The notes under the pieces were generated by a model, which was not told the DNA's origin, ran no database searches, and was given only the letters and a program-made list of their open reading frames with translations. A DNA stretch of 64,000 bases from Herpomyces periplanetae (taxonomy: Eukaryota > Ascomycota > Laboulbeniomycetes > Herpomycetales > Herpomycetaceae): positions 1 through 64,000 of the forward strand of contig WMKJ01000004.1 in NCBI GenBank assembly GCA_009733715.1, given 5' to 3'. Position numbers and translations under genes: made by a program. Of this stretch, positions 1 to 64,000 are shown one piece after another; position 1 is the stretch's first letter, and every line of letters begins with the position of its first letter.

Positions 1-1189
1 ATTCAAATATCTTGCATAACTCTAATTGCCCATATCTGCTATGTCTTATACACTAAACCTCATCCTCTTTCATCATCATACCTTGTCAATCTTCTACTTC
101 TCAATTTCCCCTTACACAACTTATAATCTTCATTTCCATGCCCTTAACCTACTCGTATCCTCCCTTCTCCCTCCTCGAAATTTTATGATATCATCCATTT
201 ATGCCATCGCCAACTCCCTTCTCTTTGCCTCCCCCTCATCCCATCTGCCACGGTTCTTTCAACTTTAACCATATCCACTTAACCCTTTGCCAATCTATTT
301 CATCATCCCTCTTTCACTACAAACGTTACTACTGTTTCCTCTATTTCTTTTAATCGTTTCTCTACTACACAATCAAAACCAACCCGTAAGATCTCTTCTC
401 CCCCTTTCCCACCACCTCCCGTAAATTCACCTTGCTTCATCCATCTTGCTCGGGCCCCTATCATCTTCATCACCACCTACTCCGGCTCTTCAAACCTTCC
501 TCCCTACTCCATCGTCATACCCATTCATTATTACTACTCCCCTTTACTAGCTTTGCCTTATGTTCGTGTGTGTACCTGTCTCACGTTTAAAGCACGTACG
601 TGCTTGTGTGTTTGCGCGCCTGCATACTTCCCTCCATTTTTCCTTCGTCAAATCATCTCCTCCTCCCATTCAATTCCATCACGTCATATACCCAAACTTT
701 ACCCTTGTCTTCTCGGCCTTACACCCCATCAATTCCTTTATGCAACCTTGTCCCATTTCCATTCCCTTCACCCTCACTTAATTCCTCCCTTACCAAACTT
801 CCATTACCCCCCTTTGCACAATAACACTCTTCAATTCTCCTCCCTTTAACCTCACTATCATTGCTCCGCCTTAACATCTCCCTCCCGCCTCACTTTTTCA
901 CTACTTGCTCTCCACCCCTCTCTATCAAACCTCCCCTTCCAACTCTCTGTACCATATCCTCATTACCTACTGCCTCATGTACATCCCTAACTCTCTCCCT
1001 ACCATATCAATATCCTACATCCGTATCCCTACCCTCCAAACTTCCCCGTGGTTTTCACCCTTTAATGACGCCATATGTCCTCTACATTAACCCATCGTCG
1101 TCCTTGCATTATACAACTTTCCTTTCCGTTTTTCATTCTCCCATCCAAATCACCCTTTCAAACTAAATTAGCTCACACTTACGCTAATA
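1..1189. other. Pyrimidine-rich intergenic region with no supported gene
   Basis: The + strand is strongly C/T-rich over nearly the whole stretch. It carries several overlapping low-complexity reading frames rich in Ser, Pro, Leu and Thr, and none looks like a conserved protein. It ends just upstream of the small + gene at 1190, so it may be that gene's promoter and leader. I see no RNA gene or repeat unit here. Confidence 0.5.
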
Positions 1190-1630
1190 ATGTCACTTCC
1201 ATCATGTACAACTAACGCTAACCCTTCCCGAACTTCTTGGGTACTGCGTCTACGCTTTCATAAAACTATTGTCTTCTTAATCGCCGATCCGCTATCTAGT
1301 CTATCCAACCTTAAATCGGAACTATTAACTTCCCTTCAGCAAACTTATCCATCAAATAAACTTAATGGTATCACTCTGCCTAATTCTCCCGATGATTTTG
1401 AATTAGCCGTACTTATCGATCCTAACGATCGCGATAAAGGATGGCGATCTATCGAATCTAATCACAACCTTTCCTTCCCAAACGTTAAACCACACGAATC
1501 CCTCATCAGTCTTAACATATCAAACAACGAAAACATTGCCTTTCGTTGGAATGTCAACCCCACCTCTTCACCCCACAATCTGCAACAATCTACATCGTCC
1601 ACTGATACCTGGGACGTCATTTTTCCCTAA
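1190..1630 (+). CDS. Small conserved fungal protein of unknown function, possibly ubiquitin-like fold
   Basis: A 146-residue single-exon frame starting at ATG 1190. Its N-terminal half (about residues 15-85) alternates hydrophobic strands and a helix: an LRLRFHKTIVFL strand, then a DPLSSLSNLKSELLTSL helix, then a PNSPDDFELAVLIDPND stretch followed by GW. From memory this resembles a family of roughly 150-200 residue ascomycete proteins with a ubiquitin-like N-terminal half and a conserved C-terminal WDV(V/I) motif. Here the end reads TWDVIFP. I do not know a molecular function for that family. It converges with the SPF45 gene, the two stop codons lying about 50 bases apart. The reading is supported by amino-acid composition unlike the Ser/Pro shadow frames upstream. 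The family assignment is an inference. Confidence 0.6.
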   Translation: MSLPSCTTNANPSRTSWVLRLRFHKTIVFLIADPLSSLSNLKSELLTSLQQTYPSNKLNGITLPNSPDDFELAVLIDPNDRDKGWRSIESNHNLSFPNVKPHESLISLNISNNENIAFRWNVNPTSSPHNLQQSTSSTDTWDVIFP

Positions 1631-1679
1631 TCTCGCTTCGCCGTCTCTCTACTCCCTCCTTTTCCTCAAAAAATCTGCC

Positions 1680-3906
1680 TTACTGATTTGCGTATGTGAA
1701 TTTCCGCTTTTCAAACTTTTCCACGTCAAAGAATCTCGCTGATATAGGATTTCCCGCAAATAATCGCCCGTCCAATGCATTAACCGCCTGTGTTTTAAAC
1801 CCTTCCATTAGCCTATCCTTTCGCCCAACTTTTTTTCCCCTCTTCACCAACTTACTCGCAATGCGCTCAGCTGATTCGTAAACTTAACAAACACCGATGC
1901 CCCCGACTCCTGCGCTGTTGCACTCTCCGTCCAAACGTGAACTCGTTCAACTGATCCATACTTCTCTGAACATTCCTCTCCAATCTCCTGAAGCAATCCA
2001 TCTTCCAATTCCCCCATCACCTCTTCTACATTCTTACCCACCAACATTCCCTCCATCCGTATCACTTCTGTTACTCGTCCAAACTTTCCCTCCGATGCCT
2101 TTATCTGTTCTCCAATTATCTTTCCCTTGCCCCCCGCCCCCATAAACTTTCCTCCACTATCATGTTCGGTTCTTTTTCTCTGCTTTTCAACTTTGACTCG
2201 CAACGGTTTGACTATTCCACTTCCCGATGCCCCCAATCCACTTCCTTGTACCCATCCGTACTTTTCCAGTAGTCGCTTAGCGAATCCTTTTTGTCCCGGT
2301 AACTTTGATCGCCCTTCACTACCGCTCACTGCATTCTTTGATCCCCCTCCACTATTCACATCATCCTCATCCCCATTTAAATCTTGCTCTCGTTCGTTCA
2401 GCTCCCGCTCTGTATAACCTTCTCCCCCCCTCTCTCTCACCCCTTCATATCGCGCTGGTCCCTTCGATATAACTCCCACCAACTCTTCCCTCTCTTTACC
2501 TTTAGTCTCATCTGATAACTCTTCATATTCACCTTCTCTTTCTTCATATGTCGGTGACCTACTTCCCCCCTTCTCTCTTAATGTATCTACAGTTGCCCCT
2601 ACATCATGGACCTTGCTAAGTCGAAGTCGATTTAAATAAGCATCCTCTCCTGTCTCAAAATTAACCGCCCCACCGCCCTTAACTTTACTATCAACACTAG
2701 AACCCAATTCTGCCGGTGGTGCAAAATTATACTCCGACGGCGGTGCAAATTGTCCTAAAAAAACAGTTATCACGCAAGTATAGTTAGACCAATCCTGTGT
2801 ACAAGCATACACAAACACGTTCACATGTGGATAATAATGCGCTCGCTCACTATTAGGTCGATAATCCATGTTATCTTCTACATCGCTTTCACTATTTGTG
2901 CCGTAATCAGTTGTACGATAAAACTTCTTATGGGCGTATAATCGATTTTTCCATTCGGCAATATCACGAAGTCGTTCTTCACTACGTTGATACTCTTCGT
3001 AAGAAGTGGGTCGAGTTGGATCGTAAATGTCATCCCAGTTATGCGCAGTATACTGCGCTCCCGAATTCACACCCTGTTTTTTTCCCTTTCGACCTCCACG
3101 AGTCGGCTTCGTTACTGTAGATGCCATTGCTTCCATAAACCCGTTATCATCCCCATCGCCATCTCCGCTAATCCAGTCTTCAATGCTACTTTTAACCGGT
3201 TTACCCGTCGCAACAGTATTGGTCGCAGTGTCTGTCGTCCCAGTTCTCAGGATGTCCTGCTGAAATTTAGAGCTGACTGCCGGCGGTTTCGTTTTATGTT
3301 TAGCCAGTTGGGGTCGTTTCGTCGGTTGAAAGCGGAGTGATGCTATACCTTAATAACAAGGCAATGTGGACGCGTAGTACAGAGTAGACGGCCAGCGAGC
3401 GGTCATCCTTCGTTGCTCGTTTGCTCGCTCACTCGCTCGCTTCCTCATGATAATGCAGTGTTAAATGTGAGTTAAGCGGTACGAGTACAAACAGCACTTG
3501 AGATACAACATATATACGCACGCACACATAATCATTCTGAACATGCACCAAACAAATGAATTCAAATGCTAAATTTTCAAATATTGATACCATCAGTATG
3601 CCGTTTTAACTTGCTCGTTAACGATGCCTCGTCTTCATCATTCTGGTCTCTTCCACTTTCTCCTCCCCGTTGTTGCTGTTGATTTTGGTATAACACCGGA
3701 GCTCGCGATACCGATCCGGCTTCCGGTTTAAAGCTTAACGCTTCCAGTGATCCCCCAGATCCAGTTTTACTCCCCAAATCTGTTGTAATCCCTCCCAATT
3801 TCGCCGCTTCATCGTCCGATTCTCTCAGCAAATCTGCGTACAAAGCAGTTCGACCACCTGACACGACAAACCGTGAACCGGACGCCTTAGATTCAGTATG
3901 GGACAT
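1680..3906 (-). CDS. SPF45/RBM17-like splicing factor (G-patch + UHM)
   Basis: Four exons on the minus strand: 3591-3906, 2851-3348, 1856-2754 and 1680-1787, joined in phase to give about 606 residues. SPF45 proteins act in 3' splice-site choice by binding ULM peptides of U2-associated factors. Visible parts, in order, are an N-terminal ALYADL motif, the YDPTRPTSYEEY segment typical of SPF45/DRT111, and a Glu/Asp-rich middle. A G-patch follows from about residue 425 (KYGWVQGSGLGASGSGI), then a C-terminal UHM-type RRM ending AVNALDGRLFAGNPISARFF, which keeps the R-x-F signature of UHM domains. It is longer than the human (401) or Arabidopsis (387) protein, mostly in the acidic middle. The second intron (2755-2850) is 96 nt, a multiple of three and free of stops, so retention would only add 32 residues. 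The first ATG in frame is 3906. The exon 1/2 join is the least certain. Confidence 0.85.
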
Positions 3907-4542
3907 CCCCACCCTTATTTAAATGTAAAAAACTACCGTACTCAAATATATCAAAATCAAACTATAAACTTCCTTGATTTTCAATAATTCAATCGCGCTT
4001 CTCCCTTCGTCTCCCCTCAGCCAAATCCACCTCTCACCCACTTATGTAACACTTGTCATGTGATGCTCTTCGTGTAAAGTTTCGTCTTCAAAATTTTGCT
4101 GTATTTGGAAATTAAAATTTCCTTTTATGAGGATGTTTTATACAACTTACCCATCAGTTACACTTGTTTAACCCGAAATTCTTCCCCCCCAAATATTATT
4201 CTGTCAATAGTCCAATCATAATTACATTGCAAACCCTATAACGCCAATATTATTTAATGCTAAGTATAAAATGCCATAAGTTTGCTTCATTGATTCGATG
4301 TTTAGAGCGTGTACAAAAGTTTGAATAAATGATTCATGACCACGAGAATAAAAATTTGCTTTCTGCAAGTGAAAATTTTTGTGTATCCTCATTAGCCTCA
4401 TCAGTCTGACCTGCCCGAACCCCCATTGAACTCTAAATGTGCACACTTCACACATTTTAGCTGGTTTATAAATATACATATTTTGACGCTTCAAATATAC
4501 CTTGCTTCACGCTAATATAATTTTGAGTATTCTGTGCAACAC
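3907..4542. other. Intergenic region: SPF45 promoter and mannosyltransferase 3' side
   Basis: Two minus-strand genes lie either side. A TCATGTGA element sits about 150 bases upstream of the SPF45 start. A 90-residue minus-strand open frame at 4222-4494 has no recognisable features. I see nothing else here. Confidence 0.5.
4056..4063. promoter_or_regulatory. TCATGTGA E-box-like element upstream of SPF45
   Basis: The sequence TCATGTGA lies 150 bases upstream of the SPF45 ATG. It is one base from the TCACGTGA palindrome found upstream of other genes in this window. Binding by a bHLH factor is an inference. Confidence 0.3.
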
Positions 4543-5875
4543 TCAACCATTACTGGGCTTCTCTTCTGTATCCACATGCCAAACGATGTAGTTAGGTAGT
4601 CCATAAACTTCGTATCCAGCACGGTTTGCCATTTTAGCGAATCCTTCCGTTTCAGCTTGATTTTCGAACGCATAGCAAGGAAAATTAATACCTATCAGCA
4701 TTAAATTTTGTTAGTTCCGTCCCATGATAAAGATAATGTCTCGGAAGTATATTTTTTTGGCTGGAAAAGAATAAATGATAAACACAATACGTACCAGACC
4801 GATGCACATCAGCCTTAACAAGTATAGTAACGCCACCTATTCCGTCAAGTTTTATCATTTCAAATTTATCATTGCGCATATCTCCCATTAATGCCATATA
4901 CTTGCGATTGGTCTTGAATTGCTTGTATCCTTCTGCTAATATAATATTACGATCTAACCGTTTTGTCATTCTTAAACTTTTGGAAGTCTCTTGCCATGAG
5001 TTATAATCAAATGCTCCATTAATATACGTCACTTTGCCGCTTGAACTCGTTTTTTTGCGACGAAACCAAACATTCGGGACGACAATGTCCTTGTCAACAG
5101 CCATTAAATCTTCAATAATGCTGGGCGGACTGTCAACCATATCAACATCACGCCATAAAACCCAAGTGTGTTCTGGTTTCAATGATACTGAAAGCAAATA
5201 ATTACGGGCTCTTCCCATTGCTCTACGGCGTGGTCCCTGAATCATGAAATTATGTTTTTCGTGAATATCCTGTCCAATGTTAAATCCAAAGTCCTTTTCG
5301 ACGACGGTAACACTAGAAAATGGGCGCGATCCGAGTTTTCCCGACTGAAGAAGCGCAATGTATTCCATTAAGATCTGCTTAGTATTATCGGCACAGTCAC
5401 TGAGTAGAAAGGAAATATCAATTGACTTATGAGGGTAGTAAAGTTTGCTAAGTAATTCAAAATAACGAGGTATAAACGGTGCAGCATTCTTAAGGGTAGT
5501 TAACAATAGAACTTTGTCAATAGTGTCGTGAACTTTGAGCGATTTTGGCGTATTCAAGTCGACAAATTTAACCGTGTCAATTGACGATATTGTTAAGCTG
5601 TCGGGATCAATTTCATTGTCGCGGGCATGAGATTCCAGAACGGATAATGGTGGTCTAGAAACATTTTGAAATATGACAGTATGATTTATTGAAAGACAAT
5701 CATAACCGCACCAAATATATGAGTTGAAAGTGAACCAAATAATAAAAATTGACGATGTAGACAAAACTACTAGTAAAAATCGCATTCTAGTAAACAAGCC
5801 GGTCGTACGTCGTAAATGGGGTAGTCTAGCATCATAGGAAGACCAATTATCACCCTTCCAAGCAATGTCTGCCAT
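4543..5875 (-). CDS. Anp1/Mnn9/Van1-family Golgi mannosyltransferase
   Basis: Two exons (4795-5875 and 4543-4691) separated by a 103-nt intron with a GTACGT donor and an ATAG acceptor, giving about 409 residues. This family extends the alpha-1,6-mannose backbone of cell-wall N-glycans inside the Golgi as part of M-Pol complexes. The N terminus is short and cytosolic, followed by one membrane anchor at about residues 32-51, as expected for a type II Golgi enzyme. The luminal catalytic domain contains WVLWRDVDMVDSPPSIIEDL with the DxD metal-binding motif, then VPNVWFRR and DGIGGVTILVKADVHRSG. The second exon supplies the family C terminus FPCYAFENQAETEGFAKMA and GYEVYGLPNYIVWHV. Splicing is needed to reach these residues, which fixes the intron. 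Sequence alone does not tell Anp1, Mnn9 and Van1 apart here. Confidence 0.93.
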
Positions 5876-6120
5876 GATACACAAAGTAATTAATACCGGT
5901 ACAATTGACGCAACAAGTTTTCCTGAATAAAATACAACGGATGCTACGATAATTTATACTAGATGAACGTCACCATGTATTGTATCAGCGTAGTTAATGT
6001 GTATGCTACGTGATAGTATCAGATAAGCATTTACGCCAAACTTGCGAAAACTTAGCCAACACAGCGTAAATCAGTTTAAGTGAGAACATTAACTCTATTC
6101 TTAGTTAGTTAGGTTAATTC

Positions 6121-6290
6121 TGTCAACGTAAAAATTCAAATGCATAAGTACATGCACTCACAAATGCAAACATACATCCACACATTCAAGACACCTAAGA
6201 TGTACACGTTGGCCCATTTGTATACGCATTGCATATGCATGTGCATACCAATACACATACTTATATGCATACACTACTATGTTCTACTTA
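6121..6290. repeat. Alternating purine-pyrimidine tract
   Basis: Many TGCA, TACA and TGTATAC steps in succession give a largely alternating purine-pyrimidine sequence. Such tracts can adopt unusual helical forms, but no function is shown here. Confidence 0.4.
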
Positions 6291-6434
6291 ACGAACGGGA
6301 ACACATAAGCAATTAATTATCAAAATATAATCAATTCGCATACGCAACACTCATTGTAAATCATTTGCTAGAACAAAATTTCCTAATCGTCAAACCAATT
6401 TTTTCTCTGGCCATTTTGCAATCCACCGGCATGA

Positions 6435-6441
6435 TCACGTG
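6435..6441. promoter_or_regulatory. TCACGTG E-box upstream of the mannosyltransferase gene
   Basis: A CACGTG core preceded by T and lying inside a GATCACGTGG context, about 560 bases upstream of the mannosyltransferase start. It matches the motif seen before IMP3/HIS7 and eL34/PRP8. Confidence 0.3.
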
Positions 6442-6523
6442 GTTTCGCCCGGTCGGTTCATTTTTGTTCCTCTCCAGAACTTGTTACGTCATAATTCCCC
6501 GTGAATGTTGACTTGGGGACTGT

Positions 6524-6589
6524 CTATACACTTGCCAGTGTTGTTTACACGGGTCTATACACTAATTTGTTTACATACACCTATACACT
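6524..6589. repeat. Three direct copies of CTATACACT
   Basis: The nonamer CTATACACT occurs at 6524-6532, 6555-6563 and 6581-6589, spaced 31 and 26 bases apart. It lies upstream of the mannosyltransferase gene, so a binding-site cluster is possible. Confidence 0.5.
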
Positions 6590-7254
6590 TTGGTGAATGT
6601 TCAAGTTAATATTTGAGTACATGTTCTTGTACAAAATAGCGTTCCCATCAAGGCCTCTATACTTATCCTTTCTTCTAACCAATTTGTTCCTATTATCTAT
6701 AACGTTCATCGAACCTGAAAAGTTTCGCATTTACAACATGATACTCTATCATAAACTTGAAGCATAACTTTATCCAATCCCTATCCTCCCTTCCACCATC
6801 CATGCTTTAATACTGGCGCCCTTACCCAGGCTTACACCAGACATGCTAGTTATACGTACAATATTTCCTTAGGGTCAAATCACTCACTGTACATTATTTG
6901 CTCCATGTCAACATAACCATACTCACAAACAACACATTTAATGCTACCTATATTTACCCCAGTTAGACGTATTTTTATTAATTAAACAATTAACCCAACG
7001 ATCAAACAACTAGCTACCTGCTTACGCCCAAACTCTTCACTGAATTCCTTATCTTCCCCCGTGTCAATACACCTCGATCCTCCTACTAACTACACCACAC
7101 CCAACTAATGAATATTCGCCTAACATCTCGTTTATCACATATTTACCTCTAATATCACAATCTCATACCAAAATCAAAAGGTAAACCAACGTATTACACC
7201 AGTTCACAAAACCTCTAATCAATGAAATTTAATATATTCATAACTAAAGAAATA

Positions 7255-10171
7255 TTACCTTGATGGTGTACGCCTCAATTTTAAACTAAGTGCTATCATT
7301 ATAATCGGAATAATACTAACCACTTCCCCCAATGCAGCGAAAACTGGTGATATTTTCCACGTAGATAATGTGTTACTCGCCAAATTCTTCACCTTCGTTC
7401 CACCATTGGGTGCCATTGTCATTGCTGCCGACTCAAATACCCCAGCAGCTGCTAAAATTGCCGCTAAATTGTAAAATATTGCCCAGGCAAAGTTAAGATA
7501 TATCCGTTTCAGCGCCGCATTTGATATATCTTTCAACTGAAGAATTTTCCTGAGATCAGGGCTCACAAGTATAACATCTGCCGCATTAGCTGCAATTTCA
7601 TTCATCTTCATCTGACCAGCAGGTTCAACTTGGGATACTAAATACCCATGTGAATCACAACTTCGATTCGTATTTGCTCGAAATTTCGTTGACATATGAA
7701 CCCCAATATCCGCGTAAACCAACGCAGGTGCGTCGTTTATTCCATCCCCACAAAACAACACCGTTGGTGTACGTATGAGCACAGACTCCTTGCAATCCCC
7801 GTATGATTGTAGTTTCTTCAAATACTCTTGTTTCATTACAGGCGTTGAACAAGCCTGAACATGGTTTGGCGCAATTCCCAATTTTCGTGCTACAGCTTGA
7901 GCTGCATGATCATCATCCCCACTAACTACATGAACCGTGGTATTTTGTGATTGAAGCGCTTTAACCACCGACGCCGCTTCGCATCTTACGGGGTTTTCAA
8001 GTGTAAAAACTGCGCAAAGTTGCTCATTAACTGAAAAACAAAATATAGAATGTCCTTTATTGCTCAATTCCAAAACTGTAGGATGCGCTTCAAAGTTCAA
8101 CCAACGGCAATTTCCTGCTTTGAGTACAGCATCACGATACGTCCCTTTAATTCCCTGCCCTGGCAAGGAATTTATCTCCTTCACTGTAGCTTTCTTAACT
8201 CCATCCATCTCTAAAAATTCCGCTACAGCCCGTGATACCGGATGACTATTCCCCGAAATTAATCCTAGGAGTAGAGACTTCGTCGTTGACGGTGGAATTT
8301 TATTAGATTTTCCCAACATACAATCAAATATGCACTTATTGGAAACCCGCATTTCCGACATGGTTAAAGTCCCCGTTTTGTTAAACACTACGTGATCTAG
8401 TCTCTTAGCCATCTCAATCGCCTGAGGGTTCTTAAACACTACACCATTTTTAGCAGATACCCCCGTCGCTATAACAAGAACCATCGGAACTGCGAGACCT
8501 ATGGCACAAGGACAGCTGACAATCAACGTTGATATAGCATAGGTTAATGCATCAATTAAAGACCGTGACACAATCTTGTTTTTGTAATTAATTCCTACGG
8601 CAAACTGAACCAAAAATACGATAATAGCAGTTAACAATACGATTGGAACAAAAAAGTTGGCCATGCGGTCTGCCATCCGAAGAATTTTAGGTTTATCAAG
8701 TTCGGCTTCTTCAACAATCTGGACCAGTTCGGATATCGTGTTCTCCCATGGCAATTTAACAACCCTAACATCAAGTATACCAGAATGGTTAAAGCTACCC
8801 GCAACAACATTGGAAGATATTCCCTTTGCGACAAGGTAAGGTTCACCAGTTATCATGCTCTCATCAACTTCACTCCCACCTGCCACTACAACCCCATCCG
8901 TGACAATTCTCGAGTAAGGTGGTACCCGAAAAATATCACCATATTGAAGTAAACGATAGTCAATTTGTCGACATTGAGTTCCGTCGTGAGACACAATGAG
9001 GTTCGCCCATGGATTTTGAAGTGACCTTTAAAAGAAATATTAGTGATAAACAAAAATAGGTTTAACTATCCTTTATGAATACAGTTTCATCGGCAATTAT
9101 AACGTTCTAGTGACATTCCTGCTAATACTTGAAAACCCATGCATACCTTACTGATACACTATGCGCCGTCTCCTGACGTGATAGTTCGCTAACAAACCGG
9201 CCTAATAAAATAAGTGTGACAAGGAGTGTGCTTGTCTCGAAAAAGTGTCCAATGGGCAAAGGCTTGTGGCATATAAAGAATGAGTATACAATTACCGAGA
9301 ATATGTATGCCGCAGTAGTACTCAACATTACCAATAAGTCACTTCCCAATACTCCAAAGTTAAATAAAGATCTAAGTGCCGGAGGGTAAAATTCAATAAC
9401 CACTAGCATTTGAACGATGGTGGACAGTGCAAGGGACACTGAATTATACACAACTTCATAGTATCTTGTCCGAGGCAAAGGCGCCCAGGTCATTAAGAGA
9501 ACGGGAAACGTCAGCATAGCTGAAAATACAAATAAAAGGCATTGTTTAACGAGCTGTCTGTTGATTGATGGAAAAATCCGCGAAACTGATGAAGGAAGAG
9601 GAGGGGCAAGTTTATGCCTCGAGTTAAGCCTGACCTCAATGAGATCACGAGCCCCAATAACTGTTGCATCGTAAAAAATTCTGGATAATTTCGGACCCAA
9701 AACCACAACATCCCTAACGCCAACGATTGATTTGATTTCATCCAGTTCAACCCTGTCACTCACAGTTACATCCAATATTTGTCCATGAGTATCGAATATT
9801 CGTGTAATTTTGAATGAAGTTTTACGACGTATGAGTTCGATCACATCATCAACGCTAAGCATAGCGCAGTCAATGCTGAATTCCGCCCGGGCAAGCATAA
9901 GACTTGTTTTGATGCTCCATGATTGAACAGCCGGTATACATTTCAGCGTTGACTGAAGCGTGCATTCGCAACCCGAACAAGTCATGCCTTGAACATTGAT
10001 CATAACATGTTGAAGTGATTTGTCTCCGCCCTTTTCCAGGTCCGAATCGTTGGTGTCTTTTTGCTCGGGAAAAATATTTTCGTCATCATCTTCATAGCTA
10101 TCCCGGGTACCTTGTATCTTTTTAAGACTATTTCGTACAGCAACGGCCGTGTTAATCCATCCCAGCATCAT
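7255..10171 (-). CDS. Pca1/CrpA-like P1B-type heavy-metal ATPase with Asn in place of the phosphorylated Asp
   Basis: Two exons (9147-10171 and 7255-9025) joined across a 121-nt intron give about 931 residues if the first in-frame ATG at 10171 is used. An upstream exon is possible. The N terminus has one HMA domain with GMTCSGC, followed by membrane helices. The core shows TGEP, the CPC motif in VSCPCAIGLAVP, SHPVSRA in the nucleotide domain and GDGINDAPAL in the hinge. The last helix reads VFAALGEVVSIIPII, which fits fungal Pca1/CrpA pumps (copper/cadmium export) better than Ccc2. The catalytic loop reads VVFNKTGTLTM: the invariant Asp of DKTGT, phosphorylated in every active P-type ATPase, is Asn at about residue 557 (codon AAC, 8380-8382). 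All other motifs look intact and the frame is open. A roughly 30-residue insert follows GVHMST. This is either a pseudo-pump or a one-base difference or error. Confidence 0.9.
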
Positions 10172-10962
10172 CCTGTAAAGTCCTTTCCCAAGATGAAGCA
10201 ATTTCAAACCTAAAACCCTTGGAAAATATTCTCTGGACAATTCCCCAGCTCATACACATGCAATTTGAAAAAAATAGTTTAAGTTACTGCATCAAAAATA
10301 TCATGCCTGCGCAGAGCAAGTCAATCAATTCATTTTGTCGCGCAGAATAATAGAGTTCGGTATGCTAATTTATTATGAATGTTAGTATAAAAAATTTTCT
10401 GGTAACCTTAAACAAATGTTAACAAAATTTGATAGGATGCTAAGTGAAATACAGACGTTGATAAAACGTTTAAGATGGATGAAATAGCCATGAAAACCTT
10501 TGCTTTGCTTCTGCTTCACTTCCAAAGCCGTTCATATCAATCAGTGACACGTTCTCCGACATAAACATAAATAGGACATTGAAGACGCTCCTGGCGCAAG
10601 CGGAAGTAACTCACGCTTTCAGTCTGTCATCGCATCCATTTTCACATCATAGTGTTATAGTACAAAGATTCATTTCCCCACGAATAATTTTTTCGAAGTA
10701 TAGAAGTTCAACTCGCATTAACCAAAAAGCAAGTTGCCTCATTTACAGTGTTAGATCAACTAAGAATTGCAATTCAATTACCCTGGTACGAAACTTCCCT
10801 TCGCTTCTCAAATAAAAGTCATTCTCAGCCTTGTTGTCTTTAATGGACAAGTTCAGCATATTGACAGTAAACTTCCAGTGATGGCCAGGTACTAATATAG
10901 GAATTCTATGCATTAAAACTGTGCACAGACAAACGGGAAGTGAGGGTCACAAAACCAGAGAG
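10172..10962. other. Intergenic region between COQ5 3' end and the ATPase start
   Basis: About 0.8 kb, AT-rich. It must hold the ATPase promoter and may hold a short upstream coding exon: a possible acceptor lies just before 10230 on the minus strand. A 78-residue + frame at 10579-10815 shows no recognisable features. Confidence 0.4.
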
Positions 10963-12017
10963 TTAAGAATGGTCCGAAACTAAAGGCTTAATACCTTTAT
11001 GAATTGCTGCTACTCCCAAAGACAGATCTTCCCAGGCGGGTTCAGGAATAATAAAACCCACTGATCGAATCATGCTATGAAAGCAAATTTGATCGGGGAA
11101 TCTATCAATACTCTCAACAAGATACTGATAACTTTCACGATCATTAGCGACCAGTTGTCCCATAAGGGGAATTACAGAAAAACTCCAAGTCTTATATAAG
11201 GGATTCAAGAGAGGCATGTTCACTAATCGAGGTGTGAATTCCAAGCATGCAAATACACCACCCGGCCGTAGCACCCGCCAAGCTTCTCGTAAAGCTTTAT
11301 ATGGTTCAGTAAAATTTCGTATTCCAAAAGCTATTGTGTACAAGTCAATTGAGTTGCTGGGAATTTTTTCCAAGTTTTCCCCATCACAACACATAAATCT
11401 AAGCCTAGTTGATCCGGCATAAGGCGATGCTAGAGCTCGTTTTTGACCTTCCCGTAACATATCCTTATTGATATCAGCTACCGTCACTCGACTCTTCAAG
11501 TCGCCGTTAACTTCAGTGCAATAATCGAGTAAACGTAGAGCAATATCGCCAGTTCCACCAGCAACGTCTAGCATTTCCAGAGGCTTATTTTCGTTTAATC
11601 TTTTTCCATGGGCGGAAAACGAGGAGGAATTATGGAGAAGAGATCGAACGAAATAGTCTTTCCACAACCTATGAATACCGAATGACATAACATCGTTCAT
11701 TAAATCATAAGATTCAGCGACTGACGAAAAAACCTGCCCAACTAAGTTTCACATCACGTTAGTCGAGTAAACCAGGATAAAAATATTAGGAAAGATTTTA
11801 AATTACCCCGAGAGGCTTTTTCTGATTCCAAAACTTTCGAAAAGCCAAAATTAGTAATTTTTTCTGAGGGATGTTCATTAACGTTCCCGGAATAATCGGC
11901 GGTGAGTTTTGGAGAAGCAAGGATTGACAATCGTTTTACTGTTATACTCGCCCATTGTGTTTTGAAAGATTGAGCGGAAAATGATTTCGTTAAACACAGA
12001 CGAAAGCTCGGACTCAT
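10963..12017 (-). CDS. COQ5: COQ5, 2-methoxy-6-polyprenyl-1,4-benzoquinol methyltransferase
   Basis: Two exons (11807-12017 and 10963-11741) with a 65-nt intron containing CTAAC give 329 residues. COQ5 performs the only C-methylation in ubiquinone synthesis, on the matrix side of the mitochondrial inner membrane within the CoQ synthome. The first about 35 residues are rich in Ser, Lys and Arg with few acids, as in a mitochondrial presequence. After the splice come VFSSVAESYDLMNDVMSFG and HRLWKDYF, the family signature. The SAM site is LDVAGGTGDIALRL, followed by IAFGIRNF, WRVLRPGGVF and NPLYKTWSFSVIPLMGQLVA, then DRESYQYLVESIDRFPDQ. All UbiE/COQ5 motifs are present. The start is the first in-frame ATG (12017). 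The exon join is fixed by phase and by the conserved VFSSVA segment. Confidence 0.96.
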
Positions 12018-12664
12018 ACTCGAACTGTCCAAAAACTACACAAAAAAAACGTAAAATCGAAAATATCTATTTGTCCTTCACGATTCCATTTCCGTTTCAA
12101 CCATTTTTAGGCGATTCAATGTGCTCCCCAATGCGGATAATTATTTTTCCTCAACAAAAAGGTGTGGCGAAGTGGCTTGTGCTCAAACAGCCCAAATTCA
12201 GTTTGGCAGAACAGCTCGGGAACGGGTTTTTCCGAAAACCGGGGGTAGTGATCAGGTGACCCTGTGATGAAGCGATTTGGGCAAAAATCATCGCAAGATC
12301 AACGGGCGGTTTATTTGTGGAGGAGTTCCAAATAATGCATATAAACGGCTATGGATAACCCTTAAGGTTTGTTCTCCCAGGAACAATAGCAGCAAGGTAC
12401 TTGAAGGAAAATTAACTGCATGTGGTTAATTGTGTTACACGAATTTTTTTCAAGCAAGGTAACAAAAGAACTTTTCACACAAAATGAGTAAGCTGAAGTT
12501 GTGTACATTTCAAGTTAAATTATTTATAGGTCATTAGTTTTTCAAGCTAGAAAAAGTAGGATTTCAGTGGGAAAATCAAGCTTATTATAGGGCAATTGAA
12601 AGTCACCCTTAGAAACAACTGATAGACGACAGGCTGAGGATAAATTAGACATGCATATTAGCGT
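12018..12664. other. Intergenic region, COQ5 promoter and CnjB-like 3' side
   Basis: About 650 bases with no supported gene. I see no clear repeat or RNA gene. Confidence 0.4.
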
Positions 12665-14715
12665 TTACCAGTTATCATTATCTCCCACATCCGGCCTAAA
12701 CCCGCCGTCATCATAATCGGGAACAAAATTTCCGGTTGATATATCATTGTTACCGTCGACCGTAGCATTCGCACTAGTTGGAGGTGCAAACGGCTTATTC
12801 CAGTCATCATTATCGATGGGCGCGCTCTTGGAAAGAGTTTCATTACCACTCTTCAAATCCTTTTGCGGACAGCGGACGCGTGTATGCCCTTTATTACCAC
12901 ACACATCACATGTGATTCGCGAATAGTTACGTGGCATGGGACATTCCTTACTAATGTGGCCATCTATATCGAGGGTTAGGTATAACCGGTGGTTCCATGG
13001 TAAAGTTATTTAGGGGGAAATAATAAACGACGACCTACATTCATCACAGTTCCTGCATTGAATTTTGCTTAGATCTCGCGGTCGGTCGCAGGCACGGGCC
13101 AAGTGGGCATCGCTACTATGAAATGGGATAAGTTTAAAAAAAAATTCGGTAGAAGTAAACTTACCCACAATTTCTACAACTGGTGTCTTTGTATTTTTTT
13201 GGGCATTCTCGGGCTAAATGGCCTGTTTCATGACAAGTCATGCACTTGGTAAAACTAGAGGATCGTGGATTGGAACATTCTGCAGCTCTGTGGCCTTTTT
13301 CTCGACATCTCCGACACACGTCATACTGAACGCGAGGTCTATTGCAATCTACAAAAGCGGACGAGCAACGAGGAGAATGTGAGAAAAATGTTAGATTTAA
13401 TTAACTTGGTTATACAAAAGATTAACGGGAAACAGAACAGACTTCTTATGTAGTGGCCCTCTTCTCCACAGTTAGCACATTTTGGAACGATTCGATTATG
13501 TCTTCGGGTATCTTCCTTAGTACAATGTTTCGTTACGTGGCCAATTTCACTGCAGATTTCACAATAGGGAACACAACGATCAATTAGGAATCCCGCTTCA
13601 GGTAATCTATTGATATTGGCTTCTGGGGATTCTGGCCAAGTTACATTGGCGAATCGAGGACGTGACGGCTTAGGTGACCTTTGGAATGTCAATACATATT
13701 TCAGGCCTACACGACCATCCATTCCCATGACAGTTCTAACTGGATCGATTGGTTTCTCCTGTTGATGGTGAAGAGTAATGAGAATCTAAGTTAGCAACAT
13801 AACAGTGGGGGGCTGGATAAGGTAGGGTTTGTATAAGTACCTTGCAAATGAGGTACACATTACAGTTTATATCTCGAAGATGTTTTTCAAATTCGACTAA
13901 ATCGAAGGGTTTTTTTCCTTGGTATAAGGCTCTCGCATAAGACTTAAAGTACTGTTCAGAGATGTAGCGACGTTAGAGGGGGTTATAAGGGAGAATAGAA
14001 ACGAGTAGGAGATCTTACTAGGCCGAAACTAGTAATGTCATCGTTGACTGCGGCGGTCATTAACTTTTCCCACGCCTCATCAGAAGAGAGATGAGGTGCA
14101 TTAACTTCGAAATCTCGAGGTTCGGTACACTCTACAGTTTTATGTCCTGTTGCAAAGGTTAAGTTAAACTTAAGAAAGTAGGGAATTTACTTACCTTCTT
14201 TCGAACAGATTCGGCAGGTGATCGGCTTGCGATTGGGACAATTCTTTACGATGTGACCAGTTTGATTGCAGCTGAAAAAGTTAATGGGCAAAGTGTAAGA
14301 TTAATTATACGATAATCCAGAAGCAAGATTGAGAATCATACGAATGACATGTTCGGTTAGAGTAGTTGCCTTTTTTCAGGTTGGTTGATTGGTATTTAGA
14401 TGGATTTGTCCGGATTTTATTAACATAGTTTTGCTCAGACTTGATCCAGGGATCCTCAGGCTTGTCGTAACCGCTTAAATCATCGCGGGTATCAGGTATG
14501 AAACCACTTTCGTTGTCGGGAATAAATGGTTTTTCGGGAAGATTACTACCTTCTTAAAAGTTGAATGTACAGCGATGAGTTCTTGAGCAAATTTAGGTGG
14601 AATTATACATGAGGTGTATGCACTCAGACACACATGTGTGTATACATAAACATATATATGTATATATATATACATATTTGCAATGCGTACCCTCAGTGTC
14701 CGGTATAAAAGTCAT
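12665..14715 (-). CDS. CnjB-like protein with nine CCHC zinc knuckles
   Basis: Nine exons: 14691-14715, 14342-14549, 14195-14271, 14019-14146, 13841-13951, 13443-13758, 13165-13348, 13039-13115 and 12665-12963. They join in phase to 474 residues. Nine C-x2-C-x4-H-x4-C knuckles are readable, two near residues 76-107 (CNQTGHIVKNC, CRICSKEGHKTVEC) and seven in the C-terminal half (for example CEICSEIGHVTKHC and CDVCGNKGHTRVRC). Between them lies a folded block with WEKLMTAAVNDD, YFKSYARALYQG and WPESPEANINRL, typical of ascomycete proteins annotated as CnjB zinc-knuckle factors. Single-strand nucleic-acid binding is the family expectation. The precise role is not known to me. FIPD occurs three times near the N terminus, and FVPD/FRPD near the C terminus before a final NDNW. 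Intron lengths are 48-141 nt. The donor at 13442 reads GTCTGT, which is unusual. Confidence 0.9.
14615..14680. repeat. Alternating TA/CA tract inside CnjB-like intron 1
   Basis: ACACATGTGTGT followed by long TATA/ATAT runs, all within the first intron (14550-14690) of the minus-strand gene. It is a dinucleotide-type simple sequence and a likely length polymorphism. Confidence 0.6.
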
Positions 14716-17700
14716 ACTGTCTTAACTTCTACCTTTAGAGATAATGGGAAAGTACACTTGTCGCACAAATTCCGCGTACAAATTGAATATTTGAGGGTAA
14801 TCTTAAAGGCTTGAGACTTGTAAGCACAAGAGCAGATAGATATGGTTAAACTTGTAAATGAAAATTTATCAGATTAACGCATCAAACGTTCAAGATAAAT
14901 CATAATGAACTCAAGCTGAATAGTTAACCATACAAGTATAACAAAACAGCTGATTTACGGGGAACGCGATAGTTTTAGCGAGAGCGAACGAGAATCTCGG
15001 ATTACGTTAACAAGCCGACGGAGAAACTTCGGAATTAGTATCGGACGGGATGGTCGTACTGGGCGGAGAATGGCCGACGATTGTAGAAAGAGAAATTTAA
15101 TAAAGTGACAGGGCGAATTAAGAAAGAATTAGTATTAAGTATTAATAAATTGAAAAATAGTATTCCGAGAGTGTAGGGAGGTTTATTTTACATTTTGTAA
15201 GGAGGAATTGAAAGGTTTGACCGATGAAATGATTACAGAGATGAAACAGGATAATTGTTGGCTTGATTGATATGAGAAGAGTAGATGGAACGCTAAGTTA
15301 TCGAGATGGGATTCTGGATGGAACAATGTTAAGGTTGTGCTGGGAAATTGTAAGGTAGTGGATAGATGTATTTGAGCTCCTATGTTTGTGTTGAATGAAA
15401 GAGGTTTAGTTGGGTTAAATTGCTTGATTAATAAAAATTGGTAGACCGGTGGGTAAACTATTATGAGACGATTCAAAGAACATGTTTGTCAGTAGGTTTC
15501 GCTGATTAAGTTGTTAGCATACGGGTTAAGGTTAGAAGGTAGTTCGAGACGCCTTGATGTGGGAAAACGGATAAAAAGGCAGTTTTGGGCGTCAGGCGGT
15601 CAAAAAGTGGAACCGAAAAGCAGGGTATATGTGCTGTGTGTAACGAAAAACGCGGATCGAGTAATCGGTTAAATTATTTAGATATAGAGCGTAAACGATA
15701 CGAAGTAACGTTGGAAAATTCGAGTGAATAGTTGGTACAGAGGGTAGAATGAATCAAAGAACAGACTACGGGTATTACTTGTATTTTGATTGTAAAAATA
15801 TATACAACTGTGGAAACAAATAGAGAGTTGCAAGAAGGATATTGATTCGAAATGAGTAAAATTCACCAACACTATAAAATACGAGCGGACTAAATAGAAG
15901 GATTGACTGAAGGAGGGATGAGGGTCTTGAAAGATAGATTTTCTGAGTGAGTAGAAATAGATATTGAGTATAATTATACGCATGCAAAGAATTACATTGA
16001 ATGGAACATGTATAAGTAATTTTAACTTGTACACAGACCATTAAAAAAAGTAGAAATTCCTGTTAATTGTATACACGTATATCAGTGTATAAGATGAACG
16101 TATAAGCATTTAAATGAACCCCCAGGTCAAATAACACTCTACAGCAATCTGACTCGTAAAAAAGGTAGAGAGGGAAAAACCATAATCATCCAAAAGAGCC
16201 GGGATATAAAGAAAGACTAGAATATCAACATTTACAACAACTTGAGCGCAAGCCTGGCCTGTACTTAATGACGGTGTAAAACTTGATACCAAAACATCGT
16301 GATCGTCTCATTAATCAGACGAAAAATCCAAAACGGGAAAGAAGTAGTTTGAAATAATAGTTACTAAGCAAAGAAGAGTTACACCAAAAAAAGCAATTAG
16401 GTTACATGGTTGGGATGGAAAAGGAAGTCGCGGTAGTTTCCTAATTAGGAAGGTAAGAATTTTAGATGAGATGGAGTTGCTCTGGAAACAGCCAAATAGT
16501 GTAGAAGGTGTAATCAAGGGTAAATAAAGCTTGTGTGTTTGATTGAAGGTTAAGGAAGAACAAGAGAATTTAATGAGAATGTGTGAACGGGTATTTTTGT
16601 GGATAATTGGACGTGTGGAGCGGGGAGGTGAGGTGAGGAGAGATGAGGAGGCGAGAGGTGCGAGGTTAGATGAGGAGAAGAGAGGAGCAGAGAATGGAGG
16701 GAATCTAATTGTGAATTTACAGTATTAAGATGTTTTGATTACGTAGAATTTCCAAACACAGTATGATTTAGTGTGTAATTGAATATAAAAATTAAAAGAT
16801 GCCATGGAACAAGGTAAATGGTAGAGGTTTTAGTGAATGCGGGTTCATAGTTGGGCAAGTTTGGATCACCAGTTAGACTGAAAGTAGTATAGAGTATGGT
16901 ATTAGTATAGTTATTAGTGGTAACTGAACTGCAGAAAAAAATAACCGTGGAAATTGGTTGGAGGGGAAAATTAAGAGGGAGGGGGGTTTGTCAAGTTTAT
17001 CGAGCAAGATAAGTAAACGAAGGTGATATTTTGTCGCAAAATTACACACTTGAGGGTACGCATACATGCAAGTATCAGTTCTTACAAACACATACATTTC
17101 CTCCTTTATATGCAAATGCATATGCACTCATTAGCACCAGGACCACCTCTACTACATGTACATGCACACGCACACGTCTACGTCTTCGCACACACTTACA
17201 ACCTGACAATAATCACCCTTCAATAATATTAAATTTGCATCCAAGTCCCTTGATTCCCTCACAGCTACCCCGAACTTCGGACTGCTCCTAATCCTTCTTA
17301 TTATGGTGAAGAATGATTTGATTAGTCATCACTACTGTTTACTACAGGATTGATTTAGTTAGCATGACCGAGTCGACAAGTTTTCTCTCAGGCATGGGCA
17401 TCGCCAGTCACGATTATTGATGATCAGTGCGTGCGTGCATACATGAGCGAGTGTAATTTGATTCCTATTCTCTCGCTGAAAGTTTTAACGTCTTTTACAT
17501 TTGTTTTTATGATGAACTTTTGTTACAGCTGATGCTAATATTGTCGAATCTTTCGCCGCGTCCTTCAGGTTTTAAGTAACTTAAGCCTTCATTTTCATTT
17601 TGTGCCCATTTTACGACTACAAGTTATCATATCCTTTAAATTTGGAATAAAGATTTCCAAGTATTGCGCAAACTTAACCTTAGAATTCTATTAATACACA

Positions 17701-17921
17701 ATTCCCACGGCAAATGAACGAATATAATCATTAAAGGGTTCCTTGAAGGCAGGTAGCCAGGCAGGCAGGTAGCTTATTCGACGGGGTTTGGTATAAGAGG
17801 GTGAGAGCGAGGGAAGAGCAACTAGCAGGGTGACGCGCGCTTTTGTACACATATACGAATCAACTCAAGTGTAGCTATCTTGTTCGCGGCTTTATCTGAC
17901 ATTGGATGAGTGGATGAACAA
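14716..17921. other. 3.2-kb intergenic region, purine-rich on the + strand
   Basis: This separates the divergent CnjB-like (-) and IQGAP (+) genes. From about 15,000 to 17,000 the + strand is markedly G/A-rich, so the minus strand is C/T-rich. Minus-strand open frames here are low-complexity. From 17,085 to 17,200 there is an alternating CA/TG tract, and at 17,748-17,773 a GGCAGGTAGC-type short repeat. A TGACGCGCGC sequence at 17,831-17,840 carries an ACGCG core and lies about 90 bases before the IQGAP start. No RNA gene or conserved protein was seen. Confidence 0.5.
17748..17773. repeat. Short GGCAGGTAGC-type tandem in the IQGAP promoter
   Basis: The unit GCAGGTAGC occurs twice, with extra GGCA copies between, about 150 bases upstream of the IQGAP start codon. 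Its role is unknown. Confidence 0.4.
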
Positions 17922-20900
17922 ATGGGGGAAACTAAGATGATATTTACTCCGTATACATCGCCGCGTGCCAGATCCCCTTTGCCGGGTGATTATTCGGAAT
18001 CAAGGCAGAATGTCAGTACGAATGGACCCAAAGGCTACTATCATTGCAATGATTTGGACTTAGTATCCGGTGTAGATAATGTCTACAAATCTGGTGCTAA
18101 AACAAATTCACGGCATATTCGAGCTGCTGCATCAACGGGAAGTGGTTGTTCATCTAAATCATCACCTTCAGAAACTTCTTCGAACTCTGATTTCCGGATT
18201 GCATCAAACAGTTCATCTGTCAGTTTGCTGTCCAGGCAGCAATCGGTGTGTTTCAATGATAACAGAACAGCAAATGGGAGTATCAGTAATCGGCATTCAT
18301 ACTATGATGTGAAAGGTGCATATGGAAGCAATATCGGAAGCATTTTGAACGGGGCAGAATGTAGATCAAAATATCGGCCAACTCCATCCGCAGCAACACT
18401 TTTACGTTCCGATTCTGTGGCTACTGGATGCAGTCGAGGCCATGGTCAGGTCATGAAAGGATCTCCCCTAGATGAACTAGTGCTAACAAAACGATTTGAT
18501 ACACCCGATTTGAAAAAGTTACAAAGATCAACAACATCACATTTGCGGACACTCTCAAAAATTGTTCAAAGTGGAGATGCTGATAAACTTGATTTTGCAA
18601 TTTGTTCGCGAGATCAACAAGTAGCGGGGTTGCAAGGCAGATGTCGACTGAAACGTAGCAGTACACGGAATACAGGAGCTGGTCGATGGATGGACCAACA
18701 GAGGCAGTATTTACAAGCTTATGAGTACCTGTGCCATATTGGGGAAGCCAAGCAATGGATTGAAGATGTGTTGGATAAGGTTATTCCCCCGGTAGTTCAG
18801 TTGGAAGAGTCATTGAGGAACGGAGTAACTCTTGCTGAAGTGGTTCAAGCATTAAGGCCAAACCGAAAGTTTAAAATTTTTCGGATGGAGAAACTTCAGT
18901 ATCGGCATTCTGATAATATCGCCATATTTTTTTCATTCCTAGGCGAAGTGGAATTACCGGAATTATTTAGGTTTGAATTAGTAGATTTATATGAAAAGAA
19001 GAACATGCCAAAGGTAATTTACTGTATTCATGCACTTTCATGGCTACTCTATCGACAGGGTGAGGTGAATTTTCGGATAGGAAATTTAGTGGGACAACTA
19101 GATTTTGCAGACCATGAATTGGAGGCGGCACAGAAAGGTTTAGATAAAGCGGGCGTAGCGATGCCTAATTTTTCCAGAGTTAGTGCTCGATTTGGGGAAG
19201 CTGAGGAGGATGAAGAAATTGTCCCTGAAGTGAAGACAGAAGAAGAATTATTAATGGAAGAACTGGAGCAATGCGAAGGAACGATTGAAGGACTTCAGGC
19301 TCAAGTAAGAGGAGCGATGTTACGGGTACGACTGGGTTACATGATGGAAGAACTATGGGAAGTTGAAAATACAATTGCACAGTTTCAAGGTATATTTCGA
19401 GGAATGATGGTGAGAAAGTTATACAAAGGAAGACAAGATGAGCGAAAAAGTGCGGTGAAAGTTCAGGCAGTGATTCGGGGGTTTTTTGTTCGAAACTGGA
19501 GGGATAGGAAGCTACAAGAACTGGAAAAGGGAATTGAAGGAATAATTTTAATTCAGAGTATTATTCGAGCGCGGGACGTTCAGAAACGAGTGAGTAAAAC
19601 GCGACGAGCTATTGAGAACAGTGAAGAAGCGATTAAACGAATTCAATCAGTTATTCGAGGGCAAAAGGTACGCCGATCAATTGAGGGGGATATGCGAGAA
19701 AGTCAACAGGTAGAGACATTGAACAGAGTGATTAAGATTCAGTCTATGGCAAGGGGAATGTTAATACGAAGAAGAGAAATGGAAATACGAAAAGGGTGGG
19801 AAAGTCGAGAGTTTAGTGAAATGGTGATGAGGATTCAGGCAGCAATGCGAAGTCGTAAGGTACGGATTGAAAGAGAAAGGGAAAAACGGGAATTGAAGGG
19901 ATGTGATGAAGGGATAGGAGAAATTCAATCGTGGATTCGCGGCAAGAAAGTTCGTTTAAGCATTCGTAATGAACGACAATTTATGAATGAGCATGCTAAG
20001 CAGGGCATTGAACAACTTCAATCTATGATACGCGGGGATATAGTCAGACAAAGTTTACGGGAGTTTCGCGAAAAATTGGAATGGGAAAGTAATTTAGGCG
20101 GCAAGATGATAGAAGTTCAAGCACATATGAAAGGATGGTTAGTACGGGAACGAATTAAGCAAAAACATCGGGAACTCATCAAAAGGATAAATGAAATAAC
20201 CGAATTTCAGGCGGCAGCAAGAGGATTTGTTAAAAGACAATGGTTGTTTATTGAATTATGCGCACTTGGAGATTCAGAAACGTCGATAATCGAGTTACAA
20301 AGTTCTGTAAGGGCAAGTTTAACACGATTTGAGATAATGAAAGTATTGAATGATTTGTCTGAGCAGGACGAATTATTCGAAAGAGTTCAAGCTATGATTC
20401 GAGGATTTAGAGTGCGCCGAAGTTTTCGGGAACGAATGGAATATTATCGTGAAAATATGTCCAAAGTCATCCAAATTCAAAGTTTTGTACGTGCCAAACA
20501 ACAAGGCGAAGCTTACCGAACGCTCGTTTCAGGTAATAATCCCCCCGTGTCTACAGTGAGAACCTTTATTCACTTACTAAGCGGAAATGAAGATGATAAT
20601 ATGGCGGCAGACGAAGAAATTGAGAGGTTACGAAGATTAATGATACAACGAATACGGCAAAATGAAGCAGCTGAACAATATATTGATCAAATTGACATTA
20701 AAATTGCCCTTCTGGTGAAAAATAAAATCAGTCTCGACGAAGTTATCCGCCATCAACGTCATGTCGGTGCCAGCGTCAGCGCCGGCTTAGCCAACCGCAC
20801 CGCCACCGTTGCCACCTACGCCACGCGTGGCGCCGGAGTTGCGGCTGCTTATGCAAATTCTACGTCATCGGTGTCGCACCACCTCAAGGCGCTTAATAAG

Positions 20901-23378
20901 CAGTCTCGACGGACGTTGGAGACGTATCAGCAATTTTTTTATCTTTTACAAACGCAACCGGGATATATTTCAAGGTTGTTAACACGGTTAAGGGCCCAGG
21001 CTGCACCTGAAATAGAATGTAGGAAAGTGGAAAAATTGGTCATGGGAATGTTTGGATTTGCCCAGCAACCTCGAGAAGAATATCTTTTAATACAGTTAAT
21101 GATAAGAACAATTGAGGAAGAAGTTACAATTTGCCATACTATTTATGACTTTCAGAGAACTAGCTTTGCATGGTCACGAATTCTCAGTTCATTCATCAAA
21201 ACGCCTAAATTGGGAAAATTCTTGAAAGGTTTACTATCTCCATTGGTTAATGATCTAATTATTAATGTTCCAGGTTTGGATTTCGAGGCTGATCCTCTTT
21301 TAATTTACCGTTCCCAAGTTACCAATGAGGAATTGCGTACCGGTAGACGGACAGGTCGTGTTCAGGATGTATCACGAGAAGTTGCAATTCGAGATCCTGC
21401 TACTCGTGAAGCCTTTGTTAATCGGCTTCAACAACTTCGTGATATGGCAGATGTTTTCTGGGCTCGTTTAGACAATTCTCTTCTAAAAATGCCCTTCGCT
21501 GTACGGTGCATTTCAAAGTATACTCTAGAATTACTGGGACAACGTTTCAATTCTAATGATTCTACTGCTTTGACCCCTCTACGAGTTGTTGGTATATGGT
21601 TATGGAGAATATACTTTCAACCTGCATTATCTCAACCAGAACATTGGGGAATTGTGGATCATGGACTCAGTTCACTTAATCGAAGAAACTTAACTCAGCT
21701 TACCAAAGTCATCGGTCAAATGACCCTTGGTAAACCTTTTGCCAGTGAGAATCTATACCTTCAACCAATGAATCCCTATATTATGGAAAGTCAGGAACGC
21801 ATTCAAGAGATATGGTCCAGAATCGTTCATGTCCCTTCCCCAGAGCATCATTTCGGCTTTGACACATTTAACGATATATCATCACGTACCCGACCAACAC
21901 TATATATTAAGACTGCTGATATGTTCGCAATTCATCGCCTCATCATCCTAGAATTATCAAGTATTTGTCCCAGCCCTGACGACCCTCTACGTGACATTCT
22001 TCTTTTATTAGGAAATGCTAAGAATAACGAAGATGAAATGAACAAACTTGGCTCCAGCGAGATAAGCTTAACATTAATGCCGAAACTTCTCGATATTCCA
22101 GACCCTGATGCACACCTCAAAGTCATTTTTTCAACGGTTAAACGTCTAGTTCTCTATATTATTAGAGTTCAATCGGGTACTAATCTCTTTGAAATCTTAA
22201 TCAGATCTATTACGCCCGAAGATGATGAAAACTGGGAAAACTTAGTAGAGGAAGAACTGGAAAAACAGAGGTCTCGTCAAACTGGTTCGCAATCTCGGCC
22301 CAGTAGTTCCCACCATCAGTATCATAATTCATCGTTACAAAGACGTCTTACTTTAACATCGACTGCATCATTTGATGATACAAGAAGCCTCGCAGCCAGT
22401 AGTAAAGCGGGTAGCTCATCGACAGCAATGAACCACAATGATGGAAATGGAATTTCAAAAAGTGAAATCCTTCAGTTATCTTACGCTGAAGTTAAACGGG
22501 TTGCACTTGAAAAAATTGTGATTCTAGAAGAAGCCGGTTGGCTGACACGAGATAACCAGTATCAAGATCTTCTTAATTCAATTGCCCATGATATGCGTAC
22601 CCAACACCGGCGGCGAATTCAGCGTGCTAGAGAATTAGAAACTATCAAAGCCACATTAACGGCGCTAGATGATAAAGCTGAATGGTTGGCAAGTCAACTA
22701 GACTCGTATAATAATTATATCGAACAAGCTATGATTACACTTCAGAGTAAGAAGGGTTCACGCCGCAAGTTTATTCTGCCATTCTCCCGACAGTACAATC
22801 ACGAACGTGAACTTCTTCAACGAAGTGGTCGTCTTCCAAGATTTGGATCGTATACATGGTCATTAAAACGTTTGGCTGAAAAAGGTGTATTAATATCATG
22901 GTCATCGTACCCCGAACGTCAGTGGGACAAGATTAGGCTTAGTATATCTTGTGATCAAGTTGGCATATTTATATTCGAAGCGAATCTCGGATCACTTGTG
23001 ATACCCGGAGCTAATACATCTTTGCCGCTGGATGATTTACTTGAGGCACAATTCAACAATTGTCAGTTCATCAATTTATTCACCCCACCATTATCGTGTG
23101 ATCAATCAGTTAAAATGTCATCAGCTGCATCTGTCATGGGCCTTGATACAGCGGACGTAATCCGCCCCAGCATTACCTCATCGTCATTTTCATCCGCTCC
23201 ATCACCTTATTCTTCTTATCGGACGAATCGTTCATCAATGATTCGGACTACTGATGGCTTCGTTACACCTTCGACCAGTCACTCACCTTTGTCCACTGGT
23301 CTTATTGAAGGGGCTTTGCGTTTAAACGTTAATGCACTCGTTCATTTACTCATGCGAAAATTTTATAGCGAGGAATGA
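17922..23378 (+). CDS. IQGAP-family scaffold (Rng2/Iqg1-like)
   Basis: A single uninterrupted frame of about 1,818 residues from ATG 17922. Fungal IQGAPs sit at the division site and link actin, formin and myosin light chains during assembly and closure of the contractile ring. A Ser/Gly-rich, probably disordered N terminus (about 260 residues) precedes a calponin-homology domain at about 268-380 (WIEDVLDKVIPPV, LEESLRNGVTLAEVV, ALSWLLYRQGEV). About fourteen IQ-like repeats follow at about 457-860 (for example VQAVIRGFFVRNWRD, IQSVIRGQKVRRSIE, IQSMARGMLIRRREM). A RasGAP-related domain lies at about 1018-1330 and an RGC C-terminal domain at about 1520-1710. It is longer than the about 1,490-residue yeast proteins, mainly through the N-terminal extension and the C-terminal Ser-rich tail. 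It has no introns, unlike most shorter genes nearby. An Ala-rich GC-rich patch lies at 20,755-20,860. Confidence 0.96.
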   Translation: MGETKMIFTPYTSPRARSPLPGDYSESRQNVSTNGPKGYYHCNDLDLVSGVDNVYKSGAKTNSRHIRAAASTGSGCSSKSSPSETSSNSDFRIASNSSSVSLLSRQQSVCFNDNRTANGSISNRHSYYDVKGAYGSNIGSILNGAECRSKYRPTPSAATLLRSDSVATGCSRGHGQVMKGSPLDELVLTKRFDTPDLKKLQRSTTSHLRTLSKIVQSGDADKLDFAICSRDQQVAGLQGRCRLKRSSTRNTGAGRWMDQQRQYLQAYEYLCHIGEAKQWIEDVLDKVIPPVVQLEESLRNGVTLAEVVQALRPNRKFKIFRMEKLQYRHSDNIAIFFSFLGEVELPELFRFELVDLYEKKNMPKVIYCIHALSWLLYRQGEVNFRIGNLVGQLDFADHELEAAQKGLDKAGVAMPNFSRVSARFGEAEEDEEIVPEVKTEEELLMEELEQCEGTIEGLQAQVRGAMLRVRLGYMMEELWEVENTIAQFQGIFRGMMVRKLYKGRQDERKSAVKVQAVIRGFFVRNWRDRKLQELEKGIEGIILIQSIIRARDVQKRVSKTRRAIENSEEAIKRIQSVIRGQKVRRSIEGDMRESQQVETLNRVIKIQSMARGMLIRRREMEIRKGWESREFSEMVMRIQAAMRSRKVRIEREREKRELKGCDEGIGEIQSWIRGKKVRLSIRNERQFMNEHAKQGIEQLQSMIRGDIVRQSLREFREKLEWESNLGGKMIEVQAHMKGWLVRERIKQKHRELIKRINEITEFQAAARGFVKRQWLFIELCALGDSETSIIELQSSVRASLTRFEIMKVLNDLSEQDELFERVQAMIRGFRVRRSFRERMEYYRENMSKVIQIQSFVRAKQQGEAYRTLVSGNNPPVSTVRTFIHLLSGNEDDNMAADEEIERLRRLMIQRIRQNEAAEQYIDQIDIKIALLVKNKISLDEVIRHQRHVGASVSAGLANRTATVATYATRGAGVAAAYANSTSSVSHHLKALNKQSRRTLETYQQFFYLLQTQPGYISRLLTRLRAQAAPEIECRKVEKLVMGMFGFAQQPREEYLLIQLMIRTIEEEVTICHTIYDFQRTSFAWSRILSSFIKTPKLGKFLKGLLSPLVNDLIINVPGLDFEADPLLIYRSQVTNEELRTGRRTGRVQDVSREVAIRDPATREAFVNRLQQLRDMADVFWARLDNSLLKMPFAVRCISKYTLELLGQRFNSNDSTALTPLRVVGIWLWRIYFQPALSQPEHWGIVDHGLSSLNRRNLTQLTKVIGQMTLGKPFASENLYLQPMNPYIMESQERIQEIWSRIVHVPSPEHHFGFDTFNDISSRTRPTLYIKTADMFAIHRLIILELSSICPSPDDPLRDILLLLGNAKNNEDEMNKLGSSEISLTLMPKLLDIPDPDAHLKVIFSTVKRLVLYIIRVQSGTNLFEILIRSITPEDDENWENLVEEELEKQRSRQTGSQSRPSSSHHQYHNSSLQRRLTLTSTASFDDTRSLAASSKAGSSSTAMNHNDGNGISKSEILQLSYAEVKRVALEKIVILEEAGWLTRDNQYQDLLNSIAHDMRTQHRRRIQRARELETIKATLTALDDKAEWLASQLDSYNNYIEQAMITLQSKKGSRRKFILPFSRQYNHERELLQRSGRLPRFGSYTWSLKRLAEKGVLISWSSYPERQWDKIRLSISCDQVGIFIFEANLGSLVIPGANTSLPLDDLLEAQFNNCQFINLFTPPLSCDQSVKMSSAASVMGLDTADVIRPSITSSSFSSAPSPYSSYRTNRSSMIRTTDGFVTPSTSHSPLSTGLIEGALRLNVNALVHLLMRKFYSEE

Positions 23379-23693
23379 ATTCCTGCGCACATTTTTCTCT
23401 CATTTTGTAGTATTTTGTAATCGTTTATGGACGCTCTTTACGTTATTCGATATGATTTTCTCGTTTGGCGCATGTTCTCATTTTCAGCATAACCACTCAC
23501 TTTCTTAGTCACCCCACTACTCGTCGTCATCGTCATCATCATATATAGTACTAAAAATGGATTTTCATTCTCATTCTAGGTTAAGCCCAATTAAGCTACA
23601 AACTCTATATATAGCTTACTAGCCACATTTATACACTGCGCCACAGTCCTCCAGTCAATCGGGCCCATGCTCGCACAACCACGCATGTGGTGA
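23379..23693. other. Convergent 3' intergenic region (IQGAP / cyclophilin)
   Basis: About 315 bases with a short CGTCGT/CATCAT run near 23,520. It presumably holds both 3' ends. No gene was seen. Confidence 0.5.
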
Positions 23694-24752
23694 TTAATTC
23701 AATACGCCACATGCCACAATCGTGGGTACGGAAGCCGGGTCACGATCGTACTTTGGAGTTCCTGACTGAGATCCGACTTTTTCAATTGACCGGACTATTT
23801 TGTACGATTCAACGTCACCGGGAATAACTTTCCCGAAGACAACATGCTTGTTGTCTAGCCATGGAGTTTGAACCGTAGTAATGAAGAATTGCGAGCCGTT
23901 ACTATAAAAGTCAGTCGTGGCTGTGCATAATAAATGGTGTGTGGGATGGTACAGCACGTGGGCAGGGGAGTAGGTAGGTACGTTAAACTTACGTATTGGG
24001 GCCAGAATTGGCCATAGACAAGAGAAATGGTTCTGAATGTTTATAATGAAAACCTTCGTCGGCAAATTTTGGTCCATAAATAGATCGACCACCGGTCCCC
24101 TAGTGAGCGGATTAAGTTAGGCGGATTCACTGGTGGGTAAGTTGACTTGCAAAATAAATAAATATAGATTAGCCTACATTTCCACGTGTGAAATCACCAC
24201 CCTGAAGCATGAAATCGGGAATAATTCGGTGAAAGCGAGAGCCAATATAACCTTCACCTTTGGTAGTAGTTTCACACAATTTTTTGAAATTTTCCGTGGT
24301 TTTGGGCAATTTTTCGTCAAATAACTCAAACGTGACGCGTCCAGTTTGCGCTGTAATGTGTTAAATTAGTATGCGAATACGTATAAAATTCCATTTAGTC
24401 CACGCATAAGTTCACGTACCAACGTCACCACTAGAATCGACATTTGTAACCGTGCCCTTGGAATCAACGGCCACTTTTGGCCCTTTCCAAGACATATCAA
24501 AGTAGCATTTAGTGGGCTAAGCGTAAATTTGGTTAAAATAAAAATGTATCGTAAAGTGTACGGAACATCTGCTATATTACGCCATAAACTTACCATGGTA
24601 ATATATCGACGCGTTTCACGTAAACTATTACAAGTGTAGTAAGAAGATAATGAGAATTTGGTACAAGTTGAACTTGATAAACTCGATAATTTATATAGTA
24701 ATGAGCCTTGGATTGGCAAGATCCGCGGAACTGTTTGCACTAGTTGAAGCAT
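23694..24752 (-). CDS. Cyclophilin peptidyl-prolyl isomerase, predicted mitochondrial and cytosolic forms
   Basis: Five exons: 24594-24752, 24420-24516, 24178-24350, 23993-24099 and 23694-23901. The long form has 247 residues. The first exon encodes 53 residues starting [14 protein letters not shown], rich in Ser, Thr, Arg and Tyr with one acidic residue, a good mitochondrial presequence. That exon ends in a second in-frame ATG (24594-24596) in an ACCATGG context, and an intron starts at the very next base. Starting there gives a 195-residue form beginning [16 protein letters not shown], a normal cytosolic cyclophilin start. Active-site segments are present: [50 protein letters not shown]. 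One gene serving both compartments is known for Neurospora cyclophilin, and here it is inferred. It shares a 713-base divergent promoter with proline dehydrogenase. Confidence 0.93.
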
Positions 24753-24780
24753 AATATCAAACTCACGCACAAATAAACGC

Positions 24781-24787
24781 TCACGTG
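24781..24787. promoter_or_regulatory. TCACGTG E-box near the cyclophilin long-form start
   Basis: A CACGTG core 29 bases upstream of the ATG that opens the mitochondrial form. It matches the motif found before several other genes in the window. Confidence 0.3.
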
Positions 24788-24971
24788 TGCACGAACAAAT
24801 TCCTCCCGCTTGCTTGACAATTGGATGTTACAGAGGGATTTCCTTGTCTTGTCATCACCCAACACGCTCAACAGCGCCCCCCGGAATTTTGTTCTCGCGC
24901 CCGACCACACTTCTCTTTCCTCCCTACTTTCATCCCCACACATTCACCATGTTCCCATGATGCTGCTCCTC

Positions 24972-25067
24972 TGACGTCAGGGTCCTTGACGTCATTAGTC
25001 CAGCTAATTACGGTGTGTTTTGACGTCATTGGATTCCGTGACCGGTAATTTTGTGGGTTCTGACTCA
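24972..25067. promoter_or_regulatory. Cluster of three CRE palindromes plus one AP-1/Gcn4-like site
   Basis: The perfect palindrome TGACGTCA occurs at 24972-24979, 24987-24994 and 25021-25028. TGACTCA follows at 25061-25067. These are classical bZIP (ATF/CREB and AP-1/Gcn4) sites. Four within 96 bases is far above chance for an 8-mer in AT-rich DNA. The cluster lies about 220 bases from the cyclophilin start and 440 from the proline dehydrogenase start. Confidence 0.75.
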
Positions 25068-25465
25068 GCTTAGTGGGTTTCTCGGCTCGGTTAATCGACC
25101 GTGCGTCGCTAAGTGGAACGCACTTTGCATTAAGCGATGCGGAGGTGGAAATACATTTTTCCTTCACCGTCCTCGTTTTTGTTAAATTTCGACGATTCCC
25201 GCTTGTTTGAACGTTGAATCATCATCGTGAAGTATAACTCGTCCCTCATTTTCCAACTTTATTCGTACTCGTTGCGCCTTTTCTCTTTTACTGCTATACT
25301 TGTATTTTACCTACTCTTTTCATTTCTTCCAGTGTAGACCCTGTCTTGATTCTTCTCTATTTCTATGTCCTATGTGTATTTTCCTTACACTTATTTTTTT
25401 TGTTGATTAATCAAAATTCCCTCTGTTCTGGATTTTCATTCGTCAAATTATCTTTTCACGCTATA

Positions 25466-27051
25466 ATGCTTCCTGCCCGCCGTTCTCCAAATTTACTCTT
25501 CTCTTCTCTGTTAAATGCTCGCTTTTCTCATGCCTATTTCTCAACGCGATCTTCAACTAACACACCTTTTTCTGCTTCATCACCTGCCAACTCACTTCAT
25601 CAATCCCACCATGCTTTGGCTTTATTTCCCCTTAAAAATCTTCTACGGTCTTTCTTTATTACTTCCATAACCTCTTCGCCCCTGCTACTTCGTGTTTCAA
25701 CAGGGCTACTCGATTATATTACAAAGTCTACTGTGTTCAACGTTGATCGAAACTTCATTACTCGTTGGCTTGTTAACCGTATATTTTACGATCAGTTTTG
25801 TGCCGGCCGTGACCCTAATGAAGTTTCAAATACTATTGATTTTGTTAAAAGCATTGGCTTCGATGGCGTAATTTTAGAGTACGCCCTCGAACTGCTAAAT
25901 ACTCCTAACGAACGTTCCCTTTCACTTCTCGGCACTGATGATTCCGAATCACTCCGTGAGATTGACATTTGGCATGCCGACATGATCAAATCAGTTGAAA
26001 TGACTCCACCTGGTGATTTTGTCGCTTTCAAGTAAGTCATTTACTCCCATTCGTAACTTTTTTGAAATATCCCATCTTGTTTTCCCACTAATATTTATGT
26101 TTTTTTTACTTTTCTAGATGGTCTGGTTTGGGTGCTCATTCCCTTCAATTACTTCAACATGGTCATAGTCCTACTCCTGCCATGCAACGTGTAATTGAGG
26201 ATATTTGTACAAAAGCTGCCCGCCGCGATATTCGTTTAGCACCTAGTGCTGAGGAAGAATCTTCCAATAAGGGCGGTGATGCCTGGACTGTGAAGTATCA
26301 ATCTCGTTTTAACAAATTTCAGCCTAATCGCCCTCATAGTGCTGTTCTTTATACAACTTATCAAGCCTATTTGCGCAACTCCCCCCAGAAAGTTGCTCGA
26401 GACCTTGCTATTGCCTACCAAGAAGACTTTGTTCTCGGCATCAAGATTGTTCGCGGCGCCTATCTTACTTCTGAGCCTCGCAATCTGATATGGCCTACTA
26501 AACGTGAAACTGACCACACTTATGATGATCTGGCTGCTCAAATACTTCGTCGTGAATACGGTGGTATACTTCAACCCGCCAAAAATACCACATCCACAAT
26601 GTTTCCGCGTGTTGAGTTGTTATTAGCTACTCATAATCGAGATTCTTTACTCAAAGCTCAAAAATTACGCTCGGAACTTCTCCACCAAGCTCTTGCTGAC
26701 GTACATGATTTCAAATCTCAAGAAAAATTCGAATCAAAATTACCACCTTTGCTAACCTTTGCTCAACTTTATGGGATGGCTGATGAATTGAGCTGTGAGC
26801 TCGTTAATTTGAACAATGGATCGTCTAAACTTCCCTCATCTATTCAAACGGCCGAGCTTTCACCATCTGTAGTATCATTGCTTCAGTCTCCTAGGATTTA
26901 CAAATTTATACCGTGGGGGGCTACTTCGCAATGCCTTAATTATTTGTTGCGTCGTGCCGAAGAAAATCAGCAGGCAGCAGCTCGTACCCATGATACTAAG
27001 TTGGCTATGCGAAAAGAGTTACTCCGCCGCCTTAGGACTGCGTTCAATTAA
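25466..27051 (+). CDS. PUT1: Proline dehydrogenase, mitochondrial (PUT1-like)
   Basis: Two exons (25466-26031 and 26118-27051), 499 residues. The 86-nt intron has a GTAAGT donor and a TTTCTAG acceptor. The enzyme oxidises proline to pyrroline-5-carboxylate with FAD in the mitochondrial matrix. The N terminus (MLPARRSPNLLFSSLLNARF and following) is Ser/Arg-rich without acids, fitting a presequence. Family motifs seen are TTYQAYLRNSP, GIKIVRGAYL, LLLATHNRDSL, LYGMADELS and, near the C terminus, WGATSQCLNYLLRRAEEN, which carries substrate-contacting Arg residues. Length matches the fungal family. The start is the first ATG of the frame. Confidence 0.95.
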
Positions 27052-27484
27052 GTAGCAGTTAAAATTTCCGCAGGTTACCTTTCGGCATCAGATCCTTATA
27101 TGGAAAAAGTTCCAAAATATTCCTGGAATTTATCCAGAATTTCGTCCGTTAATCTTTTCTTCAAGCCTGTGGAGAACGGTTTTCCTCTCCGTGTATAAGT
27201 ACCTCATCTCATCCGTTATGTAATGATTCACCATGATTATTTTGATTAGTCGATTTCTCAACTTGTCCTATTCAGGCTCAGCCTTTCGCAAACATATTTT
27301 AACAGTGTAATATATCCTTCGCCAAATGCTTGAAATTTTTGTCTCAATTCTTGATATCTAGATTTTGGTCGTATTTCACTGTCGTTTCAATATACAGGTA
27401 CAGCAACATCTTAAAGTTATTGGTATGTGGAAGTGTAAATCCGACATCGCATGGAACCTCATTACCAGCAAACGGTTGAAAAAC
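27052..27484. other. Convergent 3' intergenic region (proline dehydrogenase / IMP3)
   Basis: About 430 AT-rich bases with no recognisable gene, presumably the two 3' UTRs. Confidence 0.5.
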
Positions 27485-28107
27485 TCAGGCCATTAATTCA
27501 AAGTCGTCCAACTTATCGCGGTACTGCATGATGGCACGTTTAATCTTGGATGAGTTAACCCAGGTAACGAATTCTTCCATACAGCTGGAAATAGGTTAAT
27601 ATATTTGTCATGTATCGGGCGGCATTTTAGAAGTACTTACCGTGTAACAAGAAATGCAGGGTCTGTGACAACCTGAGTGCCTACACGAACGTGTCCTTGT
27701 TCGATGAATTTAATAGCAGCCTGAATGTTATCAGCCATGTGTAAACGTGTCATAACCACGCCCAATCGTCGTCTTGCAAAAGAACTGACGGTGACTTTAT
27801 GCTCAACATCACTAAGTTTGCCTGTACCATTAATACCTAAACTTAGTATTCCCATATCAAACAATTTTTCAAGTAACAAATATTCATGATATTTCCGGAC
27901 TGGATCATCCCCAGGTAGTTGTGTTAACTGATGTGCAAATTTTCGAAGCGATCCGCACAATCGATTGTAGTGAATATAATCTTCAGGTTTTTGGATGCAG
28001 TATCTTCGACAAATATCACCCGCTCGGTGTTTATCATCTGATTTATACGTAATAAAGTTGACTTTACGAAGTAATCGCCGCTCGTGGTATTTCAACTTTC
28101 GTACCAT
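27485..28107 (-). CDS. IMP3: IMP3, U3 snoRNP protein
   Basis: Two exons (27641-28107 and 27485-27584) with a 56-nt intron give 188 residues, close to the usual about 183. IMP3 joins U3 snoRNA to the pre-18S rRNA in the small-subunit processome in the nucleolus. The N terminus MVRKLKYHERRLLRKVNF is the family hallmark. The S4 RNA-binding domain covers about residues 108-160 (RRLGVVMTRLHMADNI, FIEQGHVRVGTQVVTDPAFL). The second exon supplies CMEEFVTWVNSSKIKRAIMQ and the ending LDDFELMA, both conserved in IMP3, which fixes the splice. Two TCACGTGA sites lie 98 and 169 bases upstream. Confidence 0.96.
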
Positions 28108-28991
28108 TTTTTTTTAACCTTCTTGCCCTTCAACCCAAAAACCTTTCAAAATCGCCAAAAGCTTTTCCTCCAAATTAACGCACTCAATTCCTTGCTCCCC
28201 TATCTCACGTGATCTATTCGTCACGGGATACCTACTCTGATTGGTAAGCGGCTTACTGATCCTCGTCGGGCAGAGTCACGTGATATTGGCTTGGTATTTT
28301 TTGCGATTTTTTCTTGAACGGAACGCACAATTTTTTACAATTCTTTTTATTTGCTTTGTGATAATTATTTCCTAATTGTGTTGTATTAGCGCTTTTAATT
28401 GTATATAGCATAAACGCTAAAATACATAGATTTACGCTTTTTGCCTGCATACAATTACTAACTTTACCCCACCTTTTGCATCGTTTCCTCCCTAGGTTTC
28501 TACTTTTTCATATTATACCAACGAATCCTCCCGCTATTACTCTATTTTCAGTTGGAATTAACGTTTCATTCACCTTAATTCAGAAATTTGGTTACAACCA
28601 CCCCTCCCCTTCTCTTTTTTACCGTGCAAACTATACCTTAATCTCTCTCCTCTTTCACCCCCACGTTTTGGTCTCTAAACCCGCTGACGGTGTTACTACT
28701 TCATACTCATTATCATTATCCTTTCTTATCTAGACCAGTTGTAACACTTCATGATTGGTAAACGTGTTCCCTCCTTGCTCTCCCGTCCTCATTATTACCA
28801 TTTACGTTTATTGTATGCGCAGAATTACTCCCATTTCCGTAGAATTTTACTTATTCGCTCTCTGCTTTTGCTACACTTTTGTTGGACTGACGGCTTATGT
28901 TTATCTAGGCGTATCGTGTTAGCTTAACCTTTTCTGCACACTTTGATCTGTGCTTTACCTACTCAGGATTTTCGGGCTAGATATTTTCCCC
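28108..28991. promoter_or_regulatory. Divergent promoter region between IMP3 and HIS7
   Basis: About 880 bases. The IMP3-proximal part carries TCACGTGA twice and TCACGGGAT once. The HIS7-proximal part is C/T-rich, like other leaders on the coding strand. No TGACTCA site was noticed. Confidence 0.5.
28205..28283. promoter_or_regulatory. TCACGTGA (two copies) with TCACGGGAT
   Basis: The palindrome TCACGTGA occurs at 28205-28212 and 28276-28283, with TCACGGGAT at 28221-28229 between them. The same pairing with a degenerate E-box recurs before the PFF1 gene. A bHLH factor is the likely binder of the palindrome. The second motif is unassigned. Confidence 0.5.
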
Positions 28992-30728
28992 ATGAATAGT
29001 GTTTACATTGTCGATTATGGTTCGGGTAATTTACTTTCATTGGCTAATGCTGTGAAAAAGCTGGGCTACACAGTTAATTGGGCCACAACAACTAAGGATA
29101 TTGTTGATGCGACCTGTTTAATTTTACCAGGCGTTGGCCACTATGGCTATTGCTGCGCTGAGCTACGTCGACGTGGGCTTGAGGATGCTATACGTGATCA
29201 TATTAACGCTAATAAACCATTTCTTGGTATTTGTGTTGGCTTACAATACTTAATGGAAGGCTCTGCTGAAGACTCTACGGCAAGTGGGTTAAACATTATA
29301 CCGGCTAGATTAGAAAAGTTCTCTTCCCACGATAAGCCCGTTCCTCATATGGGCTGGAATAGCGTTCATTATTATACATCGGCCAGTTCATCATGGTTGG
29401 GTGTTCAAGCCAATGACTCACGCTTAGGCGATATTCAGTATTACTTTGTTCACTCGTATGCACTCTGCTTTGATGATCCGACCACTCAGCAACGTTTATT
29501 AGAAGCTGGTTGGAGTGTTGCTCTCACAGTATACGGGGATGAGCTCTTTGTTTCAGCTTTACGCAAGGGAAACGTTTTCGCTACCCAATTTCATCCGGAG
29601 AAGAGTGGACAATGTGGTCTTGATTTACTGAAAAATTTCCTCGGTTCTACACTTGTTACTGGGCCTACATTACCCCGGGATAAGTTGCCAGAGAGTTTAC
29701 CAATGCAAGCATCTCTTCAAAAATGGGCCAATTCATTGCGTCCCAACATGCCTAGTTGCCGCATAATGGTGTGTTTGGACGTTAGATCGGATGACCACGG
29801 TAACTTGGTCGTAACAAAGGGTGATCAATATGATGTTCGTGAACGTAATGAAAATGCTACTGTGGGATCAATTAACGGGCAAGTCCGCAATATGGGAAGT
29901 CCAATTGACATGGCGGAACGTTACTACAATCAAGGTGCAGATGAAATTGTATTCCTCAGTATAACATCATTTAGGAATTGCCCTGCTCAAGATTTACCTA
30001 TGCTAAATATTCTGCGTAGTATATCGAAAACGGTGTTTGTACCGCTCACAATCGGTGGAGGAATCACTGATACACTGGATTCAAATGGCCAAAGTATACG
30101 AGCGGTAGAGGTAGCAAGTTTATACTTTAAGAACGGAGCTGATAAAGTTAGTATTGGATCAGATGCTGTTTACGCAGCAGAAAGGTATTACGGGGAGTTA
30201 GGGGAAAAATTGGATGGAAGTTCATCAATAGAGCAAATTTCCCGCCAGTACGGGAAACAAGCAGTTGTTGTATCTGTAGATCCTCGCAGAGTTTATCAAA
30301 CGTCCATTGATGATCAAAAGGAACATTCTGTTATACGGACAAAGATTCCGGGAAAATCTGGTGAAAGTTACTGCTGGTATCAGTGTACGGTTAAAGGTGG
30401 ACGGGAAAATCGAAATATTGATGTTATACAGTTAATTCGAGCCGTTGAAATTATGGGAGCAGGTGAAATTTTGTTGAACAGTATTGATCGTGATGGTTCA
30501 TCAATGGGCTTTGATACCGAGTTAATAGAATGGGTTAAACGTAGCACTAAACTTCCTGTTATAGCGAGTAGTGGGGCAGGAAATCCGGATCACTTTCGAA
30601 AGGTTTTTCAACAAGCTTGCCCCGACGCCGCTCTGGGTGCAGGAATGTTTCATAGCGGAAAATTTACTATTAGAGATGTCAAAACGGAACTACTCAAAGC
30701 TGGATTAAAAGTTGCAGATCACGATTGA
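28992..30728 (+). CDS. HIS7: HIS7, bifunctional imidazole glycerol phosphate synthase
   Basis: A single-exon frame of 578 residues from ATG 28992 (MNSVYIVDYGSGNLLSL). It takes ammonia from glutamine and uses it with PRFAR to make imidazole glycerol phosphate and AICAR, linking histidine and purine synthesis. The N-terminal glutaminase domain (about 1-210) carries Cys81 in GICVGLQYL and the His201-Pro-Glu203 pair in FHPEKSG. The C-terminal cyclase barrel (about 245-578) carries RIMVCLDVRSDD, VVTKGDQYDVRE, VPLTIGGGITD, LLNSIDRDGSSMGF and IASSGAGNP. The order and length match fungal HIS7. It converges with CHL1, with only 65 bases between stops. The frame is open upstream of this ATG, but the family begins here. 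Confidence 0.97.
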   Translation: MNSVYIVDYGSGNLLSLANAVKKLGYTVNWATTTKDIVDATCLILPGVGHYGYCCAELRRRGLEDAIRDHINANKPFLGICVGLQYLMEGSAEDSTASGLNIIPARLEKFSSHDKPVPHMGWNSVHYYTSASSSWLGVQANDSRLGDIQYYFVHSYALCFDDPTTQQRLLEAGWSVALTVYGDELFVSALRKGNVFATQFHPEKSGQCGLDLLKNFLGSTLVTGPTLPRDKLPESLPMQASLQKWANSLRPNMPSCRIMVCLDVRSDDHGNLVVTKGDQYDVRERNENATVGSINGQVRNMGSPIDMAERYYNQGADEIVFLSITSFRNCPAQDLPMLNILRSISKTVFVPLTIGGGITDTLDSNGQSIRAVEVASLYFKNGADKVSIGSDAVYAAERYYGELGEKLDGSSSIEQISRQYGKQAVVVSVDPRRVYQTSIDDQKEHSVIRTKIPGKSGESYCWYQCTVKGGRENRNIDVIQLIRAVEIMGAGEILLNSIDRDGSSMGFDTELIEWVKRSTKLPVIASSGAGNPDHFRKVFQQACPDAALGAGMFHSGKFTIRDVKTELLKAGLKVADHD

Positions 30729-30793
30729 CTAGCTGGAGATTTCTGGCATGATGATTTCACAAGGCAGAGTGAGATATTAATTTAGCTTCTTAT

Positions 30794-33700
30794 TTAGTGG
30801 CTTGAAGGGGAAAGGGAATTGGTATAACGCGATGTCATGCGATGAAAAAATTCATCGACTTCGCGTAAAATTTGGGATTGGTTAAAGGAAGGTTTAACGC
30901 TGGCTTTCATCCATCCTGGTAGTCTACATCGAATACGCTGACTTGTATATCTTTTATCGATTAAGATGATGGTGGCATAATCCCTTGAATGCCTGATTAC
31001 ACGGCCAATAGCTTGGTTAACGGCTCTCATGGTACAATTATCGTAATAGTCTCTCGCGGCCTGTTTTCCCGATGAATTCTGGAGGGATTTTAGTGATTTC
31101 TCAGTCGGAAGAGTAGATGCAATAGGATTGGGGAATTCCTCTTGAGAAGCACAAGATTTGAGCATAATATATTCCATTTTGGCCTTCCATTCTGCGCTGT
31201 GAGGATTTGGGAATGGTAGTCCTATTACAATTACACATCGTCCGTACGCATCACCAAAATTGATTCCTTCAGATAAACTACCTCCGATCACGGCAAAAAG
31301 AATGGCTCCGCGATGTGTCGTGGTCCACGTTTCATCGACCAACCTTTTATACTCCGTTAACCTATCACCCTTTTCACCTTGGTTTGTTTCACTCTCGTTA
31401 ACAACGCCCGTTGTTGCTGCTACTGAACCGCTATTTTCACACTCTTCTATAATGGGTTTTTCGAGGCATAATCGATCATAGATACTGGGGGAACCAATCT
31501 TTTTCCACTTGTTAACACACGATTCCATGTAAGCGTAGCTCGGGAAAAATATCACTACACCATCCGGAATCTGCAGTGTTATCTCCGCTATGCATAATCC
31601 CAGCTTTTCAATGTTTATTTCCGATTCTCGTTTACCGAAAGTAAAATCAAATTCATGTCCGTCGTCCGTACAAGCTAATGACCATATGGATACATGATCA
31701 CTTGGAACAACGTGTCCGCACGATAAACTGACGATTCGGTTTGCTTCAACATATGGCATTAGATATCGTGTATAATCTTCCATTGGAGACATTGTTCCTC
31801 CTATCATGACCACGGATTTGGCTTGTTCCACGATTCCTTTAAAATGGTTACTAGCATCGAGTAACATGTACCTGAGAATTATCATACTTTGGTTACTCTG
31901 ATTTCCGCAACTTCGTGAGTAAAACCATCTTCCCTCTTGACTTGTGTTCAATAACGATAACAAGAAACTTTCTACGGTGTATAATACTGGAGTTGTCACG
32001 GATTTCTCATTAACGTTAACCGTTTCCACGTATCCGTTAACTTTTCGGGCCAATCCACTCTCTTTAAGATAACGAATAAGTTTATACAAGTTTATTTGGT
32101 CAATGCTATTAGTCTTTAATAAATCGGACCCTGAAACTACACCCTCACTGGCCTTTCTCACGTCCAACAATCCCTGAAGATACTGATCAAGGGAATTTAA
32201 TATTCGTGCAAGTTGTGTAATGTAAACTTTATTCTTTCCACTTAATCTCTTGCCATACTTGCCCAAATAAACCTTCAACTGTGCCTTGGATTCCCTTACT
32301 TGGTCCATCGTTATACTCGCTGAATATGCATTCCTTATGGCATCAATTAAATTATGTGCCTCATCAATTATCACCACGTTTCCTTTAACTACTAGGGATA
32401 AAGCTTCGCGTGCACTACTCTGAAAAAGTAGAGCGTACGGTACGCTAACGATCTAAATCGACGTTAATCAAATTTGCCCACTGGCCTCTCCCATCATTAT
32501 GCATCATCACATTGTACACTGATACACTTAAACCGTGTGATAATTCATTCATCAACAAAATTCAATCGTTTCATCAATCTCTTACCCCTTCCCTTCTCCT
32601 TGAAAATTAATCAATTCTGCATACAAACTTGTCTTACCTCACTATACTTAATAACATCTCGTGATGCATAATACCCACAAATTCCCAATCTCTGCCCAAT
32701 TTTCCCCAAATCTTCAATGTCTCGTACACTAGCCAGTGCCCTATCACGAAATTCTTTGACCAGTGGTTCATTTTCCTTGGTTGGCATATACATGCAACGT
32801 TGTCCCCGTGCTTTTCCCCCTCTCTGAAGCTCTTTGCACTTTTCATTTATTGCGGTGCTGCTCTTTAGACATGCCACACTTTTATTCACGCATAAATTTT
32901 TCCTTGAGCCTAGCGTCAAATACTTAATTGATTCTAAAACTTCCCAATTATCACCTTTGCTAAGCCCTCCTTTTGTTAAATCAGCCGGAATACTGGTCGG
33001 TAATGTTATCTTTTTCACTTCATCCGCAAGTTGGGTTAACTGAGAATGCGTTCTCGTACAATAAATAATTTTAACATTATCATTGTCATCACCTTCATTA
33101 TCTTCAAAATCATCATCTTCCGCTACACTCTTTTTCCCTTCTATCAAGCCACTCATTCCTAACTTATGAAATAATCTAACTGTTTCACTTGACAATCCTG
33201 TATATTCATCGACAACTTTAATGCCATTTTCACCCTCACTCTCATAATCATCCAAGTCAAATTCTTCATTTAGCCTTTTTGCTTCAATTCCTCCAGTAAC
33301 TCTCTATACCATAAAAATGTGAGTCTTATGCGTAATAAAATTGACCCCCGCTATACCCAATAACGCCATAATATAGTATAACATCTTTACGGTAATTATA
33401 CTAAACCATGACAAAACTCAAGCAAGCATTTCGTAACCGTGTGTAATAATCATCACATGCATCTTGTGAATCATTTTAAAAAGTATAATACTTGTATTCA
33501 CTTAACTACAGAGTGTAAAACAAATGGAGATATACTTACCTGTCGTTTAAGTAACCGAGCCTTCGTGCAACTTTCGTTTTCCGGAGCATCAGACTCTCTT
33601 CGGATTTTCGCAAGGCGCTCTTCAAGCTTTTTTCGAGCTTGCATTACACGGTCAAATTTTATTCTACGTTCATGCTCGACAATCCAATCAGGCTCATCAT

Positions 33701-34337
33701 CATCACCATCTATAAGATGAAATTAAACCAGTCATTACATTAGATGAACAAATTTAGCTTGCTTATGCATGAACAAAACCAAAAACAAAAACAAAGCGTC
33801 GCAATGTTAACTCCGCTATCACCTTTATTCATATCATCCGAAATTAGCTCTAACTTTCTTCGTTTATAATCACGAAGCCAAGTAAGAGCTGAACAAAGTA
33901 TACTAAGTGATTTTCCCTAAACAAAATTACCCTTGGGTCAGTTAACTCATAATACAAGCCAATGTGGTTTCATTCGGGACAAGCAACCCCAATAATTTTG
34001 TTATTTGGCCCATGCGTTAACTTATTTACTCATAAATATTTAACTCACCGTTCCTGTACACACGTAAAAAGTCCATGTATAATAAATAGTTTATCAAGTG
34101 AGTAGATAAATTAGCAAACTCTTCGCATACTCGGTTAACGGAATCAACGGTCATGAAGCAGAATAAAACGAGCGGACGCCAAAAGTAGCATGTAAACTAC
34201 AACTTGACCAATAACGAACCTGTGGGTGACTCAAATATTCCGATTTTACTATGATCAAGGCAATCGTAGATAGCGTTCATGAGTTGGATCTGAACATCGT
34301 ATGGGTTATGCGGATGATGAAAAGGGTTATTAGACAT
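30794..34337 (-). CDS. CHL1: CHL1/DDX11-like Fe-S DNA helicase
   Basis: Six exons: 34220-34337, 34049-34053, 33823-33916, 33540-33709, 32638-33303 and 30794-32452. They join in phase to 903 residues. CHL1 is a 5'-3' DEAH helicase needed for sister-chromatid cohesion. The N terminus reads KIGIFESPTGTGKSLSIL, matching human DDX11. The GT of the Walker A loop GTGKS is supplied by a 5-nt exon, GAACG, flanked by TACAG and GTGAGT. Other motifs are IIYCTRTHSQLTQLADE (Ia), a four-Cys Fe-S region around NLCVNKSVAC, INEKCKEL, GQRCMYMP and GICGYYASRD, DEAHN (II), GGSLSEGINFGDAYGRCV and QAIGRVIRHSRDYA (VI). All catalytic motifs are intact. Skipping the microexon would shift the frame inside the P-loop. 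The 236-nt intron between exons 4 and 5 is the least certain join. Confidence 0.93.
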
Positions 34338-35517
34338 GTTCTCTCCAACGTGAAAATATTAGTGAAGGTGATGATAAAACCAGTTTCCTGCCTTAAGCTT
34401 ATGTAGAATTCCGAAAATAATCTGAATCGACTGGTTGAATTGGATAGACCTTTTAAAATAATGTGAAGCCGGGTTCAGCGATGATATTCAACGAAAAGTA
34501 ACCGACGAGTGATCAAGTTACATACTAAACTATAAATTATACAAGTAATTTTAATAGTAAAAGGATAATGAACGCTGGTTTACACTATATTTCGACATTT
34601 AACTCACCCAAAAATCTAACCCGTCAAGTCATTAACCAAGGATCGATAATTGGACGTTAAATCTCACGTTGGCCGTGATTTTACTACTCAATACACCAGA
34701 CTAATTAACACCGTACAACTTACATATAACACTATAATATCAATGGTACATATTAATCCTGGCCAAAATGGCCTAACCGGGTAAATTTCAATCCACCCAC
34801 CCAAATAAACCAAATCCCAACCTTCCATCATATAATTTATACATCGCTAAAACTCTGTTAAACATTTTCTCAGAATCCCCGGACAATCATCGTGAAAATC
34901 TCTTTTAAAATCTTCTTCGGCACAACTTTACCCCTCGTCTCATCTCATCTTCCCACACCGCGCCTTCTACATCGATACATTTCAATATCCAGACGAAATA
35001 TCACCTGACCGTGTGAGGAATGGGTGGTCATATGACTACAAGTCACGGGATGGTGATCGTGGGATTGGAATTGAAAATTTGGCATTGAAAAGGCTTAAAA
35101 CTGACGAATCCGCACAAAATTGGGAAATATTTTTCGGATGAATTTTGCTTGCAGGCACTTCGGTGGTATTTTGACAGGTCGTTATCTTAAGGGAAGTTTG
35201 GATGAAACGGTTTATCTAAATTTCATTTTGTCTTACGACTATCCCAAAAGATTTCCCACAGATAAAACTATTTGCCAGCTTGCTTGTCACTCTATCTATT
35301 TTCATCATATTTTTCATAAAATTTCTCCCTTTAACAATCGTCCGATTAATCTGTCCCTTTATCTAATATTTTGAATTATTTTATCTTGCTTTTCACAGGG
35401 TGGATTAATCACGGTCCTAAATCGATTGAAATTGATTAACCTTTTCTATTATCTTCCGTGCGTGAAACTTTACTTGGGTTTAGCACACTTTGTTGCGGTG
35501 AACCTTTTAATGTATTC
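34338..35517. promoter_or_regulatory. Divergent promoter region between CHL1 and the Zn2Cys6 factor
   Basis: About 1.2 kb, AT-rich. It contains TCACGGGAT at 35043-35051, in a dyad-like context with ATGGTGATCGTGGGAT following. No supported gene: an 84-residue + frame at 35120-35374 shows no recognisable motif. Confidence 0.45.
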
Positions 35518-38064
35518 ATGGAAATCCAAAAAACTTGGATCGATGCAAACGGCAGATTCAACAATTTAACTACCACTTCAATCATACATCCTCAACCACC
35601 TACTCCCAAAACTTCCTATTTCGATACCTTACAATCGTCAGATGGTAGACTTGGTAAATCCGATTATGACGAAACTGTGAACCTCTCTAACGAGGTTTCG
35701 CACGGAAGTCAAAAATGCCCTACCTCTTCTGTTGCTACTATGGAAAGTTCTCCGTGTAGTGCAGATGGCGAGGAAGAGGAAATGAAAAAAAAGAATAGCG
35801 TTAAACGAGCCTGTAACGAGTGTCGTCAACAGAAGGTGTGTCAAGTGTACATTTACCCTTGTATTGTTCTTTTTTATCAAATCCTTTTATCTTTTTAATG
35901 ATCATCTCTTTTTATCCATATAACCTCTCTTTCCTCTCTAATTCACCCGACTAACCATCCTAGCTTCGTTGTGATGTTATCCAAGATCCGTACACATCGT
36001 GTACTCGGTGTTTAAAGTATAGAATCGAATGCCGTGTTGATTCTAATTTCAAACGAATCGGAAAACGTAGTCGTTATGCTGAGTTAGAACGTTCGAAGCA
36101 AGAACTTGAAGTCAAAGTTGCCAAACTGGAAAAAAGACTTTCCGAGTTAACTAATTCCGCTGAAATATCATCTTTAGATATTTCACCGTTTACCTCATGC
36201 TTCGATAATCAAGCCTCTCGGGAAAATTCCTACGTTGAGAATGTTAATCAATCCCAACAGCAACAACGCCAGCAACAGCATCATCATCATCATCATCATG
36301 CTCATATACATCATCAACAAACTCCGACCAAGCAAGCCATTCCTGATATGCCAACGGATTTCTTGGAAGCTGGATTTGATTCTATTCACGCCCAAATCCA
36401 TCCTTCTCCGGACCAACGAATAAAATTTCTCGGTGATATTGTACTCAATCCCGATCAAGTTAACGAATTTTTCGAGGAATACTTTGCACATTACCATGAA
36501 TTTCTTCCTCTACTTGATCAATCCAAGTCCCCTGACCACTACTACGAAAAATCACCCTTGCTCTTTTGGACTATCATCGCCATTGCTGCCAGGCATTTTT
36601 CACGATACCCAAACTTTCTCAGTCAAATGATTTCCCCCTATAATCATCTAGTATGGTACACCATGTCAAAGGTCCCTCAGAGCCATTATGCTGTTAAAGC
36701 TTTGTGCCTCTTATGCACTTGGCCCTTACCTTCAAGTAGTACATCCAGTGATCCAACTTTCATGTACGGCGGTTTAATGATGAAAATCGCCGAGCAAATT
36801 GGTTTACATCGTCCATTTAACGCCCATGAGTTTACCAAGAATTCTGGTGAAGTCTGTAACGAGGATGTTAAAGATTTAATCAAAACTTGGGCTATTTGTA
36901 ACATTGTTAGCCAAAGTCTTTCAACTGGATTTGGACAACCTTCTGAAGTCGTCTTTGATGCTACTCTAGACTTTGAAAACTTACCCATTTCAGCCTATCC
37001 CTTACCCGATCCCCTTGCTCAAAGGCTACAACTTGAAAAGTTTTGTCATAGAGTTACCCAAATATTATACGGATATAATAAAGAGAACGATTCTCTTTTT
37101 GGTGAAAAGCAAGATTCCGTTAAGGTGAACATGCTCTCTCAAGCTCTAAACGGCCTTGAAGTTCGACTCGGTATAATTTCATGTCGTAAGTTAATTGCAC
37201 TCTTAGAAATTCTCCTTAGTGAGCTAATTTCATGTTTTAGCTTGGATACACATTTACATTCATTCTATCCGTCTTCACTTGAGACTTCACACATTCTTCG
37301 ATAGTCCCATGTCACCAAGTTACTTGGCCGATTTGAGAAATCTTTACGATACATCGGCAAAGTTCCTTGAAGTGGCTTTACAAAACGAGGTCAGCGGCCT
37401 AAAATATGCTACCCATTATATCATGCAAATGATTCTCGCCGCTGGTTTTGCTCTTATGAAACTTTTGAATTCCGTTTTCGTCGTAAGTATAAATCGAGAA
37501 CATGGCCGAAATCTCTTTTATGCTACTATCCGAGCTATTCGAAGTATGAGTATAACTCATAATGATTTACCTCAAAGGTTGGCCGAAGTTCTCGTACAAT
37601 TATGGAAAGCCAATGGTGCCGGCTTCAATAATTATGATACCATAGTCTATCCCTCCATTAGTGATGCATCTTTGCAACTTAAAGTTCGCCATCGTATGAG
37701 CATGTCTCTTCTCTACGATAGTGTTTGGAAGTGGCGTGAAGAATCTCAGGGGAAAATTCGTCAAGTTGTCATGAATTATTCCATTAAAAATCCCTCCTCC
37801 CCCGGCAATTCACGATTCCATGAAAATTCGAGTACTGCTTCGGCCTCATTGGTCCCAAGTCAAAATATTAATCAATCTGATAACCAACATCCTGATACCA
37901 CCAAACTTTCCCATACATTTACCCAAGATAACGGATATCCATATCCATCAAATTTGTTGAGCGTTGATTCTCCCGTTACACCAGACGTTCAAATAATAAA
38001 TCCTGTTCATTGGTTTTTAGAGGATACTTCCGATACCATTTGGCCTGCTCTACCCAACACTTGA
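35518..38064 (+). CDS. Zn(II)2Cys6 fungal transcription factor (War1/Leu3-like cluster)
   Basis: Three exons (35518-35835, 35964-37185 and 37241-38064), 787 residues. The binuclear zinc cluster is split by intron 1: Cys99 and Cys102 in RACNECRQQK, then Cys109, 119, 122 and 129 in LRCDVIQDPYTSCTRC and YRIEC. It is followed by a basic linker (FKRIGKRSRYAELE) and a coiled-coil heptad segment (KQELEVKVAKLEKRL), the layout of dimeric regulators. A Gln/His-rich run follows at about residues 200-225. The middle region (about 265-600) is a fungal-type regulatory domain (EFFEEYFAHYHEFLPLLD, AEQIGLHRPF, LADLRNLYDTSAKFLEVAL). The cluster plus linker most resembles War1 and Leu3 relatives. The target pathway cannot be told from sequence. 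The last exon join (phase 1) restores the conserved FFDSP segment. Confidence 0.9.
36250..36325 (+). repeat. CAG/CAT trinucleotide run coding a Gln/His tract
   Basis: Runs of CAA/CAG then CAT codons inside exon 2 of the transcription factor, giving QQQQRQQQ followed by seven His residues. It is a coding microsatellite and probably varies in length. Confidence 0.7.
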
Positions 38065-38620
38065 TCACTTGTGTGGTCGACATTTCAATTTGTATCTTAA
38101 ATTTAACCAAATCGTCTGTTTGCATTACATTTAGTCTACACTTCCCTTCCCCCGAAAGCTACCAGCTTGATTATACCTTCAACCACACAAATCTACTATT
38201 TGACTGTTTAAATTGAAAGTGGACACCATCAATCTTTTCTTCCCAATTCGTCACCTTCATCTCATTTTCAGTCGATCCGTCTCAACTTTGTGCCAGATCC
38301 GGCATTATCATAGTGGGCTATCCCACTAATCGGGACGGTCTTGTCTCTTTTAGGTTTGTCGGATTCATTTAAATCCGTCCTCGAGAATTTCCCAAAACGG
38401 CAAAAATTTTTTGGGGATATTAGACTTGTCTGCAAAGTTTTTGTCGTTGCATTTTAGTATATCAGGAAAGTTTATATTCAGTTTACCAGTAACTTAAACA
38501 ATTTTACTACAAAAGGGATACAGCGTAGATGGATTGAATCTTGATACGCATACATTTGTGCACGCTGCTATGATCTGCAATATATATTCAACGTTGAGCT
38601 CTACCTGTTGACAGTTAAAA
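38065..38620. other. Convergent 3' intergenic region (Zn2Cys6 factor / eL34)
   Basis: About 560 AT-rich bases with no gene. It holds one clear short hairpin at 38311-38328. Confidence 0.5.
38311..38328. repeat. 7-bp inverted repeat with 4-base loop
   Basis: TAGTGGG, loop CTAT, then CCCACTA. It lies in the 3' region between two convergent genes, 247 bases after the transcription-factor stop. A role in 3' processing is only a guess. Confidence 0.4.
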
Positions 38621-39216
38621 TCATCGCTTTTTGCTTGTGTTCTTCAACACTCTTTTCACAATTTTTTGCTCTTCAATTAAAAATGCTCGGACAACTCGAT
38701 CTTTAACACAATTGCCGCATCTTGACCCTCCGTAAGCTCTCTGCACCGTTTTACGCGGTTTTGATATAGTCGCATATCCACGAGGTCGAAGGGCCGGTAT
38801 CTATTAACCAATAAGTAAGATTCCTCACTCCTCGTAAATCAGGAACAATGCCTCCGTTAGAAAATTGAACAACCTATTCTGTTCGAAATAAACACCATCA
38901 ACAAAAACTTAATATTTAAAACTCACGCCTGGTAGTTTACATCCACAATCACCACATTTAGGTGCCGTCCCCGCCTTCTTCGTATGTAAGTATCGTAATT
39001 CTCCTCCGGGCGTTTTAATCACGCGAACTTTATTTGAGGCTGTTTTGTAACTATACTTAACACGTTAAAATTCTTCATACATCACATAACTGGGTTAAGC
39101 CTCTACGTACGATTTACGACGACGCTAAGCACTCGTCAGTATCAACCCTAACAATATCATCTTGTAAACATTATTTTCAACTAATTACTCACAAATGTTA
39201 ACCGATTCGACGACAT
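38621..39216 (-). CDS. RPL34: Ribosomal protein eL34
   Basis: Four exons too short for simple frame calls: 39193-39216 (24 nt), 39111-39124 (14 nt), 38927-39050 and 38621-38800. They join in phase to 113 residues. The product reads MSSNRLTF, then [20 protein letters not shown], then [40 protein letters not shown] and [17 protein letters not shown] before a short Lys/Ser/Arg tail. This matches yeast eL34 almost motif for motif, including the two CxxC pairs. eL34 is a 60S component. The 14-nt exon CGTCGTCGTAAATC supplies RRRK and part of a Ser codon. Introns are 68, 60 and 126 nt with GTGAGT or GTACGT donors. The tail is shorter than in yeast. It diverges from PRP8. Confidence 0.95.
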
Positions 39217-40061
39217 GGTTTTCGTTAATTTCCAAACTTTCCCACAAATTGATTTCTAACCGAATATTTTGAATTTCCCTTTACAAAATTTCCCGTCCAA
39301 TGTCAACCCAGCTCTCACTTTAATAATTCAGGTTCCCTCTTTAATCCTCAAGGCAGCCCAAAGCCCAAACTTGTAAAAACTTTCGTCCTTGACTTTTCAC
39401 ATTTAAAATTTCTTTAAATTTTTCATTTTCTCGGTGTGCGCCACTTGCTTACGTCAGATACTTTAGATTCACACACAAATTTTACTCTAAGCTTTTTCTT
39501 CCATTGAACCATTAATTCTACCTTTCTAATTATCAAAATTTACTTTATTCTTACTTCTAAAGCTTATACAAATGTATACAATGATACTTAATGCGCTTTA
39601 TTTTTTCATTTCAAACACTTAATTCATCAAGCATATCTCTGACCACATACATTCACGACCTTGCCCAAATTTTCACCAAGTCACGTGCCAATTCCACTGG
39701 GGATGCCTAGTCAGCTCGAGGCCGTGAGGGCGCGAGAACTTGCTTGCGAATTGTACTCTTGATAGCATTGTTCGCGACGAGTTCGTTTGTCCGTCTTAAT
39801 TACTGGAGTCAGCTATATTTCGTGTTAATTGTTTTGAAAGATAATAAAACTTTAAAAAGTTTTGATTTGCTATTTTTTCAATCCTCCTCGCGTAGCCGTT
39901 ACCACGGCATATCGCGATTGATATAAATTGAATTCTGTTTTATCCTTGAAAAAACTATCATTACTGTCTCAAATTCCTTAATATAATAGATCTCTTCTAA
40001 CCTCAAAGTTTACACTTCTTCCCTTAACGAAATTGCTGAATTTTGATAAGGTTTGCGAGCT
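39217..40061. promoter_or_regulatory. Divergent promoter region between eL34 and PRP8
   Basis: About 845 bases with a TCACGTG at 39681-39687 near the middle (465 from the eL34 start, 375 from the PRP8 start). The rest is AT-rich. No gene seen. Confidence 0.5.
39681..39687. promoter_or_regulatory. TCACGTG E-box between eL34 and PRP8
   Basis: A CACGTG core within AAGTCACGTGCC, roughly central in the divergent promoter of two essential RNA-related genes. Confidence 0.35.
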
Positions 40062-43000
40062 ATGTCTACCTTTCCTTCTCAATCTTCTCATACTCCCTCT
40101 CCAGGCTGGCCATCCTCTCATCAGCAAACTTTACAGTCCTCTCCTTCATCCGGTTGGATACCTCCACATTTATCGCAAAATGTGCCTCTTCATACCCCCA
40201 ACGGTTGGACATCTTTACCCATTCACGATACTTCTCAGCCTGGAACAACGAATAGCTATGCTTCCGGCTTCCTGCCTAATTATTCAAACCTTCCCGGCAG
40301 CGGAGGCTACGACTCAAACCAAGCTAATATACCAAAAGGACCCAGTTTAGATTTTGGTGTTAAACGGAAAGATGGTTTTGTCGAGACTCAGAAAGTTGAC
40401 ATGCCCCCGGAGCATCTTCGCAAAATTTTCAAGGATATTGGTGACGTTTCACAAAAAAAGTTTAGTCATGATAAACGAAGCTATCTAGGCGCACTCAAAT
40501 TTATGCCTCATGCTGTGCTTAAGTTACTAGAAAACATGCCAATGCCATGGGAATCTGTTCGTGATGTAAAGGTTCTATACCATATCAACGGTTGCCTTAC
40601 CCTCGTTAACGAAACCCCTCGTGTCATCGAGCCCGTTTTTCATGCTCAGTGGGCAACAATGTGGGTTGCAATGCGTCGTGAAAAATGTGACCGACGGCAC
40701 TTTAAACGCATTAGATTCCCCCCTTTTGACGATGAAGAGCCTCCGTTATCATGGTCTGAAAATATTGAAGACGTTGAGCCATTGGAGCCTATCCAATTGG
40801 AACTTGATGAATATGAAGATGCTCCTGTCTACGAATGGTTTTACGATCATCACCCACTTGCTGATACTTCTCACGTCAACGGCCCCAGCTACAAAACCTG
40901 GAACTTAACCTTGCCTCAGATGGCTACCTTGTATCGCTTGAGTCATCAGCTTCTCAGTGATATTGTCGATAAAAATTACTTTTATCTCTTTGATTTAAAT
41001 AGCTTTTTCACGGCCAAAGCATTGAATGTAGCTATACCCGGAGGCCCTCGGTTCGAACCTTTATTCAAGGATGTCGACCCCAATGATGAGGATTTTGGTG
41101 AATTCAATGCTATTGATCGAATTATATTTCGATCTCCTATTCGCATTGAGTATCGTGTGGCCTTTCCCTTTTTATACAATTCATTACCTCGCAGCGTGAG
41201 AGTGTCGTGGTATTCTTACCCCTTAGTTGTGTATGTACGAGCGGAAGACCCTCTATTACCAGCATTCTATTTTGACCCAATTGTCAATCCAATTTCGTCG
41301 CGTGCGGTAGCCTCGCGAAATATTACCATTCCCCATGAAGATTTGATATTCCATGATTCTGACGTGGATGATGAGTTTATTCTTCCTGATTATTTTGAAC
41401 CTTTTATGTGGTGCGAAGAGTTGTACACACCAGAAACCGCATCCGCCATCGCCCTCTGGTGGGCTCCATATCCGTTTGATAGACGGTCTGGGCGAATGGT
41501 TCGAGCTCAAGATGTTCCATTGGTTAAACAATGGTACCTGGAACATGTTCCTCCAAATCAACCAGTTAAAGTTCGTGTTTCGTACCAGAAGCTTCTCAAA
41601 ACTTATGTACTCAATGAACTACACACGAAGCCTCCCAAGGCTCAAAATTGTCAGAACCTCCTTCGATCCTTAAAAGGTACCAAATTTTTCCAGCAGACAA
41701 CAATTGATTGGGTTGAAGCAGGACTTCAGGTTTGCCGGCAGGGATTCAACATGCTTAATTTACTTATACACCGAAAGAACTTGACGTATCTTCATCTCGA
41801 TTATAATTTTAATTTGAAGCCCGTAAAAACTTTAACGACAAAGGAGCGCAAAAAGTCCCGTTTCGGAAACGCGTTCCATTTAATGCGAGAAATTTTGCGC
41901 TTGACCAAGTTGATAGTTGATGTTCAGGTTCAGTACCGCTTGGGAAATATTGACGCATTTCAGTTGGCCGATGGCATACTCTACGCCTTTAACCATGTTG
42001 GCCAGTTGACAGGCATGTATCGATATAAGTATAAATTGATGCATCAAATTCGAACCTGCAAAGACTTTAAACATCTCATTTACTACCGGTTCAATTCAGG
42101 GTCCGTAGGTAAGGGACCTGGCTGTGGGTTTTGGGCACCTGCATGGAGAGTTTGGCTCTTTTTTATGCGGGGTATTATTCCTTTGTTAGAACGCTGGTTA
42201 GGAAATTTGTTATCACGACAGTTTGAAGGTCGTCACAGCAAAGGAGTTGCCAAAACAGTCACAAAGCAGCGAGTTGAGTCTCACTTCGATTTGGAACTTC
42301 GGGCTTCGGTTATGGCAGATCTAATGGATATGATGCCAGAGGGTATTAAGCAAAGTAAGGTGAATACTGTATTGCAACACTTGTCGGAGGCGTGGCGATG
42401 CTGGAAAAGTAATATACCATGGAAGGTACCTGGGCTTCCAGCACCAATTGAGAATATTATTTTACGATACGTCAAAAGTAAAGCTGATTGGTGGATATCA
42501 GTTGCTCACTATAATCGAGAGCGGATAAGACGGGGTGCTACGGTTGACAAAACAGTTGCTAAAAAGAATTTGGGACGATTGACACGATTATGGCTCAAAG
42601 CAGAGCAAGAAAGACAGCATAATTATTTAAAGGATGGACCTTATGTTTCCTCAGAAGAAGCGGTAGCAATCTACACAACAATGGTTCATTGGCTAGAATC
42701 CCGCAAGTTCCAGCCGATTCCTTTCCCAGGTGTATCTTACAAACATGATACTAAGATATTAATTTTAGCATTGGAACGTTTACGTGAAGCTTATTCGATC
42801 AAAGGTCGTTTAAACCAAAGTCAAAGAGAAGAGTTAGCATTAATCGAGCAGGCGTACGATTCTCCGGGTACAACACTGGCGCGAATCAAACGTTTTTTGT
42901 TAACGCAACGTGCCTTTAAAGAAGTAGGAATTGATATGAACGATAACTACAGCTCAATCAATCCCGTTTACGAAATTGAGCCAATTGAAAAAATTACGGA

Positions 43001-46000
43001 TGCTTATCTTGATCAATATTTGTGGTATCAAGCGGATCAAAGACATTTGTTCCCCGCGTGGATTAAACCCTCAGATTTAGAAGTAGCTCCATTACTAGTA
43101 TACAAATGGGCGCAAGGAATTAATAACTTAGAAAATGTCTGGAGCGTCGAGAATAATGAGTGTAATGTAATGATTGAAACTCAGTTATCAAAGGTGTATG
43201 AGAAAATTGATCTTACGCTGCTTAATCGGCTGCTCAGGCTGATCATGGATCACAATCTAGCCGATTATATTACCTCAAAGAACAACGTTCAATTAAATTA
43301 CAAGGATATGAATCATACTAACAGTTACGGGCTAATTCGTGGCCTTCAATTTTCAGCTTTCGTATTTCAGTATTACGGATTGGTGATTGATCTTTTGCTG
43401 CTTGGATTGCAACGTGCTAGTGAGATTGCAGGACCACCACAGAATCCGAACGACTTTCTTCAGTTTCGAGATGTTGCGACAGAGACTCGACATCCCATCA
43501 GACTTTATGCACGATATATTGATAAGATTTGGGTGTTCTTACGCTTCACTGCAGACCAATCGCGTGATTTGATTCGAAGGTTTCTTACGGAACAACCGGA
43601 TCCTAACTTTGAGAATATTATTGGGTACAAAAATAAAAAATGTTGGCCGCGGGATTCCCGTATGCGTTTGATGCGACACGATGTTAACTTAGGACGTGCA
43701 GTATTCTGGGAGCTGAAGAACAGATTACCGCGGTCTGTTACAACGCTACAATGGGACGATACAATGGCCAGCGTCTATAGTAGGGATAATTGCAACTTGC
43801 TCTTTTCAATGTGTGGATTTGAGGTGCGATTATTGCCCAAGTGTCGCAATTTGAATGATGAGTTCCCCGTGAAGGACTCGGTATGGTCGTTGGTGAATAA
43901 TGTGACAAAGGAGCGCACAGCTTACGCATTTCTTCAAGTTACTGAAGATGACATTAACAAGTTTAACAATCGAATCCGACAAATTCTCATGTCTTCTGGC
44001 TCAACCACTTTTACCCGAATAGCAAATAAATGGAACACTACGTTAATTGCATTATTTACGTATTACCGCGAAGCTGCCGTTTCTACGGTCAGTCTGCTGG
44101 ACACGATTGTAAAATGTGAAACAAAGATTCAGACCCGTGTGAAGATTGGTTTGAACTCAAAAATGCCTTCACGTTTTCCACCTGCGGTATTTTATACTCC
44201 CAAAGAGTTGGGAGGGTTGGGAATGATTTCTGGATCGCATATTTTGATACCAGCAAGCGATAAACGGTGGTCGAAGCAGACAGATGCCGGTGTTACACAT
44301 TACCGAGCGGGAATGTCACACGACGAAGAAACGTTGATACCCAATATATTCCGCTATATTATACCTTGGGAAGCAGAATTTATTGATTCTCAAAGAGTAT
44401 GGATTGAGTATTCGCAAAAGCGATTGGAAGCACAACAGCAAAATCGTCGACTTACACTGGAAGATTTGGAAGACAGTTGGGACCGTGGTTTACCGAGAAT
44501 AAATACATTGTTTCAGAAGGATCGTAGTACTCTGAGCTTTGATAAAGGATTTCGTGCACGGACCGAATTTAAGATATATCAACACATGAAGAATAATCCG
44601 TTTTGGTGGACTAATCAACGACATGATGGGAAGCTTTGGAATCTCAACGCCTATCGTACGGATGTTATTCAGGCGTTGGGGGGTGTTGAAACCATTTTAG
44701 AGCATACCTTGTTCAAAGCTACAGCCTTTCCGTCCTGGGAAGGACTGTTTTGGGAAAAAGCGAGTGGATTTGAAGAGTCGATGAAATTTAAAAAATTAAC
44801 TAATGCACAACGGTCAGGGTTGAATCAAATTCCAAATCGACGGTTTACTTTGTGGTGGTCACCGACGATTAATCGGGCGAATGTTTACGTTGGATTTCAG
44901 GTTCAACTGGATTTAACGGGTATCTTTTTGCACGGAAAGATTCCGACGTTGAAGATATCGTTAATTCAGATATTCCGGGCTCATTTATGGCAGAAGATTC
45001 ATGAATCTGTAGTTATGGATTTGTGTCAAGTGTTTGATCAAGAATTGGACGTCTTGGGGATTGAAACGGTGCAAAAGGAAACTATTCATCCAAGAAAGTC
45101 GTATAAGATGAACAGTTCGTGTGCAGATATTTTACTATTTGCTACGCACAAGTGGAGCTTGACACCGCCTTCATTATTGTTTGATTCCAAGTCGACGATG
45201 AGCTCGACGACAACGAATAAGTTTTGGATAGACGTTCAACTTCGGTATGGTGATTATGATTCGCACGATATTGAACGATATACTCGAGCGAAATATCTTG
45301 ATTATACACAAGACAGCATGAGTATTTATCCGTCAGCAACAGGTTTGATGGTGGGGATTGATTTAGCCTACAATTTATACTCAGCGTACGGTCAGTATTT
45401 CCCGGGGTTGCGGCAGTTAATCCAGCAAGCTATGGCGAAGATCATGAAGGCTAATCCGGCCTTGTATGTTTTACGGGAACGGATTCGTAAAGGTTTGCAA
45501 TTATATGCGTCTGAGAGTAATCAGGAATTTTTGAACTCGCAGAATTACGCAGAATTGTTTAGCAACCAAATTCAGTTTTTTATAGATGATACCAATGTGT
45601 ATCGGGTGACGATCCATAAAACGTTTGAAGGGAATTTAACGACTAAGCCCATTAATGGTGCCATATTTATATTCAATCCGAGAACGGGACAACTTTTCCT
45701 AAAGATTATTCACACAAGTGTGTGGGCTGGTCAAAAGCGATTGGGTCAACTTGCTAAATGGAAAACGGCAGAAGAAGTGGCAGCGTTAATTAGATCTCTT
45801 CCTGTTGAAGAGCAACCTAAACAGTTAATAGTTACTCGTAAAGGGTTGTTGGATCCCTTGGAAGTTCATTTACTGGACTTCCCAAATATTTCAATACGGG
45901 CATCTGAATTACAATTGCCGTTTCAAGCGGCTATGAAGATTGAGAAGTTAGGAGATATGATTTTAAAAGCAACGGAGCCGCAGATGGTGTTGTTTAATTT

Positions 46001-47288
46001 GTATGATGAATGGCTTAAATCGATATCACCTTATACGGCATTTTCGCGTTTAATATTAACTTTGAGGGCGTTGCATGTTAACCCAGACCGGACCAAGATC
46101 ATCTTGCGTCCGGATAAAACGGTAATAACGGAGGATCACCATATTTGGCCAACACTGTCGGATGAGGAGTGGATTAAAGTGGAAAATCAACTGCGGGATT
46201 TGATTTTGAACGATTATGGGAAGAAGAACAATGTTAGCACTTCTAGTCTGACGAATTCGGAAGTACGAGATATTATACTGGGAATGGAGATAAGTGCGCC
46301 GAGTTTACAGCGACAACAAGCAGCCGATATAGAGAAACAGAAAGAGGAACAAGGCCAGGTGACTGCGGTAACGACACGAACACAGAATATACATGGAGAA
46401 GAAATTATTGTGACGACAACATCACAGTATGAGCAACAAGCATTTGAATCCAAGACGGAATGGCGTAGTAGAGCAATTGCAGCGACGAATTTGGTAACAC
46501 GAGCCAACAATATTTATATTTCGTGTGAAGATGTTCGTGAAGATGATTTTTATACGTACGTTATAGCGAAGAACGTGCTTAAAAGTTTTATTATGATATC
46601 GGATTTGCGGGTGCAAGTAGCGGGATACTTATATGGAAAATCACCGGATGATAACGATCAAGTTAAGGAGATCAAAGCGATTGTACTAATACCGCAAATT
46701 GGGAATGTCCGTGAGGTGCGCTTGGCGAAAAAGAAGCCTGAAAATGACTATTTGAACAGCCTGGAACCTTTGGGGATAGTTCATACAGTTTCAGGGAATG
46801 AAAGTGGTTACATGACTGCAATGGATGTACTGCAACATTCGAGATTGATGAGTTCATTTGAAGAATGGGATAAGAAAACTATTAGTCTAGTGATTTCATT
46901 TACACCGGGGTCGGTAACTCTGTCGGCATGGGCACTCACACCCCTGGCGTATAAATGGGGAATGGAGAATATTAGTTCTGGGAGATACAGCGGTAACGGT
47001 TTAAGCAAAGAGGAAGAGGACAATCTACCTGGGTTCTCTAGGACGTTTGGAAGTAAATGCCAATTACTACTTAGTGATAAGTTTAAAAGTTGCTTTATGG
47101 TTCCGGAAGATGATATGTGGAATTACAGTTTTATGGGAAACGTATTTAGCGAGGTTGAAAAGCGAGATTTTCATGTTAAATTCGATGTTCCTCGTGAATT
47201 TTACGATCCCATTCATCGTCCGTTACACTTTCAAACGTTCGCTGAACTTGAGGATGCAGGTGTTGACGGTTGGGATCACTTTGAATGA
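40062..47288 (+). CDS. PRP8: PRP8, U5 snRNP core splicing factor
   Basis: One uninterrupted 7.2-kb frame of 2,408 residues from ATG 40062, close to yeast (2,413) and human (2,335). PRP8 holds the catalytic RNA core of the spliceosome. A Pro/Ser-rich N terminus (about 100 residues) precedes the PRO8NT block ([20 protein letters not shown]). The long RT-like region with linker follows, then the endonuclease-like domain ending near residue 1750 ([20 protein letters not shown]). The RNase H-like domain lies at about 1830-2000 ([20 protein letters not shown]). A C-terminal MPN/JAB1 domain from about 2150 ends [19 protein letters not shown]. In PRP8 this MPN domain regulates Brr2 and is not a protease. 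No intron is present, and no inserted intein was seen. Confidence 0.98.
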
Positions 47289-50200
47289 TAATATTGACGC
47301 TCGAGCCCTTTAGTTTAATTTACTGATGTTCTAGAGTTAGGCGATGCTAAAATAAAATGTACACTATTTTCCTTGAACTAGTGAAAAGCGGAAATTCCGA
47401 AATAGATATTTCCTAATTAGGAAACTTTTTGGATGCGCCGATAAAATGGATTTAAGGGAGCGCATAAGATTCAGGCGAAAGGCCATATCAAGAGAGAGGA
47501 GTTGATGAGAATTGAATGATTAAACAAAGAGGGGAATCAGATGGGAAAAATTGATAGACGGGAGTGGAAATAGCCTTTAGCCAAGTGTAAATGTATGTTG
47601 TGTATACATTTAATCGGGAAACGGGCAGACGGACAATTAAGAAAGTTAGCTAAAGCTTGAAAGAAGAATAGTTAGTACGCATGCTTGATCCGGTTTATTT
47701 GATAGGATGGAATAGATTCATTTACCCGATTGGATAAAATGAGCAAGTGTTGTGGTCATGGGATAAAGTTGATAATGTCAAAATGTGGTACACGAGGAGG
47801 TTAACAAGTGTAGATGAAGGGACGAATAACCGTACAAATAGGAAGTTTTTAAATTGATAGCTGCCTGAGTATGGAAGTTAAGAGGAATAATAATATTAAG
47901 AAAGCTTACAGGATTCAAGTTAATCCAGCTTCTGGTAAACTTTACGATTTCCAGTTAACCGAATTTTTAAACCTTTCCACGATTTCAAGAAGAAGCGTGA
48001 GAAGGGTATACTTTTGATGGTCATCAGCTTTGTGTGATAGGGATTTTGAAGAGGAAAACTTGTTCAAATTAGAGAATAGTTAGGGATGAACGGGAGTCAT
48101 GGATGGAAAATAGGTAGGCTAATTTGAAAGAAAACTTTACAAATGAATGAATATATTCAAGATAAAATGAATTAGACAATAAGGTGATTTGATAGGGACT
48201 AATTTAAAGTTGAATATAGTAAAAGTAAGGCGGACAAGTGGAAAATTGTACTGATTCAGTTTATCGGGAAAGGCTACTGCGGAGGGTCCCTACTTATAAG
48301 TTGGTGGGTTTATCGTTTGGGAATTTCACGGGGATTAATTCTCCTTGAGTATTGTTCGGATCATCATTCTTGATTTATTATAATACCATCTTGTATAGCC
48401 CAACTCACCACGAGTTTGGTTGCTGGTAGACCTTGTGTATTCAATTCTTACTTGTCTGCCCTCTTCTCGTGCATCATGCATTCGAATGTACGTAAGTTGA
48501 CTTGTTCGGTGATCAATTCTTTTAGTAGCCTGATTTTTGATATATATTATCATGATTTCATACTTTATATGATCATTTTAATCGGTACAAATTAACATTC
48601 AACATTAGCTGCCGTGGATACGGAGTTAGGTTAATTGATAATTGGTTTCGTTGATTTTGCACCGTAGCTTGGAACATATACTGACGCACTTCCGATTGCC
48701 TACTCCGCTTCTTTACTCAACAATCATTGTTGCCACGATTAATTGATTTGTTTCTTCTAATATTACCTGCGTCAGATATCACTTTCAAACCTTGTCAGGC
48801 TAACCTGAACTTTGATAATTTGTTATATTCGTAAACTGAATACTTAGGTTAACGTAATTTAACTCAGCTTAGCTTAGTTTGGTTTGGTTTGGTCTGACAT
48901 TTATCTGGCCCTTTCGTGCATGCACGTACGTATTACTGCTACTCTAGAAGAGCCTGACCCCTTTCTTAATGTTAAGACTATTTTGGCGAGTAAGTGAAGA
49001 TTCTAGTAGTAAGTGTTATATCGTATTTTAGTATTCTTTTCAGGTATGCGGTAAATTTTAATAAAGTTTGATCTGTATACAAAAAAAATAGTAGTTTGAA
49101 TATATTGAATTATAATACAGTACAAATTTTACTGTTAAGAAGTAGGTTCATTCGTATAATTACAACCAGATGAGTGTTACAGGATTGTTTAACCCTTGAC
49201 ATGGAGTCTTGGGACAAGATTGGAAATGCCCTTTACGCTTTCACAATCATCACATTGGAAAGGTAACAAGGATTTAAGCGTGATGTTGTGAAAATCACGA
49301 GAGGGACGGGATGCGTAACATGAACGTATATGTTTAAATATCATGCATGCTATGCTATACCAAGCAATACAATCTGGCTATATTACTTCTCTTTTAAAGT
49401 CTGGCGTATTTTCATTTCGTACCAAATAATTTTTCATGCTTAAAATTCCTTTCCCCTTGCGGTTGCACTTATGATTCAGCGTTAACCAATCATACCAATT
49501 ATCACCAAACAAACCCCTCATCAAATACGTCTGCTCACATGTGGCGTACACTAACAAAACTGAGGCAGAGTGACAATCGCCGGATTATCGAGTTAGAGGA
49601 GAAGAATATGGCGTAGAATAGGATATGATAGGGAAAGCTGAGCAGTTTCTTACTCGGAGAAAATAAAATGTGTTCGGTATGTATACCATGAGGATAATGG
49701 GAAAAATCACGTCATGAAAGATCAACTATTGTATACCAGAGCCATCCAGATTAAGAGTACGCAATAATTATTTCTGATTACGGGAATTTTATGGAAATTC
49801 TCTCATTCATTGTTAATTCACCATTGTCCAGGCCTAAAATGACGGTTCCAACGATAGCATTAATGTATCCATGTACACTTATAAAAAAATCAATTCTCCA
49901 ATAAACCCACTCAACTAAAAACCTGTACACCGCCTCTCTCTTCCCCCAGATCTACCCACTCATTACATCATTCTATTCTACTTGTAACCACAATTTTAGC
50001 CAGCTACTTCAATATTCCTTTATGCCCAATCCATCCATCTATTCCATCTAAACCATTTAATTGCGTCTAAATTTTCCCGTCAACTTTCCAAAATCAAGTT
50101 CACACTATCCGCACTCATTATTTTCTCTATCTATACTCTCCTTGGTCGTGCTTTCCCGTCCTGTTCCCTGCGCCTTCCCAGAACGGAAATCGATGAGCTA

Positions 50201-50325
50201 CATCACGGGATAAATCATGTGATATCATCGTTGGGGAAGCTTTTAAGAAATTCGGTGAAGATAATTTGAAGGAAATAAAATTATTTTATCCTTTTCAAGA
50301 TCGCTCGGCTTAGTTTACTTACGCG
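47289..50325. other. 3-kb intergenic region, no supported gene
   Basis: From 47,300 to about 48,250 the + strand is G/A-rich; beyond that it is mixed and AT-rich. A 72-residue minus-strand frame (48335-48553) has no recognisable family. A short ATG frame at 49,200 (MESWDKIGNALYAF and following) runs into a GTAACA and cannot be extended. From about 49,860 to 50,170 the + strand is C/T-rich, probably the PFF1 leader side. Short TTGGT/GCTTA repeats occur at 48,860-48,895. Confidence 0.45.
50203..50222. promoter_or_regulatory. TCACGGGAT with TCATGTGA upstream of PFF1
   Basis: TCACGGGAT (50203-50211) followed three bases later by TCATGTGA (50215-50222), about 105 bases before the PFF1 start. The same two elements occur together before IMP3/HIS7. 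Confidence 0.45.
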
Positions 50326-53300
50326 ATGCTTAAATTGTCAATAAAAGATATTCGGAAATGGTTGGGGTGCTTTAAACGTTATATATCGCGGCACGTATAC
50401 ACGATTTTTATACTTGGTTCATGGTTACTTTGTCTGATCATTGTATACTCGCGTTTCCACCATTTACCTACGGTTAACACTAATTATGTTCCTGATAATG
50501 TTAACTTGGATGAGGCATGGCTTGATTTAAAACGGTTAACTACCCAATTTCACCCTTACAATAGCCCAGCAAACGATCGTGTTCGCTCGTGGTTATTGAC
50601 CAGGGTTGATCAAATACTGTCTTCTCAAAATGCTTCCTACGAAATTGTTCATGAGACGGCTATTACAGCTAAACATCCCGCTTTTTCAACTAGCGATATC
50701 ATTGTTCATGATGATTTAATGACCTCAACCGTCTTTCGTCCAACTAACGCTACAAGTGTATATTTTGAAAGTACCAATATAATCATACACATTAAAGGAA
50801 CCCATTCTCATCAAAATCGTTTATTCTCTTACCCACTAAATGCCCCAGGTGGAGTTCTGGTCAATGCTCATTACGATAGTGTATCGACTGGCTACGGTGC
50901 TACAGATGATGGAGTTGGCGTTGTATGTATCTTACAAATTCTAAAATACTTTTCCCTTCCCGCCAATCGCCCTTATCGTGATATTATACTTCTCTTAAAC
51001 AATGGTGAAGAGGATTATCTTCATGGTGCTTACGCTTTTCTGCATCATCCTATGGCTCGTATTCCACGAGTTTTCGTTAACCTTGAGGGTGCCGGAGCCG
51101 GTGGTAAAGCCTTATTATTCAGAAGTACCGATGCTGCCGTTACTCATTATTACAAAAATTCTCCATATCCTCACGGAACCGTTATTGCCAATGACGGCTT
51201 TTCATCTGGTTTAATCCGTAGTCAAACGGATTTTATCGTATTTCGAGATGAACTTGGCCTTCAAGGATTAGATATTGCGTTTTACAATCAGAGATCGCGC
51301 TATCATACTGCTGACGATTCCACACGTTTTACGTCCCAGCGCTCAGTTTGGCATATGCTTTCAGCTGCTCTGTATACCGTTAAAGGTATGGCTATGGATA
51401 CCACAACTACTTTTGGCAAACTTTCTGTCACCGATTCTTACAAGCCTATCCATAATGTTGGGGTTTGGTGGGACTTTTTGGAATTTGGTTTCATTGCCTT
51501 AACTCTTCGTTTCTTATTTACATATTCTCTTGTACTTGCTATCATTGGACCTCTTTTATTCGGGTTATTCCTCACTTCACTCATTGCCTTAGACAAGCTA
51601 TACATCTTTGATGATACTGAACATGGTTTTTCCTATTATGATCAACCTCCTCATAGTGAAGCTGATGTTGACAATGATATTGATACAAGTGAATCAGGCT
51701 CGCCGCCCCTTCATGTTCACAAAACTCATAATATTAACGGTTGGGTGGGATTTTTTCGACCTCTAATTATCCTCGCAATTACAGTGTTAGCTGTATATTT
51801 ATCATCTCTTTTATTGTATGCGATTAATCCGCTCATCATATACCGAAGCCCTTACATGGTCACAATTTATCTCATATCAGCGGGTCTAATTGTGTTGAGT
51901 TTTGGCTCTCAAATTGCCTATCACTATAGGCCTACAGCACTAGCGCGATTTTACGGACTTTTTTGGCTATGTGCTGTTACTTGGGTTATCTTAATTGTAA
52001 ACGCTACATTTGAAATTGACAAGCAAATTGCTAGTGGTTATCCCGTGGTGTTTTTCTTTGTGTCAGTTTTTGCGGCTATGAAATTGTCCTTTGGACAATT
52101 TTTTCGATTGCCTCGTAAGACTGAGTATGTGAAAGTTTACCCGTTGATTCATTGGTGGAATGAGAAACAAACCGGTACGGGTGGAACTACCGATTCAGGG
52201 AAACCCACCCATACATTTTCATCACGAGCCACCACTTCTGTGCACCAAGAATCACACTCGACATCCGCGGCAGATTATGGCTTGCAAAACGATGAAGAAG
52301 TGGCAGAAGAAACTACGCATTTACTAAATCATGGACAGTCTGGCTACGGAACTGAAGCTGTTATGCTTTTCCCGACTGCGTCAGACTTTGATAAGGAGCA
52401 GTGTGGAAAATTGTTCCGTATTGATCGGGTTCAAAAGAATGAGCAACTTTGGAGTGGTGGTTTAAATCCTTGGTCTTGGATCATTGAATTTCTGTTAATT
52501 ATACCTTTTAACACTATCACGTTCGCACAAATTGTACTTTTGTTCATTACAGCATTACACCAAGTTCCGGGGGATGGTGTTGAACCTCGACCACTCTACA
52601 CATTACTTTTGATTGGCGTATTGAGCCTAACGGTCCCTCTGATGCCGTTTTCGTATCGGTTCTCGAGTCAATTAACCAAAATTCTTTGCTTTGTACTTGT
52701 TACATCGGCCTTGTACAACTTTTTTGCTTTTCCATTCAGCACAGCGAATAAATTACACGTTAGTTTTCTTCAACAAGTGGACTTGGACGCTGGCACGAAT
52801 CGCGTTTACCTGAGTGGATTGGAGGGATACTTACAACGAATTATAACCGAACTACCTTCGACAGCTCATCGTAATGTTGAATGTAAACCAATATCACTCA
52901 AACCTGGTTTAGTTGGAAGCGAATGTTCATGGGTGGGTCTTATGCCAGGTCAGACTATTAGTGATGCTGGTAGTGTAGGAAAGGTTGACATTGCACATAA
53001 CGATAATTCGATTAATCTGGATACTAGTCAAATAGTTAAAGATGGAGTTTTAAAAGGTACACATTACGATCTTGATGATGGAGTAAATAAGTTGGATATG
53101 ACGGTTACTCTGCATAAGCTGGACAATAAGAAAGGAAACGATACGCGAGTGGGCATGATATACGTAAATGGAGGAGAGTTGTCTCGTGCATGTCGGATCG
53201 AATTTGATTCTCCTATACTAGGCTTTGACGTATTCCAAGGAGAGAATAATTGGACATTAAACGGATCGAGGGCAGATTTTATAGCTATGCTTGAGGAACA

Positions 53301-53685
53301 ATCATGGTTCAGTGAACACGATCTTAACGGCACACGAGAAATTAGATTGTGGTCTCGGTCGTGGAATATGGGTTGGTATGTCTGGGTCAATTGGGAATCG
53401 ATTCCGGAGGGATTGAATGGGCGAGTTTTTTGTGAATGGAATGAATGGAGGCCTAGTACAGAGACTAAGAGTTCTCATGTGAAAAATGTTGAAGCGGATA
53501 ACCAAGTGTTCTTGAGGGAGCCATATGATATGGATGATGATCATGAGCCGCGGAAAACACCCAAAACTGGGTTATATGGAATTCCTGCATTAGACGAAAT
53601 TATGCATTATGTGCCCAATTGGGTTGCAGTAAGAAACAGAGGTGACGGATTAATTGAAGGGTTCGTCCATATTTATCTCAAATGA
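50326..53685 (+). CDS. PFF1: Vacuolar membrane M28 metallopeptidase (Pff1-like)
   Basis: A single-exon frame of 1,119 residues. The N-terminal membrane anchor (about residues 19-45) is followed by a lumenal M28 domain. Zinc and catalytic residues are visible: His182 in NAHYDSVSTGYGATDDGVG with Asp194, Glu228-Glu229 in LLNNGEEDYLHGAYAF, then FVNLEGAGAGGKALLFRSTD and the late His in SRYHTADDS. After residue about 380 come several membrane segments in two groups (about 375-425 and 480-600, then 705-810) separated by acidic soluble loops. A C-terminal lumenal domain of about 300 residues follows. Order and length match fungal Pff1/YBR074W, the only membrane-bound vacuolar M28 protease. Its substrates are unknown. 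All metal ligands are conserved, so it should be active. Confidence 0.95.
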   Translation: MLKLSIKDIRKWLGCFKRYISRHVYTIFILGSWLLCLIIVYSRFHHLPTVNTNYVPDNVNLDEAWLDLKRLTTQFHPYNSPANDRVRSWLLTRVDQILSSQNASYEIVHETAITAKHPAFSTSDIIVHDDLMTSTVFRPTNATSVYFESTNIIIHIKGTHSHQNRLFSYPLNAPGGVLVNAHYDSVSTGYGATDDGVGVVCILQILKYFSLPANRPYRDIILLLNNGEEDYLHGAYAFLHHPMARIPRVFVNLEGAGAGGKALLFRSTDAAVTHYYKNSPYPHGTVIANDGFSSGLIRSQTDFIVFRDELGLQGLDIAFYNQRSRYHTADDSTRFTSQRSVWHMLSAALYTVKGMAMDTTTTFGKLSVTDSYKPIHNVGVWWDFLEFGFIALTLRFLFTYSLVLAIIGPLLFGLFLTSLIALDKLYIFDDTEHGFSYYDQPPHSEADVDNDIDTSESGSPPLHVHKTHNINGWVGFFRPLIILAITVLAVYLSSLLLYAINPLIIYRSPYMVTIYLISAGLIVLSFGSQIAYHYRPTALARFYGLFWLCAVTWVILIVNATFEIDKQIASGYPVVFFFVSVFAAMKLSFGQFFRLPRKTEYVKVYPLIHWWNEKQTGTGGTTDSGKPTHTFSSRATTSVHQESHSTSAADYGLQNDEEVAEETTHLLNHGQSGYGTEAVMLFPTASDFDKEQCGKLFRIDRVQKNEQLWSGGLNPWSWIIEFLLIIPFNTITFAQIVLLFITALHQVPGDGVEPRPLYTLLLIGVLSLTVPLMPFSYRFSSQLTKILCFVLVTSALYNFFAFPFSTANKLHVSFLQQVDLDAGTNRVYLSGLEGYLQRIITELPSTAHRNVECKPISLKPGLVGSECSWVGLMPGQTISDAGSVGKVDIAHNDNSINLDTSQIVKDGVLKGTHYDLDDGVNKLDMTVTLHKLDNKKGNDTRVGMIYVNGGELSRACRIEFDSPILGFDVFQGENNWTLNGSRADFIAMLEEQSWFSEHDLNGTREIRLWSRSWNMGWYVWVNWESIPEGLNGRVFCEWNEWRPSTETKSSHVKNVEADNQVFLREPYDMDDDHEPRKTPKTGLYGIPALDEIMHYVPNWVAVRNRGDGLIEGFVHIYLK

Positions 53686-56518
53686 GTGATTGTTAAATTC
53701 GACAAGTTTCATGATGCTCATGAAAGATTTTGGTACTATGGGCTGGAGCGAACGGTTCGAATGGGTTTAACCTAAGGAGTGAGGAGGATTGGTTAAGAAT
53801 AGTTAAGTTGTTCCGTTTGTTTGAGTATGCACATGTACCCGTTTTCGATATGTATTTACGGTGATATTTATGCATTTGTTCATTATACTGCTAGTGTGAC
53901 GTGATTTTACTTGGATAGTGAAGGTAGACGGGAACCCATGGATGCTTGGGCGTCGTAGAAGACCGAACAAAAGAAAAGCTAAATGATAAATTAAGGTAAG
54001 AAAAGCGAATTCACACTTGAAGCTTTTATAAATATACTGGGATGGAAAGAAAGATTTGTATTACGTCCAGAGTAAACTTGGTTTGGTATTGGATGGATTG
54101 CAAGGAATTATTATTAGTATTCAGTTAGGGTATAGACATGGTGAATTGGCAACAGAAGAATATTCGAAATTATCAACTAGATACGTTTAGTCTGTATAAG
54201 AGGGTACGGCGCAGTAGAATTGGTGGGGGTACTAGCGGCTGACATGAGGTATGGATAACTTGGAAGATGAAGTTTTGGCTATTAAAACAGGGAACGTTGA
54301 AGAATAGATGCGGACTGTTGACTTAAGATGGACAAGGGTGATCAACTGGGGGCAGTCGATTCAGGGAGAGTTTGTGTGTATAAGTAGACACTGGAAATGA
54401 TGAACATTTTTGTCGTAGGTTTGCCTACGCTAGAGAGGGATTATAAGCCAAACTGGAGTTTTCTTTTATTTAATCAGGGTGGTTGTAGCGTGTAGGTTAA
54501 CAAGGATGGATAACGACAGTCAAGGTTAAAGCGAATTGGTAGGAGGGTGGTTTAAAGGGGAGGTTTGAATTAGTTGATGAACGTTAGAACGGTGGCGATT
54601 ACACATTGGCGTAGAAGACGGAAAGGAAAAGGTGAAACGTTTGAATGGTGGAGAGTTCTGGTGAACTGGGGAATATGGGGAATGGCTTGTTTTCCAATAA
54701 GAGAAATAAAATGATGATACGGGTGGGTATTGCACGGTTACAAAAGAGATTGGGATTAGGGGACATTATGGTTTGATGGACGTTAAACTGATTTGGTTAG
54801 CTGGCGGGGAGTTATTTAGTGTGGATCGGTTGTGAACAATAGGTTTAAAGTTTACAAAACGGGAGATCTTCTTTAGGAATTGGAGTAAACTGACGATTGG
54901 AATAGCTTCAAGTAAATGTTTCGATAGTAACACCGGCCAAACGTGAGGTACAGGTGTATATTAAATGTAAGCACATGATTGATGTTTGGGATAGAGAAGC
55001 GATTTTGGCACCAGAGTCCATGAGTTTCCTGGGGGGTAATGTTGTTTTGGGTTAATAAGATGATAGGTTAGAAGATATATTTTAGACATGGAATTGATCT
55101 AAAGGCAAATCAAAATGAAGGGTGACATTTATGATTTTGGCAACTCCCGGGTTCTAGAGGGTAAAGTTGCGTGGTTATGCTTGTTTTAACAGAAATAGCT
55201 GGAGTAATGGTAACCAAGTATGTCAAGTGCGATTCCGCCTTTTTCGCAGAGGGTTTTGCTAATGATAAGGGAGACAAGGATAAATTTTTAGTTGAATGGT
55301 AATGGAAAGGTAGAAGGCAACGATATTTTTGGCATGGAAATATTTTTCTACACAACGGTATTGGGGCTGGTATGTGTTACCGGAAGTATATTTATAAAAT
55401 TTGCCACTAGTAGGAGGGTTGTTGTTCTTTATCTGTTTTCTCGGGCAAAGGTGAGTATTTGACATGGACTGTACAAGGAATCAAAAGGTATGGATAATTA
55501 AGGGTATCCAAGTGCATGTGGTAACGTCATTGAGGTAGTGAGTATTTTTAACAAGTCTGGATAATCAGATACGGTATCAAATCATATGAATTTGGTTGAC
55601 TGGTGTACGAAATTGGAGTGTATGGGATATTTATAGTGGGAAGTAGAGAGGATGTTGGTTTGTTTATAGGGAATTAACGAAAGGAGGAATTTAGAGGTAA
55701 ATTGTTACGAAGGCATGAATGAGTAGGAGAGATTTGGGATTTAGGTAGATGGTATGGGGGCGATTTGGAAATGGACGCAGGGGAGAAAGGGAAAGATATA
55801 TGGCATGCTTTGCTCGATGTGTACTGGGGCAAGGGGATTGTAGATTTCATTCTTACACGTTGGGTAAAATGTGAACGGGTTTCTGGGGAGAAGTTATCAC
55901 ACAGAAACACGAATGGGGAACTGGTGGGATAGAAGCTAAACTATATGAATGAAGGAAGTTAGTATTTGGGGTAAGAAATTCAAGATTGACATTGATGGAA
56001 TGGTAGTGGGGATATAGGAGGATTAGAGGTATTTGGAGCGTCGAATGACGAGCAATGTTTAACAAGGCTTTTTGTAGTGTAGGGTGTATACACTATTACT
56101 TCAATAGGATGGAGCCAGGTGAAAGGGTAAAGCAGAAGGGAATTTTGGAAGTTGGAGATAGTTGTACGGGTGTGGAAGGGATTTTTCATTTGGGAGGGAT
56201 GTGTACGAGGATGTGGAAGAGAATCTAAGGTTTAGAAGAGTAACGGGGAAGGCGAAAGTGGAAAAAGGATAAATTAGGTTGTTAGAAACTAGACCGATAG
56301 AACATAATGTTGTACTTGGACAGATTACCAGAGAAAGAATGAAGAGGAATATGGCGATAGTAATTCCAAGATGGGGAAAATGGGGTGTGTGAATGCGAAG
56401 GAAAGGAAAAAAAGCGCCAAAAGTCTAATTAGCTACACAGTGCCGACGAAATGAAGAAAGTAAGTTGAGTAGATTCTGGAATGGAGAGAGTTGTGATAAT
56501 GATGAACTGGAGAAGAGG
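53686..56518. other. 2.8-kb convergent intergenic region, strongly purine-rich on the + strand
   Basis: Between the PFF1 stop and the PhiA-like stop. The + strand is G/A-dominated throughout, with many GGGA, GGAA and AAGG runs. Minus-strand frames are Ser/Pro/His/Thr-rich low-complexity shadows. No repeat unit, RNA gene or transposon-like frame was recognised. It is unusually long for a convergent gap. Confidence 0.55.
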
Positions 56519-57404
56519 TTAATTGGAAACGGACCATAGGACGTCTGGTTCACCCGATGTGGATATGGCGAGTAGACCTTCGAGATGAATACAATTAGCA
56601 CCAGGAGAGAACTTAGGAGTACTGGCGAAAATGTTCATTTCACCGGTTGAGGGATGAGGGCAAGCGAAGAAGCCACTGGGACCAGCGGAAACCGAGCCCA
56701 TTTTGAACAAGCCTACGGGAGTTCCGAATTTGGGGCCGCAAGGGTATTGATCACCAGAGTGTTGGGAGCAGTTTACGTCGATTTGGCGAGGAACGAAAAC
56801 CACGGAATTGGCGAGGGGAGTAGCACCGGGAGGTAGGGAGATGGTGTGGAGAGTTGCATGAATTAGGCCGCTATCAGGTTCGACGTACAAAGTTTGACCA
56901 CCGGCTACCATGGTGCTGATACTGAGGGTTCCGCTGCGGAAGGAAAGTTGACTGTTTGGATGGCATATGTTGGTGCAGTATTCTTCAGAAGTAGGTCTGC
57001 CGATGGCGAAACCGCGGTTCCAGTTGATTCGCTTGAAGTTGATATCGGCGTTTGAGGGAGCGTAGGCGGCGAGAGTGAAATCGCTCAATTCAGAATGCTC
57101 AGACTCGGAATAATCAGAGCTTGAGCCCGAGCCCGAGCCAGAGCCAGAGCCAGAACCAGAACCAGATCCTGTGCTGGATCCAGAATCCGAGTCTATTTAG
57201 ACAATTGTTAGTTGATGTGAGGTGACAAGAAACAGTAAAAGCGACAGATTGGGAGGCGGTACGACGAAGTTTAACAAGGGCAGGGCTAATTGAAAAAGGA
57301 CGAAACCTACCGCTCTCATAGTCGCTTTGGGGAACTCCATGAGGAACAGCAGACACCATGAGCACAGCAAGAGCTGAAGTGAGTAGAAAGTTTGAGAAGC
57401 GCAT
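56519..57404 (-). CDS. Secreted PhiA-like cell-wall protein with Gly-Ser linker
   Basis: Two exons (57311-57404 and 56519-57192) with a 118-nt intron (GTAGGT donor, CTAAC branch, ATAG acceptor) give 255 residues. The first exon encodes a signal peptide, MRFSNFLLTSALAVLMVSAV, ending near VPHG. After the splice comes a run of about nine Gly-Ser or Gly-Ser-like pairs, then an acidic Ser/Glu stretch. A globular domain starts FTLAAYAPSNADINFKRINW and includes GGQTLYVEPDSGLIHATLH and GPSGFFACPHPSTG. The pattern (beta-rich, G-x-YVxP, GFxACP) resembles Aspergillus PhiA and related IgE-binding cell-wall proteins, which affect conidiation structures. This family call is from memory and moderate. Cys are paired (CTNIC, NCSQ, YPCGP, ACP, NCIH), as expected outside the cell. 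Confidence 0.8.
57115..57180. repeat. Hexanucleotide run coding the Gly-Ser linker
   Basis: On the minus strand, GGTTCT, GGCTCT and GGCTCG units repeat in tandem at the start of exon 2 of the PhiA-like gene. It is a coding minisatellite. Confidence 0.7.
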
Positions 57405-58185
57405 GATTAAAAGTAGACGATTAGACGAGAGAATGGGTTTTTGGGAATCTGGGTTAGGGCAGTGAAGAGCGGATGGACAGATAATTGATTGAGTGAATGA
57501 GGGGTTAAAAGATTGGAAAAGTACATCCCACCGGGGGGAGAGGACAGAGTACTTATAGGCGCGGGAAAAGAAATATTTGGCGAACAATTGATGTGAAGTA
57601 GATGGAACTGCGAGAGAATGCGGCCGTGATAGCAATGTGAATATGTGTATCGGTTAAGCCGAGAACTTGTTTCAACAACGAGTAAAACAAAGTCCGGAAG
57701 CTAGCAGCAAAGGCAAAATGTGGAATGACGATGACGATGTCAAGGATCCAGGAGCAATTGTGGTGGAAATGCTTAGTTTCAACCGTGCAACGAGGATTGT
57801 GGATGGGATAAACCAACGATTAGACAGAGACTGCGGGACAATAGTGTCAAAGAAGTGTAATTAATTGTGGAAACGGCTGGAATGTAAAATAATAAAACGT
57901 AAAATGTTAAGCCTGCCGCTATGGCTTTGTGATTTTGGACGTCGACACAATGGGGAAAATAGAGTTGACAATCCTTTCGAATCCGTTGTTGTAGATGGGT
58001 ATCATGCATGGTTTACCATGGCATGCGCTACTCAATTTAGTCGGGCTTAGACACTGCCTTAAACTTGTCTAGACTTGGTGATTAGTCGAAAATCCCAGGC
58101 TTGAATCGCCCCAGGAAAATCCCAATTCTTGCCGCTGATTCTGGGTTGAATTTTTTTGGCGATGAAAACGCCACTGAACGTTTGA

Positions 58186-58458
58186 TTATCTTCCCAGACC
58201 GTTTTTACCATCATGATCCAGAGTGGATACAATAAGGATCTTCCTCATGTTGAATGGACAACTACGGCGAATCCCCGATACTCTTCTTCCCCGGGTTAGC
58301 CTGAGTTTATTATACGCTAAAAGATTCTCCCATCTTCTCTGATCTTCATCCGGGTAAAATTCCCCTCCATCGCCATCACGTTGATGCTGTCCCCAACTAT
58401 CGCGATATCCAACTATACTGCATTCGCCTTCACCCATCATACCATATGGCAGTTCCAT
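58186..58458 (-). CDS. Uncertain hypothetical small protein
   Basis: A 90-residue ATG frame with an ordinary charged composition, including GGEFYPDEDQRRWENLLAYN. It contrasts with the Ser/Pro shadow frames around it. I do not recognise a family. A second overlapping minus frame directly after it (58,052-58,204, reading MVKTVWEDNQTFSGVF onward) is also open. The two could be exons of one gene or chance. Confidence 0.2.
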   Translation of the reverse strand: MELPYGMMGEGECSIVGYRDSWGQHQRDGDGGEFYPDEDQRRWENLLAYNKLRLTRGRRVSGIRRSCPFNMRKILIVSTLDHDGKNGLGR

Positions 58459-59050
58459 GCCCAGGAGAAATCCCCATTGTCATAAATTCTTCCGTTTAAT
58501 TTGCCCTTGAGACAGATCACCCATCTGTATTTGTATCATCGTATCAATTTACATTTTCATCTCACACTAAACGTATCCCTCAAATCCTTTAATCGTCACA
58601 CTTTGAATGTTTCCCGAGACAACCATGATCTGTTACAAATATTTGAATAGTTGTTTCTACCTATAAAGATGTGTTTAAGTGGCATTCTCTTCTTCAACCC
58701 AACGCCACTCACTCACCCTGCTCAAAATATGCATCAAACGTATATTCTACCTTCAATTTCCCCCATAAATCATCCCTTATCCACAGCAAAACATTCTACC
58801 ACCCCTCCATCCACTCGGTTCTACTCACAATACTCCTCAGTCCATTTATCCAATTTCCCTTCTGCTATTCTCCCTCTTGCCCTTATCCCTGACAAATTGT
58901 TCCTGTTATGTATACAATTCTTTTTCATATACATTCCATGCCAACAATTCTTACAAGGTCTATTTTACTCGGTGTTTGCCCACTCGTTCGTTCGAATGAT
59001 CCATCAATTGGTCAGAGCTCATCATCCCGTAGATCCACAGATCTACAGTT

Positions 59051-59091
59051 CCATCCATCCATCCATCCACCCATCCACCCATCTATCCCTT
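59051..59091. repeat. CCAT tetranucleotide microsatellite
   Basis: About nine CCAT or CCAC/CTAT variant units in tandem on the + strand, inside the pyrimidine-rich block. Confidence 0.8.
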
Positions 59092-60898
59092 TACCCCGCG
59101 TGCCCTTTGACCATTCTGTCGCATTCTTGTCTAAAATCATACAACACCTTCTTCCATTCGACACTTAAATCCACGTAGCCTACTAACCCTTCATTTATCT
59201 GGCTTGCCTTGTATCGTTGCTCGTTCTACACTTAAATTTTACCGCTTCATTTGATCTACTGGTGTAAACCATCTCCATTATACCATTCCAAATATGATCG
59301 TCTGGTCTCATTTCATCGTGTCAGGAATACATTTATCCATCCATTTCAAACCAACTCCATGTGAGGGCTGTTTTGTCAAGTTCTACCAATTTGTAAAGAA
59401 TTAAACTTCCTCTTAACAAATCTACCTCAAAACTCTTACGAGGGAAAAACCCCTTTGATATCCCCAAATTTTAACGTTGTGCACTATATTCACATGCCCC
59501 TGTTGTTCAATAATCGTATATAACTCTTAATAAAATCTTCGGATTATTCAAGTCTAAATGTATACACACTTTACCGTGTAACCAACCGTGGGTTTATCCC
59601 CCAGTTATACTCTGCATACACTATACGTGTACGTATATTTCAATAACCTATGATTACCTCTTTACCATATTTCTAAAATTGTGAACAATCAGATTGTTTC
59701 TTTCCCCCCCCCCCTATCCCCCCAACTTATTATCATCATTAAACTTGTACCGTTAACTTACCCTTTAACGCATACACCAATATTATAATCACAGTACCCT
59801 GAATATTAGTCAAATTGGACCAAGCTACTGGTGATAAGTAATTTCTGTAATTGGAAACTTTACCTGATCTTAAGCCGCTATCCTTGGAAGTATCGGTAAT
59901 TGTAAAATATCTATATTTGGATGTATCAAAGTAAGTGATGTGACATTGTGCAACTTAGTACCCATCTAACAGCGGGTACAAAGGTACAATTTTAGCACAT
60001 TTGAAACATCCCATATTGTGGTGGTATATGGTATCGACAAAGTTATTTTAACAATATATTTAGCCCTCTGACTTTGATAGAAGTGTGTAGCTAAGTAGAT
60101 GATGGAGGTACAAAACCCCAAGTAAGTGTAGGTACAAGCATGCATGTAAATACGCGATAAGTAACACACACTTTCATTTCAGGGGACTTTGCCTTTATGT
60201 CCCAAAAGTCTAGAGACATAATTAAACCAAATCTTAAACAACCTTAACAATCAAATACCAAAGTGTATCAAGCAATATTCTTCTTCATATGCCCGCGTTA
60301 TGTATCGTTGTCGCCATTTTCGCCACTTTTGCCGCCCCCGCTACGCCACCCGGCTAAATATACACCCGACTCCAGGCTAAATTTAGCACAAGCCCGAACC
60401 AGAACAACACCGTGGCAGTGCGGTGGCGTCCTCTTCCGCATCACTAGGTGGCAAAGTGCTGTGGCGCGTAACACGGATTATTAAGCGGCCCGGTTGGTTC
60501 GCTCAGGCCTTTTTCCCACACAAAATGATTTCATCGATCGCTTGCATCATGATATTCTTTTTTTAAATATAATTATCTTCATATTCATATATCCTTCCCC
60601 TAGAGTTTCTGTTATTGTTCGCCTTAATTGTTTGTGATCTGCTCGCCCCACTCATCCTTCGCTAATGCTACCATTATTCCTTCATTCAGCACCCTCTAAT
60701 CTTAACCGTGCATCACTATGTACATCCACACAATCATCTACTGAATTGTTCATCAGGCATACGATATACTAACTAATTCAGTGTATATCTTAAATTATTG
60801 TAACTCATAATCTACTTTTTGCGGTTATCTTACACTATAACTTACTTCCTCGTTAAACCCATTCTTAAATCGGGCATGATCTTCAAAAGTGCTAACAA

Positions 60899-61927
60899 AT
60901 GGAACTCGAATCTTTCAAGTCACGAAACCGTATTCACACTAATCATAGTGAAACTTTTACGGTTAACGCTTGGGATCAAACACCCGCCGATAAGTCAGTC
61001 GAGCAACTTAACTTTAAACAATACATCGTCCAACGAGAAGCTCCAGCCTCAGAGTATGAAAAGAAAAAATTTTGCCAAAATCCGGAAAAATGGTGGGATC
61101 GATTTTACTCTAATAATAAAAGTAACTTCTTCAAAGATCGTCATTGGCTCCTTCAAGAATTTCCCATACTGCGTAAAGTTTTACTCCCCGACGCTGGTCC
61201 CGTCGTAATTGTAGACGCTGGTGCCGGCGTCGGCAATACAATATTTCCCTTGCTTGAACAAAATTCTAATCCTGCCTTAACCATTCATGCATGCGACTAC
61301 TCCAAAAAAGCCGTCGAAATCATACGTCAAACTGATTCTCTCAAGTATCCTGCATTACATGCCCACATCTGGAACATGGCAAGTTATATCCAACATGAAA
61401 ACCTTCCTCCCGGCATACAGCCTAACAGTGTTGATATCGTATTGTTAATATTCGCCTTTAGTGCATTGGCCCCAACTGACTGGTCCTGGGCAATTAGAAA
61501 CATCTGGACTATGCTAAAGCCTGGTGGTTGCGTATTATTCCGTGACTATGCCCGAAATGATTTAACCCAATCCCGTTTTAAAGAGGGTCGTTGGATGGAC
61601 GAAAACTTTTACCTGAGAGGAGATGGTACGCGCGTCTACTACTTTGATAAATCAGAGTTGGAATGTCTTTGGACCACTGGTATCTCCGTAGCTTTTCCCC
61701 AATTTCAAGACTCCCCACCCCATAATTCATCTGAAGCCGTTGATATGGTAGATCCTCATCGTATAGCCCATTTAGCCGATGTAATTCCACCCACCTCATC
61801 CTTTAAAAGACTTTACAATTTTGAAGTCGGAAAAATTGACTTGGATGAGCGCATGTTAATCAACCGAAAGCGAAAGCTGAAAATGTACCGGAATTGGCTT
61901 CAAGCTGAATTCGTTAAGCCTAAGTAA
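60899..61927 (+). CDS. TRM140/METTL2-like tRNA 3-methylcytidine methyltransferase
   Basis: A single-exon frame of 342 residues from ATG 60899. This family methylates C32 of tRNA-Thr or tRNA-Ser to m3C using SAM. Hallmarks are NPEKWWDRFYSNNKSNFFKD and RHWLLQEFPIL, then the SAM motif VVIVDAGAGVGNTIFPLLEQ at about residues 100-120. HACDYSKKAVEII follows, then a SVDIVLLIFAFSALAP segment, MLKPGGCVLFRDYA and FYLRGDGTRVYYF, the last being nearly invariant in METTL2/6/8. There is no actin-binding N-terminal extension like that of S. cerevisiae Abp140. Substrate (Thr or Ser) cannot be decided by eye. Confidence 0.95.
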   Translation: MELESFKSRNRIHTNHSETFTVNAWDQTPADKSVEQLNFKQYIVQREAPASEYEKKKFCQNPEKWWDRFYSNNKSNFFKDRHWLLQEFPILRKVLLPDAGPVVIVDAGAGVGNTIFPLLEQNSNPALTIHACDYSKKAVEIIRQTDSLKYPALHAHIWNMASYIQHENLPPGIQPNSVDIVLLIFAFSALAPTDWSWAIRNIWTMLKPGGCVLFRDYARNDLTQSRFKEGRWMDENFYLRGDGTRVYYFDKSELECLWTTGISVAFPQFQDSPPHNSSEAVDMVDPHRIAHLADVIPPTSSFKRLYNFEVGKIDLDERMLINRKRKLKMYRNWLQAEFVKPK

Positions 61928-64000
61928 ACAGGATTTATCCCGTGTAAAGCTTCTTAAAAATTCAATCTCTTCCCTACACCTAAACTACGTTCTTGATATT
62001 TTCGTTGCATGCCGCCAATCAATCTCTCTTGTTGCGTAGATATGAATTGCTGTTTAGCCCATCCATCCTTAGCCGACCTGTTTGATTAACCATATTTTGC
62101 CCATGCATATGCCTTTTCCTTTGATTCACCTCGTTGTACCCCCCAAAACTTCGAAATCATTTCTTATGGTTATGAAAACATTTAACGCTTAAGTACATAG
62201 AGTTAACTTCACCATGCAGTATCATAATTTATAATGTCATGTTCCTAACATCACTCATGAACAATATTAATTTAAGCTTAATTGCCTACACGCGTGGACA
62301 TGGGTAAAGAGAAGTTTAGCAGATACGAGATTTATTTGTAATGTTAACCAACTCATTACCTTGGATACCATGCAAGTATTAAATGTAAAAGAAGTGATTA
62401 ACGTAGCAAGAGTTTAGGAATACTATTGGTTAACTTGAAAAAGTTTCCATCACTGGATTAGTTTGGTTGGAGAAATTTTGTCAGGACGAAACCCTTTGGC
62501 TAGACATTTATACAAATATTATAACTTGCGGATCATACAAGTGCCCAACTAGGAGGATATATGAACCAATTTGGGAGAACATCTATCCTACACGGCAATC
62601 AGTTAACATAAGGAACACCCGCCAAATAAATTTCGAAAAAAAGGGGAAAGGGATTTTAAGCCCAAGTTGGTTATTTGATATCTTGATAAATCAAGTTAAG
62701 ATGTCGAGCATAACCCCATGAAAAAGATGCTAAACCATACCCAAGAAAACTGAGAAGATCTGTGTGTATACGAGATTCAAAAACCCGTGTTTCAAAATTT
62801 TCGCAAATACCCTCGATATTACGCATCATCCCCATTACCCCCCCGGGAAATTACCGCAGTCCACGCCTATATATCCTTAAAACTATTCGCTCAAGCAATT
62901 CATTACCAAGGTATTCATGTACCTAATTAAAACACTCCAATTCCCCCAACTTCTCCCCATCTCGCAGTGCGATTTCGCAACTAAATTTCCCTCCGCCACG
63001 GAACATTGCCTTCATCCGACCCGATCGCACTGGATCACGTGGCACGACGGAACATTGTTGCACCAGTTCCGGTGGGTTGTTTTCGGCGCGAACCGAAACT
63101 TTTGGCGATGTTATATCGCGAGTTTTAACCAGTTTAACCATAATTACCCTTCGTATTCTATACGATAGATCGCGCTCCTCTACTTGGCAATGATGATTTT
63201 GAGCGTTTAGATTAACCTTTTTTTAATTGTCATTGTATTGCATAGTTTCTACTTTTGTCAATTGACGTCTCGTTTTATGGGTTGGCTCAGCAAACGAGTA
63301 AGTTGATTCGTATTTATCATTTGCCGTGTGTTCACGTTTATCTTAATCGTTTTTTTACTGGTGCTTTCGTGTAATGCCAAACGTGTTTAAATTGTCACCT
63401 GTTCTTCATTTATACGATAAAATTGTTAGCGCCCTTTAAACTTTTTGATCCATCGGGTATGCCGTACATGCTTCATTGCCATATACGCAGTCTCTTTTCC
63501 ATATCACCGCCCCTCCACACTTTTACTTGTTAATCTAAACTCAAGGCAGCTGCACAACTCTTTTCTGATTTCCTTGCATGAATCCAAAATCTTCACTACC
63601 TTCATCTTACGTAGCTATATACACTCCTCGGTTAACTGCGCAACGTGGACCCTCGGGATTAATGATTCTTTCAGGTTATTCACTGGACGATTGACCAACA
63701 AATCCATTCATTTCAGCTACGTGCGCTACTCTATGAGTACCATATTACCCATTCGTATCGGTAATAACATTATATTACACAATCTCATTGTATAATCGAT
63801 TAAAAAAAAAATTTAAAGAGGTGGACTACTCCTCCATTCATCCGGTCATTGCCAGCGACTGACATTCATCCAAACTGTGAAGTTTTTACTCGGTTTACCG
63901 TATGACACGCATCTTTTATCTCCTCTCGTCTAAAAGATACCTCGGCCCGGTATCATATATCTTCAAACTTTAGTATTCACCTGGTATACTTGCTTTATAT
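61928..64000. other. 2.1-kb terminal region, no supported gene; promoter-like near 63.0 kb
   Basis: AT-rich with no recognised protein. Around 62,870-63,180 GC content rises, with a TCACGTG at 63035-63041. This could be the promoter of a gene beyond the window edge. A 116-residue + frame at 63445-63795 and a 72-residue minus frame at 62923-63141 show no family motifs. Confidence 0.4.
63035..63041. promoter_or_regulatory. TCACGTG E-box in a promoter-like region
   Basis: CACGTG within GGATCACGTGGC in a local GC-richer stretch. The associated gene is not visible in the window. Confidence 0.25.

What the first reader, a model, noticed from the sequence alone, without database searches (positions are those of the whole stretch)
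34049..34053. Five-nucleotide microexon completing the Walker A loop of CHL1
Seen directly: exon 1 ends ...CCC ACA G, exon 3 begins GGA AAA TCA, and joining them directly gives a frameshift and no P-loop. Between them lies TACAG|GAACG|GTGAGT, with textbook splice sites on both sides. Including these five bases gives ACA GGA ACG GGA AAA TCA, i.e. TGTGKS, in the conserved ESPTGTGKS context known from DDX11. A 5-nt exon inside the catalytic nucleotide-binding loop is extreme for a fungus and makes activity of an essential cohesion helicase depend on microexon inclusion.
Basis: partly seen in the sequence, partly recalled or inferred. Interest (0 to 1): 0.78.

Follow-up and report, generated by a model that had tools for sequence, protein, structure and literature searches.

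The report
Five-base exon completes Chl1's ATP loop
In this fungus the gene for the DNA helicase Chl1 contains a predicted exon only five bases long that would supply two residues of the enzyme's ATP-binding loop, and wrong gene models in its relatives suggest that many filamentous fungi likely share it and that annotation pipelines miss it.

Summary
On the minus strand GAACG (34053-34049) lies between AG and GTGAGT and is the only one of 14 open AG..GT/GC pieces of the 303-nt gap that restores ESPTGTGKS. Joining exons 1 and 3 directly gives ESPTGKIT-stop. A helicase-blind gene model, trained on this contig without CHL1, picks exactly GAACG when short exons are allowed and breaks the loop when they are not, though by a small margin. 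Equally good restoring 5-mers: 0 of 5000 shuffles.

The more interesting result lies outside the window. Of 192 listed public Chl1 models, 31 are broken at this loop; 14 later motifs have indels in 0-6 of 192. Nine of the 31, from seven Pezizomycotina classes, are broken as expected if exon 1 ends in phase 1 and the next recognised exon starts in phase 0 at GKS. The microexon is likely old and often missed. No RNA and no relatives' DNA could be examined. Ultra-short exons are known elsewhere, so this is a new member of a known kind. 'Essential' is overstated.

The parts
34220..34337 (-). CHL1 exon 1, 118 nt, ATG to ...ESPT+G, ends in phase 1
   Evidence: aligns to homologues
34054..34219 (-). 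intron A, 166 nt, CAG|GTTCGT...GTACAG, weak donor
34049..34053 (-). predicted microexon GAACG, completes Gly and adds Thr of TGTGKS
33917..34048 (-). intron B, 132 nt, ACG|GTGAGT...TTTAG; donor in the best 0.1% of all GT on the contig
33823..33916 (-). exon 3, 94 nt, starts GKSLS in phase 0, ends in phase 1; 5+94=99 nt, so microexon plus exon 3 are frame-neutral together
33710..33822 (-). intron 3, 113 nt
33540..33709 (-). exon 4, 170 nt
33304..33539 (-). intron 4, 236 nt
32638..33303 (-). exon 5, 666 nt, holds most of the DEAD_2 match
32453..32637 (-). intron 5, 185 nt; acceptor placed by homology (IVSVPYALLF), the ab initio model prefers 32419
30794..32452 (-). exon 6, 1659 nt with stop; DEAH box and C-terminal helicase motifs

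Best explanation
The five bases GAACG at 34053-34049 (minus strand) are likely a constitutively included 5-nt microexon of the CHL1 (DDX11) helicase gene, predicted to complete the Walker A loop ESPTGTGKS. Shown by sequence and calls: exon 1 ends in phase 1, exon 3 begins in phase 0, only GAACG joins them into the conserved loop, and each single mis-splicing translated (skipping it, keeping intron A, keeping intron B) meets a stop within 8 codons after ESPT. Inferred: five bases are too few for both flanking sites to be occupied at once, so the introns would be removed one after the other. Intron B, with the strong GTGAGT donor, would go first and fuse GAACG to exon 3; intron A, with the weak GTTCGT donor, would follow. 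Also inferred: the same exon is an old feature of Pezizomycotina CHL1 genes that gene predictors often miss.
For: Only one of 14 stop-free, frame-compatible AG..GT/GC pieces (2-59 nt) of the 303-nt gap gives TGTGKS. T is invariant in the intact models: 158 SPTGTGKS and 3 SPTGTGKT, 161 of 192. Site scores and chance rates. An ab initio model with CHL1 left out of training chooses 34053-34049 at 3 of 3 penalty settings, and with a 20-nt minimum exon jumps to 33888 at 3 of 3. Mis-spliced products end ESPTGKIT, ESPTGSLLVKL and ESPTGTVS. The rest of the gene is intact: C267, C285, C299, C338 (Fe-S ligands by recall), DEAH and GRxIRH invariant over 24 aligned sequences; TIGR00604 (rad3) 475.6 bits, cut-off 246.95. 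Relatives: 31 of 192 models broken at the loop; indels there in 26 of 192 against 0-6 of 192 in each of 14 motifs from CTRTHSQLT to RLPGWMKAS. Six models (P0283, P0286, P0288, P0294, P0297, P0301) pass from ESPT to the start of exon 4, the form that skipping microexon plus exon 3 gives in the window (ESPT|DGDDDEPDW); three (P0284, P0304, P0308) are cut upstream and resume exactly at GKS. The nine are from Lecanoromycetes (3), Geoglossomycetes, Lichinomycetes, Sareomycetes, Candelariomycetes, Dothideomycetes and Leotiomycetes.
Against: No RNA read or cDNA was available. The score gain of the microexon in the ab initio model is small (29.8 against 29.0 at the strictest setting); the same model other exons of 20 nt or less on the contig at that setting and 24 others at the next, runs genes together at the loosest, and prefers another acceptor for intron 5. 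Its training introns are themselves predictions. The intron A donor GTTCGT is weak. 161 of 192 listed models have an intact loop, so either those pipelines find the exon or many lineages have one intron only. The cross-species argument rests on protein models; relatives' DNA was not found, and an ordinary 99-nt exon with poor sites could also be skipped by a predictor. The 192 are the listed best hits of 3903 and 4290. Indels are also common beside the loop (19 of 192 at HHPHNPYDV, 15 at ALTWLRDYK) and in variable stretches (up to 146). Broken models cluster (14 of 31 have a broken nearest neighbour, about 5 expected), but relatives often share a pipeline.
Confidence: 0.83

Rival explanations
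1. A stwintron-like nested intron: introns A and B are removed as one unit in two steps and the five bases between them are not kept in the message.
For: Stwintrons are documented in Pezizomycotina families (PMC12403724, start of abstract, one passage). Two adjoining introns with a tiny spacer look like one.
Against: Full removal joins ACAG to GGAAAATCA and gives ESPTGKIT-stop; the conserved loop needs the five bases.
Confidence: 0.04
2. The CHL1 copy is decaying: the loop is lost and GAACG is a chance match.
For: A weak first donor; no transcript evidence. A restoring 5-mer of any quality arises in 2.46% of shuffles.
Against: The other junctions join in frame to a 903-aa protein with conserved motifs. 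Equally good sites arise in 0 of 5000 shuffles. The DEAD_2 search of the genome, whose counts are lower bounds, finds only this gene and an XPD-like one, so no second CHL1 is seen to stand in.
Confidence: 0.04
3. The microexon is real but young and peculiar to this lineage: a second intron was gained five bases from an existing one; the broken models of relatives are ordinary annotation errors at a single intron.
For: 161 of 192 listed models are intact. Single-intron retention at this place would explain models such as P0070 and P0114, whose inserts end in Gln before GKS, as a retained intron ending in CAG would.
Against: A single intron at either place would leave the phases compatible, so neither the exon-1-to-exon-4 joins (6 models) nor the cut-back joins to GKS (3 models) would be needed to keep the frame (inference).
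Confidence: 0.3
4. Assembly error: an indel in the contig creates a false need for the five bases.
For: Reads were not available.
Against: A small indel would not create two introns of typical length (166 and 132 nt; training introns have log-mean 118 nt) around the missing codons.
Confidence: 0.02

Closest known systems
Ultra-short plant microexons (1-15 nt), including a 5-nt exon in rice (PMC8831610; start of abstract, passages)
   Same: Tiny, conserved, widely misannotated exons; the authors infer consecutive removal of flanking introns with the upstream one often detained
   Different: Plants, with RNA-seq and RT-PCR evidence; here a fungus, sequence evidence only, and a catalytic ATP-binding loop
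Human MPC1 4-bp constitutive microexon (PMC9929638; abstract and outline)
   Same: Not a multiple of three and constitutively included
   Different: Its inclusion is helped by a strong exon-defining region in the bordering introns; none is known or was sought here
Arabidopsis APC11 single-nucleotide exon (PMC4674806; abstract, opening text and outline)
   Same: Shows that an exon far below 5 nt can be constitutive; an outline heading says the GenBank cDNA was misannotated
   Different: Plant, 1 nt, supported by expression constructs
Trichoderma Xlr2 microexon (PMC11121469; abstract and passages)
   Same: Microexon in a filamentous ascomycete that decides whether a functional domain is made
   Different: Switched by glucose in a transcription factor; no regulation is shown here
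Phanerochaete chrysosporium P450 microexons (PMC1184071; passages)
   Same: Fungal, down to 6 bp
   Different: Basidiomycete multigene family, microexons of 2-10 aa
Stwintrons of Hypoxylaceae and Xylariaceae (PMC12403724; start of abstract, one passage)
   Same: Two U2 introns very close together, removed in order
   Different: Nothing between them is kept in the message; here five coding bases must be kept

Membership tests
Ultra-short microexon (15 nt or less) | Internal exon of 15 nt or less between canonical GT-AG introns | tested here: met
   5 nt; GT-AG on both introns
Ultra-short microexon (15 nt or less) | Needed to restore the conserved reading frame and protein | tested here: met
   Unique restorer of TGTGKS among 14 pieces; skip gives a stop
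Ultra-short microexon (15 nt or less) | Present in mature RNA | not testable with these tools
   No RNA reads held
Ultra-short microexon (15 nt or less) | Conserved in relatives | tested here: inconclusive
   Error patterns of nine protein models in seven classes fit it; DNA of relatives not found
CHL1/DDX11 XPD-family helicase | Walker A and DEAH boxes, motif VI and four Fe-S cysteines | tested here: met
   G42, K43, D381-H384, G834-H839 and C267, C285, C299, C338 invariant or nearly so over 24 sequences; the role of these Cys is recalled
CHL1/DDX11 XPD-family helicase | Closest relatives are CHL1 rather than XPD | tested here: met
   The 120 listed hits, many of them named CHL1 or chl1, match at 42-47% over 94-100% of the query; an XPD-like gene is separate, on contig C4
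Stwintron | Whole intervening sequence is removed, nothing kept | tested here: not met
   Removal of all 303 nt gives ESPTGKIT-stop

The most novel reading that the evidence does not exclude
Microexon and exon 3 together are 99 nt, a frame-neutral cassette that carries the whole Walker A loop. A microexon that fails to be joined would make the spliceosome leave out the pair and give an in-frame, ATPase-dead Chl1. Some reports hold Chl1 helicase activity dispensable for cohesion but not for fork integrity, so an ancient 5-nt exon could act as a switch between a helicase form and a scaffold form across Pezizomycotina, and the six public models that lack the loop exactly this way could be real isoforms.
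Probability: 0.06. Interest if true: 0.85.

Novelty: new member of a known kind. Interest (0 to 1): 0.56.

Why it matters
If confirmed, it would be among the smallest coding exons reported in a fungus, placed inside a catalytic loop where skipping it alone gives a stop, and probably very old (age inferred from the classes that seem to share it). It gives a ready test of how fungal spliceosomes, which are thought to favour intron definition (recalled), handle an exon too small for two complexes. It also has a practical side: 31 of 192 listed public Chl1 models miss or garble the ATP-binding loop, so domain calls and comparisons of this helicase are likely wrong for many species in a way that one rule in a gene predictor might correct.

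Tried and rejected
Direct DNA comparison: two scans of viral contigs gave 3 loci (22-41% identity, 41% over 37 residues), and one of genome contigs gave 80 loci, the best of 246, all with bacterial or archaeal titles and 20-28% identity. None looked like a fungal CHL1 and none was read further. The metagenome collection is capped at 0 and was not tried. An Rfam scan of the window found nothing.

A first ab initio model with a low intron penalty fused the contig into 10, then 4 genes and was discarded; the penalty was raised. At the loosest setting (penalty -8) the model again over-predicts (145 exons of 20 nt or less); its choice of GAACG there is worth little. What the 20-nt setting loses (GTGKSLSILCS) is my own reading of its coordinates.

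Regex controls were uneven: TRTHSQ missing in 1, DEAHN in 2, GGTM in 3, GRxIRH in 0 of 192, but SRK.LC in 20, the YYA motif in 26, P.LL in 9, FFPSY in 6, GxPFPN in 8 and MRAVNQ in 8, part of this probably natural variation; one pattern (SEGINF) was written wrongly and matched 0 of 192. I therefore used indels in the alignment: 26 of 192 at the loop and 0-6 of 192 at each of 14 later motifs; but 19 at HHPHNPYDV and 15 at ALTWLRDYK, both beside the loop (lost starts and the skipped exon), and more in variable stretches outside motifs, up to 146.

Protein-level hints that I could not make decisive: models with GKGKS, GEGKS or GAGKS (P0056, P0311, P0087, P0036) look like read-through of GTAAG, GTGAG or GTGCG donors, but the end of such an extension needs a second GT that I cannot see. 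Inserts as in P0077, P0119, P0298 and P0309 were not resolved. P0001 (ESPTAGTGKS) fits an NAGNAG acceptor at intron A, not proven. P0247, P0280, P0287, P0291, P0292, P0293, P0295, P0296, P0299, P0305 and P0306 are broken too but were not counted among the nine.

Paralogue: an XPD-like gene on contig C4 has its P-loop in one uninterrupted reading frame, so the microexon is not a feature of the whole XPD family. Literature: the listings for CHL1 with intron and Walker A (12 of 60 shown) and for microexons, mostly in fungi (mostly capped listings), showed no title on a CHL1 microexon.

Full report
What is there. The first 1200 residues of Prp8 (window 40050-47288) are 90-91% identical to all 120 listed relatives, those with names being Pezizomycotina of several classes (classes recalled). 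CHL1 is at most 48% identical to the 23 relatives aligned. The source is therefore likely a filamentous ascomycete without a near relative in that database. On the minus strand the CHL1 gene has six predicted exons: 34337-34220, 34053-34049, 33916-33823, 33709-33540, 33303-32638, 32452-30794, giving 903 residues. It carries Walker A, four invariant cysteines, DEAH and motif VI and scores 475.6 bits with TIGR00604 (rad3). Solved relatives include FANCJ, XPD and a chain named CHL1.

The five bases. Exon 1 ends CCC ACA G, exon 3 begins GGA AAA TCA. With those ends fixed, I listed every piece of 2 to 59 nt between an AG and a GT or GC in the 303-nt gap that keeps the frame open: 14 pieces, of which only GAACG gives TGTGKS. 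The loop is nearly invariant: among 192 listed CHL1 proteins, 158 have SPTGTGKS, 3 SPTGTGKT, and the other 31 are broken. Without GAACG the message reads ESPTGKIT-stop; with intron A kept ESPTGSLLVKL-stop; with intron B kept ESPTGTVS-stop.

More than chance. I built splice-site tables from 47 introns predicted on the contig with CHL1 left out. The microexon's donor GTGAGT is in the best 0.1% of all GT on the contig and at the 89th percentile of the training donors; its acceptor is at the 55th, the acceptor of intron B at the 74th, the donor of intron A (GTTCGT) at the 30th. A loop-restoring 5-mer between AG and GT turns up in 2.46% of 5000 shuffles of the gap, with sites as good as these in none; on both strands of the contig 32 exist, one with sites as good, which must be this one. 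A simple gene model that knows nothing of helicases, with CHL1 excluded from training, chooses 34053-34049 at all three penalty settings when exon length is free. With a 20-nt minimum it jumps to 33888 inside exon 3 at all three and so loses the loop. The gain is modest (29.8 against 29.0 at the strictest setting), the model calls five other exons of 20 nt or less there and more at the looser settings, and it prefers 32419 to the homology-based 32452 for exon 6. This is support, not proof.

Relatives. No fungal DNA was found, so I read public gene models as records of what predictors met at the locus. In 192 proteins (120 listed and 72 further ones listed, the best of 3903 and 4290 hits) 31 lack the intact loop. 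Indels fall inside FESPTGTGKS in 26 of 192 against 0-6 of 192 in each of 14 later motifs; two stretches beside the loop have 19 and 15, and variable stretches have up to 146. The breaks have a pattern. Six models run ESPT straight into the first residues of exon 4 (ESPT|ENDEP, ENDEP, DDEEP, ADDDDDEP, DNDEP, DAEEP), each with a junction residue whose codon begins with G; this is what the window gives if microexon and exon 3 (5+94=99 nt) are dropped together (ESPT|DGDDDEP). Acidic residues are common there anyway, which weakens the G argument. Three models are cut back to where VGIFESPT would follow and resume exactly at GKS. Both look like frame rescues, needed if exon 1 ends in phase 1 and the next visible exon starts in phase 0, which is the microexon arrangement; a poor predictor could also produce them from one intron. 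The nine come from seven classes. Broken models cluster: among named entries, 4 of 5 Xylographa, 3 of 4 Phyllosticta, 2 of 3 Geoglossales and 3 of 3 Parmeliaceae (Alectoria and Usnea placed there by recall), often broken in different ways; 14 of 31 have a broken nearest neighbour, about 5 expected. Shared pipelines may add to this. Against it, 161 of 192 are intact, so many lineages may have one intron only, or better evidence behind their models.

How it likely works. Inferred: consecutive splicing. In a plant study most microexons examined had more reads with the downstream intron removed first, and the authors argue that a microexon is too small for both complexes at once (PMC8831610, passages). 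Here the strong site is the downstream donor, so intron B first is the natural prediction. There is no sign of a regulated switch, and each single failure translated yields an early stop; only the double skip keeps the frame.

What is known. Exons of 1 nt (PMC4674806, abstract and outline), 4 nt (PMC9929638, abstract and outline) and 5 nt (PMC8831610, passages) are known outside fungi. In fungi, exons of 6 bp are reported in P450 genes of Phanerochaete (PMC1184071, passages). The Trichoderma Xlr2 paper states that functional microexons had not been described in filamentous fungi before it, and that fungal ones had been tested only in S. pombe (PMC11121469, abstract and passages).

Verdict. A well-supported predicted microexon, ordinary in kind but extreme in size and place, and probably an old, often misannotated feature of Pezizomycotina CHL1.

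Noticed in passing
public CHL1 models P0283, P0286, P0288, P0294, P0297, P0301, P0284, P0304, P0308 and 22 others: 31 of 192 listed fungal Chl1 proteins lack or garble the Walker A loop; a likely systematic annotation error.
   Followed up: partly
window 40050-47288 (+): Prp8, the core splicing factor, is a single uninterrupted 2412-aa reading frame near the intron-containing CHL1 gene.
   Followed up: no
window 28947-30728 (+) and 30794 (-): A fused histidine-biosynthesis gene (GATase plus His_biosynth) ends 65 nt from the end of CHL1, tail to tail.
   Followed up: no
contig C165: 204780-204770, 204426-204425, 159852-159841, 103684-103676, 218129-218110 (-): Other exons of 20 nt or less called by the ab initio model at the strictest setting; not checked against homologues and may be false.
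   Followed up: no
G000:C4, locus L003: An XPD/Rad3-like gene of the same genome keeps its P-loop in one reading frame, with short introns elsewhere (introns read by eye).
   Followed up: partly
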